From NCBI RefSeq assembly GCF_003934285.1, contig NZ_RQWJ01000003.1:554501-618500 (forward strand): a DNA stretch of 64,000 nt. Direction: 5' to 3'. Every line of letters starts with the position of its first letter. Within the stretch, counting starts at the first letter, position 1. The position numbers and the translations under genes are program-made. Shown here in pieces: positions 1 to 64,000 of this stretch. The notes below the pieces were generated by a model. It saw nothing but the letters and a program-made list of their open reading frames with translations. It made no database searches and was not told the origin of the DNA. The DNA comes from Brevundimonas fluminis. Lineage in GTDB: Bacteria > Pseudomonadota > Alphaproteobacteria > Caulobacterales > Caulobacteraceae.

Positions 1-103
1 GATAAAGGACGGTCGCGAGCGTCGAGGCCAGCAGGCAGAAGGCCACGGGCACGCCCAGCGCCAGCAGGCCGAACAGGACGCCGAACAGGATCACATACTC
101 CAC
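1..103 (-). CDS. dctM: TRAP transporter large permease DctM, N-terminal fragment
   Basis: Only the first 34 or so codons lie in the window. The frame opens with a GTG just past the stop of the small-permease gene and encodes VEYVILFGVLFGLLALGVP followed by more hydrophobic residues, which matches the first membrane helix of DctM permeases. DctM forms the ion-coupled channel of tripartite TRAP transporters with DctQ and the periplasmic binding protein DctP. The position directly after dctQ in the same orientation supports the call. A second in-frame GTG three codons later is an alternative start. Confidence 0.75.
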   Translation of the reverse strand, partial: MEYVILFGVLFGLLALGVPVAFCLLASTLATVLY

Positions 104-106
104 GGC

Positions 107-607
107 TCAGCCCTCCGTCGCGGGTTCGACGAAATCGCCGGTCAGCAGACGCTCGGCCGAGAACAGCGCGATCAGCGCCCCGCCCACGGCCAGCCCAAGG
201 AATTTCAGCCCCGACGGCAGCGGCGCGCCGGCCATGGCCACGTCCCAGTCGTCGATCATCAGCATCAGGCCATAGCCCGTCAGGCCCAATCCCGCGGCGA
301 GGGCGATCAGACGCGACAGCGCCTTGGCCGCCGCCTTCAGCGGGCCGGGCAGGGCGTCGCGCAGGCCCTGAAAGGCGAAGTGGGTCTCACGGCGCACGCC
401 CACGGCCGCGCCCAGCATCACCGCGAGGCCCATCAGCAGCAGGGCCACGGGCTCGGTCCAGCCCGGGCTGTCGTTCAGCACATAGCGGGCGAAGACCTGC
501 CACGCCTGGACCACCGCCATGCCCGCAAGGGCCGCCGCCGCCAGCCCCAGGGCCAGGGCGGCCAGTCCGTCCAGCGCGCGACGCCGCGCCTGCGGTTGCT
601 CGCTCAT
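107..607 (-). CDS. dctQ: TRAP transporter small permease DctQ
   Basis: This 166-residue inner-membrane protein has about four hydrophobic helices (roughly residues 12-40, 52-70, 95-118 and 133-152), as expected for DctQ. The segment RYVLNDSPGWTEP after the first helix fits the conserved region where DctQ family members carry a W-x-E-E-like motif. DctQ bridges DctM and helps receive ligand from DctP. The gene lies between dctP and dctM in the same orientation, the standard TRAP order. The substrate cannot be read from this subunit. Confidence 0.85.
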   Translation of the reverse strand: MSEQPQARRRALDGLAALALGLAAAALAGMAVVQAWQVFARYVLNDSPGWTEPVALLLMGLAVMLGAAVGVRRETHFAFQGLRDALPGPLKAAAKALSRLIALAAGLGLTGYGLMLMIDDWDVAMAGAPLPSGLKFLGLAVGGALIALFSAERLLTGDFVEPATEG

Positions 608-644
608 GGGCTCCTCCCTCTCGAAGCCGTTTCCGTTCGCGGCC

Positions 645-1646
645 CTATCCGGCCGTCGTCGTGACCCGGTCGTGCAGACGATCCAGAACCGGATCGGCCA
701 GATGCCGGTCCAGCACCGGCTTCACCGAGGCGGCGAACGCCTCCCGGTCGACCTCGGTCACCACCGTGCCCGCCTCGATCACCTTCGTCCGGGCGTCGGT
801 CTCGCGGGCGTCCCACAGGGGGCGCATGACCTGCACCGATCTCCGTGCGACGTCGCGCACCAGATCGCGGTCGGCCGGCGTCAACCGCTCCAGGCTCGCC
901 TTCGACATCAGAAGGGCGTCGGGCGAGAAGGAGTGCTGGGTGTCGCTCCAGTGCCGGGCCACTTCGAACTGTCGGCTGGACTGATAGCTGGGCCAGTTGT
1001 TTTCGGCCCCGTCGATCAGGTGGGTCTGCAGGGACGAAAACACCGCCCCGAAGGTCAGCGGCGTGGGGTTCGCCCCCATGGCCCGGATCGACTCCAGGAA
1101 GATGTCCGACTGCGGCGCCCGGATCTTCAGACCCTTCAGCTGCCCCGGCTCCGCCACCGGCCGGCGCACGTTGTAGAAGCTGCGCGGCGCGGCGTCGTAA
1201 TAGGCGAGCCCCACCAGCCCTCGCCCCTCGAACACGTTCAGCAGGTCGGTCCCGATCGGCCCGTCCACGACGGCGCGCACATGGGCGACCGAGCGGAAGA
1301 CGTAGGGCAGGGCCAGGATGCGGGTCTCGGGGAAGGCGTTGTTCAGCGCCGCCACCGCCACCCGGCACACGTCGACCGCCTGGAACCGCGTCAGGCCTAT
1401 CGAGTCGTCCTCGGTGCCCAGCTGGCCCGCTGGAAACTGGCGCACGCCCAGACGTCCGTCGGTCAGGCGCGACAGCTCTTGGCCCATCCACTTCACGGCC
1501 TCGACGGTCGGATAGTCGGCGGGGTGCACGTCCACGCATCTGAACTCGGTCGCCGCGCTCGCCCGCGCCGTCGGGGCGCATCCCGACGCGGCCAGTCCGC
1601 CCAGCCCCAGGGCCCCGAGGGCCAGCCCGCGCCGCGTCGCCGTCAT
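645..1646 (-). CDS. dctP: TRAP transporter substrate-binding protein DctP
   Basis: This 333-residue protein is the periplasmic solute receptor of the TRAP system. The N-terminus MTATRRGLALGALGLGG is a signal sequence with a twin-arginine flavour and a lipobox-like ASGC, so it may be an exported lipoprotein. Family hallmarks are the LKIRAPQ segment, whose Arg usually binds the ligand carboxylate, FGAVFSSLQTHLIDGAENN, and the RHWSDTQHS stretch. The start ATG overlaps the stop of the upstream hydratase gene by four bases, so the two are translationally coupled. TRAP receptors of this type bind organic acids. The neighbouring hydratase and pectate lyase suggest a sugar acid or its breakdown product, but that is inference. 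Confidence 0.88.
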   Translation of the reverse strand: MTATRRGLALGALGLGGLAASGCAPTARASAATEFRCVDVHPADYPTVEAVKWMGQELSRLTDGRLGVRQFPAGQLGTEDDSIGLTRFQAVDVCRVAVAALNNAFPETRILALPYVFRSVAHVRAVVDGPIGTDLLNVFEGRGLVGLAYYDAAPRSFYNVRRPVAEPGQLKGLKIRAPQSDIFLESIRAMGANPTPLTFGAVFSSLQTHLIDGAENNWPSYQSSRQFEVARHWSDTQHSFSPDALLMSKASLERLTPADRDLVRDVARRSVQVMRPLWDARETDARTKVIEAGTVVTEVDREAFAASVKPVLDRHLADPVLDRLHDRVTTTAG

Positions 1647-2446
1647 CCGTCCGTCCCCCACGCCACGGCCCGCGCCGAAAGGGCGCCGTCGGGTCCGAAA
1701 TCGGCCACGCAGGACTGCGCCGCGAAGATCCGGTGCACTCCGGTGGCCGCTCCGGTCGACACCAGCTGTCCAGCCGTCAGCGCCCGCCCCCGCGCATGCA
1801 GAAGGTTCAGCAGGAAGGCCAGCGAGTCCAGCGGCCCGCCCGGCACCGTCGCGGCGCCCCCGTGCCCCACCTCCACCCCGTCGATCTCCATGCGGCAGGT
1901 CAGGTCGCTCAGGCGCCCCCGCCAGTCGGGGATGGAAGGCCCCAGGATCAGGCCCTGATTGTTGCCGAAGTCCGAGGCGGTGACGGCCGGGCCGTGGTCG
2001 TTGATCCCGGGAAAAGGACTGCCCGCGATCTCCATGCCGATCCGCATGTCGGAGACCAGATCGCCGACCGTGTCCGCGGTCCATCCGGCCCGATCGGGCG
2101 CGTCGTCTCCCAGCACCAGCACATATTCCGCCTCCACCGCCGCGAAGCCGCCCTCGATGACCGGGAACGTCGCTTCGGCCGCCTCCTGCAGCTCGGCGGC
2201 GAAGATCGGCCCGGCCAGCCGCCCTGCGCCGAAGCGCGCGTCGTACGGCGGCGGCACGCGGCCCAGCTTCCAGCCGACGATGCGGTCGGTCGACAGGCCG
2301 ATGGCGTCGTCCTGGATGGCATAGGCGTCCGCCAGGCTGGTGGGCTCAACGCCCGGATAGACGGGCAGGGCGCGACCCTGCCGGCGCGCCTCCACGAAGG
2401 CGCGGGCGATGGGCGAAACGCTTGAACTGTCGTGCGCGTGAGCCAC
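1643..2446 (-). CDS. 2-keto-4-pentenoate hydratase / fumarylacetoacetase-fold enzyme (MhpD-like)
   Basis: This 267-residue protein matches the 2-keto-4-pentenoate hydratase/2-oxohepta-3-ene-1,7-dioate hydratase group, cytoplasmic metal-dependent enzymes of the FAH superfamily. Supporting segments are DAYAIQDDAIG, VGWKLG near residue 55, EAEYVLVLG (the acidic metal-binding region), GMEIAGSPFPGIN and the C-terminal LVSTGAATGVH. The start is a GTG preceded at good distance by GGAGG, which decides it against longer frames. It is the first gene of an operon with dctP-dctQ-dctM. The likely role is hydration or decarboxylation of an imported keto acid. The exact substrate is unknown. Confidence 0.8.
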   Translation of the reverse strand: MAHAHDSSSVSPIARAFVEARRQGRALPVYPGVEPTSLADAYAIQDDAIGLSTDRIVGWKLGRVPPPYDARFGAGRLAGPIFAAELQEAAEATFPVIEGGFAAVEAEYVLVLGDDAPDRAGWTADTVGDLVSDMRIGMEIAGSPFPGINDHGPAVTASDFGNNQGLILGPSIPDWRGRLSDLTCRMEIDGVEVGHGGAATVPGGPLDSLAFLLNLLHARGRALTAGQLVSTGAATGVHRIFAAQSCVADFGPDGALSARAVAWGTDG

Positions 2447-2487
2447 GCGTCCTCCCCGGTTGAGGCGGACATTGCGCAGGAAGGAAA

Positions 2488-2508
2488 CCGGTGTCAATTT
2501 GAATCCGG
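2488..2508. promoter_or_regulatory. Palindromic operator candidate between TRAP operon and pectate lyase
   Basis: The 108-base gap between the two divergent starts contains a dyad with arms CCGG-NN-TCAA, a single central T, then TTGA-NN-CCGG, so 16 of 20 positions obey the symmetry. Its position upstream of both genes fits a shared regulator binding site. No regulator gene lies beside it in the window. Confidence 0.45.
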
Positions 2509-2554
2509 AACAGACGGTCGCACAGTGAGGCGACCCGCTCACAGGGATGGAATC

Positions 2555-3940
2555 ATGCGCCTGACCCGCTCGCTCGCCGGTTTGCTCGCCTTCGCGGCGC
2601 TGCTGACCGCACCTTCGCTGGCCTCGGCCCAGCTGTTCGGAATCGGGCGGCGCGCCGAGCCGACGCCCCAGGCGACCGCGCCCCTGGCCTTCCCCGGCGC
2701 GCTGGGCTGGGCCTCGACCACGCCCGGCGGGCGCGGCGGCCGCATCATCCGCGTCACCACCCTGGCGTCGGAGGGGCCGGGCTCCCTGCGCGAAGCCATC
2801 GAGGCCGAGGGCCCCCGCATCATCGTCTTCGAGGTCGGCGGCGTCATCGACCTGGAGAAGAAGACCCTGGTCCTGCGCAATCCCTTCGTCACCATCGCCG
2901 GCCAGACGGCCCCGTCGCCCGGCATCACGCTGATCCGCGGCGGCATGGACATCCGCGGCCACGACGTGATCGTCCAGCACCTGCGCATCCGCCCGGGCTC
3001 GGCCGGCGGCGAATGGATGAGCGGCTGGGACGAGGACGGCATCGCCACCGTCGGCGCCCGCAACGTCATCATCGACCACAACAGCCTGACCTGGGCCACC
3101 GACGAGAACCTGTCCGCCTCCGGCCCCCGCTTCACCGGCTCCACGCCCGCCGAATGGCGCGCCGGCACCAGCCACAACATCACCTTCTCGAACAACCTGG
3201 TCGGCGAAAGCCTGGCCTGGTCGACCCACTCGAAGGGCGAGCACTCCAAGGGCTCGCTGATCCACGACAACGTCACGAACCTGCTGATCGTGGGCAATCT
3301 GTACGCCCACAACTACGAGCGCAGCCCGCTGTTCAAGGGCGGCGTGCACGGGATCATCGCCAACAACCTGATCTACAATCCCGGACCCCGCGCCATCCAC
3401 TACAACCTCGCCCCCGAGGAGTGGGGCGACGTCCCCTTCGAGGTCGGCAAGATGACCGTCGTCGGCAACGTGCTTCGCGCCGGCCCGTCCACCCCGACCG
3501 AGCGTCTGGCCTTCATGATGATCGGCGGCGCCGGCGACGTGGAATACTACGGCCGCGACAACATCGCCGTGGACCAGGTGGGCGAGCCGCTGCGCATGTT
3601 CGGCCGCTACACGACGACGAACGCCCGCATCATCGAGATGCGCCGTCCGCCGGTCTGGTGGGAGGGACTGCAGCCGATCCCGGCCGTGGACGTGCAGGTG
3701 AGCGTGCTGCGCGACGTCGGCGCCCGGCCGTGGGACCGCGACCAGCGCGACGTCCTGCTGATCGCCGAAGTCGCCGAGGGCCGCGGCGAGATCATCGACC
3801 ATGAACGGCAGGTCGGCGGCTATCCCCCGGTGACCGAGCCGACCCGAAAGCCCTTCGTCGAGGCCGACTGGGACCTGTCCACCATGACCCCCCTGCGCGA
3901 CGACGTGCTGGACCGCCCCGCCGTCAGACGGGGGACCTGA
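2555..3940 (+). CDS. Exported pectate lyase-like right-handed beta-helix protein
   Basis: This 461-residue protein has a clear signal peptide (about residues 1-25, cleaved near ASAQ). The rest resembles polysaccharide lyase family 1 and related pectate lyases: a GALGWASTTPGGRGG opening, PGSLREAIEAEGPRIIVFE, the turn motif LRIRPGSAGGE, and NVIIDHNSLTWATDENL, which corresponds to the conserved iDH region. Many Asn-rich turns (SNNLVG, VGNLY, ANNLIYNPG) fit a stacked beta-helix. It probably cleaves pectin or polygalacturonate outside the cytoplasm. It is divergent from the TRAP/hydratase operon, suggesting a small sugar-acid utilisation unit. The start was chosen for the signal peptide; longer in-frame starts would bury it. 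Confidence 0.8.
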   Translation: MRLTRSLAGLLAFAALLTAPSLASAQLFGIGRRAEPTPQATAPLAFPGALGWASTTPGGRGGRIIRVTTLASEGPGSLREAIEAEGPRIIVFEVGGVIDLEKKTLVLRNPFVTIAGQTAPSPGITLIRGGMDIRGHDVIVQHLRIRPGSAGGEWMSGWDEDGIATVGARNVIIDHNSLTWATDENLSASGPRFTGSTPAEWRAGTSHNITFSNNLVGESLAWSTHSKGEHSKGSLIHDNVTNLLIVGNLYAHNYERSPLFKGGVHGIIANNLIYNPGPRAIHYNLAPEEWGDVPFEVGKMTVVGNVLRAGPSTPTERLAFMMIGGAGDVEYYGRDNIAVDQVGEPLRMFGRYTTTNARIIEMRRPPVWWEGLQPIPAVDVQVSVLRDVGARPWDRDQRDVLLIAEVAEGRGEIIDHERQVGGYPPVTEPTRKPFVEADWDLSTMTPLRDDVLDRPAVRRGT

Positions 3941-4928
3941 TCAGCCTCAGAAACCCGGCCTCGTCCTCGAACCGCGCGCGCACCGGCCACGACGTCACGC
4001 GCGCCCGCCACTCGGGCGGCAGGCGGACCCAGTCCTTCTCGGTGGTGATCAGTCCTGCCCCGAACACCGCCGCGCGGTCGGCCAGCGCCTTCAGCTCGCC
4101 CCCGGAATAGGCGGCGTGGTCGGGGAAGGGGGCGAAGTCCGCCAGATCGCACCCCGCGGCCTTGAGCGACCGCTCCACCTTCCACGGCTTGGCGATGCCG
4201 GCGAATCCGACCTGCGGTCCCTCGGGCGGCGGCCCCTCCGGCGCCAGCCGCGCGACGAAGACGGGCAGGCTGCCGAATTCCTCCATCAGCTCCGGGTCCA
4301 CCTCGGCCACGTCCGTCGGCAGGAGCACGATCACAGCGTCCGCCCGCGCCAGACCGACCTTCAACGGCTCGCGCATGGGCCCGGCGGGAAACACCGAACC
4401 GTCGCCGAACGGCCATTCCTCGTCCCGAGTCTCGCCGTCCACGACCACGAGGCTCAGCGCCTGCTTCAGCGCCGGGTTCTGGTGCGCGTCGTCCAGCACC
4501 AGCGCCTCCGCGCCCGCCGCCACCGCCGCCCGCGCCCCCGCGACCCGGTCCCGCGAAACCCACGCCGGCGCCGTCGTCGCGATCATCAGCGGCTCGTCCC
4601 CCACGTCGCCGGCCGAATGCGTCGCCGGATCGACCCGCACCGGCCCCTCCAGCCGTCCCCCGTAACCGCGCGACAGCGCATGCGCCTCGACCCCCGTCGC
4701 CCGAAGGAGCCGCAGCGTCTCCATGGCGACCGGCGTCTTGCCCGATCCGCCGACCGTCAGATTGCCGATCGAGATCACCGGCGCGCCGACGTTCACCCAC
4801 GCGCCTCCGGCAAGCCGCCGCTTCGTCGCCGCCGTCCATATCCACCCGGCGGGCGTCAGCAGCATCCGCAGCGCCGTCCCGTGCTTCCGGTCCCGCCGAT
4901 ACCACCAGCGCGGCGTGTTCAGCTTCAT
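3924..4928 (-). CDS. lpxK: Tetraacyldisaccharide 4'-kinase LpxK
   Basis: This 334-residue inner-membrane-associated kinase phosphorylates the 4' position of the lipid A disaccharide in the Raetz pathway. A Walker A loop, GNLTVGGSGKTP, sits at about residues 55-66 after a single N-terminal hydrophobic segment, and LVLDDAHQNPAL and the EKDWVRLP region are typical of LpxK. The start ATG overlaps the waaA stop by four bases. The 3' end overlaps the convergent pectate lyase gene by 17 bases. It is the last gene of the minus-strand lipid A locus. Confidence 0.95.
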   Translation of the reverse strand: MKLNTPRWWYRRDRKHGTALRMLLTPAGWIWTAATKRRLAGGAWVNVGAPVISIGNLTVGGSGKTPVAMETLRLLRATGVEAHALSRGYGGRLEGPVRVDPATHSAGDVGDEPLMIATTAPAWVSRDRVAGARAAVAAGAEALVLDDAHQNPALKQALSLVVVDGETRDEEWPFGDGSVFPAGPMREPLKVGLARADAVIVLLPTDVAEVDPELMEEFGSLPVFVARLAPEGPPPEGPQVGFAGIAKPWKVERSLKAAGCDLADFAPFPDHAAYSGGELKALADRAAVFGAGLITTEKDWVRLPPEWRARVTSWPVRARFEDEAGFLRLIRSPV

Positions 4929-6214
4929 CGCCGCCCCTTCCGCGCCGGCAGCAGGGGGGCCAGCGCCGCCGTCACCTGATCGACCACGGCGCCGACCTCG
5001 GCCGCCGTCCGCCGCCCGGCCTCGCCCATGCGCTTGGCCGCCGCCGGATCGGTCAACAGCGGCGCGATCGCTTCGGGCAAATGCTCCGGCGTTTCCACGA
5101 CCCGCAGGCCGCCGCCGGCCGTCAGCATCTCCGTCACCGCCGCCCAGTTCGACATGTCCGGCCCCGTGAAGGTCGGTTTGCCCAGCCGCGCCGGCTCCAG
5201 CGGATTGTGCCCCCCGACCGGCGGCTGCCCCACCGCCGCGTGGAACGACCCGCCCATCACCACCACGTCGGCCAGACGCAGGAACAGCCCCATCTCGCCC
5301 AGGGTGTCGGCCAGATACAGGTCCGTCCCCCCGTCCAGCGTCTGCCCCCGCGACCGCACCGCCAGTCGCCAGCCCTCGGCCTCCAGCACCTGCGCCAGCC
5401 CGGGCCCGCGCTCGGGGTGCCGCGGCACGAAGATCAGGCACACCCGGCCCGTCAGCCGGTCCAGCGCCCGCACGATGGCCGCCTCCTCGCCTTCATGCGT
5501 GCTGGCCGCCACGATCACCGCGCGGTCGCCGACCGCCGCGGACATGGCCGTGAAGGCCCTGGCGTCATGCGGCGGCGCCTCGCCCGCAAGCTTCAGGTTC
5601 GCCAGGCCGTCCACCCGCGCGCCCAGCCCCGCCAGCCGCTCCGCCGAGGAGTCGTCCTGCGGCAACACGCGGTCGAACGCCGCCAGCACCTTGCGCGCCG
5701 CGCCCGGGAACCGCGCCCAGCCGTCCGCCGTCTTCTGCGTGATCCGCGCGCTGACCAGCGCCAGCTTCACCCCGCGCGCCTTCGCCGACAGCAGCAGGTT
5801 GGGCCACAGCTCGCTCTCGACCATCACCCCCAGCGACGGCCGCCAGTGATGGAGGAAGGCCGCCGCCGCCTGCGGGCCGTCCACCGGCGCATACTGATGG
5901 ATCACGCCCGTCGGCAGCCGCCGCGCCAGCAACTGCGCCGACGTCACGGTCCCGGACGTCACCAGCACCGTCAGGTCCGGCCGGTCCCGCCGCAGCCGTT
6001 CGACCAAGGGCAGCAGCGACAGGGTCTCCCCCACGCTGACGCCGTGCAGCCAGATCAGATCGCCGTCCGGCCGCGCGACCGACGCCGTCCCCAGCCGCTC
6101 GTCGACCCGCGCGGCGTCCTCCTTGCCCCGCCGCGCGCGCGCGTCCAGCAACCGGGGCGCCAGCGGCTCCAGAAGGCGCGTCGCCACGCGATATGCCCAC
6201 AACGCCGGGCTCAC
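4925..6214 (-). CDS. waaA: 3-deoxy-D-manno-octulosonic acid transferase (Kdo transferase)
   Basis: This 429-residue GT30 glycosyltransferase adds Kdo to lipid A at the inner leaflet of the inner membrane. Recognisable parts are the WLHGVSVGET motif, whose Glu is the catalytic base in the family, the VMVESELWPN stretch, and the C-terminal sugar-nucleotide site with GGSFHAAVGQPPVGGHNPLEP. It sits between the DUF374 acyltransferase gene and lpxK, with a 4-base overlap to the latter. Whether it adds one or two Kdo residues cannot be read from the sequence. Confidence 0.95.
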   Translation of the reverse strand: MSPALWAYRVATRLLEPLAPRLLDARARRGKEDAARVDERLGTASVARPDGDLIWLHGVSVGETLSLLPLVERLRRDRPDLTVLVTSGTVTSAQLLARRLPTGVIHQYAPVDGPQAAAAFLHHWRPSLGVMVESELWPNLLLSAKARGVKLALVSARITQKTADGWARFPGAARKVLAAFDRVLPQDDSSAERLAGLGARVDGLANLKLAGEAPPHDARAFTAMSAAVGDRAVIVAASTHEGEEAAIVRALDRLTGRVCLIFVPRHPERGPGLAQVLEAEGWRLAVRSRGQTLDGGTDLYLADTLGEMGLFLRLADVVVMGGSFHAAVGQPPVGGHNPLEPARLGKPTFTGPDMSNWAAVTEMLTAGGGLRVVETPEHLPEAIAPLLTDPAAAKRMGEAGRRTAAEVGAVVDQVTAALAPLLPARKGRR

Positions 6215-6901
6215 TCAGATCCGCTCCAGCCCGGTGATGGCGTCGGCGCGCGCCTCGACCGCGGTCAGCCGCTTGGCCCAGGCGTCCGCGACCTCCGTCG
6301 GCTCGGCGCCCTCGGGGTAGGTCGCCGTCTCGTACACGATCGCCCCCCGCCCGAACGGCAGGGGCACCAGCGCCCGGTCCCAGCTGCCCAGCCGGATCGC
6401 CGGCCGGCACGACAGGCCCAGGAAGACCACCGGCGCGCCCGACAGCTTCGCCATCAGCGGCACCCCTTCGCCCATGACGTTCGCCGGCCCGCGCGGACCG
6501 TCCGGCGTCACCGCCAGCCCGCCGACCTTCAGCTGCCGCAGCCCGTCGCGCAGCGCCTGGGATCCCCCCTTGGCCGCCTGGGCCTTGTCCTTGTTGGCGC
6601 TGGAGCCGCGCACGGCCGGAAACCCCATCCGACCCATGGCGCGGGCGATGAACTGACCGTCCGGCGACAGCGAGATCAGCCCTTTGGCGGGCGTGGCGCG
6701 ATCCAGGGGCCAGGCGGCGGGCGAAAGCGCCAGGCGCGAATGCCAGAAGACCGGGATCACGCCGCCGCCCTTCGCCCAGACCGGCTCCACCTCCGCCTCC
6801 CCCTCACGGGTCCAGCGGATGGTGGCGAAGCAGAACCGCATCCATGCCGCCAGCAGCCACGCCAGCCCGTCCCGGATCGCCGGATTGCGCAGCGGCCTCA
6901 C
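6215..6901 (-). CDS. DUF374 lysophospholipid acyltransferase-like protein
   Basis: This 228-residue protein belongs to the DUF374 branch of the lysophospholipid acyltransferase superfamily. It has a short hydrophobic N-terminal helix, the FWHSRLAL segment in place of the usual HxxxxD active site, SPDGQFIARAMGRMGFPAVRGSS (read as two adjoining motifs) and VTPDGPRGP. In alphaproteobacteria the family is found next to waaA, as here, and is presumed to act in lipid A or outer-membrane lipid assembly. The start overlaps the msbA stop. The acyl donor and acceptor are unknown. Confidence 0.85.
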   Translation of the reverse strand: MRPLRNPAIRDGLAWLLAAWMRFCFATIRWTREGEAEVEPVWAKGGGVIPVFWHSRLALSPAAWPLDRATPAKGLISLSPDGQFIARAMGRMGFPAVRGSSANKDKAQAAKGGSQALRDGLRQLKVGGLAVTPDGPRGPANVMGEGVPLMAKLSGAPVVFLGLSCRPAIRLGSWDRALVPLPFGRGAIVYETATYPEGAEPTEVADAWAKRLTAVEARADAITGLERI

Positions 6902-8715
6902 GCCACGTCCCCGACCGCGGGGGTCCCGTCCAGCGACTGGCTGCGCGCCAGCCGCGCGTACAGGCCTCCCTTCTTCACAAGCTGGGCATGGGTCCCGCTC
7001 TCGACGAGGCGGCCGGCTTCCAGCACGTGGATGGCGTCGGCCTTCATGACGGTGGAAAGACGGTGCGCGATCATCAGGGTGGCGCGGCCTTCCATCAGCC
7101 GTTCCAGCGCCGCCTGCACCAGGGCCTCGCTCTCGGTGTCCAGCGCCGACGTGGCTTCGTCCAGCAGCAGGATCGGCGCGTCCTTCAGGAAGGCGCGCGC
7201 GATGGCGATCCGCTGCCGCTGCCCGCCGGAAAGCCGCGCGCCCGCCTCTCCGGCCCGGGTGTCGTAACCGTCGGGCAGGGCGGCGATGAAATCGTGCGCC
7301 GCCGCCGCCCGCGCCGCCGCCTCGATCTGACCCGCCGTCGCGTCCGGCCGCGCATAGGCGATGTTGGCGCGTATCGTGTCGTCGAACAGAAACGGCTCCT
7401 GCGTCACCAGCGCGATCCGGTCGCGCAGCGCGCCCAGCGAGGCCTGACGCACGTCCACCCCGCCCACCGTCACCCGCCCGCCGGTGACGTCATAGAACCG
7501 GGGCAGCAGGCTCAGGATGGTGCTCTTGCCTCCGCCCGACGGCCCGACCAGCGCCACCGTCTCGCCCGGCCGCACCGTCAGCGTCACGTCCGAAAGGGTC
7601 GGGGAGGGCGCGCCGGCATAGGCGAAGTCGACATGCTCGAACGCCACCGTGACCGGACCCGCCGGCAGGGCCGCAGGCGCCGCCGCCTCGCGAATCTCCG
7701 GCTGGATGTCCAGCGCGTCGAACAGCCGCTCCGCCGCCGTCAGGCCCTCGGACATCACGGTCTGGAGATTGGTCACCTGACGCAGGCTCTGCCCCGCCGC
7801 CATCAGCAGGCCGATGAAGGCCGCGAAAGCGCCCACCGTCATCTGCCCCTCGCGCGCCTGCCACCCGGCATAGGCCATGACGGCCGCGACCACGATCATG
7901 GCCACAAGGTTCGAGAACGGCCCGGCGAAGGCCCGGCTGTCGGCCGACTTGATCACGTGCCGTTGACGCCGGTCGACCACCTCCCCGACGCGCGCCTCCT
8001 CGACCGCCTCGCGGTTCTCGATCTTGACCAGGCGAACCCCGTCCAGGTTCTCCATCAGGGCGGTGGACAGGTTCTCCGTCTCCACCATCGCCCCGGTGGT
8101 CGCCTTGCGCATCCGCTTCGAGAAGCGCCGCATCACCCAGCTGATCACGGGCACGGCCAGCAGCACGATCAGCGTCAGCCGCCAGTCGGTGACGGCCATG
8201 TAGAGGATGACCGCGACCAGGGTCAGGCTGTGCTGGGTGTAGTTCACCACCCCGTTGGTGAAGGCCTCGCGCACCAGATTGGCGTCGAACAGCACCGAGG
8301 AGACGAAGCTGCCGGAGTGCTTGCTGCGCAGCCGCGCCAGGTCCGCCCGGATCATCGACCCGAACAGCCGCACCTGGATGTCGCCGACGATGCCGTGGCC
8401 GATCCGGTTGACCAGCGCCGCCTGTCCCAGCGCCGCGATCGTCCAGATCACCGCCAGCCCGACGATCAGCAGCGGGATCGTGACCAGAGCCCCCTCGGGC
8501 GGAATGCGGACCAGGCCCCAGATCGTCACCGGCCGCTGCAGGAACAGGCCGTCGATCGCCGGCTCCAGCAGCTGCAGCACGGTCGCGGCCATGATCCCGA
8601 CCACCACGGCGCACAGGATCGACACGGCCAGCGCCCCTTTCCGCCTCGACAGATGCTCGCGCCAGATTCGCCCCAGCAGGGGACGGCGCGCGGTCGTGTC
8701 GGCGGCGGCGGTCAT
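6898..8715 (-). CDS. msbA: Lipid A export ABC transporter, permease/ATPase MsbA type
   Basis: This 605-residue protein fuses a six-helix exporter domain (about residues 25-330) to an ABC ATPase. ATPase motifs are GPSGGGKST (Walker A), LSGGQRQR (signature), LLLDEATSALD (Walker B) and the switch His in IAHRLST. Its place in a lipid A operon upstream of the acyltransferase, waaA and lpxK argues that it flips lipid A or another envelope lipid across the inner membrane rather than a drug. A non-lipid substrate cannot be excluded from sequence alone. Confidence 0.88.
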   Translation of the reverse strand: MTAAADTTARRPLLGRIWREHLSRRKGALAVSILCAVVVGIMAATVLQLLEPAIDGLFLQRPVTIWGLVRIPPEGALVTIPLLIVGLAVIWTIAALGQAALVNRIGHGIVGDIQVRLFGSMIRADLARLRSKHSGSFVSSVLFDANLVREAFTNGVVNYTQHSLTLVAVILYMAVTDWRLTLIVLLAVPVISWVMRRFSKRMRKATTGAMVETENLSTALMENLDGVRLVKIENREAVEEARVGEVVDRRQRHVIKSADSRAFAGPFSNLVAMIVVAAVMAYAGWQAREGQMTVGAFAAFIGLLMAAGQSLRQVTNLQTVMSEGLTAAERLFDALDIQPEIREAAAPAALPAGPVTVAFEHVDFAYAGAPSPTLSDVTLTVRPGETVALVGPSGGGKSTILSLLPRFYDVTGGRVTVGGVDVRQASLGALRDRIALVTQEPFLFDDTIRANIAYARPDATAGQIEAAARAAAAHDFIAALPDGYDTRAGEAGARLSGGQRQRIAIARAFLKDAPILLLDEATSALDTESEALVQAALERLMEGRATLMIAHRLSTVMKADAIHVLEAGRLVESGTHAQLVKKGGLYARLARSQSLDGTPAVGDVA

Positions 8716-8792
8716 CGGTCCGAGGTCGGACGGCGGGGGAGGGAAGTCAAGCGCTCAGCGGTCCGGCCCGCCGCGCTGCGAAGACGCGGGCC

Positions 8793-9188
8793 TTACTGTC
8801 CCGCGATCGCCGGCGTGCCGCAGCCTTTGCCGAAATACAGGCCGTTCAGATAGTACCAGCGGTTCATCCGGGCCAGGTCCTCGGCCAGCGCGGCCTGCCG
8901 CTCGTCCTCGCCCATGGCCTCGACCCCGGCGATGGCGATCCCCGCGCCCGGGACCAGCATCGAGGCGCCCGCCTTCACCACGCCGCCGAACCGCCCGAAC
9001 ATGCTTTGCTCCTTCGTCTCCCCCAACGCCTGACTGATCTCGGCGCCGGCGGCGACGATCTGCTCGCAGGTCAGAGACTGGTCGCTTTGGCGGATGACGG
9101 CGCCGGCCGAGGGCGGCTCCTGCGCGGCCGCGGCCCCCGCCGCGCTCACGCCGATGAAAAGGGTCAGGGACAGGGCAAGCGTGCGCAT
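8793..9188 (-). CDS. Small exported protein of unknown function
   Basis: This 131-residue product starts MRTLALSLTLFIG and has a signal peptide likely cleaved after AAAAQ near residue 22. The mature part contains two Cys (in LTCEQIV and GKGCGTP), a Gly/Ala-rich hydrophobic stretch around AGASMLVPGAGIAIAG and a C-terminal RMNRWYYLNGLYFGKGC segment. No family was recognised. It lies 77 bases upstream of msbA in the same direction and may be co-transcribed with the lipid A genes. The start was chosen at the signal peptide over a longer in-frame extension. Confidence 0.75.
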   Translation of the reverse strand: MRTLALSLTLFIGVSAAGAAAAQEPPSAGAVIRQSDQSLTCEQIVAAGAEISQALGETKEQSMFGRFGGVVKAGASMLVPGAGIAIAGVEAMGEDERQAALAEDLARMNRWYYLNGLYFGKGCGTPAIAGQ

Positions 9189-9295
9189 TGAAATCTCCAC
9201 TTCGTTCCCGGCACAACGGCGATCCCGGCGCGGCGGTTGCCCTTCAGCGATCACCCTCCGGTGACGGCGGCCGGGAAAACCCCTATCTCCGCCCC

Positions 9296-9961
9296 ATGTC
9301 GCGCTACGACCTCTCCACTCGCGCCGGCCGGTTCAAGGCGCACTGGGACTATGTCTGGGGCGACCACGCCTTCCTGCGCCGCTGGTTCCGGAACGCCCAC
9401 TGGCTGGGTCCCGACCTGGTCCGCACCAACCAGCCGTCGCCGCGTCAGTTGGCGGACTGGAAGCGGCAGGGCGTCAGGACGGTGATCAACCTGCGCGGCG
9501 CGCGGGACGAGGCCTGGTACGCGCTGGAAAAGGACGCCTGCGAGCGCCTCGGCCTGACCCTCATCGACGCGCCGCTGGACAGCCGCGACCCGCCGTGGCC
9601 CGACCGCATCCATCGCGCGCGCGAGCTGTTCCGCACGATCGAATATCCCGCCCTGATCCACTGCAAGTCGGGCGCGGACCGGGCCGGGATGATGGCCGTG
9701 CTCTATCGCCACTTCCATCTCGGCGAGCCGATCTCCGAGGCGATCAAACAGCTCGACAAGAAGTATCTGCACCACCGCGAGGGCCTGACCGGCGTCCTCG
9801 ACTTCACGCTGGAGAAGTACCTGAACGAGGTCGAGCCGACCGGCGTCGCCTTCCTCGACTGGATCAGCTCGCCGGCCTACGACCCCAGGGCGATCCGGGC
9901 GGAGTTCAAGGCCCAGTGGTGGGGCACCCTGCTGACCGAGAAGCTGCTCAGGCGGGAGTAG
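9296..9961 (+). CDS. Tyrosine/dual-specificity phosphatase-like protein, CtpA-like
   Basis: This 221-residue cytoplasmic-looking protein carries the HCx5R phosphatase signature as HCKSGADR, with the nucleophile at about Cys123 and Arg129. An upstream Asp in LIDAPLDSRD could be the general acid. The overall layout matches small dual-specificity-like phosphatases of alphaproteobacteria. It lies inside the lipid A locus, between the msbA side and the tldD-cysQ-DUF4170 side, though on the opposite strand. In Caulobacter crescentus the phosphatase-like CtpA acts in lipid A and envelope biology, so a role on lipid A phosphates is a reasonable inference. Protein phosphotyrosine is the alternative substrate. 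Confidence 0.8.
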   Translation: MSRYDLSTRAGRFKAHWDYVWGDHAFLRRWFRNAHWLGPDLVRTNQPSPRQLADWKRQGVRTVINLRGARDEAWYALEKDACERLGLTLIDAPLDSRDPPWPDRIHRARELFRTIEYPALIHCKSGADRAGMMAVLYRHFHLGEPISEAIKQLDKKYLHHREGLTGVLDFTLEKYLNEVEPTGVAFLDWISSPAYDPRAIRAEFKAQWWGTLLTEKLLRRE

Positions 9962-9964
9962 GGC

Positions 9965-10159
9965 TCAGCCCCACGGGCCGCCGTGATCCGGTCCCCCGGG
10001 CTCCTTCTTCGCCGCCTTGAGCTCGGCCTCGCGTTTCCTGACCCAGCGGCGTTCGCGCATCTGGGCCCGCAGCACGTTCGCCCACAGCGCCAGCGCGCCC
10101 AGCAGGAACACCAGTCCGGCGATCTCCTGCGCGCCCAGGGTGCGGCCGAACAGCTCCAT
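9965..10159 (-). CDS. Small single-helix membrane protein
   Basis: This 64-residue protein has one hydrophobic helix (about residues 10-28, AGLVFLLGALALWANVL) followed by a strongly basic stretch RERRWVRKREAELKAAKK, so the charged tail is likely cytoplasmic. It starts one base after the stop of the DUF4170 gene and is probably translated with it. No named family was recognised. Its place at the end of tldD-cysQ-DUF4170 links it to the envelope locus. Confidence 0.65.
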   Translation of the reverse strand: MELFGRTLGAQEIAGLVFLLGALALWANVLRAQMRERRWVRKREAELKAAKKEPGGPDHGGPWG

Positions 10160-10160
10160 C

Positions 10161-10406
10161 TCAGTGGGCGTCCCCGCGCGGGTCGATCAGCCGGTGCGCA
10201 TGCAGGATGAAATACCGCATGTGGGCGTTGTCGACCGTCGCCTGCGCACGGGCCTTCCACGCCTTCTTCGCCTCGGCGTAGTTCGGGAAGGCGCCCACGA
10301 ACTCGACCTGCGACAGATCGCGGAACACCGGCTGGTCCAGATGGCGCAGCTCGCCGCCGATGACGATGTGCAGCAGCTGTTCTTGGTCTTCGTGGGCTTC
10401 GGTCAT
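10161..10406 (-). CDS. DUF4170 domain protein
   Basis: This 81-residue soluble protein matches DUF4170, a small alphaproteobacterial family. Key segments are HIVIGGEL near the N-terminus, EFVGAFPNYAEAKKAWKAKAQ-like VGAFPNYAEAKKAWKARAQ, and the conserved MRYFILHAHRL. The family occurs beside cysQ and lipid A genes in many alphaproteobacteria, and the same order is seen here. Its biochemical role is not known. Spacing of 10 bases to cysQ indicates one operon. Confidence 0.8.
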   Translation of the reverse strand: MTEAHEDQEQLLHIVIGGELRHLDQPVFRDLSQVEFVGAFPNYAEAKKAWKARAQATVDNAHMRYFILHAHRLIDPRGDAH

Positions 10407-10416
10407 CGGGGTCTCG

Positions 10417-11223
10417 TCAGGGAAGGTCGGCGGGCAGGGGTATGGACCGCGTCCGCCGCACGATCAACGGCCAAAGGGCGGGCGCGGCGCACACCAGGCC
10501 CGCCTGTCGCGGGTCGGGGCGGTTGAAGGTCCACGGCCGACCGTGGTGGTCCGACACCTTCGCGCCCGCCTCCCCGGCGATCAGGGCGCCGGCCGCGACG
10601 TCCCAGTCCCACTTGGGCGCGGTGGCGATGGCCGCGTCGAAGGCGCCGGCCGCCACCAGCGACAGCCGATAGGCCAGGGCGTTGCGCTTTTCCCAGCGCA
10701 TCGCCGGCCACGGCTCCGGCCACAGGCTGACGTCGGCGAACAGGCGCGCGTCGCCCAGCACCGCGGCGTCGTCCAGATCGGCGGTGTCCGACGCGGTGAT
10801 CGGGCGCCCGTTCAGAAACGCCCCGCCGCCCGCGACGGCGGTGAAGGTCTCGTCCAGAGCGGGCGCATGCACCACGGCGGCGACCGGCCGCCCGTCCTCG
10901 ACCAGGGCGATCGGCACGCACCACCAAGGTCGGTCCTTCATGTAGGCCACGGTGCCGTCGATCGGGTCGACCACGAAGATGCGTCGCTTCGACAGGCGGT
11001 CAGGCCCGTCCGGGGTTTCCTCCGACAGCCAGCCGTGATCCGGCCGCGCGCCGAGTAGACGATCCCTGAGCAGGGCGTCCACGGCCAGGTCCGCGTGGGT
11101 CACCGGCGAACCGCCGACCTTGGACCGGATGTTCAGGCCCTTGGCCCGCTCGCTCAGGGCCAGCGCGCCCGCCTCCCGCGCCGCCTCGACGATCAGATCA
11201 AGATCGGCCTGCAACCCGTTCAT
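10417..11223 (-). CDS. cysQ: Inositol monophosphatase-family phosphatase, CysQ-like 3'(2'),5'-bisphosphate nucleotidase
   Basis: This 268-residue metal-dependent phosphatase has the family motifs LSEET (metal-binding Glu), DPIDGT at about residues 86-91, and a late WDVAAGALIAGEAG. CysQ enzymes remove the 3' phosphate of PAP during sulfate assimilation, while close relatives act on inositol phosphates. Sequence alone does not fix the substrate. The start overlaps the tldD/pmbA stop by four bases, placing it in the operon tldD/pmbA-cysQ-DUF4170-small membrane protein. Confidence 0.85.
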   Translation of the reverse strand: MNGLQADLDLIVEAAREAGALALSERAKGLNIRSKVGGSPVTHADLAVDALLRDRLLGARPDHGWLSEETPDGPDRLSKRRIFVVDPIDGTVAYMKDRPWWCVPIALVEDGRPVAAVVHAPALDETFTAVAGGGAFLNGRPITASDTADLDDAAVLGDARLFADVSLWPEPWPAMRWEKRNALAYRLSLVAAGAFDAAIATAPKWDWDVAAGALIAGEAGAKVSDHHGRPWTFNRPDPRQAGLVCAAPALWPLIVRRTRSIPLPADLP

Positions 11224-12563
11224 TTTCCGGCGATGGTGACCGCGTCGTACATCAGGGAGGGGCTGTTGAAACTGCCCCGGAACTCTAGGTCCGACCCCGC
11301 GACCAGCCGGGCGTAGAGGTCCAGCAGGTTGCCCGCCACGGTCACCTCGCTCACCGGATGGACGATCTCGCCGCCCTCGAACCAGAAGCCCGACACCCCG
11401 GCCGACCAGTCGCCGGTGTCCGCGTTCAGCGACGGCCCGAACATGCTGGTGACCAGCAGTCCCTTGCCCGCGTCGGCCATCAACCCGTCCAGGTCGCGCG
11501 TGCCCGGGGTGAGATGCAGATTGTGCCCGGACACGCCCGCCGGCCCGGCCCCGCCGCGCGAGGCATGCCCCGTCGACGTCATGCCCAGCTGCGCCGCAGA
11601 TGACAGGTTCAGCAGCCAGGTCGTGACCACGCCGTCCTCGACCAGCGCCCGCTTGGAGACCGGCAGCCCCTCGTCGTCGAACGGCGTGGAGCCCAGCCCG
11701 CGGGGCCGGAAGGGGTCGTCAATGATTGATTGACCGCCCGGGAGCACCGCCTTGCCCAGCCGGTCCTTCACGAAGCTCATGCCCCGCGCCACGGACGGCC
11801 CGGCCATCGCCGAGATCAGCGGCGACAGCACCTGCGTCGCCACCCGGTTCTCGAAGATCACCGGCGCGGTGGTCGAGGCGATCTTGCGCGCGCCCACGCG
11901 TCGCACGGCACGCCGACCGCCCTCGCGTCCGATCTCTTCGGCCGGGGGCAGGTCGGCCAGCCACCGCATGGCGCGGTGCTCGCCGCCCCGTTCCATCGCC
12001 CCGTCCTTCTCGGCGATCACCGACGCGCCCAGCGAGAAGACGCTGCCCCGGTGCACCCCGTCGAAGCCTTCGGACGTCGCCAGCCGCCAGCGGCTGCTGC
12101 TGGTCGACGCGTGTCCGCCCTCGGACTTCGCCACGCCCTCGACGTCCAGCGCCGCGGCCTCCGCCTCCACCGCCGCGCGCTCCAGCTCCGCCGGGCTCGG
12201 TTCCGAGGGGTCGAAGAGCTCCAGGTCGGGCAGGGCGCCGCGGTTCAGCTCCGCCGCCGTCGCCAGCCGAGCATAGGGATCTTCCGGCGCCAGCCTGGCC
12301 ATCGCCACGACCCGCTCGACCAGCCGAGCGCGGGTGGCCGCGGACAGATCGGACGAACTGACCGTCGCCTGCCTCCGCCCCACGAAGACCCGCAGCGACA
12401 GGTCGCGGCTCTCCTCGCGCTCGACCTCTTCCAGCGCGCTGTTGCGCACTCCGACGGACAAAGACGACCGCTCGGCCAGCACCGCCTCGGCGGCGTCGGC
12501 GCCGGCCTTGCGCGCGGCGGTGATCAGCTCGGGAAGCAGGTCGTCGGGAGCGGCGTCGAACAT
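11220..12563 (-). CDS. TldD/PmbA family metallopeptidase
   Basis: This 447-residue protein belongs to the TldD/PmbA (modulator of DNA gyrase) family, whose members form heterodimeric peptidases in Escherichia coli acting on modified peptides. Recognised parts are the N-terminal SVGVRNSALEEVEREESRD region, VIFENRVATQVLSPL, and the C-terminal HNLHLTPGTRDLDGLM and LLVTSMFGPSLN. The length and lack of the TldD-type HExxxH-like zinc motif suggest the PmbA (TldE) side. No partner gene is in the window. It is the first gene of the cysQ operon. Confidence 0.85.
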   Translation of the reverse strand: MFDAAPDDLLPELITAARKAGADAAEAVLAERSSLSVGVRNSALEEVEREESRDLSLRVFVGRRQATVSSSDLSAATRARLVERVVAMARLAPEDPYARLATAAELNRGALPDLELFDPSEPSPAELERAAVEAEAAALDVEGVAKSEGGHASTSSSRWRLATSEGFDGVHRGSVFSLGASVIAEKDGAMERGGEHRAMRWLADLPPAEEIGREGGRRAVRRVGARKIASTTAPVIFENRVATQVLSPLISAMAGPSVARGMSFVKDRLGKAVLPGGQSIIDDPFRPRGLGSTPFDDEGLPVSKRALVEDGVVTTWLLNLSSAAQLGMTSTGHASRGGAGPAGVSGHNLHLTPGTRDLDGLMADAGKGLLVTSMFGPSLNADTGDWSAGVSGFWFEGGEIVHPVSEVTVAGNLLDLYARLVAGSDLEFRGSFNSPSLMYDAVTIAGK

Positions 12564-12603
12564 GCCCCGATATGGCGGACGGCCCGACGGGCCGCAACCG
12601 GCG

Positions 12604-13005
12604 TCACCCCATGAACGGACAGGCCGCCAGCATGGCGCCTGCGGCGATCAGCGCCGTCAGCGTCAGAATCATGCCGGTCATGCGTGCCCACCCCGGTCCC
12701 TTGCCGTGGCTCAGCCACAGTCCGTGGATCAGCCGGCCCGCGAACAGCACCCCGCCGACGGCATGAATGGCCCAGCTCTGATAGCCCAGCAGCGCCAGCA
12801 GGATCAGGGCGCCGATGCCGACGGGCACATACTCAGCCGCGTTGCCGAAGGCTCGCGTCGCCACCGTCACCTGCGGCACGCCGCCGTCGCCGAACAGCAC
12901 CCGGTGCTTCCGGCGGTTGGCGACCACGCGGAACGCCAGCACGGTCATCAGCAGGATCATCAGACCGGACCAAAGCCCGGCGGCGTGAATGGGCGTCATG
13001 TCCAT
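12604..13005 (-). CDS. MAPEG family membrane protein
   Basis: This 133-residue protein has four hydrophobic helices and the MAPEG (membrane-associated eicosanoid/glutathione metabolism) features FRVVANRRKHRVLFGDGG after helix 1 and TRAFGNAAEYVPVG leading into helix 2. Bacterial MAPEG members are often glutathione transferase-like, but the substrate is unknown. The start overlaps the stop of the M14 peptidase gene by one base (TGATG arrangement), so the two are coupled. Confidence 0.8.
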   Translation of the reverse strand: MDMTPIHAAGLWSGLMILLMTVLAFRVVANRRKHRVLFGDGGVPQVTVATRAFGNAAEYVPVGIGALILLALLGYQSWAIHAVGGVLFAGRLIHGLWLSHGKGPGWARMTGMILTLTALIAAGAMLAACPFMG

Positions 13006-14831
13006 CAGGGTTCCCGCGCGATCGGATAGAGTCGGTACCGATCATCATAGAACGGGGTTCGCTCATAGAACCACTGCAATCGCGCGTCGCCGTTCGCCGC
13101 GAACTCCGGCTCGGCCGCCAGCTTCGCCTCGAACTCCGCCTTCAGCACCGGATCGGCCGCCAGCATGCGGTCCGCCAGCGGCGCGATGGCATAGCCCTCG
13201 ATGTATTCGACGCGATTCAGCACCTCGGGGACCAGACCCCAGGCAAAGAAGCTCTCGCTGGACTGCGGCTCCAGCAGCAGCACCACCACGTCGCCCAGCG
13301 GCTGGTCCGTCGGCACCCGCACCGACCCGACGGGGAAGGTCCAGTCGCGGCGCTCCACCTCGACCGTCTTCACCGCATTGGCGACGTGGCCCTCGTTCGT
13401 CCGCGTCGCCGTGGTCGGATCGACCAGACGCAGCATGTCGACCGACACCGTCCGCGGCGCCTCGATCCGCTCCATCCGCACGCCGTGGATCGCCAGCCGT
13501 TCGATCAGGTCGGCCCGGTGCGCCGGCACCCAATAGGCCTCGGGCCGCGTCAGCGTCAGCGTCGGCCGCGAGCCGAAGAAGGGCACCTGCCAGAGCTCCG
13601 GGTCCGGCTCTCCCAACCAGCGGATCTCGTCGCGACCCGACGCCTCCGACCGATAGGTCTCGTAGCGGATGCCCTTGAAGGCGACCGTCCGCTGCGGCGT
13701 CGGATCGGGCTCGAAATTCGCGGGGATCTCCGCCGGCCTCAGCGCCTCGTCCGACCGGATCGCCGCCCGCAGGTCGCCGCCATCCTCGGCCAGGATGCGC
13801 AGCGCCGCCTCGATGAAGACGTAGGTCCCCAGCACGCGCTGGTCATAGGGCTTCAGGCTGTGGTTCTCGATCAGGATGGTCGGCACGTGCGCCGCGGCCC
13901 CCCAGCCGTTCGAGAACCGCTCGCCCAGTCCGCCGTCCGACAGGCCCGCCTTCGGGTCGTCCCCGTCCACGCCGAACACCAGCTCGCCCGGAATGTGCCC
14001 CCGGTCCTCGAGCGCCCCGTACATCGCCGGCTTGAACACGTCGTTCAGCCAGGCCGAGCTGGCCGGCGACCGGGTGAAGGCGCCGTTCTCCCCGTTGAAG
14101 CCGAAGGTGACGTCGTACTGGTAGTCCATGCCGTCGGTGACGTGCACGTCGACGTACAGGTCCGGCCGGTACTTCACGATCAGGCCGCGCACCGCGCGCA
14201 TTTCGGCCTGATCCAGCTTCATGTAGTCGCGGTTCAGGTTCTGGTTGGTCGCCGTGTTGCGCCAGCCCTGGACGCGCGGTCCCCGCTGGTTGGGCCGGGA
14301 ATAGACCGACGCCCGCTCATGCCCGTCCACCGACAGGATCGGGATCAGGATCAGGTTCACCTCATCCAGCAGGTGCGCCTTGCCGTAGTGCGCCACGTCG
14401 CGCAGCAGCATCATTCCCGCGTCCTTGCCGTCGATCTCGCCCGGGTGGATCCCCGCCTGGATCATCAGCACCGGCTTGGCCGGATCGAACGTCGCCCCGT
14501 CCTTCGACGCGATGACGGCATAGATCGGCCGCCCCTCGGGCGAGACCCCGAACTCCTCGATGCGGATCAGGTCGGACGAGGCGTCCAGCCGGTCGAACCA
14601 CGCGCGCGTCGCCGCATAGTCGGGGCTGAAGTTCAGCTCCGGATCCTTCTCGAAATCCGTGGCCCAGGGGTCGGTGGACCGCCGGATCAGGGACCGGCTG
14701 GCCCCGCTCCACTCCGGCGCGGGCGGCAGGAATTCCTGATCCCAGGGGGCGGCGTTGGACACGGACTGGCTCATCGCGGGGCTCGCGCAAAACAGGGCGG
14801 CGAGGGCCGCGGACAACAGGATCGGGCGCAT
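13005..14831 (-). CDS. Exported M14 family zinc carboxypeptidase
   Basis: This 608-residue protein has a signal peptide (MRPILLSAALAALFCASPAMS) and an M14 peptidase domain in its first half. The zinc motif HPGE is in IQAGIHPGEIDGKD near residue 130, the third ligand is probably the His in YVDVHVTDG, and the catalytic region may lie around LIENHSLKPYD. The C-terminal 250 residues are a long extension common in this proteobacterial group. It probably trims peptides in the periplasm. A MAPEG gene follows with an overlapping start. Confidence 0.85.
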   Translation of the reverse strand: MRPILLSAALAALFCASPAMSQSVSNAAPWDQEFLPPAPEWSGASRSLIRRSTDPWATDFEKDPELNFSPDYAATRAWFDRLDASSDLIRIEEFGVSPEGRPIYAVIASKDGATFDPAKPVLMIQAGIHPGEIDGKDAGMMLLRDVAHYGKAHLLDEVNLILIPILSVDGHERASVYSRPNQRGPRVQGWRNTATNQNLNRDYMKLDQAEMRAVRGLIVKYRPDLYVDVHVTDGMDYQYDVTFGFNGENGAFTRSPASSAWLNDVFKPAMYGALEDRGHIPGELVFGVDGDDPKAGLSDGGLGERFSNGWGAAAHVPTILIENHSLKPYDQRVLGTYVFIEAALRILAEDGGDLRAAIRSDEALRPAEIPANFEPDPTPQRTVAFKGIRYETYRSEASGRDEIRWLGEPDPELWQVPFFGSRPTLTLTRPEAYWVPAHRADLIERLAIHGVRMERIEAPRTVSVDMLRLVDPTTATRTNEGHVANAVKTVEVERRDWTFPVGSVRVPTDQPLGDVVVLLLEPQSSESFFAWGLVPEVLNRVEYIEGYAIAPLADRMLAADPVLKAEFEAKLAAEPEFAANGDARLQWFYERTPFYDDRYRLYPIAREP

Positions 14832-14868
14832 GCGCCTTCGTCGACCGATCCCGGCCGTCTGGCAAGCC

Positions 14869-15486
14869 TCAGACCGACGGCGACCATCCGCCGGCAGCGA
14901 TCAGCTTCGATCCCGCCAGCAGCATGTTCCACAGCGTGTAGGCCAGGACCACGACCAGCGCCGCGATGACCACGCCCCGCTTCGGCGCGAACGCGGCCGT
15001 GGCCGTGCACGCCGCGAACAGGAGGACGCCGAATATGAGCCGCGGCGTCCAGAATCCGGCCCAGACGGGGTTGGCCATCGCCAGAAGGCCCAGCAGACCC
15101 CACACCATGGCGTTCGCCGCCAGCACGCAGCCGAACACCACGCGGCGATGAGCCCAGAAATGATCGTCCAGATCGATCCGCTCCTCGACCCCCTCGGCCG
15201 TCACCCGCGGGAAGGTCACGCTGGCCGCGATGTAGAACGTCGCCGCAATGACCAGGCCGACCAGCAACAGGGCCGGGTTGAACGGCGCGTCGCGAAAGAA
15301 CCGCCAGGCCTGATTCCAGAACGTCGCCAGATCGATCGCCACGAACAGCGCCAGCAGCGGCGTCAGCCACCCGAACCGCACCCTGTGCCGCTCATGCAGC
15401 AGCCGCGCGAAGCCGCCCGTCAGCTCCGCCACCGACAGCCCCAGCAGCAGGCCGTAGAAGCTGAAGAAGAACTCGAAATCGCTCAT
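14869..15486 (-). CDS. Multipass membrane protein of unknown function
   Basis: This 205-residue protein has about five or six hydrophobic helices starting at residue 6 (FFFSFYGLLLGLSVAEL), followed by GGFARLLHERHRVRFGW and further helices to the C-terminus. No enzyme motif or named family was recognised. It is separated from neighbours by short gaps and has the same orientation as the M14 peptidase downstream. Confidence 0.7.
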   Translation of the reverse strand: MSDFEFFFSFYGLLLGLSVAELTGGFARLLHERHRVRFGWLTPLLALFVAIDLATFWNQAWRFFRDAPFNPALLLVGLVIAATFYIAASVTFPRVTAEGVEERIDLDDHFWAHRRVVFGCVLAANAMVWGLLGLLAMANPVWAGFWTPRLIFGVLLFAACTATAAFAPKRGVVIAALVVVLAYTLWNMLLAGSKLIAAGGWSPSV

Positions 15487-15559
15487 CCGACGACCCCCGC
15501 GACCCTGGCATGGAACCTGTGCGGCTCCATATGCGACAGGGGTTCAGCCGACGTCGACC

Positions 15560-15907
15560 TCAGTCTTCCGAAGGGCCGTCAAGGGCCGTCTCCAGCCGGG
15601 CGATCTCGCGTTCCTCACGCTCGCGGCGGCGATGCAGCCCCGCCAGTTGACGCTGCTGACCGGAGGTCAGCGCGCCGGCCGCCTCCCCGGCGCTCTCGAG
15701 GCTCGCGATCTCGTCGTTGATTTCGGCCAGGCGGTCCTCGGCCTCGCGGAGGAGGTTGGTCAGGCGCTCCTCGCGGGTGAGGCGGGGCGCCCTCGATTGC
15801 CGGGCGGCGTTCCGGCCGGCCAGCACCTGGGCGTCGGCGGTCGTAGGAACGGTCATCACGGGCAAGGCCAGCGCGAAGGCCGCCGCACTGATCAGGAAAA
15901 GTCGCAT
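15560..15907 (-). CDS. Small exported coiled-coil protein
   Basis: This 115-residue protein has a signal peptide (MRLFLISAAAFALALPV, cleavage near ADAQ) and a mature region rich in Arg, Glu and Leu. The stretch LTREERLTNLLREAEDRLAE and the C-terminal RRREREEREIARLETALD look like two helices of a coiled coil separated by a Gly/Ala turn. No family was recognised. The start was set at the signal peptide rather than an upstream in-frame ATG. Confidence 0.65.
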   Translation of the reverse strand: MRLFLISAAAFALALPVMTVPTTADAQVLAGRNAARQSRAPRLTREERLTNLLREAEDRLAEINDEIASLESAGEAAGALTSGQQRQLAGLHRRREREEREIARLETALDGPSED

Positions 15908-16005
15908 GCCGGGTCCTCTCGAAGCGGGAACTGCCGGCACCCTAGATTACTTTTCCGTCATGAGAATAGCGCTTTTTGGCCACAGTTCGGGGCCGCGGCC
16001 TCCGG

Positions 16006-17535
16006 CTACTTCCAGATCGGCGTCCCGTCGCCCGGCAGGCCCAGCCGGTCCCACATCTCCGACACCCGCTCGACGACCTCCGCGTCCATGCGGATCTCCT
16101 CGCCCCATTCGCGCTTCGTCTCGGGCTCCCATTTGTCGGTGGCGTCCAGCCCGATCTTGGACCCCAGACCGCTCTCGGGGCTGGCGAAGTCCAGGTAGTC
16201 GATCGGCGTGTTCTCGATGAGCGTGACGTCGCGCGCGGGGTCCATCTTGGTGGAGATGGCCCACATGACGTCCTTCCAGTCGCGGGCGTTCACCGTGTGG
16301 TCCACGACGATGATCCACTTGGTGTACATGAACTGCCGCAGATAGCTCCAGCAGCCCATCATCACCCGCTTGGCGTGGCCGGGGTACGCCTTCTTCATCG
16401 ACACCACGGCGATCCGGTAACTGCACCCCTCGGGCGGCAGCCAGAAGTCGACGATCTCCGGAAACTGCTGCTGCAACAAGGGGATGAACACCTCGTTCAG
16501 CGCCTCGCCCAGCACGCTGGGCTCATCCGGCGGCCGCCCGGTGAAGGTGGTCAGGTAGATGGGGTCGCGGCGCATGGTGACGGCGCTGACCTGAAACACC
16601 GGAAAGGTCTCGACCGAGTTGTAATAGCCGGTGTGGTCGCCGTACGGCCCCTCCGGCGCGTGCTCGTCCAGCAGGACGTGGCCCTCGATGACGATCTCGG
16701 CCTGCGCCGGGACCTTCAGGGGCACCGTCTCGCAGTCCACCAGCTCCGCCTTCGCCCCGCGCAGCAGGCCCGCGAACTGATACTCCGACAGGGTGTCCGG
16801 CACCGGCGTCACGGCCGCCAGGATCGTGCCCGGATCGGCGCCCAGCACGATGGCGGCGGGCAGGGGCTCGCGCTTTCCGGCCTGCTTGTGCCGGGCGTAA
16901 TGCTGCGCCCCGCCCCGATGCGCGAGCCAGCGCATGATGGCCCGATCCCTGCCCAGCACCTGCATCCGGTAGATGCCCAGGTTGAAGTCGTCCTCCCGCG
17001 CGTCCGACGGCCCCTTCGTCACCACCAGGCCCCACGTGATCAGGGGCGCGGGCTCGCCGGGCCAGCAGCCCTGGATCGGCAGTTGGGTCAGGTCGATCCG
17101 GTCGCCCTTCAGCACCACTTGCTGCACCGGCGCCGACTTCACCACCTTGGGACGCATCGTCATGGCCGTCTGGATCATGGGCAGCATCTCCAGCGCCTGC
17201 CCCATGTCGCGCGGCGGCGTGGGATTGCGCAGGTCCGCCAACAGATGGCCGACCTCGCGCATCTCGGCGGCGGTGGTCCGCGCCTTCTTCCCCAGGGTCA
17301 CGCCCATGGCGACGCGCTTCACCGTGCCGAACAGATTGGCCAGGCAGGGGATGGGGCTGATCGACCCGTCCGGCATCACCGGCTGTTCGAAGATCACCGC
17401 CGGCCCGCCGTTGCGCAGCAGCCGCGTCTGGATCTCCGTCATCTCCAGATGGGTCGAAACCGGCTCGCGCACGCGCACCAGCTCCCCCTCGGCTTCCAGC
17501 ATCTCGATGAAGTCGCGCAGGGACTTGTAGGCCAT
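16006..17535 (-). CDS. ubiD: UbiD family prenylated-FMN decarboxylase
   Basis: This 509-residue protein fits 3-octaprenyl-4-hydroxybenzoate carboxy-lyase (UbiD) of ubiquinone synthesis in length and motifs: the N-terminal [35 protein letters not shown] followed by HRGGAQH (cofactor and metal region), and [11 protein letters not shown], which carries a conserved catalytic acid. UbiD enzymes need prenylated FMN made by UbiX, and no ubiX is in the window. It follows a small HTH gene in the same direction. Confidence 0.9.
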
Positions 17536-17545
17536 GCGCCTTGGC

Positions 17546-17794
17546 TTAGTGCGCCCGCCGGTCCGACGCCAGCGCCCAGATCGGCAGGCGCAGGGCCCGC
17601 GTCGCCGCACCCTGTTTCACGCTGTCCAGTCGCGCGCGCCCCGCCTCGACGCGGCGCTCCTCCTCCGGCGTCAGGTCCATCAGCCGGGCCAGATCCTCGA
17701 CCGCCATGCCGCGCGCCTCGCGCCAGCGCCTCAGCCGGGCGCCGACGGCGGCGTCGTCCGGATCGATCCCGGGGAAACCCAGCACCTGGCCCAT
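17546..17794 (-). CDS. Small HTH (XRE-like) DNA-binding protein
   Basis: This 82-residue protein contains a helix-turn-helix resembling the XRE/Cro fold: [20 protein letters not shown] for the first helices and [19 protein letters not shown] for the recognition part. It ends 10 bases before the ubiD start and may be co-transcribed with it. The target is unknown. It could regulate its own operon. Confidence 0.6.
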
Positions 17795-17842
17795 GGCGGC
17801 TCCTGTCCCAGTCGGCCGCCGCGTCTGCGCGCGATCAGCCCG

Positions 17843-18691
17843 TCACCATTCTTGATCCCATTGGAACGCCGGATCAATCCAGTCGCCCAGTCGCCCGTCG
17901 GGTCGCGCCAGCGCGTGGATGCGGTCCATCTCCTCGTCCGAGAGCGCGAAGTCGAAGACGTCGAAGCTCTCGGCCGCGCGGCTTTCCTTCGTCGTGCGCG
18001 GGATGGCGATCACGCCCTGCTGGATCAGCCAGCGAAGCGTCACCTGCGCCGCCGTCTTGCCGTGCGCCCGGCCGATTTCGATAAGCGTGGAGTCCTGCGC
18101 CACCTTCCCCTGCGCCAGCGGCGACCAGGCCGTGATCGACGACCCCAGCGCCTTCGCCGTCTCCAGCAGCCGCGACAGCTTCAGGTAGGGATGGTACTCG
18201 ACCTGGTTGGTCACCAGCCTCGCCTCGGAAAGCGACTGCGCCCGCCGCCATTCGGAGGAGGGGAAGTTCGACAGGCCGATCGTCCGGGTCAGACCCCGCG
18301 CCTTCGCCTCGTTCAGCGCGCCCAGCGTCTCCTCCCACGCCGGCTGCGGCTTCGGCCAGTGCAGCAGCAGCAGGTCCGGCGTCGTGCCCAGCGCCGCGGC
18401 CGACTCCTCGGCCTGCCTCAGCAGGTCGTCCCGTTCGAAATGCGCCACCCAGATCTTGGTGGTGAGCCAGATCTCGTCGCGGGTCGCCACGCCCTCGTCG
18501 ATCGCGTCCTGCAGGCCCTGACCGACGGCGGCCTCGTTCTCATAGATCCAGGCCGTGTCGATGTGGCGGTAGCCGATGCGCAGCGCCTCTCGGACCATCC
18601 GCCGGGCGTCCTCGGGCGTCAGGTTCCAGGTGCCGAAGCCCAGCAGGGGAATGGCGTGGCCGTCGACGGTCACGGTGGGCTGGTCTGTCAT
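17843..18691 (-). CDS. Aldo/keto reductase
   Basis: This 282-residue protein is a cytoplasmic NADPH-dependent aldo/keto reductase of the 2,5-diketo-gluconate reductase type. The catalytic tetrad is visible: Asp and Tyr in DTAWIYENEAAVG, Lys in LTTKIWVAHF and His in LLLLHWPKP. The cofactor region includes AIPRTTKESR. The start at MTDQPTVTVDG is preferred because the upstream extension has no homologous character. The substrate is not predictable. Confidence 0.9.
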   Translation of the reverse strand: MTDQPTVTVDGHAIPLLGFGTWNLTPEDARRMVREALRIGYRHIDTAWIYENEAAVGQGLQDAIDEGVATRDEIWLTTKIWVAHFERDDLLRQAEESAAALGTTPDLLLLHWPKPQPAWEETLGALNEAKARGLTRTIGLSNFPSSEWRRAQSLSEARLVTNQVEYHPYLKLSRLLETAKALGSSITAWSPLAQGKVAQDSTLIEIGRAHGKTAAQVTLRWLIQQGVIAIPRTTKESRAAESFDVFDFALSDEEMDRIHALARPDGRLGDWIDPAFQWDQEW

Positions 18692-18747
18692 GGGGCGGCT
18701 CCTGCGCGGCGAGGGGGACGCCTCAGGTGGGGCCTCGCCGCGCCGGA

Positions 18748-19095
18748 TCAACCGCCGGCCATCTCCGGATGCGCCTTCCTCAGCGCCGCCGGGGCAACCT
18801 TGCGCCAGCGCGCCTTCAGCTCGGGCTCCAGCCAAGCCCGGTCCACGCCGCCGATGCGGATCAGCACGTAGGAATAGGCCCGGTAGCGGTCGGTCAGGTG
18901 AAAGACATCCGGCTCCATCTCCACCAGCATGTCCCGCCGCGCGCGGTCGCCGACGTCCAGCGCCAGACTGTCGTCCTCGGCCCTCAGCCGCGTGAAGAAC
19001 TTGGCGGCGATCCGCCAGCAGGGCGCGCCGTACGCCGTGCTCCGCTCCGCCCCCGGCAGGGCCATCACCAGCGCGTCGATCTCATCGCCCGTCAT
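18748..19095 (-). CDS. MmcQ/YjbR family protein
   Basis: This 115-residue protein fits the MmcQ/YjbR (double-wing-motif) family: an N-terminal helical segment ALPGAERSTAYGAPCWRI, the FFTRLR strand, and a C-terminal LDRAYLE-like VDRAWLEPELKARWRKVAP. Members are small soluble proteins proposed to bind DNA, with no firm role. It lies between exbD and the aldo/keto reductase, all on the minus strand. Confidence 0.8.
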   Translation of the reverse strand: MTGDEIDALVMALPGAERSTAYGAPCWRIAAKFFTRLRAEDDSLALDVGDRARRDMLVEMEPDVFHLTDRYRAYSYVLIRIGGVDRAWLEPELKARWRKVAPAALRKAHPEMAGG

Positions 19096-19112
19096 GCCGG
19101 ACTCCGGTCATG

Positions 19113-19141
19113 AAAAAGGCCGCCCCCCTGCGGGGGCGGCC
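19113..19141 (-). terminator. Intrinsic terminator after exbD
   Basis: Read on the minus strand there is a perfect 10-bp GC stem (GGCCGCCCCC with GGGGGCGGCC) closing a 4-base loop and followed by a run of five T. It lies just after the exbD stop and should end its transcript before the MmcQ/YjbR gene. Confidence 0.85.
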
Positions 19142-19167
19142 CTGTTCTCCCGGGCGGGCGCCCGAAA

Positions 19168-19614
<447 letters not shown>

Positions 19615-19737
19615 GTCGAGCCCCAATCGGGGCGTGCTGAAACTTCCGGACGGCTTTGGCCGACCCGGCGCCGCTTGTAAAGCGGTCTCGGGCGTCGAAC
19701 GGTTCCGCCCGGCGCGAATACGCCGAAACGGCGAAAA

Positions 19738-20355
19738 TCAGCCGCGCGCCAGGCGCAGGAACCGGTCCTTCAGGGCCGCGTCGTCCTTGAAGACGCCAGT
19801 GAACCGCGTGGTGATGGTCGAAACGTGGCGGTGGTGCACGCCCCGCGTCGTCATGCACTGGTGCTCGGCGTCGATCAGGATGGCCACGCCCTGCGGCGCC
19901 AGATGGCGCTCGATCGCCTCGGCGATCTGATTCGTCAGCACCTCCTGCGTCTGCAGGCGCCTGGAGAAGATCTCCACCACCCGCGCCAGCTTGGAGATGC
20001 CGACCACCTTCTCGTTCGGCACATAGGCGACGTAGGCCTTGCCCAGGAACGGCGCCATGTGGTGCTCGCAGTGGCTCTCCACCTCGATCTCGCGCAGCAG
20101 GACCATGTCGTCATAGCCCTGCACGTCCTCGAAGGTGCGGCTCAGCTCCTTGCCCGGATCGGCGTCATAGCCCTCGAACCATTCGGCATAGGCGTCGACC
20201 ACGCGCTGGGGCGTGTCCTTCAGTCCCTCGCGGTCGGGATCGTCGCCCGCCCAGGCCAGCAGGGTCCGGACGGCCTTCAGGGCCTCCTCGCGGCTGGGGC
20301 GGGTCGCGGAGTCGTTGACGCTCACCAGGGCGGGGACGACGGGGCTGGAGGTCAT
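19738..20355 (-). CDS. folE: GTP cyclohydrolase I
   Basis: This 205-residue enzyme converts GTP to 7,8-dihydroneopterin triphosphate, the first step of folate synthesis. The zinc and catalytic residues are present in [13 protein letters not shown] and the later [10 protein letters not shown], and [18 protein letters not shown] is the typical helix. Length and start match the family. It is divergent from cysS. Confidence 0.95.
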
Positions 20356-20520
20356 GGATCGTGTTCAGCGGCCTAGTGGCGCCGGGACGAAGGCCCCGGA
20401 AATTGACGCGTGCCGCGCTCCCTCAAAGAAGACGCCGCCGACCTATCGGCAAGCGGCGCTTGACCGCTATATGGGCGACCCCCTCGGTCCTGCAAGAAAA
20501 CCCACGAACGTCGCAACAAT

Positions 20521-21927
20521 ATGTCGCTGGTCCTGTACGACACCCTGCATCGCGAAAAGCGCGTCTTCGAACCGCGCGACCCGAACCGGGTGACGCTCTA
20601 CGTCTGCGGCCCGACGGTCTATGACCACGCCCACATCGGCAACGCCCGCCCGCCGGTGGTTTTCGACGTGCTGGTCCGCCTGCTGCGCCGTGAGTACGGG
20701 GCCGACAAGGTGATCTACGCCCGCAACGTCACGGACGTCGACGACAAGATCAACCAGCGCGCCGCCGCTCTCGGCGTCCCGATCGGCGAGATCACGGCGA
20801 AGTACGAGGCGCACTATCTCGAGGACATGGCGCGCCTGAACGTCGCCCCGCCGGACCTTGCCCCGCACGTCACCGACCACATGGACGCGATCGTGAGGCA
20901 GATCGCCGCCATCGTCGACGCCGGCTGCGCCTACGCCGCCGAGGGCCACGTCCTGTTCGACGTCTCCAGCTATTCGGAATACGGCCGTCTGTCGGGCCGC
21001 AACCTCGACGACATGATCGCCGGCGCGCGCGTCGAGGTCGCGCCCTACAAGAAGAACCCCCACGACTTCGTCCTGTGGAAGCCGTCGAAAGAGGCCGAGC
21101 CGTCCTGGCCCAGCCCGTGGGGCGACGGCCGCCCCGGCTGGCACATCGAATGCTCGGCCATGATCGAGGAGAACCTGGGTCTGCCGATCGACGTCCACGG
21201 CGGCGGCATCGACCTCGTCTTCCCGCACCATGAGAACGAGATCGCCCAGGGCGTCTGCGCCCACGGGCACGCCCATGGCCCCGACGCGCACGACCAGTAC
21301 GCCCGGTACTGGATGCACAATGGCTTCCTGACCGTGGACGCCGAGAAGATGTCCAAGTCGATCGGCAACGTCCTGCTGCTGCACGACCTGGTGCGGTCGA
21401 TCCCGGGCGAGGTCGTGCGCTGGGCTTTGCTGTCCGCCCACTACCGTCAGCCTCTGGACTGGAACCAGTCATTGCTGGACCAGTCGAAGAAGAACCTCGA
21501 CCGCCTCTACGGCGCCTTGCATCGCGCCGCGGCCGTCGAGGCGGACGGCGACGAACCGCCGGCTGACTTCCTGAAGTCCATCCAGGACGACCTGAACACA
21601 CCCGGCGCCATGTCGACCCTGTTCGCCCTGTCCAGCGAGATCGAGCGCGGCATGACCTCGGGCGATCACGCGGCCGTCGCCGCCGCCAAGGGCCGGCTGA
21701 TGGCCGCCGCCGACCTGCTGGGCGTCCTGCAATCCGATCCCGCCGCCTGGCTGGAAGGGGAGGTCGACGACGCCCTGCGCGCGGAGGTGGAGCAGCTGCT
21801 GCGGGACCGCGCCACGGCCCGCGCGGCCCGGGACTGGCCCGCCGCCGACCGCATCCGCGATCGCCTGAACGCCCTGAACGTCGTCGTCATGGACGGCCCC
21901 GACGGCGCGACCTGGCGGATGAAGTAG
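20521..21927 (+). CDS. cysS: Cysteinyl-tRNA synthetase
   Basis: This 468-residue class I aminoacyl-tRNA synthetase charges tRNA-Cys. The HIGH-like motif is HIGN in VYDHAHIGNARP, the KMSKS motif is intact in AEKMSKSIGN, and zinc ligands are seen in YVCGPTVY, GWHIECSAM and FPHHENE. The upstream region lacks a strong Shine-Dalgarno, but the ATG fits the family N-terminus. Confidence 0.96.
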   Translation: MSLVLYDTLHREKRVFEPRDPNRVTLYVCGPTVYDHAHIGNARPPVVFDVLVRLLRREYGADKVIYARNVTDVDDKINQRAAALGVPIGEITAKYEAHYLEDMARLNVAPPDLAPHVTDHMDAIVRQIAAIVDAGCAYAAEGHVLFDVSSYSEYGRLSGRNLDDMIAGARVEVAPYKKNPHDFVLWKPSKEAEPSWPSPWGDGRPGWHIECSAMIEENLGLPIDVHGGGIDLVFPHHENEIAQGVCAHGHAHGPDAHDQYARYWMHNGFLTVDAEKMSKSIGNVLLLHDLVRSIPGEVVRWALLSAHYRQPLDWNQSLLDQSKKNLDRLYGALHRAAAVEADGDEPPADFLKSIQDDLNTPGAMSTLFALSSEIERGMTSGDHAAVAAAKGRLMAAADLLGVLQSDPAAWLEGEVDDALRAEVEQLLRDRATARAARDWPAADRIRDRLNALNVVVMDGPDGATWRMK

Positions 21928-22022
21928 GACGTGATCCTCTCCCTCCTCCTCAGGGGAGGGCGGCGGTCATGCCGGTTCACGGGAAGGACCGGGTCCGGGG
22001 CCGGGGTTCGCAAGTCTCCCGC

Positions 22023-22191
22023 CCGCCCGCCGAAGGCGCGTCCGTCAGTCGCGAAGCAGCGGCCCCATGCGGTGACCTGCGGGTCGTTCCGGACGGCTTT
22101 CGATCAGACGGACCGCGCGGAGCGTCACGCGAAGCCGAAACGGTGAACCCACACAGCATCCGGGCTCCGCGCCCGGCGCTCCGCCCGCCCT
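22023..22191. repeat. Dispersed intergenic repeat, copy A
   Basis: This copy shares ordered blocks with a second copy at 57858-58002: a 16-base block with one mismatch at 22023-22038, the block GCGCGGAGCGTC at 22115-22126, CGAAACGGT at 22136-22144 and a fully identical 21-base block at 22171-22191. The last block begins the right arm of a hairpin (CCGGGC/GCCCGG) whose 5-base loop differs from that of copy B while the stem is kept. Confidence 0.7.
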
Positions 22192-22319
22192 TTACAACTC
22201 CGTCGTCACGCGGCGGAGGGCTCGGCAACTCTCTTCGCCCGGACGGCTCTTGGCGGCTCCCCTGGGCGTCCCGGTTCTGAAACGTGGTGCGAAAGGGATT
22301 TCAATCCCGACGCGCCCCC

Positions 22320-22472
22320 ATGGCGGCGCCTGAAGACCCCGGGGAACTGCAGCGTCTGATGGCCCTGTTTCACGAGAGATTGGACGCCATCCGTCTGGTC
22401 CTCGAGACCAAACGGCGCAAGGGATGGTGCTACGATCCCTGCCGGCCCGGCGTCGGCTCCGATCCCACATGA
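22320..22472 (+). CDS. Possible small protein of 50 residues
   Basis: The frame starts MAAPEDPGELQRLMALFHER and ends with a Cys/Pro-rich tail GWCYDPCRPG. It has a predicted helix and G/C-rich third codon positions like neighbouring genes, but no good ribosome binding site and no recognised family. It lies 75 bases upstream of the M28 peptidase. It may be a chance frame. Confidence 0.3.
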   Translation: MAAPEDPGELQRLMALFHERLDAIRLVLETKRRKGWCYDPCRPGVGSDPT

Positions 22473-22547
22473 CGAAAACGTAACCTGCGCGGTCTCGCGC
22501 CCCCGCTAAGGTCCGCGCCGACGAAACCCGCCCCCCGGAGCCCCTGC

Positions 22548-24191
22548 ATGACCTCCCGCCTTCTCGCCGGCGTCGCCTCGCTCAGCCTTCTTTTCGGCGC
22601 CGCCTGCGCCACGGCGCCCGAGCCCGCGCCGCAGCCGCAAATCTCGGCCCAGCGCCTGTCCGACGGAATTCGCACCATCTCTGCGGACGAATTTCAGGGC
22701 CGCTATCCCGGCACGGAGGGTGAGCGGATGACCCTGGCCTGGCTGCAGGCGCAGTACGAGGCCATGGGCCTGCAGCCCGGCGGTCCGAACGGCGAATGGC
22801 TGCAGCGCGTCGAGCTGAAGCGCTACACTCCCGACGGCGCCGCGACGGTCAGCTGGACCGGCCCCGACGGCGCGACCCACGCGCTTGAGCCGGGCAAGGA
22901 CATCCTGATCCGCGCCGCCACCAACGACGGCCGCGCGAACGTCCAGGGCGCGGGCCTGGTGTTCGCCGGCTACGGCATCGACGCGCCGGAAAGGAACTGG
23001 AACGACTACGGAAACCTCGACGTCCGCGGCAAGGTCGTCATCGTCATGGCCGGCGAGCCGAACGGCGAGGTCTTCAACGGCCAGTACACGACCCACCACG
23101 CCTCCACCTCGGCCAAGGCCGACCAGGCCTTCCGCCGGGGCGCCGTCGGCCTGATCATGCTGAACCCGGTCTCCGCCACGGACTCCGCCTGGACCGGCGC
23201 GGCGCGCCGCAACGCCAGCCAGCGCACCTTCACCCCGGGCGCCGCGGATCTGGAGTTCACGGGCTCCATCAACATGGACACCGCGCACGCCATGGCCATG
23301 GCCGCCGGCCTGGATCACGCCGCGTTCGCCAGCTACGGCTCCGGTTCGTTCCGGGCGGTGGAACTGCCGGGCGTGAAGCTGAACGTCCAGGCCGCCGAGA
23401 CCATCAACACCCTCGTCACCCATAATCTGCTGGCGAAGATCGAGGGAACCGAGCGCCCGGACGAGGTCATCGTCTATTCGGCCCACTGGGATCACGTCGG
23501 CGGCGCCGCCCAGCACCCGGACGCCGAGGGTGAGGACAAGATCTGGAACGGCGCCTGGGACAACGCCTCGGGCACCGTCGGCGTGGTCGAGGTGGCCCGC
23601 GCCTTCGCGGCCGGCCCGCGCCCGGAACGCACCGTCGTCTTCGCCCACATGGCGGCCGAGGAGATGGGCCTGCTGGGCGCCTACGCCTATGCGGACGACC
23701 CGGTCTATCCTCTGGAGAAGACGGTCGCCGACCTCAACATTGACATGCTGCCGCTGTCGCCGCCGACCCGCGACGTCGCCATCTTCGGCAAGGGCCAGAA
23801 CGACCTCGAGGACCGTCTGGCCGTGCTGGCCGCGGCCGAGGGCCGCTACGTCACCGACGATCGCCAGCCGGAGCAGGGCTTCTACTATCGCTCCGACCAC
23901 TTCCCCTTCGCCCGCGCGGGCGTGCCGGCCCTGATGCCGTGGCACGGCGTCGACTGGGACGAGGGCGGGATCGCCGCGGGCCGCGCGGCCTGGGACGCCA
24001 AGTTCGAGGCGGATTATCACCAGCCGTCGGACGAATGGTCGCCCAACCTCGATTTCCGCTCGGCGGTCGAGAACCTCGAGCTGCTCTATCGCCTCGGTTT
24101 CGACCTGGCGAACTCGACCGACTGGCCGGGCTGGAAGCCGACGTCCGAGTTCGGCGCCGTCCGCGCCCGCACCGACGCGGCGCGCCAATGA
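22548..24191 (+). CDS. Exported M28 family zinc peptidase (lipoprotein)
   Basis: This 547-residue protein has a lipoprotein signal (SLLFGAAC lipobox near residue 20) and an M28 aminopeptidase domain. Metal and catalytic residues are in VYSAHWDHVG, GAWDNASGT, AAEEMGLLG (catalytic and metal Glu) and NIDMLPL, with a late SDHFPFARAGVPALM. Residues 100-260 form a PA-like insert typical of these enzymes. It likely trims N-terminal residues from peptides in the periplasm. A RidA gene follows with a 4-base overlap. Confidence 0.9.
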   Translation: MTSRLLAGVASLSLLFGAACATAPEPAPQPQISAQRLSDGIRTISADEFQGRYPGTEGERMTLAWLQAQYEAMGLQPGGPNGEWLQRVELKRYTPDGAATVSWTGPDGATHALEPGKDILIRAATNDGRANVQGAGLVFAGYGIDAPERNWNDYGNLDVRGKVVIVMAGEPNGEVFNGQYTTHHASTSAKADQAFRRGAVGLIMLNPVSATDSAWTGAARRNASQRTFTPGAADLEFTGSINMDTAHAMAMAAGLDHAAFASYGSGSFRAVELPGVKLNVQAAETINTLVTHNLLAKIEGTERPDEVIVYSAHWDHVGGAAQHPDAEGEDKIWNGAWDNASGTVGVVEVARAFAAGPRPERTVVFAHMAAEEMGLLGAYAYADDPVYPLEKTVADLNIDMLPLSPPTRDVAIFGKGQNDLEDRLAVLAAAEGRYVTDDRQPEQGFYYRSDHFPFARAGVPALMPWHGVDWDEGGIAAGRAAWDAKFEADYHQPSDEWSPNLDFRSAVENLELLYRLGFDLANSTDWPGWKPTSEFGAVRARTDAARQ

Positions 24192-24577
24192 GCCTGACCC
24201 TTCGACCCCTGACCGGCGACGGCTCGCCGCCGGTCCAGGGGTCGTATCCGCAGGCCGTCGAGGTGACCGGCGCGACCCGTTGGCTCTTCGTCTCCGGTCA
24301 GGTGCCGACCCGGCCCGACGGCGGCCTCGCCGACGACTTCCGCGGCCAGTGCGAGCAGGTGTGGGACAATCTGGAGACCCAGCTGCGCGCCGCGGGCATG
24401 ACGCTGGACAACCTCGTCAAGGTCACGACCTTCCTCGCCCGCCGCGAGGACGCCCACCTGAACCGCGCCGTCCGCCTCGACCGCCTGCAGGGCCGCCAGC
24501 CCGCCCTGACCGTCATCGTCACCGGCATCTTCGACGAAAGCTGGCTGGTCGAGATCGAGGCCGTGGCCGCCGACTAG
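24188..24577 (+). CDS. RidA (YjgF/YER057c/UK114) family protein
   Basis: This 129-residue protein matches RidA-type enamine/imine deaminases: VEVTGATRWLFVSGQVP, DFRGQCEQVWDNLETQLRAAG, LDNLVKVTTFL and the C-terminal ESWLVEIEAVA. The catalytic Arg of classical RidA (R-x-C-V) is replaced here by other residues, so it may belong to a non-deaminase subgroup. The ATG overlaps the peptidase stop by four bases, suggesting co-translation. Confidence 0.85.
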   Translation: MSLTLRPLTGDGSPPVQGSYPQAVEVTGATRWLFVSGQVPTRPDGGLADDFRGQCEQVWDNLETQLRAAGMTLDNLVKVTTFLARREDAHLNRAVRLDRLQGRQPALTVIVTGIFDESWLVEIEAVAAD

Positions 24578-25497
24578 AGCAGGGCCAGCAGGTCGCCCAG
24601 CACGCTGTCCGTCGTCGGCTCGCGGCCGGCGCCCGGGCCGGTGCAGCTGAAGATTCGTCCGTCGGCGCAAGTGACCCTCAAGGCGTTGGTCTCGCCCGGC
24701 AGATCGGCGAACAGCGGATCGTGGTCGACGTCGACCAGCCGCACCGACGCCGCGTCCGGCGCCGCCCGCGCCAGCTGCCGCACGGCGCCGCCCGGCGTGA
24801 ACGCCGCCGTCAGCGGCTGCACCACGCCCGGCCTCGGCCCCTGCGGACCGAACGCCTCGGCCGCCAGGATGGCCAGCTTCGCCGCCGCGTCCCGGCCCGA
24901 CAGGTCGGCCGACGGATCCGCCTCCGCGAGGCCGAGCGCCTGCGCCTCCGCCACCGCCGCCGCGAACGGCGCGCCTTGCGCCAGCCGGTTCAGCAGGAAG
25001 TTCACCGTCCCGTTCAGCACCGCCTCAATCGCCACGATCGGCGCGTGCGCCCGCGCCGCCCGGACCGTCTCGATCATCGGCGCTCCGCCGCCCACGCACG
25101 CCGCGATGCCCAGCCGCACGCCCGAACGATGCGCCTGCCGCGCCAGCGGGAACAGGTCCTCGACCACCGCCTGCTTGTTCGCCGACGCCACGTGCACGCC
25201 GCGCGACAGCGCCGCCCGCGTCAGCGCCAGCCCCGTCGACGGGTCGGACAGCGCGTCCACCAGCACGTCCGGCTCCCGCGCCAGCAGCGCCGCGGGATCG
25301 GTCACCAGCAGACGCGCGTCGGGCGCCGGGTCGCGCGGCTTGCCCGCGTCCCTGACGAGCACCCCCACCACCTCGAACCGGGCGTCCCCGCCCAAGCGCT
25401 TCAGCACACCGCCGCCCACCACGCCGCATCCCGCCAGCGCCACCCGCAGCGGCCGCGTGCTCGTCGCGAGGCCGCGCTCCAGTTCCAGCAGACCCAT
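24574..25497 (-). CDS. hom: Homoserine dehydrogenase without ACT domain
   Basis: This 307-residue enzyme reduces aspartate semialdehyde to homoserine. The nucleotide loop is AGCGVVGGGV, the catalytic Lys is in ASANKQAV, and LNGTVNFLLNRL and DPSADLSGRDAAAKLAIL are family hallmarks. Typical bacterial enzymes are about 430 residues with a C-terminal ACT domain for threonine control; here the protein ends after the catalytic domain. It is the last gene of the riboswitch-controlled metX-metB-hom operon, with an ATGA overlap to metB. It is probably dedicated to methionine synthesis. Confidence 0.9.
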   Translation of the reverse strand: MGLLELERGLATSTRPLRVALAGCGVVGGGVLKRLGGDARFEVVGVLVRDAGKPRDPAPDARLLVTDPAALLAREPDVLVDALSDPSTGLALTRAALSRGVHVASANKQAVVEDLFPLARQAHRSGVRLGIAACVGGGAPMIETVRAARAHAPIVAIEAVLNGTVNFLLNRLAQGAPFAAAVAEAQALGLAEADPSADLSGRDAAAKLAILAAEAFGPQGPRPGVVQPLTAAFTPGGAVRQLARAAPDAASVRLVDVDHDPLFADLPGETNALRVTCADGRIFSCTGPGAGREPTTDSVLGDLLALL

Positions 25498-26672
25498 CAC
25501 GCCGCCTCCGCCAGCTTCAGCGCGGCCACCGCCCGCAGCCCGCGCTCCAGGTCGGCCCACAGGTCGTCGAGATGCTCCAGCCCGACCGACAGCCGGATCA
25601 GGCCGTCGCCGATCCCCGCCGTCTTGCGCGCTTCGGGGGTCATGGCGGCATGGGTCATCAGGGCCGGATGGGCGATCAGGCTCTCCACCCCGCCCAGCGA
25701 CTCCGCCAGGGTGAACACCCCCAGCGGCTCGACGAACGCCCGCACCGCCGCGATGCCGCCCTCCAGCTCCACGCTCAGCATGGAGCCGAACCCTTTCTGC
25801 TGCCGCGCCGCCAGCGCGTGCCCCGGATGGCTCTCCAGCCCCGGATGGTGCGCCGCCTTCACCCCCGGCGCGCGCTCCAGCCGCCGGGCGATCTCCAGCG
25901 CGCTCGCCTGCTGCCGCTCGACCCGCACGAACAGGGTGCGCAACCCCCGCAGCGTCAGCCAGGCGTCGAACGGGGCGCCCGTCACGCCCGTCGCATTGGC
26001 CCACCAGGCCGTCTCGGCGTGCACCTCGGCGTCCGCGCTGATCACCGCGCCGCCGACCACGTCGGAATGGCCGTTCACGAACTTGGTCGTCGAATGCACC
26101 ACCACGTCGGCGCCCAGGGCGATCGGGGTCTGCAGCGCGGGCGACAGGAAGGTGTTGTCCACCACCGACCGCGCGCCGACCGCCCGGGCGCGGCGACAGA
26201 TGTCGGCGACGTCGACGATCCTCATCAGCGGATTGGACGGCGTCTCGATCAGCACCAGTTTCGGCCTAAGCGCGAAGGCCCGGTCCAGCGCCTCCGGATC
26301 GCCCTGGTCGACGAAGGCCAGGTCGAAATGGCCCTTTCGCGCCCGCGCCGACAGCAGCCGGTGAGTGCCGCCGTACAGATCGTGCGGCGCGACCAGCAGG
26401 TCGCCGGGGTTCAGCGGGCTCAGCGCCAGATCCAGCGCCGCCATGCCGCTGGACGTCACCACGCAGCCGGCTCCGCCCTCCAGCTCGGCCAGCGCCCCGG
26501 CCAGCAGGTCGCGCGTCGGATTGCCCGAGCGCGTGTAATCGTGCGCCCGCTTCCCATCCAGGCCGTCGAAGCTGAAATTGGCCGACAGGCAGATCGGCGG
26601 AATGACCGCGCCGTGGGCGGCGTCGCTGTCGACGCCCGCGCGGACGCAGGCGGTTTCGGGGGACTGGCTCAT
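25497..26672 (-). CDS. metB: Cystathionine gamma-synthase-type PLP enzyme
   Basis: This 391-residue Cys/Met metabolism PLP enzyme has the Schiff-base Lys at about residue 197 in STTKFVNGHSD, the YTRSGNPTRD motif and ETPSNPLM. It joins an activated homoserine with cysteine (MetB) or sulfide (MetZ type). The substrate preference cannot be fixed from sequence. The start ATG overlaps the metX stop by four bases. It is the middle gene of the methionine operon. Confidence 0.88.
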   Translation of the reverse strand: MSQSPETACVRAGVDSDAAHGAVIPPICLSANFSFDGLDGKRAHDYTRSGNPTRDLLAGALAELEGGAGCVVTSSGMAALDLALSPLNPGDLLVAPHDLYGGTHRLLSARARKGHFDLAFVDQGDPEALDRAFALRPKLVLIETPSNPLMRIVDVADICRRARAVGARSVVDNTFLSPALQTPIALGADVVVHSTTKFVNGHSDVVGGAVISADAEVHAETAWWANATGVTGAPFDAWLTLRGLRTLFVRVERQQASALEIARRLERAPGVKAAHHPGLESHPGHALAARQQKGFGSMLSVELEGGIAAVRAFVEPLGVFTLAESLGGVESLIAHPALMTHAAMTPEARKTAGIGDGLIRLSVGLEHLDDLWADLERGLRAVAALKLAEAA

Positions 26673-27625
26673 GCGGCGAACTCCGGACAGGCGGGGAGGG
26701 GAGACAGGGCGGAACGAAGCGTGCGGCCGACGACCTCCCGCTCCTTCAGAAAGGCGTCGTGGCCGAACACGCTGGGGGCCTCGACGAAACGGCACAGGTT
26801 GGCCGCGCGGCGGGCCAGGTCGCGCAGATCGTCGATCGGGACCAGCCGATCGTCGGTGAAGCCGACCACGGTCAGGGGGCAGGTCACGCGCTGCGGGTCC
26901 ACCGCGTGCCGGTCCAGCGAGTCGCTCAGGGCGATCTGCCGCCGCGCGTCGGCGCCCGACGCATGCGCCTCGCCCCGCGCGATCAGCCAGTCGCACACCG
27001 GATGCGGCGCGCCGATCGCGGCGGGCGCGGGGGCGCCGCCGAAGCGCAGGCCCAGCTCTTCGGTCGTGCGATAGGTCGTCATGGCCAGCTGGCGCGCCAG
27101 ACTCAGCGCCTCGTCCGTGCGGCCGGTCTCCAGACCCAGCTCCAGAATGCGCCGCTGCACGCCGCGCCAGGCCGTCGCGATCGGATGCGCCCGATGCGGG
27201 GCCGAGATCGCCACCAGCCGCCCGATCCGCTCGGGAAACAGCTCGGCGAAGGCCAGCCCCACGCAGCCGCCATAGGAGGCGCCGACGAAGGCGTCCGCGA
27301 TGGGCCGATCCAGCGCGTCCAGCGCCGCCGCGATCGCCCGCGCCTGATCCTGCGTCGTCACGGGCCGGTCGATCCCGGCGCCCGCTTCCGGCAGCCAGTC
27401 GATCGCCAGCACTGCGAAGCGGGCCGCGTCCACCGGAGCGCCGGGCCCGACGGCCCAGTCCCACCAGCCGCGCCGCGCCGCGCCGCTCGCCGGCGCCCGG
27501 TCTGCGGAGATGCCGCCGACCACCACCACCAGCGGGCCTTCCGCCCGTCCCGCCAGCCGGGCGCGCACGCTGCCGCCGCCGGGCAGGGCGACGTCGAAGT
27601 CGTGAATGTCAGAAAGTCTCGCCAA
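26669..27625 (-). CDS. metX: Homoserine O-acyltransferase, MetX type
   Basis: This 318-residue alpha/beta hydrolase-fold enzyme activates homoserine with a succinyl or acetyl group. The nucleophile elbow is GASYGG (Ser117), and the triad is completed by Asp in GFTDDRLVP (about 258/259) and His in FGHDAF (about 289). SADRAPASG near residue 40 resembles the signature of the short MetX group that includes succinyltransferases. The only usable start is TTG at MARLSD, since an in-frame stop lies seven codons upstream. It is the first gene after the SAM riboswitch. Confidence 0.85.
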   Translation of the reverse strand: MARLSDIHDFDVALPGGGSVRARLAGRAEGPLVVVVGGISADRAPASGAARRGWWDWAVGPGAPVDAARFAVLAIDWLPEAGAGIDRPVTTQDQARAIAAALDALDRPIADAFVGASYGGCVGLAFAELFPERIGRLVAISAPHRAHPIATAWRGVQRRILELGLETGRTDEALSLARQLAMTTYRTTEELGLRFGGAPAPAAIGAPHPVCDWLIARGEAHASGADARRQIALSDSLDRHAVDPQRVTCPLTVVGFTDDRLVPIDDLRDLARRAANLCRFVEAPSVFGHDAFLKEREVVGRTLRSALSPLPACPEFAA

Positions 27626-27711
27626 GGTCTCGCACGGTCCCGCTCATCGAGCACGCCGTGCGGTGAGGAGAACCCGTGAAGACGCCGGACCGCGCAGCGC
27701 GGCCGTCCCTT

Positions 27712-27833
27712 CACTCATCTCTCGCGGACCGGCTGAGGGTCCCCGCAGGAGTTGGCACCGTGTCGGACCTGGGTGGGTCCGGTCGGTTGCCCCGGCGTCA
27801 AAGGGCCTATCCCTCAGCCGGTCTTGATGAGTG
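27712..27833 (-). promoter_or_regulatory. SAM-I (S-box) riboswitch upstream of metX-metB-hom
   Basis: Read on the minus strand, an 8-bp P1 helix (CACTCATC with GATGAGTG) encloses the S-box core: a GGCTGAGGG start, the pseudoknot loop ATAGG closed by GGG/CCC, the TTTGACGCCGGGGCAACC segment, a P3 hairpin GGACC/GGTCC, and GGTGCCAACTCCTGC before P4. These are the invariant parts of SAM-I aptamers. It would sense S-adenosylmethionine and lower expression of the operon. Downstream there is a GC hairpin but no T run, so control may be at translation. Confidence 0.9.
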
Positions 27834-27845
27834 CCCTTACGCTGG

Positions 27846-27868
27846 ACGAGCGGGTCGGGGGACGTCAA
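27846..27868 (-). promoter_or_regulatory. Candidate promoter of the riboswitch-metX operon
   Basis: On the minus strand TTGACG is followed after about 11 bases by GCTCGT, near the alphaproteobacterial housekeeping pattern TTGACGS-N10-14-GCTANA. Transcription would begin a few bases before the riboswitch P1 helix, which fits well. Confidence 0.5.
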
Positions 27869-27884
27869 CCCCCGGCGGAAAGAT

Positions 27885-28856
27885 TCAACGCGCGGTCGAT
27901 TCCGCGATCAACGCCTGCGCCCGGGAGACGGCCGCGGCTTCGGTGAGTTCGCCCGCCTGCACCTTGTCGGCCAGATCCATCAGCTCCGGTCCCGTCACCG
28001 CCCCGGCCTGGGGCTCCTCTTGCAGGCGCAGGCCGTTCCCGCGGGCGATCGCCGCATCCCAGGCGTCCCGCACGGCCCCCCAGTAGCCCTGCGTCGCGGC
28101 CCAGTAATGGTCTCCCGCCCCGGGGTCGAACCCGTCGGACCTGCGATAGGAGTTGACCACGTCCTCGTGCACCACGACGGTAAGTCCGCCCTCGCCCCCC
28201 TGCGCCGACTGCATCTTGTGATTGTCCTGCAGGTGGACCCACCCCCACGGCGTCACGGCGTGGCGGTTGGTGCCGAGGTAGCGGTCATAGACCGGACTGC
28301 GGATGGCGTCGCGCCGCGCCACCGGACGCCAGGACGGGGCCGAGGCCCATTCCGCCATGCCGTTCTCGTGGCGCCATTTGCCGACGCCGCCGTAGCGAGG
28401 GCTGTCGTCGGTCTGCCAGACGGTCTGCGACCAGGCGCCCGCGCGCTCGATCTCCGGCACGAGCGTGAGCGTCCAGGTGTTCGGTCCGGCATAGGTCAGG
28501 ACGGTCCGCGGTTCATAGACCCAGTCCTGTCGCCAGTGCTTGATCACGTGCGTCCTGCCCCCGTGCTCCATGACCAGGATGTGCTGCAGGCTGATCCGGT
28601 CGCCCGTGTCGTAGACGACCCGCACGATCTCGTGGCCGCCCGACGTCTTGGGGGCCAAGGGCTCGTATCCGTCCACGAAGTTGACCGTTTCGCGCATGTC
28701 GAAGCGGACGCTGAAGTTGCCGACCTGGCTCAGGATGGCCTGACGGTCCTGCTCATAGGCGGCGTGTCTCGCCGTCTGCGAAGCGGGCGCCTGGGCCGCG
28801 GCGAGGTCGGGCAGGGCGGTGGTGGCCAGGAAGGCGGCGACGAAAAGGGCGCGCAT
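27885..28856 (-). CDS. Exported DUF6607 family protein
   Basis: This 323-residue protein has a signal peptide (MRALFVAAFLATTALPDLAAAQ) and a mature domain beginning RQAILSQVGNFSVRFDMRETV, which fits DUF6607. It contains many Trp and His residues (VIKHWRQDWVYE, LQDNHKMQ) and no known catalytic motif. It follows a haem-type TonB-dependent receptor in the same direction, 61 bases away, and the family is often found beside such receptors. A role in haem or iron uptake is inferred. Confidence 0.75.
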   Translation of the reverse strand: MRALFVAAFLATTALPDLAAAQAPASQTARHAAYEQDRQAILSQVGNFSVRFDMRETVNFVDGYEPLAPKTSGGHEIVRVVYDTGDRISLQHILVMEHGGRTHVIKHWRQDWVYEPRTVLTYAGPNTWTLTLVPEIERAGAWSQTVWQTDDSPRYGGVGKWRHENGMAEWASAPSWRPVARRDAIRSPVYDRYLGTNRHAVTPWGWVHLQDNHKMQSAQGGEGGLTVVVHEDVVNSYRRSDGFDPGAGDHYWAATQGYWGAVRDAWDAAIARGNGLRLQEEPQAGAVTGPELMDLADKVQAGELTEAAAVSRAQALIAESTAR

Positions 28857-28917
28857 GGCGGTACCTCGAAAATGAGACGCGTTCGCGATAGTCGCGCGAA
28901 CGTCGCTCGGCCAGTGA

Positions 28918-31113
28918 TCAGTAGCGGAAGGTCAGCGAGGCACTGAGGTTGCGGCCCGGCTGGGTGTATGCGTCCAGCACCGCGGAGGTCCCGGACAGGC
29001 CGCGAACGTCGCTCCACCAGCCGTAGGATTCGTCCGTCACGTTGAACAGGCCGGCGCGCAGCACGGCGTTGTCGGACACATTCAGATAGAGGGTCACGTC
29101 CAGCAGGGTGAACGCCTCGCCGGCGTAGCAGTCCGGCGCGCAGGCCAGACCGGCGAGGTCTCCCGGGTCCTTGGCGTCCGACCAGGTCAGGACGGCCTGG
29201 CCGCCCCATAGTCCCGCCGGGTCGTCGTAACCCAGCCCGCCGACGAGCTTGATCGGGTCGATCGTGACCAGCGGCACGGTCGTCGTGCCCGAGGTCTGGT
29301 CGCCGGCGGCCCAGGCGGCCGAGAACCGCGCCCGGAAGCCGTTGTCCCAGAACACGTCGGCGCGGGCCTCGACGCCCGACACCTCGACCTCTGTGAAGTT
29401 GACGAATTGATAGACGGCCGGGTCGGCGGGGGTGAAGGAGCCCGAGACCACCTGCTGGCTGATGAAGTCCTCATATTCGGACCTGAACGCCACGACCTGC
29501 CCGGCCAAACGACCGCCCGGCAGATCGAGGTCGCGCCACCGCGCCCCGATCTCCACGCTGGTGCTGGTCTCCGGCCCCAAGTCAGGGTTCGGGACCGACA
29601 CATAGCCGAACGCCGGGTTGGAAAAGCCGTTGTTCACCTGCGACGGCGTGGGCGCCTTGAAGCCCGCGCCATAGCTGCCGAACAGGCCGAAGGCGTCGCT
29701 GGCCCACCAGACCACGCCCAGCTTGGGCGACAGCCGCTCGTCGGACTGATCGGCGCGTGCGCCTGAGTACAACGGGTCGGCCGTCGTCGTCAGCTCATAG
29801 GAGTCGAACCGCAGCGCCGGGATGATGCGCAGGCTCCCGCCCATCAGCAGGATCTCGTCCTGAACGAACAGTCCCGACAGGCGATAGTCGGTCTCCGGGA
29901 ACGGGCTGGAGGGAAAGGTCTCGCCGGCCGGCGGCACCGTGCCGTCGCGGATGCCGATCTGGGTCGTCTCCGACCAGTCGCCGCCGAAGGTCAGGCGATG
30001 CGTCGTTCCGGCGAAGTCCAGGGTCCTGACCGCTTCGGCCCCGAACCCGATCACCTCGTTGTCGAAGCGGTTGTCCCGCGTGCGGTCCAACGCCGGGGTG
30101 CGGTCCTCGAAGGTGAACTGCCGCGTCTCCGACGTCTGGCGATAGGCCGTGACCTGCCCGCGATCGAGACCCAGGACGCCGTCGAACCGCCAGTCCGCCG
30201 CGACCCGTTCGCGCCGGGTCTCATCGTCCGCGCGCAGGTCCAGCACCGAGGCGCTGCGGCCGCTCAGCACGTTCGCCGAGACGTCGGACTCATGGGCGTC
30301 GTAGGTCAGCCGCAGCCGGTGCCCCGGCGCCACGTCCCAGACCGCCTTGGCCAGCAGCGACTCCGAAGACAGGTCCTGAGGGTTGGCCGTGGTGCGCAGC
30401 GCGCCCTCGACGTCGTTCGTGCCGGCCGTTTCGGTCTCCGAGGCGTCGCGCGTCGTGTACGCGATCAGTCCTGAAAAGGCGCCGATGCGGCCCGCCGTCG
30501 ACAGGCCGTACGTCCGCCCGTCGTCCGCCGAATTGTAGCCCAGCCGCCCGCGCACCGCGACGTCGCGCCCGCTCACCAGCAGGTCGGACGGATCCTTCGT
30601 CGTGAACACCACCGCCCCGGCAACGCCGTCCGAGCCGTACAGCGCCGACGCGGGGCCGCGCAGGATCTCCACCGACTTCATCAGCTCCAGATCGGCATAG
30701 CCGCCGCGGCCCACGCTCTGGGCGCCGAAGACGAATCCGTCGGCCATGCGCACGCCGTCCACGACCTGCAGCACGCGGTCGCCGCCCAGCCCGCGGATGG
30801 TGAAGCCCTCATTGCCCGCCCGACCCGTGGTCCCCAGCGCCGCGCCGAACCGGGCCGGCTGGCTGACCACGCTGACGCCCGGCTCGAACCGGACCAGGTC
30901 CTTGATGTCGGTGTACAGGTTCGCCTCGATCTCGCGCGCCGTGATGACGCTGACCGTGGCGGGGGCCTCGTCGACCCGGATGGCGGTGCGCGTGGCGCTG
31001 ACGGTGATCGGCGCCACCTCCGTGACCGGCGGTTCCTGCGCCTGGGCCAGCGCGACGCCGGGGAGGACCGTCATGGCCAGTGAGGCGGTGGTGGTCAGAA
31101 GACGGATTCTCAT
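28918..31113 (-). CDS. TonB-dependent receptor, haem/haemoglobin-type
   Basis: This 731-residue outer-membrane protein has a signal peptide (about residues 1-24), a TonB-box region APITVSATRTAI, and a plug domain with ATVSVITAREIEANLY, FTIRGLGGDRVLQVVDGVRM and EILRGPASALYGSDGVAGAV. A 22-strand barrel follows and the C-terminus ends with an aromatic residue (LSASLTFRY), as required for Bam assembly. The plug pattern is closest to haem, haemoglobin and transferrin receptors. A Fur-box candidate lies just upstream and a DUF6607 gene downstream. The ligand is inferred, not proven. Confidence 0.88.
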   Translation of the reverse strand: MRIRLLTTTASLAMTVLPGVALAQAQEPPVTEVAPITVSATRTAIRVDEAPATVSVITAREIEANLYTDIKDLVRFEPGVSVVSQPARFGAALGTTGRAGNEGFTIRGLGGDRVLQVVDGVRMADGFVFGAQSVGRGGYADLELMKSVEILRGPASALYGSDGVAGAVVFTTKDPSDLLVSGRDVAVRGRLGYNSADDGRTYGLSTAGRIGAFSGLIAYTTRDASETETAGTNDVEGALRTTANPQDLSSESLLAKAVWDVAPGHRLRLTYDAHESDVSANVLSGRSASVLDLRADDETRRERVAADWRFDGVLGLDRGQVTAYRQTSETRQFTFEDRTPALDRTRDNRFDNEVIGFGAEAVRTLDFAGTTHRLTFGGDWSETTQIGIRDGTVPPAGETFPSSPFPETDYRLSGLFVQDEILLMGGSLRIIPALRFDSYELTTTADPLYSGARADQSDERLSPKLGVVWWASDAFGLFGSYGAGFKAPTPSQVNNGFSNPAFGYVSVPNPDLGPETSTSVEIGARWRDLDLPGGRLAGQVVAFRSEYEDFISQQVVSGSFTPADPAVYQFVNFTEVEVSGVEARADVFWDNGFRARFSAAWAAGDQTSGTTTVPLVTIDPIKLVGGLGYDDPAGLWGGQAVLTWSDAKDPGDLAGLACAPDCYAGEAFTLLDVTLYLNVSDNAVLRAGLFNVTDESYGWWSDVRGLSGTSAVLDAYTQPGRNLSASLTFRY

Positions 31114-31149
31114 GTGGGCGCCCCGAAAGTGGATCACAGCGGAGCGGCA

Positions 31150-31186
31150 ATTACTGCGAACGATTATCAGGATCAATCGCAATTTA
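31150..31186. promoter_or_regulatory. Fur-box candidate upstream of the TonB-dependent receptor
   Basis: The region has an AT-rich dyad with TGCGA at 31155-31159 and TCGCA at 31177-31181 around GATTATCAGGATCAATC. It resembles Caulobacter Fur sites, which combine TGCGA-type arms with ATTATC blocks. Its place 40-70 bases before the receptor start fits iron repression. It could also affect the divergent lipoprotein gene. Confidence 0.5.
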
Positions 31187-31229
31187 GATCTTCGGCGGAC
31201 CCATCGTCGGGGCGACGCGTTGTCGCGCC

Positions 31230-31718
31230 ATGACCCGCCTCCTCATCCTGTCCGCCTGGTTCGCCGTCGCCGCCTGCTCGCCCGGCGAGCAGCCCTCGGC
31301 TCCGGCCGACCCCGCGCCGGTCCCGCCGGTCGACGGCGAGACCTCGACGCCCGGTCCGGACGCCGGCAACTTCGTCGGGGCCTGGGCCGCGCGGGCGGAG
31401 TGGTGCGGCGCCACGACCGGCCCGGAACGTCCGATCCGCATCACCACGACCACGTTCGAAGGCTACGAGAACAGCTGCCGGATCTCCGGGGTGCAGCAGG
31501 TCAACACGGCCTATGAGGCGGTGCTGGATTGCACTGCAGAGGGCACGACGACGCAGGAGCGCGTGCGGATGCGCGTCGCCGACGACCGCCTGACGCTCAG
31601 CTGGCTGGATCGCGCCGGATCGACCTCGACGGACTTCGTGCGCTGTCAGGCGCCTCAGCCGGGGCCTGTCCCGATTCCGGCCCAGCCGCCCGTCGCCGCG
31701 CCCGAACCGACGGGCTGA
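31230..31718 (+). CDS. Small lipoprotein of unknown function
   Basis: This 162-residue protein has a lipobox FAVAAC near residue 16, a Pro/Ala-rich linker, a central domain with FVGAWAARAEWCG and two further Cys (ENSCRIS, LDCTAEG), and a Pro-rich tail. No family was recognised. It is divergent from the TonB-dependent receptor and shares its regulatory region. Confidence 0.75.
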   Translation: MTRLLILSAWFAVAACSPGEQPSAPADPAPVPPVDGETSTPGPDAGNFVGAWAARAEWCGATTGPERPIRITTTTFEGYENSCRISGVQQVNTAYEAVLDCTAEGTTTQERVRMRVADDRLTLSWLDRAGSTSTDFVRCQAPQPGPVPIPAQPPVAAPEPTG

Positions 31719-31722
31719 GCCG

Positions 31723-32817
31723 TCAGCTGAACAGAAAGTTCATGACGTCGCCGTCCTTGACGACGTAGCTCTTGCCCTCGGCCCGCAGCTTGCCCGCCTC
31801 CCGCGCCCGGGCCTCTCCCCTCAGGGCGACGTAGTCGTCGTAGGCGATGGTCTCGGCGCGGATGAAGCCCTTCTCGAAGTCGGTGTGGATCACGCCCGCG
31901 GCTTGCGGGGCGGTGTCGCCGACGTGGATGGTCCACGCGCGGGCTTCCTTGGGTCCCACAGTGAAATAGGACTGCAGGCCCAGCAAGGCATAGGCTTCCC
32001 GGATCAGCCGGTTCAGCCCCGGCTCGGCCAGGCCGAGTTCCTGCAGGAACTCCATCTGCTCCGCCTCGTCCAGCACCGCCAGCTCGCTGTCGATCTTGGC
32101 CGAGATCACCACGGTGTTGGCGCCGTCCGCGCGGGCCCGCTCGGCGACCTTGTCGGAGAGTTCGTTCCCCTTGTCGGCAGACGCTTCGTCGACGTTGGCG
32201 ACATAGAGCGCCGGCAAGGCCGTCAGCAGCTGCAGCATGTCCCAAGCCTTCCTGTCCTCCTTCGACACCTCCGCCGTGCGCGCGGGCTTGCCGGCGTTGA
32301 GCTGGGCCAGCGCGAGGTCGACCAGGCGCAGCGACTGCTGGCTCTCCTTGTCGCCGCCCTTGGCGCGCTTCTCCATCTGCACGCGCCGGCGCTCCAGGCT
32401 CTCCATGTCGGCCAGCATCAGCTCGGTCTCGATGATCTCCAGATCGGCGACCGGGTCGATGCGGTCCTCGACGTGGGTGATGTCGTCGTCGATGAAGCAG
32501 CGGGCGACGAAGGCCACGGCGTCGCAGTCGCGGATGTTGGCCAGGAACTGGTTGCCCAGCCCCTCGCCCTTCGACGCGCCCCGCACCAGTCCGGCCACGT
32601 CCACGAAGGTGATGCGCGCCGGGATGATCTCCTTCGACCCCGCGATCTCGGCCAGCACCTTCAGGCGCGGCTCGGGCACGGCGACGTCGCCGGTGTTCGG
32701 CTCGATGGTGCAGAACGGATAGTTGGCGGCCTGCGCCGCCGCCGTCTTGGTCAGGGCGTTGAACAGGGTGGACTTGCCGACGTTGGGCAGGCCGACGATC
32801 GCGACTTTCAGGGCCAT
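31723..32817 (-). CDS. ychF: Redox-regulated ATPase/GTPase YchF
   Basis: This 364-residue OBG-family protein has GLPNVGKST (G1), the switch region around NYPFCTIEPNTGDVAVP, DVAGLVRGASKGEGLGNQFL (G3) and the C-terminal TGS-like domain with YFTVGPKEARAWTI and DFEKGFIRAE. YchF binds ATP and the ribosome and is linked to stress responses. The NxxE-type G4 change typical of YchF is consistent with VANVDE. Confidence 0.95.
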   Translation of the reverse strand: MALKVAIVGLPNVGKSTLFNALTKTAAAQAANYPFCTIEPNTGDVAVPEPRLKVLAEIAGSKEIIPARITFVDVAGLVRGASKGEGLGNQFLANIRDCDAVAFVARCFIDDDITHVEDRIDPVADLEIIETELMLADMESLERRRVQMEKRAKGGDKESQQSLRLVDLALAQLNAGKPARTAEVSKEDRKAWDMLQLLTALPALYVANVDEASADKGNELSDKVAERARADGANTVVISAKIDSELAVLDEAEQMEFLQELGLAEPGLNRLIREAYALLGLQSYFTVGPKEARAWTIHVGDTAPQAAGVIHTDFEKGFIRAETIAYDDYVALRGEARAREAGKLRAEGKSYVVKDGDVMNFLFS

Positions 32818-32883
32818 GGCGCTCTTGGGGGAAGAAGGGAGGGCGAGCCTTTAGCCGGTTCGCGTCCCCCTGTCAGTCCCGCA

Positions 32884-33357
32884 TCACCCGTCGGCGCCCG
32901 CCCGAACCGGGACGAGCAGCTCCAGCGTCCGCCCGCTTTCGAAGGTCAGGATCATCGGCGCCTGTTCGCCGGTCTGCAGCGGCGAGGTCAGGCCCGTCAA
33001 CATGATGTGCGTCGCGCCGGGTTTCAGTTCTACCGTTCGACCCTCCGCCAGCGGCAAGCCCTGCGGCAGCGGCGTCATGCGCATCATGCCGTCGCGTTCC
33101 TCCATGTCGTGCACCTCCGCGGCGGTCGCGGCGGAGCTGTTGACGGAGACGAGCCTGTCGTTCGCGCCGACCGCCCGGAAGCTTGCATAGCAGGCCCCGG
33201 TTCGCGCCCCGTTAGGCGTCGCGCGGCACCAGGCGTCGGTGACCTCCACCCCGACCGTGTTCCCGTCGCGCGACTGGGCCGAACGCGCCGACGAGGACGG
33301 ATCCCCGCAGCCGCCCAGGAGCAGCGGCAGGGCCAGCATCAAGGTGATCTTCCTCAC
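32884..33357 (-). CDS. Periplasmic copper chaperone PCu(A)C, lipoprotein
   Basis: This 157-residue protein has a lipobox LLLGGC near residue 16 and a PCu(A)C domain. The Cu(I) ligand pattern is visible as VHDMEERDGMMRM and the later GATHIMLTGL. Such chaperones deliver copper to cytochrome oxidase or bind excess copper. The GTG start overlaps the PepSY gene stop by four bases. It is the last gene of the three-gene metal cassette. Confidence 0.85.
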   Translation of the reverse strand: MRKITLMLALPLLLGGCGDPSSSARSAQSRDGNTVGVEVTDAWCRATPNGARTGACYASFRAVGANDRLVSVNSSAATAAEVHDMEERDGMMRMTPLPQGLPLAEGRTVELKPGATHIMLTGLTSPLQTGEQAPMILTFESGRTLELLVPVRAGADG

Positions 33358-34685
33358 GTGGAGGCCCTCCTTCGGGTCAGGGTCCAGAGGCGGTCGGCGA
33401 CCAGCGCCACCAGCAGGCTCAGCCCGGTCAGGGGATAGATGACGCAGAAAGGAATGACGATCCCCAGCACCGCGGCACGAACGCGCGGTCCCGGTGGGGC
33501 GGTGGGCGCGCCGAGGCGCCCGTTCGGCCGTCGCCGCCACCACATCATCAGCGCCGAGATTGCCAGCACCCATACGGCGACGCAGGCCGCCAGCATGATC
33601 CAGCGGTTGATCCGGCCGTACTGGCGACCCTCATGCACGGCGATGCCCCACTCGAAGGCGCGGGCTCCGACGCCGAACTGGTCGGCCTTCACGTCGGTCA
33701 GAACCCGTCCGCCGGGGGTCAGATAGATCACCCGCGCGTCCTCGGCCGCCCGGTTTTCCACGGCGGCGGTGACGGCGCGATCCGGCGAGGCCGGCACGCC
33801 GATCAGATAGGGACGTGCCAGTCCGGCGGTCTCGACCGAAGCCACCACGGCGGTCAGGTCGACCGGGCCGGGCGCGGCGTGCAGCGTGGTGGATCCCAAG
33901 GCCCAGCCCGCGTCGGGCGGCGCATCGTCATGCTCGGCGTGCAGCCAGTCCTGCGCCGCGGGCGCCGGCGGTCGGCCCAGCCCCGCCTGATTGACCAGTG
34001 TCAGGAAGCCGTCGCCCCAGACCGCCGACCACGGCATGCCGGTGAAGGCGAGGAAGAAGATCACCCCGCCCGCATACAGCCCGGTCACCGCATGAAGGTC
34101 GCGCCAGAAGGGCCGGCCCGCTCTGGCCTTGACCGTGACGACGCCCGCGTCGTGCCTTCGCGGCCACCACAGGAAGACGCCCGTGGCGACCAGGATCATC
34201 GCCCACCCCGCGACGATCTCGACGATCAGGTTCATGCCGGGACCCGCGATGGCCAGGGAGTGGATGCGCTTCACGGTCTCCGAGACGCCGCCCACGGCGC
34301 GGTCGCCGGTAACCCGGGCGTCCGCCGGATCGACGAAGACCACGCGCCGGACTCCATCAGGCCGCTCGACCGTGACCTGCACCGCGCGATCCGGGCGATC
34401 CGGGACCAGCACCGTCGCCGCGCGTCCCGGCACGGCCGCCGTGGCGGCCGCGATCCAGTCGGCCGGTCGGCTGGTCGCCGCCCCCGGGGGGATCGCCGCC
34501 ACCGACCGCGTCTGCAAGTCGTCGATCTCGGCCTTGAAGAGATAGATCCCGCCCGTCAGCGCCATCAGCATCAGGAACGGCAGCACCAGCAGTCCGGCAT
34601 AGAAATGCCAGCGCCAGACGGCGCGATAGGCGCCGGACATGGGAGAGGACGGAGCTCGGGCTCCGTCGGAAGTCGAGGGGGTCAT
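33354..34685 (-). CDS. PepSY-associated transmembrane protein
   Basis: This 443-residue inner-membrane protein begins with a helix in WHFYAGLLVLPFLMLMALTGGIYLFK, the signature of the PepSY_TM family, has PepSY-like periplasmic segments, three or more further helices, and HSLAIAGPGMNLIVEIVAGWA and HAVTGLYAGGVIFFLAFTGMPW. Paired His residues in these helices resemble haem ligands, and some relatives are iron reductases. It sits between DUF2946 and PCu(A)C genes, so copper or iron handling is likely. Confidence 0.85.
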   Translation of the reverse strand: MTPSTSDGARAPSSPMSGAYRAVWRWHFYAGLLVLPFLMLMALTGGIYLFKAEIDDLQTRSVAAIPPGAATSRPADWIAAATAAVPGRAATVLVPDRPDRAVQVTVERPDGVRRVVFVDPADARVTGDRAVGGVSETVKRIHSLAIAGPGMNLIVEIVAGWAMILVATGVFLWWPRRHDAGVVTVKARAGRPFWRDLHAVTGLYAGGVIFFLAFTGMPWSAVWGDGFLTLVNQAGLGRPPAPAAQDWLHAEHDDAPPDAGWALGSTTLHAAPGPVDLTAVVASVETAGLARPYLIGVPASPDRAVTAAVENRAAEDARVIYLTPGGRVLTDVKADQFGVGARAFEWGIAVHEGRQYGRINRWIMLAACVAVWVLAISALMMWWRRRPNGRLGAPTAPPGPRVRAAVLGIVIPFCVIYPLTGLSLLVALVADRLWTLTRRRAST

Positions 34686-34758
34686 GAATGTCCCGAAGAG
34701 AAAGGGTCACGGGGCCGCGCGGGCGTTCAGGCCGGGCGCGGGGCTTGCGTGGCGGTCT

Positions 34759-35145
34759 TCAGGCGTGGGGTGGAGCGGTCGACGGCGGCCGCGGCGGGGC
34801 ACGGGCGGGCGGCAGGAGAAGGGCGTCGCTGACCGGCGCGGGCAGGACGGCGGGCGTCAGGACCGGCGGGGCGGGCGCTTCCGGCGCAGGCGGCAGATCC
34901 GCCGGCGGCGGCAGGACGCAGGCCGGACACGACGGCGCGTCCGACGTCTGCTCGACCTGACCCGTCACCGGGTCGATGACCACGGTCCTGGGCCCCTCGG
35001 TCGAGCACAGGATGAGCGGCATGCCCGGCTGGGCCGCCGCCTGGGCCGCGTACGGGAACAGCGCGCCCCACATGACCGCGAAGGTCGCCGCCATGATGGC
35101 GACGGCCTGCAGGGCGGTCAGGCTCCGGAAGGCGCGGGTGTCCAC
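34759..35145 (-). CDS. DUF2946-like protein
   Basis: This 128-residue protein has an N-terminal hydrophobic helix (LQAVAIMAATFAVMWGALFPY), a short exported part with PLILCSTEG and a CPAC pair, and a long Pro/Ala tail. The ILCSTEG and C-x-x-C parts fit DUF2946, which is usually next to PCu(A)C and TonB-dependent copper genes. It may bind metal via the Cys residues. It precedes the PepSY gene in the same direction. Confidence 0.65.
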   Translation of the reverse strand: MDTRAFRSLTALQAVAIMAATFAVMWGALFPYAAQAAAQPGMPLILCSTEGPRTVVIDPVTGQVEQTSDAPSCPACVLPPPADLPPAPEAPAPPVLTPAVLPAPVSDALLLPPARAPPRPPSTAPPHA

Positions 35146-35191
35146 CGCGCCCGCTTAGCTCGTGACGTCGAAGCGAGCAAATCCGCCGTCG

Positions 35192-35626
35192 TCATCGCGA
35201 GTGGTAGAACATGTCGATGCGATAGGTGTCGGCCGAGATCAGCTCTCCCTCCCATCGAATCCATTCCGCGTAACGAAGCCGGAAGTTGTCCGCCACATAG
35301 CCCGGGGTCCCGTTCAGCAGTTCGCACGTCAGAACGACGTCGTTCCCGTCATTCCGGCCGTCGCAGGACTGCAGCGACCATGATCGCCTCTGCGTGGCGC
35401 CGTCGTCGATCCGCTCGATGGTCGACAGCGACACGTGATAGCGGCCCTCTCCGTTGGGCCGGACCTCCATCACGCCGGACAGCTGGCCCAGCGCGCCGCT
35501 GTTCAGACGGGTCATCGGCGATCCGAAAAGATATGTGCCGTTCAATTCCGACGCCGGCTGCGCCGCCGCAGTGCCGGCGCTGCCGAGCAAGCCTGCCGCC
35601 AGACTCGCGATCAGAAGTGTCTTCAT
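35192..35626 (-). CDS. Small exported protein of unknown function
   Basis: This 144-residue protein has a signal peptide (MKTLLIASLAAGLLGSAGTAAAQ) and a soluble domain starting ELNGTYLFGSPMTRLNSG. It has two Cys (LQSCDGRN and LTCELLNG) that could form a disulfide. The pattern of short beta strands suggests a lipocalin-like or jelly-roll fold, but that is a guess. No family was recognised. Confidence 0.7.
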   Translation of the reverse strand: MKTLLIASLAAGLLGSAGTAAAQPASELNGTYLFGSPMTRLNSGALGQLSGVMEVRPNGEGRYHVSLSTIERIDDGATQRRSWSLQSCDGRNDGNDVVLTCELLNGTPGYVADNFRLRYAEWIRWEGELISADTYRIDMFYHSR

Positions 35627-35851
35627 GTCCGCTCTCCCTTGCGGCGAAGCTTGCGCCCGGAAGGGTCCCCGTCAATGCGCATGGATGACCAATCAGCTTC
35701 AGTGAGCCCCGATCAGGTTCCGTAGGGCTGCGCCGCGCGTCCCCGGGTCTACGTTGGCTCGACGGACGACGGGTCCGGCGGTCGCGGGTGCCTCGACTTC
35801 GCGGGAAACGCGTGGGACGGTGACGCTTCGCAAGCAGTGGGAGTGACGGGG

Positions 35852-37240
35852 ATGATGATGCGACGGACCTTGCTGGCGGGCGCCGCCTTCGCGCTGATGG
35901 CGGGCGCGGCGGCCGCCCAGGAAGCACAGATCGACACCCGGCCCGGCGGGCCCGAGCGCGTCGACCTTACCATCTATCAGGGCAACGTGACCCTCGTGGA
36001 GGACGTGCGCGGCCTCAGCATCCCCGCCGGTCGGTCGCGGCAGGAGTTCCCGGGAGTCTCGGCCTCCATCCGGCCGGAGACCGTCAGTCTGTCCGGCCGC
36101 GGGCTCGAAGTGGTGGAGCAGAACTTCGACTATGACCTGCTGACCCCCGACAAGCTGATGCAGAGCGCGGTGGGACAGGAGATCGGCCTCGTCCGCATCA
36201 ACCCTGGTACCGGCCGCGAGGAGACGCAGCGCGCCACCGTGCTGGCCGCCAACGAGGGCGTGGTCCTGCGCATCGGCGGAAACGTCGAGGTGCTGCGCGA
36301 CGACGGCGTCCCGACCCGCGTCATCTTCGACGAGGTGCCGGCCAACCTGCGCCCGCGCCCGACGCTCAGCGTCACCCTGGACGCCGAGGGCGGCGGCCGC
36401 CGCGACGTGACCCTGACCTATCTGACTTCAGGTCTCAGCTGGACCGCCGACTACGTCATGCGCGTGGACGAGCGGGCCTCGACCCTGGACCTCGTCGGCT
36501 GGGTGACGATCTCGAACCGCTCCGGAGCCACCTTCACCGACGCCGAGACCCGCGTGGTGGCCGGCGACGTGTCGGCGGGCGCGAACTACCGCGGCAATGG
36601 CGTCGCCGCCTCGGACGACCAGTCGCTGGGCGACTACTACGTCTATCCGCTGCCCGAGCGTGTGACCGTCGCCAACAACCAGAACAAGCAGGTCGGCCTG
36701 CTGGACGTCTCCGGCGTGGCCACCACCAAGCGCTATCTGTGGGAGATCTACGGCTTCACCACCTCGGCCCAGCCGCAGGCGGTCGAGGTGGCCTACCTCT
36801 TCGCCAACGGCCCGATGAACGGGCAGAACCGGTCGCTGCCGGCCGGCACCATCCGCGTCTACATCAACGACGCCTCGGGCGAGCCGCGCTTCATCGGCGA
36901 AGACTCGATCAGCCACACCCCCGCCGGTTCCGACCTGGCCATCACCACCGGCGAGGCGTTCGACGTCACGGTCCAGCCGCGTCTGGTGTCCGAAGAGCGG
37001 GTCTCCACGCGGATCGTCGACTATTTCCGCACGCGCCGCTCGGTCGAGTACACCCTGCGCAATGCCAGACCTGAGCCCGTCACCATCGAGGTGCGTCAGG
37101 GCGGCCTCGGCCGCGACACCGAGATTCAGGAGCAAAGCCATCCCGGCGTGCTGGAGGATTCCCGCACCGTCGTCTGGAAGGTGCAGGTGCCCGCCAACGG
37201 TGAGGTCAAGCTGACCGCCACCATCGAGACGGGCGGCTGA
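35852..37240 (+). CDS. Exported DUF4139 protein, first paralogue
   Basis: This 462-residue protein has a signal peptide (MMMRRTLLAGAAFALMAGAAAAQ) and a DUF4139 region in its C-terminal two thirds, with TLTYLTSGLSWTADYVMRVDE and DYYVYPLPERVTVANNQNKQV as hallmarks. The fold is expected to be beta-rich and periplasmic or surface-exposed. The start ATG follows a GGGAGTGACGGGG stretch. Its stop is one base before the start of a second DUF4139 gene. Function is unknown. Confidence 0.85.
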   Translation: MMMRRTLLAGAAFALMAGAAAAQEAQIDTRPGGPERVDLTIYQGNVTLVEDVRGLSIPAGRSRQEFPGVSASIRPETVSLSGRGLEVVEQNFDYDLLTPDKLMQSAVGQEIGLVRINPGTGREETQRATVLAANEGVVLRIGGNVEVLRDDGVPTRVIFDEVPANLRPRPTLSVTLDAEGGGRRDVTLTYLTSGLSWTADYVMRVDERASTLDLVGWVTISNRSGATFTDAETRVVAGDVSAGANYRGNGVAASDDQSLGDYYVYPLPERVTVANNQNKQVGLLDVSGVATTKRYLWEIYGFTTSAQPQAVEVAYLFANGPMNGQNRSLPAGTIRVYINDASGEPRFIGEDSISHTPAGSDLAITTGEAFDVTVQPRLVSEERVSTRIVDYFRTRRSVEYTLRNARPEPVTIEVRQGGLGRDTEIQEQSHPGVLEDSRTVVWKVQVPANGEVKLTATIETGG

Positions 37241-37241
37241 G

Positions 37242-38879
37242 ATGCGCGCCGCCCTTTTGGCGGCGACGGCGGTGTTCAGCCTGCTGGCCGCGCCCGCGCT
37301 CGCCCAGACGGTCTCCACGTCGGAGAGGGCCGACACGGCCACCGTCGTCATCTATCGCGACCGGCCGGTCGACACCGTCGAGCTGATGGAACGCTCGCGC
37401 CAGTCGTGGAACCGGCTGGACCGCGAGGGCCTGGCCCTGATCGTCGAGACGCGCACGGTCGACGTGCCGGCCGGCGACGCCGTGATCCGATTCGAAGGCG
37501 TCTCGACCGGCATCGTGCCGCAGAGCGTGACGATCGCGGGCCTGCCCTCAGCCGTGCTGGAACAGAACGCCGACTTCGACCTGCTGACCCCCGGCTCGCT
37601 GCTCGACAAGTCGATCGGGGACACCGTTCAGGTGGTCCGCACCAATCCGGCGAACGGCCGCCAGGAGGTGCGCCCCGCCGTGGTCCGCTCCGGCGGCTCC
37701 GGTGCCGTGCTGGAGATCGACGGAAAGTACGAGGCCCTGTCCTGCTCCGGCCTGATCGAGCGGGTGATCTTCGAGGACGTGCCCGAGGGCCTGTCCGACC
37801 AGCCGACCCTGTCGATTCGCACGCGCAGCCTGACGCCCGGCCGGTACACGGTGACGCTGGCCTATCTGTCGACCGGGCTGCAGTGGTCGACCGACTACGT
37901 CGCCCGCCTGTCGCCGGACGGCCGCACCCTCGACCTTACCGGCTGGCTGACTCTCGCCAATTTCGGCGGCACCACCTTCCCCGATGCCCCGGTCCAGGTC
38001 GTCGCCGGCGACCTCCAGACCACCGGCCGCAGCGTCCCCGTCGACCCCGTCGTCCGCCTCCGCCGCCCCGGCTGCTGGCCGCAGGACACGACGACGAACG
38101 GCGTCAATCCGGACATGAAGGACATGTACGGCGGCTACTATCCGCCTGTCATGGCGCCGCCCCCGCCGTCGCCGCCCGCGCCGCCTCGACCGGCCGCCAT
38201 GCGGGCGACCGACGAGATCGTCGTCACCGGCAGCCGCATCGCCGAACAGGGCGAGCTGGGCGACTACAAGGTCTACACCCTGCCGTCCCCGACCACCGTC
38301 GCGGCGCGCCAGACCAAGCAGGTGCGGTTCCTCGAGCGCGAGGACGTTCCCTACGACCGCGTCAATCGGCAGTGGATCGGGGCCTACGGGATGGACGCCG
38401 GTGAAGCGGCCGACGAATCCACGCCCCAGGTCGTCTTCCGCCTGCGCAACACCGAAGCCGGCGGTCTGGGCATCGCCTTGCCGGGCGGAAACTGGAGCCT
38501 GCGCCAGCTGACGCCGGAGGGCCGTGCCGTCTATGCGGGTGAGGCCGAAACCCGCGATCGGCCCGTCGGCCTGCCGTTCGAGCTGGCGCGGGGCGACGCC
38601 TCGGACGTCCGCGTGAGAACCCGGGTCACCGCAGACGGTGCACGCACGCGCCGTGCGCTGACGACCAGGTGGCGCGAGGTCGAGGTCGTGGTCACCAACT
38701 TCGGCGACGACGCCGAGACGGTCGAGCTGGCCCCGCAGGACTTCAACGACACCGGCTTCCGCATCGTCCGCCAGAGCGTCCGCAGCGCGGTCACCGACGG
38801 CGGCTGGCCCGCCTGGACGCTGACCGTCCCACCCGGCGAGAGCCGGACCCTGACCTATCGCTACGAGGTGACGGAGTAG
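37242..38879 (+). CDS. Exported DUF4139 protein with proline-rich, TonB-box-like insert
   Basis: This 545-residue paralogue of the preceding gene has a signal peptide (about residues 1-23) and matching blocks (LSTGLQWSTDYVARLSPD, LGDYKVYTLPSPTTVAARQTKQV). Between these it carries an insert of about 60 residues that is absent from the first paralogue: a Cys/Tyr-rich part, a Pro-rich linker (about 304-317), and DEIVVTGSRI at 324-333, which looks like the start of a TonB-dependent receptor. The role of the insert is unknown. Tight spacing to the first gene means one transcript. Confidence 0.85.
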   Translation: MRAALLAATAVFSLLAAPALAQTVSTSERADTATVVIYRDRPVDTVELMERSRQSWNRLDREGLALIVETRTVDVPAGDAVIRFEGVSTGIVPQSVTIAGLPSAVLEQNADFDLLTPGSLLDKSIGDTVQVVRTNPANGRQEVRPAVVRSGGSGAVLEIDGKYEALSCSGLIERVIFEDVPEGLSDQPTLSIRTRSLTPGRYTVTLAYLSTGLQWSTDYVARLSPDGRTLDLTGWLTLANFGGTTFPDAPVQVVAGDLQTTGRSVPVDPVVRLRRPGCWPQDTTTNGVNPDMKDMYGGYYPPVMAPPPPSPPAPPRPAAMRATDEIVVTGSRIAEQGELGDYKVYTLPSPTTVAARQTKQVRFLEREDVPYDRVNRQWIGAYGMDAGEAADESTPQVVFRLRNTEAGGLGIALPGGNWSLRQLTPEGRAVYAGEAETRDRPVGLPFELARGDASDVRVRTRVTADGARTRRALTTRWREVEVVVTNFGDDAETVELAPQDFNDTGFRIVRQSVRSAVTDGGWPAWTLTVPPGESRTLTYRYEVTE

Positions 38880-38883
38880 GGGG

Positions 38884-39489
38884 TCAGTCCCCCTGCGCCG
38901 CCTGCCGCGGGCTGAATTTGGGCGCCGGCGCCAAGCGCATCACTTCGGCCTGATACCGCTCGTCGTTTCCCGCCACGAGGAAGGGCAGGGCGTCGGCGCA
39001 GGCGTTCAGCAGGGCGTCCAGCCACGGCCTGTCCGCCTTGTGGAAGTCGCTCAGCACGTGACCGTGCACCAGCTCCGGGCGCCCGGGGTGCCCCACGCCC
39101 ATGCGCGCCCGGCGGAAGTCGGGCCCAAGCTGGCTGATCAGGGACCGCACGCCGTTCTGCCCCGCCGCCCCGCCGCCGGTCTTCATGCGGAACCGGCCCG
39201 GGGCCAGGTCGATCTCGTCGTGGAAGACCACCACGTTCGCCGGCGGGACCTTGTAGAACCGCGCCGCCTCGCCTACAGCGCGCCCGCTCTCGTTCATGTA
39301 GGTCTGCGGCTTCATCAGCAGGACCTTCGTGCCCTCGACCTCGCCCTCGGCGACGATGGACTGGAACTTCGCCCGCTCCGCCCCGAACCGCCACCGGCGC
39401 GCGATCTCGTCGGCGGCCATGAAGCCGATGTTGTGGCGGTTGCCTTCGTACTTGGCGCCCGGGTTGCCCAGGCCGGCGAGGATCAGCAT
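38884..39489 (-). CDS. pth: Peptidyl-tRNA hydrolase
   Basis: This 201-residue enzyme frees tRNA from prematurely released peptidyl-tRNA. Catalytic and binding residues are in GNPGAKYEGNRHNIGF (His), KPQTYMNESG, and VFHDEIDLAPGRFRMKTGGG with GQNGVRS. The ATG at MLILAGLGNPG is chosen; an upstream TTG would add residues absent from the family. It follows rplY after a terminator-like hairpin, the common order in alphaproteobacteria. Confidence 0.95.
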   Translation of the reverse strand: MLILAGLGNPGAKYEGNRHNIGFMAADEIARRWRFGAERAKFQSIVAEGEVEGTKVLLMKPQTYMNESGRAVGEAARFYKVPPANVVVFHDEIDLAPGRFRMKTGGGAAGQNGVRSLISQLGPDFRRARMGVGHPGRPELVHGHVLSDFHKADRPWLDALLNACADALPFLVAGNDERYQAEVMRLAPAPKFSPRQAAQGD

Positions 39490-39506
39490 CGGTTCAGTCC
39501 GCAAAT

Positions 39507-39537
39507 GGAAACGGCCCCTCCGTCGCCGGAAGGGCCG
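39507..39537 (-). terminator. Terminator-like hairpin between rplY and pth
   Basis: Read on the minus strand there is a 10-bp stem (CGGCCCTTCC with GGAGGGGCCG, one G-T pair) with a 6-base loop followed by TTTCC. The short T run suggests partial termination, so pth may be expressed at lower level than rplY. Confidence 0.65.
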
Positions 39538-39565
39538 CTCCTGAATACCAGATCGAAGGGCCGGA

Positions 39566-40258
39566 TCAGCCTTCCGAGGCTTCCTCGCCTTCGGCGGCGT
39601 CGGCGTCGGTCTGCTCCGAAGCCGGAACCTCGTCGGCGGCGGCCTCGGCCTGTTCCTCGGCGATGGCCTCCTCGATCTCGTCGGCGGCCTTGGCGGCCGA
39701 AGAGGTCTTGATCGAGGCGATCACGAAGTCGCGGTCGGTGATGGTGGCTTCCACGTCCGACGGCTTCTTCACGTCGGACCAGCGGATGGTGTCGCCCAGC
39801 TTGTGACCGGCCAGATCGACGATCAGGTCTTCCGGGATGTGGTCGGCGCGGACCAGGATCTCGACGGAGTGGCGCACGATCTCCAGCGAGCCGCCCTGAC
39901 GGAAGGCGCCGCACTGGTCTTCGTTGATGAAGTGCACCGGCACTTCGATCTTGATGGTCTGCTTCTCGTCGACGCGCATCAGGTCGAAATGCAGCGGACG
40001 GTCCGACACCGGGTCGAACTGGACGTCCTTGGCGATGACCGGCTGGGTTTCCTTGCCGTACTTCAGCGTGACCAGGTGACCCAGCAGCTTGCCGGTGTAC
40101 AGGTTCTTGCGGAAGTCCTTCTCGTTGACCGAGATGGCCACCGGGTCCTTGCCGCCGCCGTACAGGATGCCCGGCACCTGGTTGGCGCGACGCACCGCGC
40201 GGGCGCCGCCGGTGCCCACGCCTTCACGGACGTCGACGTTCAGAATGATCTCAGCCAT
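39566..40258 (-). CDS. rplY: 50S ribosomal protein L25/general stress protein Ctc
   Basis: This 230-residue protein combines an N-terminal L25 domain that binds 5S rRNA (REGVGTGGARAVRRANQVPGI) with a C-terminal TL5/CTC beta domain (EVPVHFINEDQC to DRDFVIASI). A long acidic tail rich in Glu and Ala follows. The start at MAEIILNVDVRE matches the family. Confidence 0.95.
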   Translation of the reverse strand: MAEIILNVDVREGVGTGGARAVRRANQVPGILYGGGKDPVAISVNEKDFRKNLYTGKLLGHLVTLKYGKETQPVIAKDVQFDPVSDRPLHFDLMRVDEKQTIKIEVPVHFINEDQCGAFRQGGSLEIVRHSVEILVRADHIPEDLIVDLAGHKLGDTIRWSDVKKPSDVEATITDRDFVIASIKTSSAAKAADEIEEAIAEEQAEAAADEVPASEQTDADAAEGEEASEG

Positions 40259-40393
40259 CTGGCCTGCCTCAATGACGAACGCCGCGCCGACTGTCGGCCC
40301 GCGCGGCGGGGAACGATCCCTCGAATTCAAGAGCGCGGGCTATTACACGCACCCGTGGCCCGGCGCAACCGGGCCGTTGCAGTCCCGCCCGAC

Positions 40394-41482
40394 CTATTGG
40401 CGGCCGGCGGACTGGGCCTGATCCGCGGCGGCGACGGCGCCGGCGGCGGTCGTGGTCTGGGCCGGCGGAACGTCCACCAGCGCCGGGGCCGGGGCGATCT
40501 GCGGCGCCAACGGGCCGGTGTTGGCCGCCGTGCACTGGGCGATGTCCGCCACGATGTGCTGACCGACGCAGAACATGTCCTCATAGTTCGGACGCGAGGC
40601 CGCCAGGCATTGGAAGAGGTTCAGCTTCGACATGTTGAAGCAGAACTCGCTGTTCGATTCGACGATCAGGGCCTCGGTGTAGGCGCGGCGGTCCTCGCCG
40701 CCGGCGCCCAGAGCGGCCAGGGCGGCGATGGCAAGGCTGTGCACCACGGCCGGGGTGTAGGGCGGAGCCTGGCGCGCCGACGACAGGTTCAGGCCGGTGC
40801 CGGCGTGCGCGGCGCCGTACAGGCGCTCGCTCTCTGCCGGGGAGGGAACCAGGCGCGTGGCCGACAGCGTCTTGGCCGCCTCCAGTCGGCCCGGCCGATC
40901 CGCCACGGGCGTCGTCGCCCAGCGCCGGCGCGGGTCGTTGCGCTCCTGGATGGTGTAGGCGTCTTCCTTGATGGCGTCGCCGATGGAGGCGAGGGCCTGG
41001 ATGTCCGCCCCCAGCGTGGCCACGATCAGGCCGGCGGCGTGATCCGCGCCCGGCAGAGTGGCGGCATAGGCCGGGTCGGCGATGATGCGGTTGACGATCT
41101 CTTCGCGCTGGACCGGATCGGCGGCGTACTGGCGCACGCCTTCGACGAACTCCGGCGACTGCAGGGCCAGGATGGCGCCGTAGGCGATCATGCCGCGCGA
41201 CAGCTGCACCGGCTCATAGGCGGCGCCCTTGCGGATCGCGGCCTGGATGGCTTCGGGGCTGTTGAAGGCCCGCTCGATCGTGCCGACCTCGCGGATGAAG
41301 GTGACGTAGACCGAGGCCGCCTCGGCGATGCCGGCGTTCAGGGCCAGGGCGGGCGGCGGAGGCGGCGGCGCGGGCGCGGGCTCCGGCGGCGCCTCGGGCT
41401 CGGGTTGGGCGCAGGCGGCCAGGACGGTCGCCGCGGCGACCGCGGCCAGCGACAGGTTGCGGCGCGAAGTAGCCCAGGCCAT
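40394..41482 (-). CDS. Lipoprotein of unknown function
   Basis: This 362-residue protein has a lipobox TVLAAC near residue 24, then a Pro/Ala-rich spacer, then a largely helical domain (VYVTFIREVGTIERAFNSPE onward) with several Cys near the C-terminus (SEFCFNM, LFQCLAA, MFCVGQ, AQCTAAN). No known family was recognised. It lies between prs and rplY on the minus strand. The four clustered Cys suggest disulfides in the periplasm. Confidence 0.8.
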   Translation of the reverse strand: MAWATSRRNLSLAAVAAATVLAACAQPEPEAPPEPAPAPPPPPPALALNAGIAEAASVYVTFIREVGTIERAFNSPEAIQAAIRKGAAYEPVQLSRGMIAYGAILALQSPEFVEGVRQYAADPVQREEIVNRIIADPAYAATLPGADHAAGLIVATLGADIQALASIGDAIKEDAYTIQERNDPRRRWATTPVADRPGRLEAAKTLSATRLVPSPAESERLYGAAHAGTGLNLSSARQAPPYTPAVVHSLAIAALAALGAGGEDRRAYTEALIVESNSEFCFNMSKLNLFQCLAASRPNYEDMFCVGQHIVADIAQCTAANTGPLAPQIAPAPALVDVPPAQTTTAAGAVAAADQAQSAGRQ

Positions 41483-41573
41483 CGACGAAACTCCCCAGGG
41501 ATCCGGAACTGCGCCGCTTTCAGCCGCGGCGTCTCGGCGCGATCATAGCGCCTCAGGAAGCGTTTTCCGACAG

Positions 41574-42509
41574 TTAATCGAAGAGTTTGGACACGGACTC
41601 CTCATTGGCGATTCGCCGGATGGCTTCGCCGATCAGGGGAGCGACCGAGACGCTGCGGATCTTGGCGCAGGTCTGCACTTCGTGCGGCTGTTCGATGGAG
41701 TCCGTGATCACCAGCTCCTTCAGCGGGCCGTCGGTGATCCGCTGCACCGCCGGGCCCGAGAGCACCCCGTGGCTGATGTAGGCCGACACCTCCGTGGCCC
41801 CGTGCTCGATCAGGGCCCGGGCGGCGTTCACCAGGGTGCCGCCGGAATCCACGATGTCGTCGAACAGGATGCAGCGGCGGCCCTGCACGTCACCGATGAT
41901 GTTCATCACCTCGCTCTCGCCCGCGCGCGGGCGGCGCTTGTCGACGATGGCCAGGTCCGCGTCCAGCCGCTTGGCCAGCGACCGCGCCCGCACGACGCCG
42001 CCGACGTCAGGCGAGATGATCATCAGGCTGTCGTCCCGGCCGTAGGTCTCCCTGATGTCCTGCGCCAGCACCGGCGTGGCAACCAGATTGTCGGTGGGTA
42101 TGTCGAAGAAACCCTGGATCTGCCCGGCGTGCAGATCCATCGTCAGCACCCGGTCCGCGCCCGCGCGCGTGATCAGGTTTGCGACCAGCTTGGCCGAGAT
42201 CGGCGTCCGCCCGTCCGTCTTCCGATCCTGCCGGGCATAGCCGAAATAGGGCACCACCGCCGTGATCCGTTTCGCCGATGCCCGGACGAGGGCGTCTGTC
42301 AGGATCAGCAACTCCATCAGGTTGTCGTTGGCGGGATAGCTGGTCGACTGAAGGATGAAGACGTCCTCGCCGCGGACGTTCTCCTCGATCATGGCGAACA
42401 CCTCGTTGTCCGCGAAGCGCTTGACCTGGGCCTTCGTCAGCGGCGCGTCGAGGTGGGCGGCGATGGCCTGTGACAGCGACCGGTTGGCGTTGCCGGAGAG
42501 CAGCTTCAT
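41574..42509 (-). CDS. prs: Ribose-phosphate pyrophosphokinase
   Basis: This 311-residue enzyme makes PRPP from ribose 5-phosphate and ATP. The sequence has [17 protein letters not shown], the metal/ATP region [27 protein letters not shown] and the PRPP-binding [11 protein letters not shown]. Length and start fit the family exactly. Confidence 0.96.
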
Positions 42510-42702
42510 GGCTCGTCATCCTTTCGCCGCGATCGCGCCCGCATGAGGAGGATGGGGGTCCGGCGCGCCTCTTTAGACAGGCCGCGCCGGGCGCATCAAG
42601 CCGTGTCCCGTCATCCGTTGGCGCGTCGCGGCGCGTGGTGTAGAACCGCCGCTTCGTTCGCCGGGGCGGCGGACGTGATCGAGATCGTCGAGAGGTCGCT
42701 TC

Positions 42703-43545
42703 GTGTCTTTTTCCAGGTCCCGCACGGCGGTCGTCATCACCGCGGTCCTGATCCTCGGCCTCGGCCTGTCGGCCTGCAACAATCGTCCGCGCGCGCGTCT
42801 GGCCTATGAGGAGCGGCCGGTCGAACTGCTCTACAACACCGGCTACGACCGGCTGGAGCGCGGCCGCTGGCGCGACGCCATCGACTATTTCCAGGAGGTC
42901 GAGCGTCAGCATCCGTATTCGGAATGGTCGCGTCACGCGATCCTGATGCAGATCTACGCCAACTACAAAGACGGTCAGTACATGGAGGCGATCGCCTCCG
43001 CCGACCGCTTCATCCAGCTGTTCCCCGGCAATCCGTCCGCCGCCTACGCCTTCTACATGCGCGCCATCTGCTATTTCGAGCAGATCGTCGACGTGGGCCG
43101 CGACCAGGCCCTGACGGAACAGGCCCTCGCCGGTCTGCGCGAGGTCGTGCGCCGCTATCCCGGTTCGCCCTACGCCACCGACGCCCTGGTCAAGATCGAC
43201 ATGGTCAACGACCAGTTGGCCGGCAAGGAGATGGCCATCGGCCGCTATTACCAGCGCGCCGACCAGCCGTTGGCGGCGATGAACCGCTACCGCGTCGTGG
43301 TCGACAACCCCGACTTCCAGCGCACCTCGCACGTCGCCGAGGCCCTTTACCGCATGGTCGAGGTCAATCTGATGCTGGGGCTGGTCGACGAGGCCACCCG
43401 CAACGCCTCCGTGCTGGGCCACAACTATCCGGGCAGCCCCTGGTACGCCGAGGCCTATGCCCTGTTGACCGAGCGCGGCGCCCGGCCGGACCAGGCGCCG
43501 GAAGGCAAGCGCGAGAACTGGCTGCAGCGCCTGATCCCGGGCTGA
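42703..43545 (+). CDS. bamD: Outer membrane assembly lipoprotein BamD
   Basis: This 280-residue protein is a lipid-anchored TPR protein of the Bam complex that inserts outer-membrane barrels. The lipobox is in ILGLGLSAC, followed by repeats such as LYNTGYDRLERGRWRDAIDYF, ASADRFIQLFPGNPSAAYA and LREVVRRYPGSPYATDAL. The start is GTG. recN follows 52 bases later in the same direction, an order common in alphaproteobacteria. Confidence 0.95.
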   Translation: MSFSRSRTAVVITAVLILGLGLSACNNRPRARLAYEERPVELLYNTGYDRLERGRWRDAIDYFQEVERQHPYSEWSRHAILMQIYANYKDGQYMEAIASADRFIQLFPGNPSAAYAFYMRAICYFEQIVDVGRDQALTEQALAGLREVVRRYPGSPYATDALVKIDMVNDQLAGKEMAIGRYYQRADQPLAAMNRYRVVVDNPDFQRTSHVAEALYRMVEVNLMLGLVDEATRNASVLGHNYPGSPWYAEAYALLTERGARPDQAPEGKRENWLQRLIPG

Positions 43546-43597
43546 GCCGCGCCGCCGGCCGTGCCATCATGCCGGCCATGACGAATCAGGTCGCCCC

Positions 43598-45298
43598 ATG
43601 CTGACGGGCCTGTCCATCCGCGACGTGGTGCTGGTCGAGGCGCTGGACCTCGACGTCGGCGCGGGCCTGACCGTGCTGACCGGCGAGACGGGCGCCGGCA
43701 AGTCCATCATCCTCGACGCTCTGGGCCTTGCCATGGGCGCGCGGGCCGAGGCCGGGCTGGTCCGCGCCGGCGCACGACAGGCCAGCGCCGTCGCCACCTT
43801 CGCCGCGCCTGTTTCCGCCGAGCTGGCCGCCCTGCTGGACGAGAAGGGCGTGGACGTCCCGCCGGGCGACGACCTGATCCTGCGTCGCGTGCTCGGCGCC
43901 GACGGGCGCAGCCGCGCCTTCGTCAACGATCAGGCGGTCGGCGTCGCCACCCTGCGCGAGATCGGTCAGGCCCTGGTCGAGGTGCATGGCCAGCACGAGA
44001 CCGTCGGCCTGCTGGACTGGCGCACCCACCGCCCCCAGCTGGACGGCTTCGGCGGCCTCGGTCGCGAGGTCGAAGCGGTGCGCGCCGCGTCCGAGGCCCT
44101 GCGCGCCGCCGAGGCGCGGCTGGCGGATCTTCAGGCCGCCGCCGCCGACGCCGAGACTCGCCGCGAGGAGCTGGCCCGCGACCTCGCCGAACTCGATCAG
44201 CTCGACCCCCGCGCCGACGAGGAAGAGGCCCTCGCCGGCGAACGCGCCGTGCTGGGCGCCGCCGAGAAGGCTCTGGAGGACCTCTCCGACGCCCGTTCGG
44301 CGCTGGGCGGGGACAAGCTCAGCCAGAAGCTGGCCGCCGCCCTGCGCGCCGTCGACCACGCCGGGCGCCGTGCCCGTCAGGGCGGCGTGGGGGAGGGGCA
44401 TCCGGTCCTCGTCCGCCTGACCGCCGCGGCCGAGGCCATCGACCGCACCCTGATCGAGGCGGCCGAGGCCGTCGCCCAAGTCGACGCCGCCGCCGACGCC
44501 TTCGACTTCGAGCCCGGCCGCCTCGACAAGGCGGAGGAGCGCCTGTTCGCCCTGCGCGCCGCCGCGCGGCGCCTGCGCACCACCACCGACGCGCTGCCGG
44601 CCCTGCGCGCGGAGCTTCGCGAGAAGCTGGCCCTGCTGGAGGGCGACGCCGACGCCCTGGCCCAGGGCCGCCGCGCCGCCTCCGCCGCGCGCGAGGCTTA
44701 TGATTCGGCGGCCGTCGCCCTGTCCGCCGCGCGCGACGCCGCCGCCCGCCGGCTGGAGGCCGCCGTGGCCTCCGAGCTCGGGCCGCTGAAGCTGGAGCGC
44801 GCCCGGTTCCGCGTGGTGCTCGAGCCCGTCGCCGACGACCGCCGCGGACCGCAAGGGCGCGAGACCGTCCGGTTCGAGGTCGCCACCAACGCCGGCCAGC
44901 CCTTCGGCCCGCTTGATTCGGTCGCGTCGGGCGGCGAACTGGCGCGCTTCGCTTTGGCCATGAAGGCGGCGCTGGCCGCGCGGGGCGCTGGCGGCCAGCC
45001 GCTGATGATCTTCGACGAAGTCGATCAGGGCGTGGGCGGCGCCGTGGCCGAGGCCGTGGGTCGCCGTCTGCGTCGTCTGGCCGAGGCCGCCCAGGTCATC
45101 GTCGTCACCCACAGCCCGCAGGTCGCCGCCATGGGACAGTCGCACTGGAAGGTCGGAAAGGCCGAGGCCGACGGTCAGGTCCGTACCTCGGTCGCCGTGC
45201 TCGACGAGGCGCGGCGCGACGAGGAGATCGCGCGCATGCTGTCCGGTGCCGTCGTGACGGACGAAGCGCGCGCCGCCGCCCGCGCGCTGCGCGCCTGA
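43598..45298 (+). CDS. recN: DNA repair protein RecN
   Basis: This 566-residue SMC-like protein has Walker A GETGAGKSI near residue 30, a Gln-rich loop VEVHGQHE, a long Ala/Glu coiled coil (about residues 155-370), and the C-terminal signature FALAMKAAL region with IFDEVDQGVGG (Walker B) and VTHSPQVAAMG. It acts in recombination repair of DNA breaks. It is probably co-transcribed with bamD. Confidence 0.95.
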   Translation: MLTGLSIRDVVLVEALDLDVGAGLTVLTGETGAGKSIILDALGLAMGARAEAGLVRAGARQASAVATFAAPVSAELAALLDEKGVDVPPGDDLILRRVLGADGRSRAFVNDQAVGVATLREIGQALVEVHGQHETVGLLDWRTHRPQLDGFGGLGREVEAVRAASEALRAAEARLADLQAAAADAETRREELARDLAELDQLDPRADEEEALAGERAVLGAAEKALEDLSDARSALGGDKLSQKLAAALRAVDHAGRRARQGGVGEGHPVLVRLTAAAEAIDRTLIEAAEAVAQVDAAADAFDFEPGRLDKAEERLFALRAAARRLRTTTDALPALRAELREKLALLEGDADALAQGRRAASAAREAYDSAAVALSAARDAAARRLEAAVASELGPLKLERARFRVVLEPVADDRRGPQGRETVRFEVATNAGQPFGPLDSVASGGELARFALAMKAALAARGAGGQPLMIFDEVDQGVGGAVAEAVGRRLRRLAEAAQVIVVTHSPQVAAMGQSHWKVGKAEADGQVRTSVAVLDEARRDEEIARMLSGAVVTDEARAAARALRA

Positions 45299-45357
45299 AC
45301 GCCGCACTTTCGATTTTCGCAAGTGAAATCAGACTTTTGGCGAACTCTGCCCGTGCC

Positions 45358-45384
45358 TTGACCTTCCGGGGTCCCGCCTATAGG
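45358..45384 (+). promoter_or_regulatory. Candidate promoter of the F0 ATP synthase operon
   Basis: TTGACC is followed after about 14-15 bases by CTATAGG, close to the Caulobacter housekeeping pattern. It lies some 57 bases before the atpI start, in the 142-base gap after recN. Confidence 0.55.
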
Positions 45385-45440
45385 TTCCGCGCCGAATTCA
45401 GACCCCCTTCGGCGTTCGCGTCGAAGCGCTGAGGCCACCC

Positions 45441-45797
45441 ATGTCCACGCCCCCGGAATCGCGCGAAGAGGCGATCGCTCGCCTTCAGAAGAGCGCATCC
45501 GATCTGCAGGCGCGGACGGCTCCGCCGCTCTCCCACGAGTTGGCGGGCCAGAAGGCGGCCGGTCAGGCTTGGCGGATTCTCGCCGATCTCCTCGGCGGGG
45601 TCTTCGTCGGGCTGGCATTGGGTCTGCTGCTGGACCGGTTCGCAGGAACGGGGCCGTGGGGAACTATCGGCGGCGTCCTGCTGGGCTTCGCCGTCTCGGT
45701 CTGGATGGCGTGGCGGACCTCGCAGCGCATCATGGCCGAGGCCAAAGCATCCGGGGAAACGCCGCAGGCGGTCCCTTTCGACGACGAAGGAGTCTGA
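45441..45797 (+). CDS. atpI: ATP synthase accessory protein AtpI
   Basis: This 118-residue protein has two membrane helices (about residues 45-65 and 72-92) with LGGVFVGLALGLLLDR and GPWGTIGGVLLGFAVSVWMAWR, typical of the AtpI/Mg transport family. It helps assemble the c-ring. It is the first gene of the F0 operon, seven bases before atpB. Confidence 0.88.
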   Translation: MSTPPESREEAIARLQKSASDLQARTAPPLSHELAGQKAAGQAWRILADLLGGVFVGLALGLLLDRFAGTGPWGTIGGVLLGFAVSVWMAWRTSQRIMAEAKASGETPQAVPFDDEGV

Positions 45798-45804
45798 TCG
45801 ACCG

Positions 45805-46578
45805 ATGGCCGATCCGCTGCATCAGTTCCAGATCCAGAAGTACGTCGATCTTCCCGACGCGACCCTCCCTGTCGTCGGCTACGTGGATTTCGCGATCACC
45901 AACTCGCACGTCGCTATGACGATCGCCTTCTTCGCGGTCGTTCTGTTCCTTCAGGCCGTGACGTCCGGGGCCAAGGTCGTGCCGGGGCGTTTCCAGGCCG
46001 CTGGAGAGACGCTGTTCGGCATGATCGATGGGATGACGGAGTCGATCATCGGCCACGACGGCAAGAAGTATTTCCCGTTTGTGTTCGCCATTTTCACCTT
46101 CATCCTGGCCATGAATATGCTCGGCATGTTCCTGAGCTTCACGGTGACCTCCCAGCTCGCCATCACCGCGACCTTCGGTGTGATCGCCTTCGCGGTCGTG
46201 GTCGTGATCGGCTTCATGAAGAACGGACTGGGCTTCTTTAAGCTGTTCTGGCCGACAGGCGCGCCGCTGGTGATGCGTCCCATTGTCGGTCTGATCGAGT
46301 TCTTCTCCTTCCTGCTGCGTCCCCTCACGCTGACGCTTCGCCTGTTCGGCAACATGCTGGGCGGCCACGTCGCGTTGAAGGTGTTCGCCGGGTTCGTCGC
46401 AACCGCGGCGATCGGCGCGGCCGGCTGGCTCGGATTGCTGATCGCGCCGCTGGCCATGGGCATGACCATCGGCCTGACCGCGCTCGAGTTCCTCGTGGCC
46501 TTCCTTCAGGCCTTCGTCTTCGCCGTTCTGACCTGCATCTACCTCAACGATGTGGTCAACCTGGACCACGCCCACTAA
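45805..46578 (+). CDS. atpB: F0F1 ATP synthase subunit a
   Basis: This 257-residue integral membrane subunit has the essential Arg in PLTLTLRLFGNMLGGH and the final helix with LEFLVAFLQAFVFAVLTCIYL. It forms the two proton half-channels next to the c-ring. Length and motifs match alphaproteobacterial AtpB. Confidence 0.95.
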   Translation: MADPLHQFQIQKYVDLPDATLPVVGYVDFAITNSHVAMTIAFFAVVLFLQAVTSGAKVVPGRFQAAGETLFGMIDGMTESIIGHDGKKYFPFVFAIFTFILAMNMLGMFLSFTVTSQLAITATFGVIAFAVVVVIGFMKNGLGFFKLFWPTGAPLVMRPIVGLIEFFSFLLRPLTLTLRLFGNMLGGHVALKVFAGFVATAAIGAAGWLGLLIAPLAMGMTIGLTALEFLVAFLQAFVFAVLTCIYLNDVVNLDHAH

Positions 46579-46630
46579 AGGGCCGGGCCAGCCATCCTTT
46601 CCAACCCCAACCAACTAGGACTAGAGAATC

Positions 46631-46861
46631 ATGGAAGTAGAAGCCGCCAAGGCCATCGGGGCCGGTCTCGCGATGACGGGGATGATCGGCGCCGGCATCG
46701 GCGTCGGCAACATCTTCGGCAACTTCCTGGCGGGCGCCCTGCGCAACCCGTCGGCCGCCGCCTCGCAAGTCGGCAACCTGTTCGTGGGCGCCGCCCTCGC
46801 CGAAGCCCTGGGCATCCTGGCCTTCGTCATCGGCTTCCTGCTTTACTCGGGCGCCAACTAA
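46631..46861 (+). CDS. atpE: F0F1 ATP synthase subunit c
   Basis: This 76-residue hairpin has two helices joined by the polar loop RNPSAA and the proton-carrying acid as Glu58 in GAALAEALG. The first helix holds the glycine-rich [11 protein letters not shown]. Normal length for the family. Confidence 0.95.
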
Positions 46862-46926
46862 GCCCTTCGAGACCGCGGCCGGCCGGACGGTCGGCCGCAT
46901 CTTCCATTTCCAAGCTTAGAAGTCCG

Positions 46927-47526
46927 ATGGCCCCTCCGATCGCACAGCCGCCAGGTCCGCCCGAGCCCGTGCTCGGCGAAACGCCCGCCGAAGCGGCGGC
47001 GCAGCAGACCCACGCCTCCACCGAGGTCGCTCACGGCGAGGCGCACGGCTCGGGCGGCCTGCCGCAGTTCGAGTTTCAGCACTGGTTCGGGCAGATCGTC
47101 TATCTGATCTTCCTGTTCGCCGTTCTGTACTTCCTGATCGCCAAGGTCTTCGCCCCGCGCATGCGCCGGGTGTTCGACGAGCGGTCCAGCACCATTTCCG
47201 GCGCCGTCGACGCGGCCCGTCAGGTCCAGGCCGAAGCGGCCGGTCAGGCCGAGGCCGCCAAGCGTGAGGTCGATGAGGCCCGCGCCGCCTCGCGCGCCAC
47301 GGCCCAGTCGGCCAAGGATCGCGTTACCTCCGAAGCTGCCGCCCGCGCCGCCGCCGAGGAAGCCGTCGTCGCCGCCCGCATCGCCGAGGCCGAAGGCGCC
47401 ATCGCCAGGACCCGCGACGCCGCAATGGCCAACGTCTCCACCGTCGCCGCCGACGCCGCCTCCGCGATGGTCGAACGCCTGACCGGCAAGGCCCCCACCG
47501 CCGCCGAGCTGAAGGGCGTCGCCTGA
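46927..47526 (+). CDS. atpG: F0F1 ATP synthase subunit b'
   Basis: This 199-residue subunit has a Pro/Ala-rich N-terminal extension, one membrane helix (QIVYLIFLFAVLYFLIAKV) and a long Ala/Glu helix forming the peripheral stalk. The extended N-terminus before the helix is typical of alphaproteobacterial b' subunits. The stop overlaps the start of the b gene by one base. Confidence 0.9.
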   Translation: MAPPIAQPPGPPEPVLGETPAEAAAQQTHASTEVAHGEAHGSGGLPQFEFQHWFGQIVYLIFLFAVLYFLIAKVFAPRMRRVFDERSSTISGAVDAARQVQAEAAGQAEAAKREVDEARAASRATAQSAKDRVTSEAAARAAAEEAVVAARIAEAEGAIARTRDAAMANVSTVAADAASAMVERLTGKAPTAAELKGVA

Positions 47527-48038
47527 TGGAATTCTTCAACCCGCATCTCTACGACCTGTCGAACCCGGAACTCTGGGTCGCCGTCGGCCTGATCCTGTTC
47601 CTTGCCATCGTCGTCTTCTCGGGCGCGCTGAAGATGGTCGGCGCGGCGCTGGACGCCAAGGCCGCCAAAATCCAGTCCGAGCTCGACGAGGCCGCGCGTC
47701 TGCGGGCCGAGGCCGAGGCCCTGTTGGCCCAGATCCGTCAGGAGAAGGCCGAGGCCGAGGCCCAGGCCGCCGACATGCTGAAGGCCGCCGAGGACGAGGC
47801 CCGTCGCATGGAGACCGAGACCAAGGCGAAGCTGGAAGAGTCGCTGGCTCGCCGCCAGCAGCTGGCCGAGCGCCGCATCGCCCAGGCCGAGGCCCAGGCC
47901 ACCGCCGACGTGAAGGCCGCCGCGGTCGAGCTGGCCGCGAAGCAGGCCGAGACGATTCTGGCGGCCCGTCTGGCCGCCGGCGGTGCCGATCCGGTGCTGG
48001 ATCAGGCCGTGGCCCAGATCGGCGACCGGCTGAACTGA
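47526..48038 (+). CDS. atpF: F0F1 ATP synthase subunit b
   Basis: This 170-residue peripheral-stalk subunit has one membrane helix (ELWVAVGLILFLAIVVFSGAL) followed by a long charged helix rich in Glu, Ala and Arg. It pairs with b'. It is the last gene of the F0 operon. The F1 genes are not in the window, as is usual in this group. Confidence 0.92.
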   Translation: MEFFNPHLYDLSNPELWVAVGLILFLAIVVFSGALKMVGAALDAKAAKIQSELDEAARLRAEAEALLAQIRQEKAEAEAQAADMLKAAEDEARRMETETKAKLEESLARRQQLAERRIAQAEAQATADVKAAAVELAAKQAETILAARLAAGGADPVLDQAVAQIGDRLN

Positions 48039-48060
48039 TCGTCCGCTCCGAGCGGACATG

Positions 48061-48095
48061 AAAAAGGCCCCGGGGCGGCGCTCCGGGGCCTTTCT
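48061..48095. terminator. Intrinsic terminator after atpF
   Basis: A perfect 11-bp stem (AAAGGCCCCGG with CCGGGGCCTTT) surrounds a 9-base loop and is followed by TTTCTCTTT-type sequence on the plus strand and T on the minus strand. It probably works in both directions, ending the atp operon and the convergent membrane protein gene. Confidence 0.85.
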
Positions 48096-48113
48096 CTTTG
48101 GGCCGGCGCCCAG

Positions 48114-48587
48114 TCAGTGCGCCAGGTGGATGTCGTCCCGCGCGCGGTGCACCCGCCAGTCGCGGCCGACCATTCGGGCGTAGACGTTGCCCATCACCGC
48201 GCCGAACACGGCGTGGGTCAGGATCAGCCAGGCGAGGGTCGGGAAACCCGCCCGCAGACCGAACATGCCGATGCCGGCCAGCGGCGCGATCGTCAGCCCC
48301 ATCAGCACGAAGGCTCCGACGGCGAAGACGATGCCCTTCGTCTCGGGCGTGTCGGTCGGCATGCGCGGACAGAGAATGCCGAACAGCGGCCCGAGAATGA
48401 ACGTCCCGACCGCAAAGTGCGCGGCCCATCCGGTCCAGGCCACGCCCTCCGTGTCCATGATGACCGTCAGAAGTCGGGGAAAGCTGACGAACCACGGTCC
48501 GGCCCACATCTGGACGGCTTCCAGAGCGGCCACCGCCAATGCTGCGGAAAAGCCCGCGATCATGCCCTTGGTTACGCGTGACATCAT
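48114..48587 (-). CDS. Membrane protein, possibly DUF6789 family
   Basis: This 157-residue protein has four hydrophobic helices. The pattern GWAAHFAVGTFILGPLFGIL, KGIVFAVGAFVLMGLTIAP and GIGMFGLR resembles DUF6789 membrane proteins, which have no known role. It is convergent with the atp operon and shares its bidirectional terminator. Confidence 0.65.
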   Translation of the reverse strand: MMSRVTKGMIAGFSAALAVAALEAVQMWAGPWFVSFPRLLTVIMDTEGVAWTGWAAHFAVGTFILGPLFGILCPRMPTDTPETKGIVFAVGAFVLMGLTIAPLAGIGMFGLRAGFPTLAWLILTHAVFGAVMGNVYARMVGRDWRVHRARDDIHLAH

Positions 48588-48699
48588 GACCAGTGCGCCT
48601 CCCTGCGCTCGTTTCGGTTCTGATTACGCGGGGAGAAGCATACGCCGATCCGGAGAACCGGCGTTCACAAGGCCGTGCTTCGCAGGTGCGGGAGACCGG

Positions 48700-49620
48700 T
48701 CAGTCGAAGCGGACGCCGGTCAGGCGTTCCGACGCCTCCCATAGGCGTCCGGCGACCTCCGCGTCCTTCGCCGCCGGGTCGATCCGTGCAGGCCCCGGTC
48801 GGCCACGGGTCTCGCCCAGCCCCTGCGGCCCGTAATAGCCGCCCGGCCGCGGCGCCGGCAGCGTCGCCGCCATCAAGACGGGCAGTGCCCCGGCCGCCGC
48901 GGACTGCGCCATCACGCCGATCAGGGCGCGGGTGAGCAAGGTCCGGACCGGTCGCTCGCCGCCGGCGCCGTTGGCGACCAGGTCCGTGCGTGCCACGCCG
49001 GGATGCGCCGCCACGCTGGTCAGGCCCCAGCGGTTCGCGTCGCTGCGCCGCTGCAGCTCGATCGCGAACATCAGCATGGCCAGTTTGGATTGCTGATAGA
49101 CGGCCCACGGCCGGTACCCCCGCTCGGCGTTCAGGTCGTCGATCTCGATCCGCCCGCCGCGATGCGCCACGCTGGACAGCTGCACCACTCGCGCCCGACC
49201 GGCTTGCAGGAGGGGCAGCAGCGCCGCCGTCAGGGCGAAGTGGGCCAGATAGTTCACGCCCAGCTGCATCTCGTGCCCGTCCGCGGTCGTCTTCCGCGTC
49301 GGCAGGTCCATAACGCCGGCGTTGTTGACCAGCACGTCGATGGCTCGCCCCTCCCAGACCATTCTGTCGGCGAAGGCCTTGACCGAAGACAGGTCGGCCA
49401 GGTCCACGGGCTCGAACCTCACCTTCGCGGAGGGGGCCCGCGCCCGGATCCACGCCTCGGCCTCATGGCCCTTGTCCGGATTGCGCGCCGCCAGGATCAC
49501 GTCCGCGCGGGCCGCCGCCAGACCCAGGGCCGTCTCCAGCCCGATCCCGCCCGTCGCGCCGGTGACGACGGCCAGCTTTCCGGTCTGGTCGGGAATGTCG
49601 CGGGTGGTCCAGTCGGCCAT
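48700..49620 (-). CDS. Short-chain dehydrogenase/reductase
   Basis: This 306-residue SDR has the cofactor motif TGATGGIG, NNAGVMD, and the catalytic YxxxK in AVYQQSKLAML with Ser in VVQLSSVAHRGG. The start at MADWTTRDIPDQ fits. It is divergent from a TetR gene with operator-like dyads between them, so the regulator probably controls it. The substrate is unknown; related enzymes act on hydrophobic alcohols or ketones. Confidence 0.9.
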   Translation of the reverse strand: MADWTTRDIPDQTGKLAVVTGATGGIGLETALGLAAARADVILAARNPDKGHEAEAWIRARAPSAKVRFEPVDLADLSSVKAFADRMVWEGRAIDVLVNNAGVMDLPTRKTTADGHEMQLGVNYLAHFALTAALLPLLQAGRARVVQLSSVAHRGGRIEIDDLNAERGYRPWAVYQQSKLAMLMFAIELQRRSDANRWGLTSVAAHPGVARTDLVANGAGGERPVRTLLTRALIGVMAQSAAAGALPVLMAATLPAPRPGGYYGPQGLGETRGRPGPARIDPAAKDAEVAGRLWEASERLTGVRFD

Positions 49621-49659
49621 TGTCGGTATCCTTGCGCTCGATGATGACGAGCGATTATA

Positions 49660-49689
49660 TGCACGCAGTGCAAATATGCAACCAGTGCA
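49660..49689. promoter_or_regulatory. Two operator-like dyads between SDR and TetR genes
   Basis: Two half-symmetric elements repeat at a 17-base step: TGCAC-GCA-GTGCA at 49660-49672 (perfect 5-3-5 dyad) and TGCAA-CCA-GTGCA at 49677-49689. Both lie between the divergent starts and fit binding by a TetR dimer pair. Confidence 0.6.
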
Positions 49690-49699
49690 AAAACTATCC

Positions 49700-50290
49700 A
49701 TGAGCGGCGACGGCGGGCTGCGCGAACGCAAGCGGTCGGAGACGCACGCCCGGATCCAGTCCGAGGCCGTCCGACTGTTTCTCGAGCAGGGGTTCGAGTC
49801 GGTGACGCTCGACCAGATCGCCCAGGCCGCCGGCGTCTCCCGTCGCAGCCTGTTCCACTATTTCGACACCAAGGAAGAGATCGTCCTGTCCGCCAAGGCC
49901 GGGTTTCCCGCCGTGGTGGCCGCGGCCGTCGCCGCACGTCCCGCGGACGAGCCGCTTCTGGACATGGTCGAGAACGCCTTCGCAGATCTGGCCGCGGCCC
50001 CACGCGACCCGAGGGGCGTGGCGCTTGCGCGGCTGATCAGCTCGACCCCGGCCCTCGCTGCTGGTGATCAGGCCAAGTACGACGCCGTCGAGCGGGCTCT
50101 GGCGGCGGCGCTCGCCGCGCAGAAGGGGCTGGACCCCGACGATCTCGGTTGCCGCCTCGCCGCCGCCGTGGGCGTGGACGTGTTCAAGCTGGCGACCCAG
50201 GCCTGGTCCTCCGGCGCCACGGAGACGCCAGAGGCCGTCGGTCACGCGGCCTTCGCCCGACTGCGCGAGCTGGCCGCGGGCAGGACCTGA
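49700..50290 (+). CDS. TetR family transcriptional regulator
   Basis: This 196-residue protein has a TetR HTH at about residues 10-60 (SVTLDQIAQAAGVSRRSLFHYFDTKEEIV) and an all-helical ligand domain. The start at MSGDGGLRERK is preferred because an upstream in-frame ATG lies within the operator-like dyads. It likely represses the divergent SDR gene and itself. Confidence 0.85.
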   Translation: MSGDGGLRERKRSETHARIQSEAVRLFLEQGFESVTLDQIAQAAGVSRRSLFHYFDTKEEIVLSAKAGFPAVVAAAVAARPADEPLLDMVENAFADLAAAPRDPRGVALARLISSTPALAAGDQAKYDAVERALAAALAAQKGLDPDDLGCRLAAAVGVDVFKLATQAWSSGATETPEAVGHAAFARLRELAAGRT

Positions 50291-50293
50291 CGC

Positions 50294-51865
50294 CTACTCC
50301 GCCGCCAGGTTCGACCCTTCCGGGGCGGTCCAGCGCAGCTTGGGGGCGCGGGCGGCGCGGGTTTCGTCCAGACGCTTCATCGGCGCGTGGAACGGGGCGC
50401 CCTTGAACCGGTCGACGTCCCCGGCCTTCGCCGCCGTCGCCAGGGCGCGCATCGCCTCGATGAAGCGATCCAGCTCGGCCTTGGATTCCGTCTCGGTCGG
50501 CTCGATCAGCATGGCCCCGTGCACGACCAGCGGGAAATACATGGTCATGGGGTGGAAGCCCTCGTCGATCATCGCCTTGGCGAAGTCGAGCGTGGTCACG
50601 TCCGTGCCCTTCAGCCATTCGTCGTCGAACAGCGCCTCGTGCATGCACGGACCCTCAGGGAAAGCCGCCGACATCAGGTCCGACAGGCGGGCCTTGATGT
50701 AGTTGGCGTTCAGCACCGCGTCCTCGGCGACCTGCCGCAGGCCGTCCGACCCGTGGCTCATCATGTAGGACAGGGCGCGGACGTACATGCCCATCTGCCC
50801 CTGGAAGGCGCACAGGCGACCGAACGCCTGCGCCGCGTCCTCTTCCTCGCGCTCGATCAGCCTGAAGCCGTCGCCGTCCGAGACGACCCACGGGGCCGGC
50901 GCGAACGGCGCCAGCGCCTCGGACAAGACCACCGGACCCGCGCCCGGCCCGCCGCCGCCGTGGGGCGTGGAGAAGGTCTTGTGCAGGTTGATGTGCATGG
51001 CGTCGACGCCCAGATCGCCCGGCCGCACCCGGCCGACGATGGCGTTGAAGTTGGCGCCGTCGCAGTAGAAGTAGGCTCCCGCCTCATGCGTCAGGCGGCT
51101 GATCTCCAGGATGTCGCGCTCGAACAGGCCGCAGGTGTTGGGGTTGGTCACCATGATGGCGGCCACGTCGTCGCCCAGCTTGGACGCCAGATCGGCCACG
51201 TCCACGCGGCCGTCGTCGGTCTGGGCCACCTCGACCACGGTGTAGCCGACGAAGGCGGCCGTGGCCGGATTGGTCCCGTGCGCCGAGGTCGGCACCAGCA
51301 CCTTGCGGCGCTTCTCATGCTCGCCGCTGGCTTCGTGCGCCGCGCGGATGGCCATCAGGCCGCACAGCTCGCCGTGCGCGCCCGCTTTCGGAGAGAGAGC
51401 GACGGCCGGCATGCCGGTCAGCGTCTTCAGCCAGTGCGCCAGCTGATCCATCAGCTCCAGCGCGCCCTGCACCGTCGATTGGGGCTGCAGCGGGTGGATG
51501 TCCGAGAAGCCGGGCAGGCGCGCCATCTTCTCGTTCAGACGCGGGTTGTGCTTCATCGTGCACGAACCCAGCGGATAGATGGCCAGGTCGATGGCGTGGT
51601 TCTTCTGGCTCAGCCGCACATAGTGTCGCATCGCCTCCGGCTCGCTCAGCCCCGGCAGGCCGATCGGATCCTTGCGGACCAGGTCGCCCAGATCGGACGC
51701 GTCGCCCTTGGGCTCCGGCAGATCGACCCCGGTCTTGCCCCAGCCGTCCCCCTCGAAGATCAGGGCCTCGTTCTGCAGCAGGCCGCGCCCGCCCGTCAGG
51801 GTGGCGGGCCTGGTCTCGACCTGGTTCGGCGTGGTCGGGCGGCCGACGGTGTTCATGGTGCTCAT
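50294..51865 (-). CDS. gcvPB: Glycine dehydrogenase (decarboxylating) subunit 2
   Basis: This 523-residue subunit forms the P-protein with GcvPA and binds PLP via the Lys in NLHKTFSTPHGGGGPG. PRLNEKMARLPGFSDIHPLQP and HGTNPATAAFVGY are family hallmarks. The split P-protein is typical of some alphaproteobacteria. The start is adjacent to the gcvPA stop. It is the last gene of the gcv operon. Confidence 0.95.
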   Translation of the reverse strand: MSTMNTVGRPTTPNQVETRPATLTGGRGLLQNEALIFEGDGWGKTGVDLPEPKGDASDLGDLVRKDPIGLPGLSEPEAMRHYVRLSQKNHAIDLAIYPLGSCTMKHNPRLNEKMARLPGFSDIHPLQPQSTVQGALELMDQLAHWLKTLTGMPAVALSPKAGAHGELCGLMAIRAAHEASGEHEKRRKVLVPTSAHGTNPATAAFVGYTVVEVAQTDDGRVDVADLASKLGDDVAAIMVTNPNTCGLFERDILEISRLTHEAGAYFYCDGANFNAIVGRVRPGDLGVDAMHINLHKTFSTPHGGGGPGAGPVVLSEALAPFAPAPWVVSDGDGFRLIEREEEDAAQAFGRLCAFQGQMGMYVRALSYMMSHGSDGLRQVAEDAVLNANYIKARLSDLMSAAFPEGPCMHEALFDDEWLKGTDVTTLDFAKAMIDEGFHPMTMYFPLVVHGAMLIEPTETESKAELDRFIEAMRALATAAKAGDVDRFKGAPFHAPMKRLDETRAARAPKLRWTAPEGSNLAAE

Positions 51866-53206
51866 TTACAGAACCTCCGCCAGGGCGGCTTTCAGGGCCG
51901 CGACGTCCGCGTCCGTGGTGATCTCGGTGGCGGCGACCAGCAGGACGTCGTCCATGCCTGCGTCCGGCGCCAGACGGCTGTAGGGCACGCCGGCCAGGAT
52001 GCGCTTCTCGGCCAGCCGCTCCACCACCTCGGCGGCGGGTTTCGGCAGCCGCACCGCGAACTCGTTGAAGAAGCGGGGCGTCAGCACCTCGACGCCCGGG
52101 ATCGACTTCAGCGCGTCGCGCGTCTTCACCGCCGCCTCGTGGTTCAGCAGGGCCAGCCGTCGCAGACCGGTTTCGCCCAGCAGGCTCATGTGGATGGTGA
52201 AGGCCAGGGTGCATAGGCCGGAGTTGGTGCAGATGTTCGACGTCGCCTTGTCGCGCCGGATGTGCTGCTCGCGGGTCGACAGGGTCAGGACGAAGCCGCG
52301 CTCGCCGTCCGCGTCCACCGTCTCGCCGCACAGGCGGCCCGGCATCTGGCGGATCAGCTTGTCGCGCGTGGCGAACAGGCCGACGTACGGCCCGCCGAAG
52401 TTCAGGGCGTTGCCGATCGACTGGCCCTCGGCCGCCACGATGTCCGCGCCCATCTCGCCAGGCGACCTCAGCAGGCCCATCGACACGGCCTCGGTGACCA
52501 CGACGATCAGCAGGGCCCCGGCGGCATGCGCCGCCTCGGCGATCTTCGTCACGTCCGTCGCGGTGCCGAACACGTTCGGCGTCTGCACGACCACGCAGGC
52601 CGTGTCCGGCCCGATCTGGGCGATCACCTCGGCCTCGGCGTCCACGGCCGCCGGCAGGACCTGCGTCTCGACGCCGACGGCGTGCACCACCGTCTCGGTC
52701 GCGGCGACGTAGTGCGGGTGCACCCCGCCCGAGATGACCGCCTTGTTGCGGCGCGTCGCCCGGGTGGCCATCAGCACGCCCTCGGCCATGGCGGTCGAGC
52801 CGTCATAAAGGCTGGCGTTGGCCACCGGCATCCCGGTCAGGTTCGCGACCTGGGTCTGGAACTCGTACAGGTACTGCAGCGTGCCCTGGGCGATTTCCGG
52901 CTGGTAGGGCGTGTAGCTGGTCAGGAACTCTGACCTTTGGATCACGTGGTCGACCGTCGCCGGCACGTGGTGCTTGTAGGCGCCGGCCCCGCAGAAGAAG
53001 GGCACGGTCCCCGCCGTGGCGTTCTTGCCGGCGAGCGCGCCCAGAGCCCGCTCCACCTCCAGCTCGCCCGCCACGCGCGGCAGGTCCACCGGCCCGTCCA
53101 GCCGCGCCGACTGCGGCACGTCCGTGAACAGGTCGTCGATCGACTTGGCCCCGATGGCGGCGAGCATCGCCGTCCGGTCGTCGGGCGTCAGGGGGAGGTA
53201 GCGCAT
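51866..53206 (-). CDS. gcvPA: Glycine dehydrogenase (decarboxylating) subunit 1
   Basis: This 446-residue subunit complements GcvPB. Recognised parts are [19 protein letters not shown] at the start, [20 protein letters not shown], and [21 protein letters not shown]. It works with H and T proteins to cleave glycine into CO2, ammonia and a methylene group on tetrahydrofolate. Confidence 0.95.
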
Positions 53207-53252
53207 GTTCAGACGTTCCGGAAAATTCGGGGCGGTGGCGGGGAGGGAGAGG

Positions 53253-53672
53253 TCATTGCGGGAGCACGCCGAGCGCGACGCGGGCGACGATCCACAGGAC
53301 CGCGAGAGCGGTGACGGTGTAGACGAGCCCGCGCAGGGCGACGTCGGTGGTCAGGATCTGCACGGCGCTGTGGGCCACCCGACCCGCGACGAGGATCCAC
53401 AGGACCGCCAGATCGATCGGACCGAACAGATCCCTTGGCGCGCCGATGGCCACGGCGATCCAGGCGAACATCGGCAGTTCGAACTGATTGGCCAGGTTGC
53501 GGGCCACCCGGGCGCCCAGCGGCGTGTCGCCGTCGGCTCGCACGAAGTCCCGCAGGGTCGCCCGACGCGCCCGGACGGCGTCCAGACGCACCGCCGTCAG
53601 CAGCGCGTAGAGGCCCATGACCCATGCGAAATGGGCGAAGAGCGGCGCGTATGGACTGCCCAGCCACGTCAA
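53253..53672 (-). CDS. MAPEG family membrane protein within the gcv operon
   Basis: This 139-residue protein has about four hydrophobic helices and the MAPEG-like pattern [19 protein letters not shown] followed by [17 protein letters not shown]. The apparent start is TTG (MTWLGSPY), which makes the exact N-terminus uncertain. It lies between gcvH (21 bases) and gcvPA (46 bases) on the same strand, so it is likely part of the glycine-regulated transcript. Its link to glycine cleavage is unknown. Confidence 0.75.
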
Positions 53673-53693
53673 GGTCGGCTCGCTTCAGCGCTC

Positions 53694-54059
53694 TCAGAGC
53701 GTGGTCAGGTACTGGTCGTAGGCGGCGCGATCCATCAGGGCGTCCAGCTGGCCGGCGTCCGAGACCTTGATCCTGGCGAACCAGCCGTCGCCTTCCGGAT
53801 CGGCGTTGACCGTTTCCGGCGCGGTCGACAGGGCCGCGTTGCCCTCGATCACTTCGCCGTCGACCGGGGCATAGACGTCCGAGGCGGCCTTGACGCTCTC
53901 GACCACGGCGAAGCCGTCGCCCTTGCTCACGGCCTTGCCCGCGTCCGGCACTTCCACGAACACCACGTCGCCCAGCGCGTCGGCGGCGTGTCTGGTGATG
54001 CCGACCGTCGCGACGTCGCCCTCGAGGCGCACCCACTCGTGATCCTTGGTGAACTTCAT
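53694..54059 (-). CDS. gcvH: Glycine cleavage system H protein
   Basis: This 121-residue lipoyl carrier has the lipoylation Lys in [15 protein letters not shown] and the typical opening [15 protein letters not shown]. It shuttles the aminomethyl group between P and T proteins. Located 10 bases after gcvT. Confidence 0.96.
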
Positions 54060-54069
54060 GGTCTGATCC

Positions 54070-55185
54070 TCAGGCTTTCGGCTTGCGGTGATAGCGTTGG
54101 GCGACGAAGGGCAGGGCCACGACCTCGGCCGCGGCGGGCTTGCCCCGCACCACGACCTTGAGCTCGCCGCCCAGTCCGGAAAACTTCGGCGGCACATAGC
54201 CCATGGCGATGTTCTTGCCGAGGGTCGGCGACGGCCCGCCGGAGGTGACCTTGCCGATCACCGTCCCGTCCGCGTCGGCGATCTCCGCCCCTTCGCGCGC
54301 CGGGGCGCCTTCCTTGACGAGCAGGGCCACCCGCACGCGTTCCACGCCCTCGGCCAGCTGGCGGTTGATCGCTTCGGCGCCGGCGAAGTCCGCCCGCTCC
54401 TTGCGCGACTTCGACAGGGCGAAGGTCAGCCCCGCCTCGACCGGCGTCGTCTCCGCGTCGATGTCGTGGCCGTGCAGCGGCAGGCCGGCCTCCAGACGCA
54501 GCGAATCCCGCGCGCCCAGCCCGATCGGCTTCACCCGCGCGTCCTCCAGCAGCAGGTCCCAGATCCGGTCCGCCTCCGCCGCCGGCACCGAGATCTCATA
54601 GCCGTCCTCGCCCGTGTAGCCCGAGCGCGAGACGTAGCAGTCGACGCCGAACAGCATCAGCCGCGCGGTGTCCATGAAGCCGAACTCGGCCAGCACCGGC
54701 TCGTGCTTCTCCATCACCTCGGCCGCCTCCGGCCCCTGGATCGCCAGCAGCGCGCGGTCGTCCAGCACTGTCAGCTTCGCGTCGCCCGACAGATGGGCTT
54801 TCAGGTGCGCGAAATCCGCGTCCTTGTTGCCGGCGTTGACGACCACGTACAGGCCGTCGTGGTCCGGCTTGCCCGCCATCAGGTCGTCCAGGATTCCGCC
54901 CCGGTCGTTCAGCAGCAGCGAGTACTTCTGCTTGCCCGCCTTCAGCGCCTGATAGTCGCCGGGCACGAAGCGTTCGAACCAGGCGACGGCGTCCGCGCCC
55001 GTGATCTTGGCCTGGCCCATGTGCGAGACGTCGAACAGGCCCGCGTGCTCCCGCGTCCAGCGGTGCTCGGCCAGGACGCCTTCGTACTGCACCGGCATGT
55101 CGTAGCCGCCGAAGCCGACCATGCGCGCGCCGCGTCGGCGGTGATTGGCGTTCAGAGGCGTGGTCTTCAGGGTCTCGTCGGTCAT
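54070..55185 (-). CDS. gcvT: Glycine cleavage system T protein (aminomethyltransferase)
   Basis: This 371-residue enzyme transfers the methylene group to tetrahydrofolate. Typical parts are [41 protein letters not shown] and the C-terminal barrel with [21 protein letters not shown]. It is the first gene after the tandem glycine riboswitch. The start ATG is 13 bases after a GGAG ribosome binding site. Confidence 0.96.
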
Positions 55186-55205
55186 CGGCGTCGGGTCTCC
55201 GGGCG

Positions 55206-55417
55206 CGGGCGATCCGCCCGTCAGGAGCCCCCGCTGTCCATGAGCCTGAGAGATTCCATCCCGGACGCGATCCGGGACTTGCTCCGTCGGCGAACCCGGC
55301 CGGGTTCTTTCCAGCGTCCGTGCGCTTCGCGGTCCTTTTGCCTGAGCGTTTCCGGGGCGGTTGCGCCTTCGGCGTCGGGCCGGAATCACAGGCCCGATCT
55401 CTCCCGCGAGAGCGCGG
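55206..55417 (-). promoter_or_regulatory. Tandem glycine riboswitch upstream of gcvT
   Basis: Two aptamers are read on the minus strand. Aptamer I (about 55330-55417) has GCGGGAGAG, GCCGAAGGCGCAA and CGCTCAGGCAAAAGGAC; aptamer II (about 55228-55322) has GCTGGAAAGA, GCCGACGGAGCAA and ATCTCTCAGGCTCATGGAC. These match the conserved glycine aptamer cores. A 6-bp hairpin (CGGGCG/CGCCCG, 55206-55220) lies next to the GGAG site before gcvT, suggesting control of translation. High glycine should turn the operon on. Confidence 0.93.
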
Positions 55418-55442
55418 CCCAAAGGCCCCGGAACCTTGCCCC

Positions 55443-55448
55443 TGTCAA
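55443..55448 (-). promoter_or_regulatory. Possible -35 element of the gcv operon
   Basis: On the minus strand a perfect TTGACA lies about 26 bases upstream of the first riboswitch aptamer. No clear -10 element could be assigned, so only the -35 part is reported. Confidence 0.35.
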
Positions 55449-55492
55449 GCGGCGCGGGCTACCCATGAGCAAAAGCCGCAGGGAGGCCGCGC

Positions 55493-57439
<1,947 letters not shown>

Positions 57440-57857
57440 CCGGACAATGAGGCCTGCCCCGGCGAACGGGGGAAGGATTCCGTCGGCTCACCCGTCTCCA
57501 TTGTGACGATCCGGGCCGGAAACCCGCGCGGAATCAACGCCTTCCGAAAGACTTCGGCTCAGACGCCGACGTCGGTCCACGCCTGACCCATCCTCACTTC
57601 GTCCCGTCGCACTGGAGGGCTCGTAAGGCCTGCGACCTTGCGGCGGCGGGAGCGTGTGGAGCGGGGTCTTGCTGTTCGGCCGATCGCTCGCGTCGCGGAC
57701 GCTCGCCGCTTGAGGCCGTCAGGTCGAGGGTGACGGGTGCCGTTCTTCGCGGGCTGCAATGCCGTCATCGAGAGCCGATCGGGGTCACCAAGAGATGATC
57801 CCGGGCAAGGGTCGGGGGGGATACCTGGACCGATCCGGCAGACGTCGCAGGACGTCG
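57440..57857. other. Gene-free stretch after acs
   Basis: No convincing gene, RNA or terminator was seen here. Antisense frames cover part of it but have no recognised domain, and they run into the repeat to the right. Confidence 0.7.
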
Positions 57858-58002
57858 CCGCCCGCCGGAGGCGACCGCGGTAAGGCGCGAACAGCGCCAC
57901 CCGACGCGGGCTTCCGGAAAACCATGCGCGCGGAGCGTCTGTCTTCGTCGAAACGGTAATCACATCTGCTTCCGGGCGAAGGCCCGGCGCTCCGCCCGCC
58001 CT
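57858..58002. repeat. Dispersed intergenic repeat, copy B
   Basis: This copy matches the one at 22023-22191 in the same block order: a 16-base block with one mismatch (57858-57873), GCGGG-TTCCGGA (57906-57918), GCGCGGAGCGTC (57928-57939), CGAAACGGT (57949-57957) and an identical 21-base block (57982-58002). The hairpin CCGGGC/GCCCGG is kept while its loop changes to GAAG. Both copies lie in the two largest gene-free gaps of the window, in the same orientation. Confidence 0.7.
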
Positions 58003-58042
58003 CCACCTCCGCGCCTCAACGACGGAGCCGAAAGTCGTGCCT

Positions 58043-58828
58043 TCAGCCCAGCCAGCCCGGCCGCTCGACCGCCACCGCCCGGCCGTCCACCGTCAGCGGC
58101 CCGTCGAGGCGATCCAGCCGCAGCAGAGCCATCGCCCGGCCAGGGCGGCCCGTCAGCACCTGACCGGCGCGCAGCCCGGCCTCCGTCAGCACCTCAGCGC
58201 CCTCGGCCGGCGTCGGTCCGTCGAACGTCAGCGGCAGCATCCGGCTCCTGATCGCGCCGCGCCGTTTCATCCGCGAGGTCGTCTCCTGGCCCACGAAGCA
58301 GCCCTTCTGGAAGTCGATGCCGTTCAGCACGTCGAAGTTCGCCTCGATCGGATAGGTTCGATCCATGCCGCAATCACGATCCGGGTCCGGTACGCCCAGC
58401 GTCAGCCGGTGCGCCTGCCAGTCGTCGGCGCTCGCGGTCGCCTCCGCCTCCCCAAGCCGTCGCCCGCCCAGCGCCGCCAGCCGGGGATCGGGCGCGAACC
58501 CTTCCGCCATGCCCTCCCAGCAGACGGCGACCGGAGTGCCCTCCGCCGCGATCGTCACCTGTGCCCTCAACCGGTGCATCGTCAGTTTCGTCACCAGCGC
58601 GTCGCGCCGATCCGCAGCCACGTCCAGCAGTACGCCGTCCTCCGCGCCCCACAGGAACAGATCCCACATCAGCCGGCCGGGCGGTGACAGAAACGCCCCG
58701 AACCGAACCTTGCCCGGCGCCAGCGTCAGCACGTCTTGGGTCAGCAGGCCGTGCAGGAACGACCGCGCGTCCGGACCCGTCACGGCGACGACGGCGCGGT
58801 CCTCAAGTCGGGCGATCTTCAGGCTCAT
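58043..58828 (-). CDS. ygfZ: Folate-binding YgfZ family protein
   Basis: This 261-residue protein belongs to the GcvT-like folate-binding YgfZ family, which supports iron-sulfur cluster repair or assembly. The signature K-G-C-[FY]-x-G-Q-E is intact as KGCFVGQETTSRM. The ATG at MSLKIARLEDRAVV is chosen; longer frames are antisense to the neighbouring gene. It is divergent from the glycosyltransferase gene. Confidence 0.92.
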   Translation of the reverse strand: MSLKIARLEDRAVVAVTGPDARSFLHGLLTQDVLTLAPGKVRFGAFLSPPGRLMWDLFLWGAEDGVLLDVAADRRDALVTKLTMHRLRAQVTIAAEGTPVAVCWEGMAEGFAPDPRLAALGGRRLGEAEATASADDWQAHRLTLGVPDPDRDCGMDRTYPIEANFDVLNGIDFQKGCFVGQETTSRMKRRGAIRSRMLPLTFDGPTPAEGAEVLTEAGLRAGQVLTGRPGRAMALLRLDRLDGPLTVDGRAVAVERPGWLG

Positions 58829-58891
58829 GCGTCCCCAGATAGTCGCTCCCCCGCCCCCGTGAAACCGCGAGAATCCGTATACGGTCGGCAA

Positions 58892-59839
58892 ATGGCGGGC
58901 TTTCCCATCCTCTACGTCGCCGAGGCCGACCCCACCGAGGCCGTCCTGTCCTCGGGCGCCTTGGCGCACGTGGTCGACGCCATGCCCGGCGCCCGCGTCA
59001 CCGTCGTCGGCTCGCCCCAGTCCGCGCCCCTGTTCGCCGACCTGCCCGGTCTCGACCGGCTGATCGTGCTGGAGCGGGAGGGACGCCTCGACTGGCTGAA
59101 GCTCTGGGGCCAGGTCCGCGATCGCCGCTGGGGTCTCGTCGTCGACATGCGCGGCACCGAGCTGTCGGCCCGCCTGAAGCGCCAGAAGCGCGCCGTCCGC
59201 GTGAAGCCCGAGCCGGGCGAGCACGCCGCCGCGACCGCCGCCCGCACCCTGCAACTGGACGAGACGCCCCGGCCGCGCCTCTTCCTCGGCGACGAGACCC
59301 GCGCCGCCGCCGACGCTCTGCTGGCCAAGGGGGAGGGGCGCATTCTCGCCGTCGCCCCGACCGCCGACTGGATCGGCAAGGTCTGGCCCACCGACCGCTA
59401 CGTGAAGGTCGCCACCCGTCTGCTGGCCGACGACGGTCCGCTGGCCGGAGGCCGCCTGCTGATCGTCGGCGACGATCTGGACGGTGAGACGCGCACGGCC
59501 CTGCGCATGGCCGCGCCGCTGAAGCGCACCATGGAGACCCGCCATCTGACGCGGCTCCAGACCTGCGCCGCCCTGTCCCGCGCCGCGCTGGTGCTGGGCG
59601 GCGACAGCCTTTGGACCCAGCTGGCCGTGGCCGCCGGCGCCCCCGTCGTCGCCGTCTTCGGCCCCTCCGACGAAGCCGTGCGCGGCCCCTTCGGCGAGGT
59701 CGTCTGCCGCGGCCCGCGCACCATGGACGAATACCGCGCCATCGACCCGCGCCTGGACCAGGCCATCCAGCATCTGCTGGACCTGCCCGCCGACAGGGTG
59801 TTCAAGGCCGCCGTGAAGCGGCTGGAGCGGACCGGATGA
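58892..59839 (+). CDS. Glycosyltransferase family 9 (heptosyltransferase-like)
   Basis: This 315-residue protein resembles GT9 ADP-heptose:LPS heptosyltransferases, with an N-terminal Rossmann half, APTADWIGKVWPTDRY in the middle, and the C-terminal site ALVLGGDSLWTQLAVAAGAPVV with VFGPSDE. It is probably cytoplasmic and acts on the LPS core or another envelope glycan. The pyrC start overlaps its stop by four bases. Confidence 0.85.
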   Translation: MAGFPILYVAEADPTEAVLSSGALAHVVDAMPGARVTVVGSPQSAPLFADLPGLDRLIVLEREGRLDWLKLWGQVRDRRWGLVVDMRGTELSARLKRQKRAVRVKPEPGEHAAATAARTLQLDETPRPRLFLGDETRAAADALLAKGEGRILAVAPTADWIGKVWPTDRYVKVATRLLADDGPLAGGRLLIVGDDLDGETRTALRMAAPLKRTMETRHLTRLQTCAALSRAALVLGGDSLWTQLAVAAGAPVVAVFGPSDEAVRGPFGEVVCRGPRTMDEYRAIDPRLDQAIQHLLDLPADRVFKAAVKRLERTG

Positions 59840-61173
59840 CCCAGACCTACGACCTCATCGTCCGCGGCGGCGAGGTGGCCAACCACTCCGGGCGCGGCAT
59901 GGCCGACGTCGGCGTGCGCGAGGGCAAGATCGCCTTCATCGGCGACCTTTCCCAGGCCTCGGCGGGCGAGGTGGTGGACGCGAGCGGCCTGACCGTCCTG
60001 CCCGGCGTCATCGACACCCAGGTCCACTTCCGCGAGCCGGGGCTGGAGTGGAAGGAAGACCTCGAGACCGGCAGCCGTGCGGCGGCGCTCGGGGGAGTCG
60101 TCGCGGTGTTCGAAATGCCGAACACCAATCCCAACACGACCGACCCGGACACGCTCGCCGACAAGCTGGCCCGGGCCCGGGACCGGATGTGGACCGACCA
60201 CGCCTTTTACGTCGGCGGCACCCACGCCAATGCTGACCACCTGAACGAGCTGGAGCGCCTGCCCGGGTGCTGCGGCGTGAAGGTCTTCATGGGCGCCTCG
60301 ACCGGCGACCTGCTGATCGCCGACGACGACGGCGTGCGGCAGGTGCTGTCCAACGTCCGCCGCCGCGCCACCTTCCATTCCGAGGATGAATACCGTCTGG
60401 CCGAACGCCGCGAACTGGCCCGCACCGGCGACTGGACCAGCCATCCGGAGGTGCGCGACGCCCAGTCGGCCATCCAGTCGACCGAGCGTCTGGTGCGGCT
60501 GGCGCGCGAGACCGGCGCCCGCATCCACGTGCTGCACGTGTCGACGGCTCAGGAGATCGAATTCCTCGCTCACCACCGCGACGTGGCGACGGTGGAGGTC
60601 ACGCCCCAGCACCTGACGCTCGACGGCGACGAGGCCTATGCGCGGCTGAAGGCCCTAGCCCAGATGAACCCGCCGATCCGCAACCGGCCGCACATCGACG
60701 GCCTGTGGCGCGGCATCCAGCAAGGCGTCGTCGACGTCCTCGGGTCCGACCATGCGCCGCACACGCTGGAGGAAAAGGCGCGGCCCTATCCTGCCTCGCC
60801 GTCGGGCATGCCGGGCGTGCAGACGCTGGTCCCCGTCATGCTGACCCACGTCGCCGAGGGCCGCATGACGCTGGAACGCTTCATCGACCTGACCAGCGCC
60901 GGCGCCCAGCGCGTCTTCGGCACGGCCGGCAAGGGCCGCATGGCCGAGGGCTACGACGCCGATCTGACCCTCGTCGATCTGAACGCCCGGCGCGTCATCA
61001 CGCACGAGCGGCAGGCCAGCCGCTGCGGCTGGACCCCCTTCGACGGCTTTGAGGCCAGGGGCTGGCCCATGGCCACCATCATCCGCGGCCGACATGTCAT
61101 GCAGGACGGTGAACTGATCGGTACGGCCCATGGCCGCCCGGTGAGGTTCATGGAAACTCTCAGCGCGGGCTGA
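59836..61173 (+). CDS. pyrC: Dihydroorotase
   Basis: This 445-residue amidohydrolase converts carbamoyl aspartate to dihydroorotate in pyrimidine synthesis. Metal-site segments are DTQVHFREPG (about 60-69), KVFMGASTG (the usual carboxylated Lys), HVLHVSTAQE, and GSDHAPH. The first His of the usual H-x-H is Gln62 here; the same change occurs in a known branch of dihydroorotases. The gene is coupled to the upstream glycosyltransferase gene. A related allantoinase-type function is the main alternative. Confidence 0.85.
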   Translation: MTQTYDLIVRGGEVANHSGRGMADVGVREGKIAFIGDLSQASAGEVVDASGLTVLPGVIDTQVHFREPGLEWKEDLETGSRAAALGGVVAVFEMPNTNPNTTDPDTLADKLARARDRMWTDHAFYVGGTHANADHLNELERLPGCCGVKVFMGASTGDLLIADDDGVRQVLSNVRRRATFHSEDEYRLAERRELARTGDWTSHPEVRDAQSAIQSTERLVRLARETGARIHVLHVSTAQEIEFLAHHRDVATVEVTPQHLTLDGDEAYARLKALAQMNPPIRNRPHIDGLWRGIQQGVVDVLGSDHAPHTLEEKARPYPASPSGMPGVQTLVPVMLTHVAEGRMTLERFIDLTSAGAQRVFGTAGKGRMAEGYDADLTLVDLNARRVITHERQASRCGWTPFDGFEARGWPMATIIRGRHVMQDGELIGTAHGRPVRFMETLSAG

Positions 61174-62092
61174 GGATGAAGCCCGCCACGTCCTCGACCA
61201 CACCGTCCGCCAGCGGCAGGCGGGGGTTCGAATAGGTGGCGATGTTCGCCGCGCGCTCGGCCGGCGCGACCTTCAGCAGGTGGTTGACGCCCTCCCAGAT
61301 CACCAGGGTGGCGTCGGGCCGCGCCGCCTTCAGGGCCCGGGCGTCCTCGACGGTCGTCTGGATGTCCGTCGCGCCCTGGCCGATGAACACCGGCCCCTCA
61401 TACGCCGAGATCAACGCGGCGGGATCCAGCGCCAGCAGGCCGATCAGGAAGGGCTGCACCGAGGGCCGCAGCAGCGCCGCCAACGCCGGCGGCGTGTCGG
61501 CGACCAGCTCGCCCGCCTCCAGCCGCGCCAGGGCGTCGAAGGTCTGGGTCTTCAGCGGCTCGGGCAACTGCGCCCCCAGCTGCTCCTCCAGTATCGCCCG
61601 CGGACGTCGCCCCATCCCGGCCAGCAGCACCATCCCGCAGATGCCCTCCGGGCTGCGCGCCGCCGCCATCTGGGCGATGCCCGTCCCCTCGCTGTGCCCG
61701 ATCAGCCAGACGCAGTCCTGACCGGTCCGCGCTCGCGCCTCCGCGGCGAAGGCGAGGGCGTCGTCGACCATGTGTTCGAACCGCAGGTCGGCCTCGTTCC
61801 CCAACGCCGCGACGCTCTCTCCCGCCCCGCGCTTGTCGTACCGCACGGTCGCCACGCCGTGCTCGGCCAATCCCTCGGCCAGCAGCCGATAGGAGCCCGC
61901 CGACACGCCCAGAGGGCTGTTGCCGTCGCGGTCGGTGGGACCGGAACCGGCGATGATCACCGCTGCGGCGCGCGTCCCTCCCTCCGGCGTCAGCAGCGTG
62001 CCGTGGAGCGGGGCCAGCGGACTGTCGACCTGCACCGGCGTCGCGGTCGGGTCGCTCAGGGTCAGGGCGGCGGCGAGGGCGAGGCTCAGCAT
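61160..62092 (-). CDS. Exported alpha/beta hydrolase
   Basis: This 310-residue protein has a signal-like N-terminus (MLSLALAAALTLSDPTATP) and an alpha/beta hydrolase fold. The nucleophile elbow is GHSEGT, preceded by VIIAGSGPTDRDGN (oxyanion part) and ended by WEGVNHLLK with the likely catalytic His. It resembles serine aminopeptidase/lysophospholipase-type hydrolases. Its stop overlaps the convergent pyrC end by 14 bases. Confidence 0.82.
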   Translation of the reverse strand: MLSLALAAALTLSDPTATPVQVDSPLAPLHGTLLTPEGGTRAAAVIIAGSGPTDRDGNSPLGVSAGSYRLLAEGLAEHGVATVRYDKRGAGESVAALGNEADLRFEHMVDDALAFAAEARARTGQDCVWLIGHSEGTGIAQMAAARSPEGICGMVLLAGMGRRPRAILEEQLGAQLPEPLKTQTFDALARLEAGELVADTPPALAALLRPSVQPFLIGLLALDPAALISAYEGPVFIGQGATDIQTTVEDARALKAARPDATLVIWEGVNHLLKVAPAERAANIATYSNPRLPLADGVVEDVAGFILSPR

Positions 62093-62114
62093 GGCGGGCT
62101 CCTTGGCCGGCGGA

Positions 62115-62786
62115 TCAGAACGGCTGGCGGTCGGGATCCTTGTCCCAGACCCGCCAGCTCTCGAAGACTGCGGCGGCGGCCGCCAGCAGAACGGCGGCGA
62201 TCACGACCTGGAAGGCCAGCGGCTGCGGGGCGAACGGGGCCGCGATGAGCGCCGACAGACCGATCAGGCTGAGCAGACGTCCCGCCAGCCGATTGGAGCG
62301 GTCCCACGCCAGCCGGCTCTTCAGCGCCCACGGGGTGCGGACGCCCGCAATCGGGTTCGGGCCCACCCGCCCGACGACCGCGCCGATGAGCAACAGCATC
62401 AGGCCCAGGGCGGCCGTCGGCGCCTCGTCCGCGACGTTGGTCACGCCCGTGAGGCTGGCGGTCGTCGCCAGCACCGCCACGGCCGTCAGCGAGACGAGGA
62501 TCAGCAGCTGCCCGGCGCGCAGGGCGCGGGCTCGGGACGCGTCGACGGCGCCGCGCGCGGCGATCCCCATGCCCATTCCCAACGCCGCGGTGAGGAAGGC
62601 CAGCAGGCCCAGCATGAAGGCCACGGTCCCCCGCGTGCCGAAGGCGTCCGCCGTGCCGTCCCAGCCGTAATGGATCGGCAGGCTGCGCGCAGGCCCCGCC
62701 AGGGCGATGCATGCCGCGGCCGCCGCCATCCCCGACGCGGACAGGGCCGTGGCGATGTCAGCTGGATGCAGTCGTCTGCCGCTCAT
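62115..62786 (-). CDS. SdpI-like membrane protein (DUF1648/SdpI)
   Basis: This 223-residue membrane protein has a DUF1648 part near its N-terminus (PIHYGWDGTADAFGTRGT) and an SdpI part near the C-terminus (NPIAGVRTPWALKS and RSNRLAGRLLSLIG) with about six helices. In Bacillus subtilis SdpI gives immunity to the SdpC toxin and works with SdpR. Here its start lies inside the end of an ArsR/SdpR-like gene. No SdpC-like toxin is seen. Function in this organism is unknown. Confidence 0.85.
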   Translation of the reverse strand: MSGRRLHPADIATALSASGMAAAAACIALAGPARSLPIHYGWDGTADAFGTRGTVAFMLGLLAFLTAALGMGMGIAARGAVDASRARALRAGQLLILVSLTAVAVLATTASLTGVTNVADEAPTAALGLMLLLIGAVVGRVGPNPIAGVRTPWALKSRLAWDRSNRLAGRLLSLIGLSALIAAPFAPQPLAFQVVIAAVLLAAAAAVFESWRVWDKDPDRQPF

Positions 62787-63078
62787 CGGGCCTCTCCTTG
62801 CTTTCGGGGGTCAAGGCCCTCGCCGCTTCCAGCACGGCAAGCATGAAGGCGAGGCCCTCTTCGACGGCGGAAATCTCAAGGCGGTAGCGGATGGACGTCC
62901 CGTGCCGCTCCGCCGAGATGAGGTGCGCGGCCTTGAGCGCATTCAGATGCCCGGTCACCGTCGGCCAGCTCAGGTCGAACGCGTCGGCGATCTCGCCGGA
63001 GGTCAGCGGTCCCTTGCGCAGCATGTCGACTATGCGGCGCCGCACGGGATGGGACAGGGCCTTGAACAGGTCGTTCAT
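62758..63078 (-). CDS. ArsR family regulator, SdpR-like
   Basis: This 106-residue winged-helix repressor has the ArsR/SdpR pattern FKALSHPVRRRIVDMLRKG, SGEIADAFDLSWPTVTGHLN (recognition helix) and RHGTSIRYRLE for the wing. No Cys metal site is present, as in the SdpR group. It overlaps the sdpI-like gene by 29 bases, so both are one operon and the regulator likely controls it. Confidence 0.88.
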   Translation of the reverse strand: MNDLFKALSHPVRRRIVDMLRKGPLTSGEIADAFDLSWPTVTGHLNALKAAHLISAERHGTSIRYRLEISAVEEGLAFMLAVLEAARALTPESKERPDERQTTASS

Positions 63079-63114
63079 AGGCGAAAGACTAATTAGGAAT
63101 GTGCCTAAGTCAAC

Positions 63115-63492
63115 TCAGATCGAGAAACTGACCCCGCAGCCGCAGCTCGAAGCCGCGTTCGGATTGCGCACCACGAATTGCGCCCCGCCCAGATCATCGA
63201 CGAAATCCACGGCCGAGCCGACCAGAAAGGGCAGCGACACCGGGTCGACCAGCGCCGCGCGACCGTCGGCTTCGATCCTCAGGTCGTCGGGCTCGGCCCG
63301 TTCGACGAGTTCGAACCGGTACTGGAACCCGGAGCAGCCGCCGCCGTCCACCGCCACGCGCAGCATCAGCGGCCGACCCCGCTGCTCGGACAGCCTGTCC
63401 AGCCGCGCGGCGGCGGCGGCGGTCAGCGTCACCTCCGGCGTGGCGCCGCGAGCTGGTTCGATGCGGAAATCTGTGGATTGGACGGTGCTCAC
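63115..63492 (-). CDS. HesB/IscA-type iron-sulfur cluster assembly protein
   Basis: This 125-residue A-type carrier has the three conserved Cys: one in VDGGGCSGFQYRF and two in ASSCGCGVSF at the C-terminus. It delivers iron-sulfur clusters to target enzymes and is closest in layout to ErpA/IscA. It is divergent from dgt, an arrangement frequent in alphaproteobacteria. Confidence 0.9.
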   Translation of the reverse strand: MSTVQSTDFRIEPARGATPEVTLTAAAAARLDRLSEQRGRPLMLRVAVDGGGCSGFQYRFELVERAEPDDLRIEADGRAALVDPVSLPFLVGSAVDFVDDLGGAQFVVRNPNAASSCGCGVSFSI

Positions 63493-63554
63493 GCCGGTCT
63501 ATATGAGGCGCAGGCGGGCGTTCGGAAAGGCCCGCCGTCATCGGCGCAGACCCC

Positions 63555-64000
63555 TTGAGCACTTCAGACCGTCGCCTTGCTCCCTACGCCGAGACCGTCG
63601 CCGCCTCGCGCGGGCGTCTCGTTCCGGAGCCGATCAGCCGCACCCGGACCGCCTTCGCCCGCGACCGTGACCGCATCATCCACTGCACCGCCTTCCGCAG
63701 GCTGAAGGAGAAGACCCAGGTCTTCGTCGCGCACGAGGGCGATCACTACCGCACGCGCCTGACCCATTCGCTTGAGGTGGCCCAGATCGCCCGTTCCCTG
63801 GCACATGCGCTCCGGCTGGACACTGATCTCGCCGAGACCGTGGCCTTGGCCCACGATCTGGGCCATCCGCCCTTCGGCCACGCGGGCGAGGATGAATTAC
63901 AGGCCTGCATGGCGGGTTTCGGCGGCTTCGATCACAACGTCCAGACCTTCCGTGTCGTGACCAAGCTTGAGGAGCGGTACCCCGCCTTCAAGGGCCTGAA
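63555..64000 (+). CDS. dgt: Deoxyguanosinetriphosphate triphosphohydrolase-like protein, N-terminal part
   Basis: About 148 codons lie in the window and the frame runs off the end. The HD-domain residues are present: [20 protein letters not shown] and [16 protein letters not shown]. The opening [29 protein letters not shown] is typical of dGTPase-like proteins. The only usable start is TTG, because an in-frame stop lies 17 codons upstream with no ATG or GTG between. Confidence 0.92.

Follow-up and report, generated by a model that had tools for sequence, protein, structure and literature searches.

The TonB-box-like sequence DEIVVTGSRI, which a first-pass annotation had noticed in the middle of a DUF4139-like protein of Brevundimonas fluminis, is a family-wide trait; the annotation was right, and the observation is stronger than its author supposed. 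The Ton motor opens receptors and is hijacked by phages and bacteriocins, and plug-like segments are annotated in some Bacteroidota non-receptor proteins. TonB boxes outside receptors are already known from bacteriocins; neither TonB boxes in DUF4139, YfbK or SIMPL proteins nor a function of DUF4139 and YfbK proteins was found described in the open-access papers searched. Judged from sequence, the box in the insert is reasonably likely to serve a resident envelope protein as its docking site for TonB, and the annotation's reading of recruitment by TonB is supported. The wide retention of this tag among relatives suggests that the action of TonB may extend to non-receptor proteins.

The DUF4139 gene pair and its boxed insert

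In the window (the whole stretch of DNA analysed, 64,000 nucleotides of a 2.64-Mb genome assembled as 10 contigs), a single base separates the stop codon of paralogue 1 (35837..37240, +; 467 aa as an ORF from GTG) from the ATG of the insert carrier, paralogue 2 or DUF4139-2 (37242..38879, +; a 545-aa ORF), and the products of these adjacent genes are possibly partners. Paralogue 1 scores 40.9 bits against Pfam DUF4139 (PF13598), over the curated cut-off of 31.8, and is thereby homologous to the DUF4139/mucoidy inhibitor MuiA family, while paralogue 2 reaches 26 bits and falls under it; the MuiA cut-off (TIGR02231, 112.6 bits) is reached by neither (37.5 bits for paralogue 1 and 12.5 for paralogue 2). 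The two proteins share 43% identity across residues 63-260 (E 6.8e-47), and paralogue 2, being homologous to paralogue 1 yet below the Pfam cut-off, is therefore called DUF4139-like; it differs from both families in these scores and in its boxed insert. Neither a plug (PF07715) nor a beta-barrel (PF00593) was among its Pfam matches at E up to 1, it had no match in a plug search of its own genome, and no toxin family appeared among its Pfam and NCBIfam matches. By eye, the N-termini of both paralogues resemble signal peptides, and this feature, together with a conserved cysteine pair likewise judged by eye, suggests export of paralogue 2 to the periplasm.

Between the shared anchors VAG256 and LGDYK339, paralogue 2 has 82 residues (the insert, residues 257-338; 38010..38255, +) and paralogue 1 has 20, a net gain of 62 that agrees with the 'about 60' first reported. 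The insert runs, in order, through CWPQDTT (38073..38093, +), a loose stretch, the proline-rich linker PPPPSPPAPPRPAA (residues 306-319; 38157..38198, +), DEIVVTGSRI (residues 324-333; 38211..38240, +) and AEQGE. The first-pass annotation had placed the ORF and the motif correctly, and was also right that paralogue 1, with its 20-residue loop, has no TonB box. CWPQDTT forms the first part of the flexible stretch and its C278 is invariant both in alignment A1 (which combines the window protein, L001, with 44 of 62 further references) and in A2 (the window protein and 76 of 77 references, the partial L150 being left out). The segment LSCSG (37737..37751, +) holds C168, which is invariant in A1 and nearly so in A2, and the invariance of both cysteines across the 45 rows of A1 suggests that they pair in a disulfide.

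DEIVVTGSRI is the sole match in the six frames of the window to [DE]x(0-1)[ILVM][IVM]VT[AG]x(0-2)[KR] and agrees with the [DE]-x-[ILV]-V-V-T-[AG]-like form of TonB boxes. For example, the BtuB box DTLVVTAN (PMC13253070) aligns with DEIVVTGS, and receptor boxes share with paralogue 2 the core [DE]-x-hydrophobic-V-V-T-A/G, which lies here in a segment predicted to be disordered. Receptors, however, carry the box at the N-terminus, whereas that of paralogue 2 is in mid-protein, in a sequence without a plug or barrel match. In the window's own genome, 20 of 21 plug matches pass the cut-off, as do two of three TonB_C matches, the best of which is L340 at 47.2 bits. The pattern [DE][ILVM][ILVM]VT[AG] occurs there at 21 places against 1 for the reversed pattern: 12 at receptor N-termini just 5' of the plug match, one in paralogue 2, and eight elsewhere, which by eye we take to be mostly cytoplasmic enzyme-like proteins (ATP synthase beta, UvrC and others) together with one LptA-like protein. 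Paralogue 2 is the only exported-looking non-receptor with a full box among these places, and its motif differs from the box EEIVVTGSRIRR of receptor L224 in the first letter alone. A further pattern for this genome, GTNNTNACNGGN, was discarded as much too unspecific, with 239 places against 47 for the reversed control.

In an AlphaFold2 model built on A2 (77 rows; mean pLDDT 85, pTM 0.75), the insert is mostly disordered and is not buried in the DUF4139 fold. Blocks within residues 261-330 have pLDDT values of 41-65, a flexible and accessible segment by prediction only, and all other blocks from residue 21 on have values of at least 77; the motif falls partly in a block of 46 and partly in one of 79, with a strand at 335-339 just after it. 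The arm is predicted to be flexible, with most of the box outside the fold. The nearness of that strand would suit a box that merely supplies an edge strand to its own protein or to the paralogue-1 partner and resembles a TonB box in appearance only. This explanation is very unlikely, however, as in 13 of the 82 inserts that have VT[AG] its last occurrence is separated from the insert end by 23-39 residues, the box stands ahead of the prolines in L013, L015 and L021, and the same box is found in unrelated folds. A docking site that can reach TonB would be expected to take this form, a long disordered arm with a box at its end, and docking is for that reason taken as the most likely reading. 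Searches of solved structures gave no matches at E up to 1 with A1 by sequence and none with E <= 0.001 against the PDB by Foldseek. VIA-align superposed 91 residues on glycosidase beta domains with Z scores up to 8.9 (rmsd 2.8); since best Z scores of 7 to 8 are typical where there is no true relative, no function was assigned on this basis.

Conservation of the box and turnover of its surroundings

Within the family, 66 of 249 genomes contain relatives. Named genomes yielded a further 84 stretches, 80 of them retained, from Brevundimonas, Caulobacter, Phenylobacterium, Rhizomicrobium, Hyphomonadaceae and a few differently titled records. At the level of the class, relatives were present in 51 of 385 genomes, and 7 of the 30 loci fetched had a long insert, two of these seven being the window's genome and G002. 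Relatives also occur on plasmids of four Sphingobium strains (34% identity, E 1e-52), whose protein was read separately and stands outside the counts given below. In Sphingobium sp. TomMM7A (L343:3232-4809, +), both DUF4139 paralogues, box included, are on a 998-kb plasmid.

To be counted as paralogue 2, a protein needed an insert of at least 55 residues and a profile score of at least 230, which excluded the truncated genes L074, L075 and L076. The 148 long-insert proteins gave 100 distinct inserts after exact duplicates, due largely to genomes present in both of two collections, were collapsed. VT[AG] was present in 82 of the 100 (mean 8.84 and maximum 17 in 1000 shuffles), [ILVM][IVM]VT[AG] in 69 (shuffles: mean 0.29, maximum 3) and VTG[STNQARYV]R in 61 (mean 0.14, maximum 3), and the shuffles rule out a chance origin of the motif. 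The corresponding counts were 2, 0 and 0 among 117 distinct short loops, a class defined by length that comprises paralogue 1 and its relatives plus one truncated paralogue 2 (L075).

The box was kept in most orthologues, and in more than one taxonomic order. In the family-genome search, the strict form was found in 18 of 19 loci of the genus and VT[AG] in all 19, while for proteins of the family as a whole the values were 41/64 and 49/64. Brevundimonas-titled proteins gave 23/26 and 25/26, a count that excludes L137 (titled B. vancanneytii; insert with IVVTAQK), and Caulobacter-titled proteins 13/27 and 19/27. In Caulobacter vibrioides DSM 9893 (L132), the DUF4139-2 box reads EEIMVTGARAK. Among the 18 distinct inserts lacking VT[AG], 12 of which belong to genus code g22, several have near forms (VITG, VATG, VSAAR, VVAAQKR), and nothing box-like was recognised in those of L064, L044, L107 and L127; even with degenerate forms allowed, 10 of the 100 inserts fit neither box class. 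The eight Caulobacter-titled proteins without VT[AG], and a pattern of presence and absence that needs at least 14 changes on a quick tree (100 proteins, 452 columns outside the insert), show that the box is dispensable in places.

Where the box is present, its flanks follow a consistent grammar. In 77 of 81 boxes, at least one of the two positions ahead of the hydrophobic residues is an acidic D or E, and a basic K or R follows within three residues of VT[AG] in 80 of 81, neither being required by the pattern. Receptor boxes fall into the same two classes, VTG and VTA, and the distribution of their exact forms (66 and 16 rows) requires a minimum of 11 changes on the tree. This is fewer than with shuffled labels (mean 15.1, minimum 13 in 50 shuffles), so that inheritance accounts for the class in part. 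Box and proline run also differ in their relative order, with seven changes among 55 rows, and these changes, together with the VTG/VTA switches, indicate that the motif persists as the sequence around it turns over. Five distinct Brevundimonas-type inserts hold two boxes (L016/L100, L102, L103, L104 and L161), while L041 and L042 were flagged as two-box through an incidental VT[AG] only.

Boxes and Ton-system peptides in other exported-looking proteins

A search for the motif in six genomes found four exported-looking non-receptors with a box besides DUF4139. The pattern GANVTNNYNGTNACNGGNNNNMGN (of the D/E-x-x-V-T-G-x-R/S type) occurred there at 66 places and its reversal at 23, of which 13 were in G047, where the forward pattern has 4; this reversed excess indicates that weak genomes are noisy. 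The 66 places comprise 53 receptor ORFs (52 by a plug profile from the window's genome), three DUF4139 proteins, the four other exported-looking proteins, two paralogous enzymes with DLSVTGAR and four short or, by eye, probably wrong-frame ORFs; 63 of the places were read, the remaining three lying in loci already known (receptor L245 and DUF4139 L239 and L051). The four are a SIMPL (DUF541) protein (L254:1341-2330, -; PF04402, 72.8 bits) with EDVAVTGARVQR and then a proline run near its C-terminal end, a VWA protein with an apparent lipobox (L278:1289-2773, +) in which a long proline run precedes GDVVVTGSRVRR, a YfbK vWA protein (L279:1231-3183, +; YfbK_C, 205.3 bits) with a box and about 45 plug residues, and a 274-aa ORF without a Pfam match (L249:1306-2127, +), in which DEVVVTGARM comes just after a likely signal peptide.

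Relatives of the YfbK protein were matched in 50 of 149 genomes of the family, with zero matches in the window's genome at E 1e-40. An anchor was present in 28 of 31 loci, and among these the strict box preceded the vWA part in 11 (shuffles 0.24, maximum 3), or in 10 of 27 without the query L279, which had been chosen for its box; the match in L327 is doubtful. A looser form of the box was found in 14 of the 28 (shuffles 0.55, maximum 4). The linkers (L279, L310-L339) are proline-rich, often boxed, and sometimes contain scrambled plug pieces such as DYLATVPALSNSLVP; in this combination the Caulobacteraceae YfbK homologues resemble DUF4139-2. A tentative generalisation, which we put at somewhat less than an even chance, is that in Caulobacterales and their relatives DUF4139-2, the YfbK vWA proteins, the VWA lipoprotein, SIMPL and others would be TonB clients, with proline-rich arms bearing Ton-system peptides by which the Ton motor pulls or sorts soluble or lipid-anchored periplasmic proteins.

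Receptor likeness extends past the box in several DUF4139-2 inserts, namely L020, L070, L104, L161 and Sphingobium P0003. Tandem copies of paralogue 2 in G047 have two different receptor-like starts, VVTGSRIKRSEFNSAAPIEVM and VITARKREEAIQDVPIAVM; the insert with the former matches a receptor ORF of that genome at 77% identity across 30 aa (E 2.4e-10). A G189 insert with DYLATIPALSNS likewise matches a receptor ORF, at 80% identity across 20 aa (E 7e-4), and the Sphingobium insert reads ADDIIVTAQRRQEAMQSAPMAFSVV, next to a paralogue 1 whose loop has no box. Such residues would be accounted for by a loop that docks to receptors or their assembly factors, replacing or standing beside the plug N-terminus, and not to TonB; yet the common element of the inserts is the box and not the plug residues, which makes docking to receptors quite unlikely.

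A second shared peptide occurs in TonB itself. L340, the best TonB_C match of the window's genome (G000:C4:739215-739442), has EPTKKEDRVEYTAPPVIVPGPPPPP in its proline-rich region, and the L012 insert contains EPTYKQDRVEYNGPPVIVPGPPPPP, which is like this peptide at 18 of 22 residues. Peptides of this type (EPTxKxDRVEYxxPPVIVPG) are common to DUF4139-2, YfbK and TonB linkers, the pattern being found in 8 of the 100 inserts (shuffles 0.08, maximum 2) and, in a looser form, in 4 of the 28 YfbK linkers, the shuffle control applying to the inserts only; the window's own insert does not have it. At a guess, the peptide reflects a shared partner.

This second peptide held in common by three kinds of protein, the scrambled order of the plug pieces and the 18 inserts without a box would all be consistent with a neutral mosaic, in which the proline-rich linkers of exported proteins recombine with one another, any sequence is tolerated in the loop, and receptors and TonB just happen to be frequent donors. 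However, the box is kept in 82 of 100 inserts with its acidic and basic flanks, the recognised pieces are Ton parts, and the codons are hard to reconcile with neutrality. Identical codons at agreeing residues made up 45 to 67% between inserts and receptors, and the counts were close to the expectation from codon usage, itself taken from few genes each: 12/21 (11.7 expected), 9/18 (9.7; the L012 insert and TonB L340) and 10/15 (8.0) for inserts, and 20/33 (16.9), 21/36 (18.6) and 18/40 (21.1) for YfbK linkers. The eight pairs computed thus give no support to a recent conversion by receptor or tonB sequence. Randomisation of the synonymous sites looks complete, yet the peptides remain alike, which points to kept peptides under selection rather than to recent DNA copies, and a neutral mosaic is accordingly judged unlikely.

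A possible role for TonB at resident envelope proteins

If docking is the correct reading, TonB would take up the box as an additional edge strand, in the way known for receptor boxes, and would then tether, pull on or reposition the DUF4139 pair; we infer the export to the periplasm, the TonB binding and any use of force. The C-terminal domain of TonB binds boxes by strand addition, often with micromolar affinity and in complexes that are mechanically strong (PMC13253070). TonB-dependent colicins, klebicins and pyocins are likewise non-receptors with a box in an unstructured segment bound by TonB, but are imported toxins, whereas paralogue 2 is a paired chromosomal gene product of many species without a toxin-family match (for the bacteriocins, PMC11658791 and PMC7593965). 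A further parallel is offered by the Myxococcus gliding proteins GltAB, which are said to hold possible TonB boxes and for which a TonB-type force on resident envelope proteins has been proposed, as is proposed here for DUF4139-2; GltAB, however, are predicted beta-barrels, unlike paralogue 2, and their boxes are described only as 'possible' (PMC5349195).

Two roles would fit. As a client, the pair would be moved or strained by TonB, in keeping with the conservation of the box and with the force proposed for the gliding proteins (PMC5349195); as a sink, DUF4139-2 would limit free TonB, which fits too, and we lean towards the client role. Proteins of the vWA fold have been proposed as force transducers, in a paper whose main text uses the term 'TonB box' 0 times (PMC12204202). 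Should conserved TonB boxes indeed be a feature of proteins resident in the periplasm, TonB would have house clients, receptor-rich genomes would have to split the Ton motor between these and the receptors, and the DUF4139 and YfbK proteins would gain a first functional handle.

Among the 80 named loci, a plug-containing ORF lay within the flank (up to 4 kb) in 10 only, and a linkage of paralogue 2 to a receptor gene was dropped on that count. The window itself has a TonB-dependent receptor plug match at 30613-30975 (-), about 5 kb from the gene pair (L193; N-terminus APITVSATRT).
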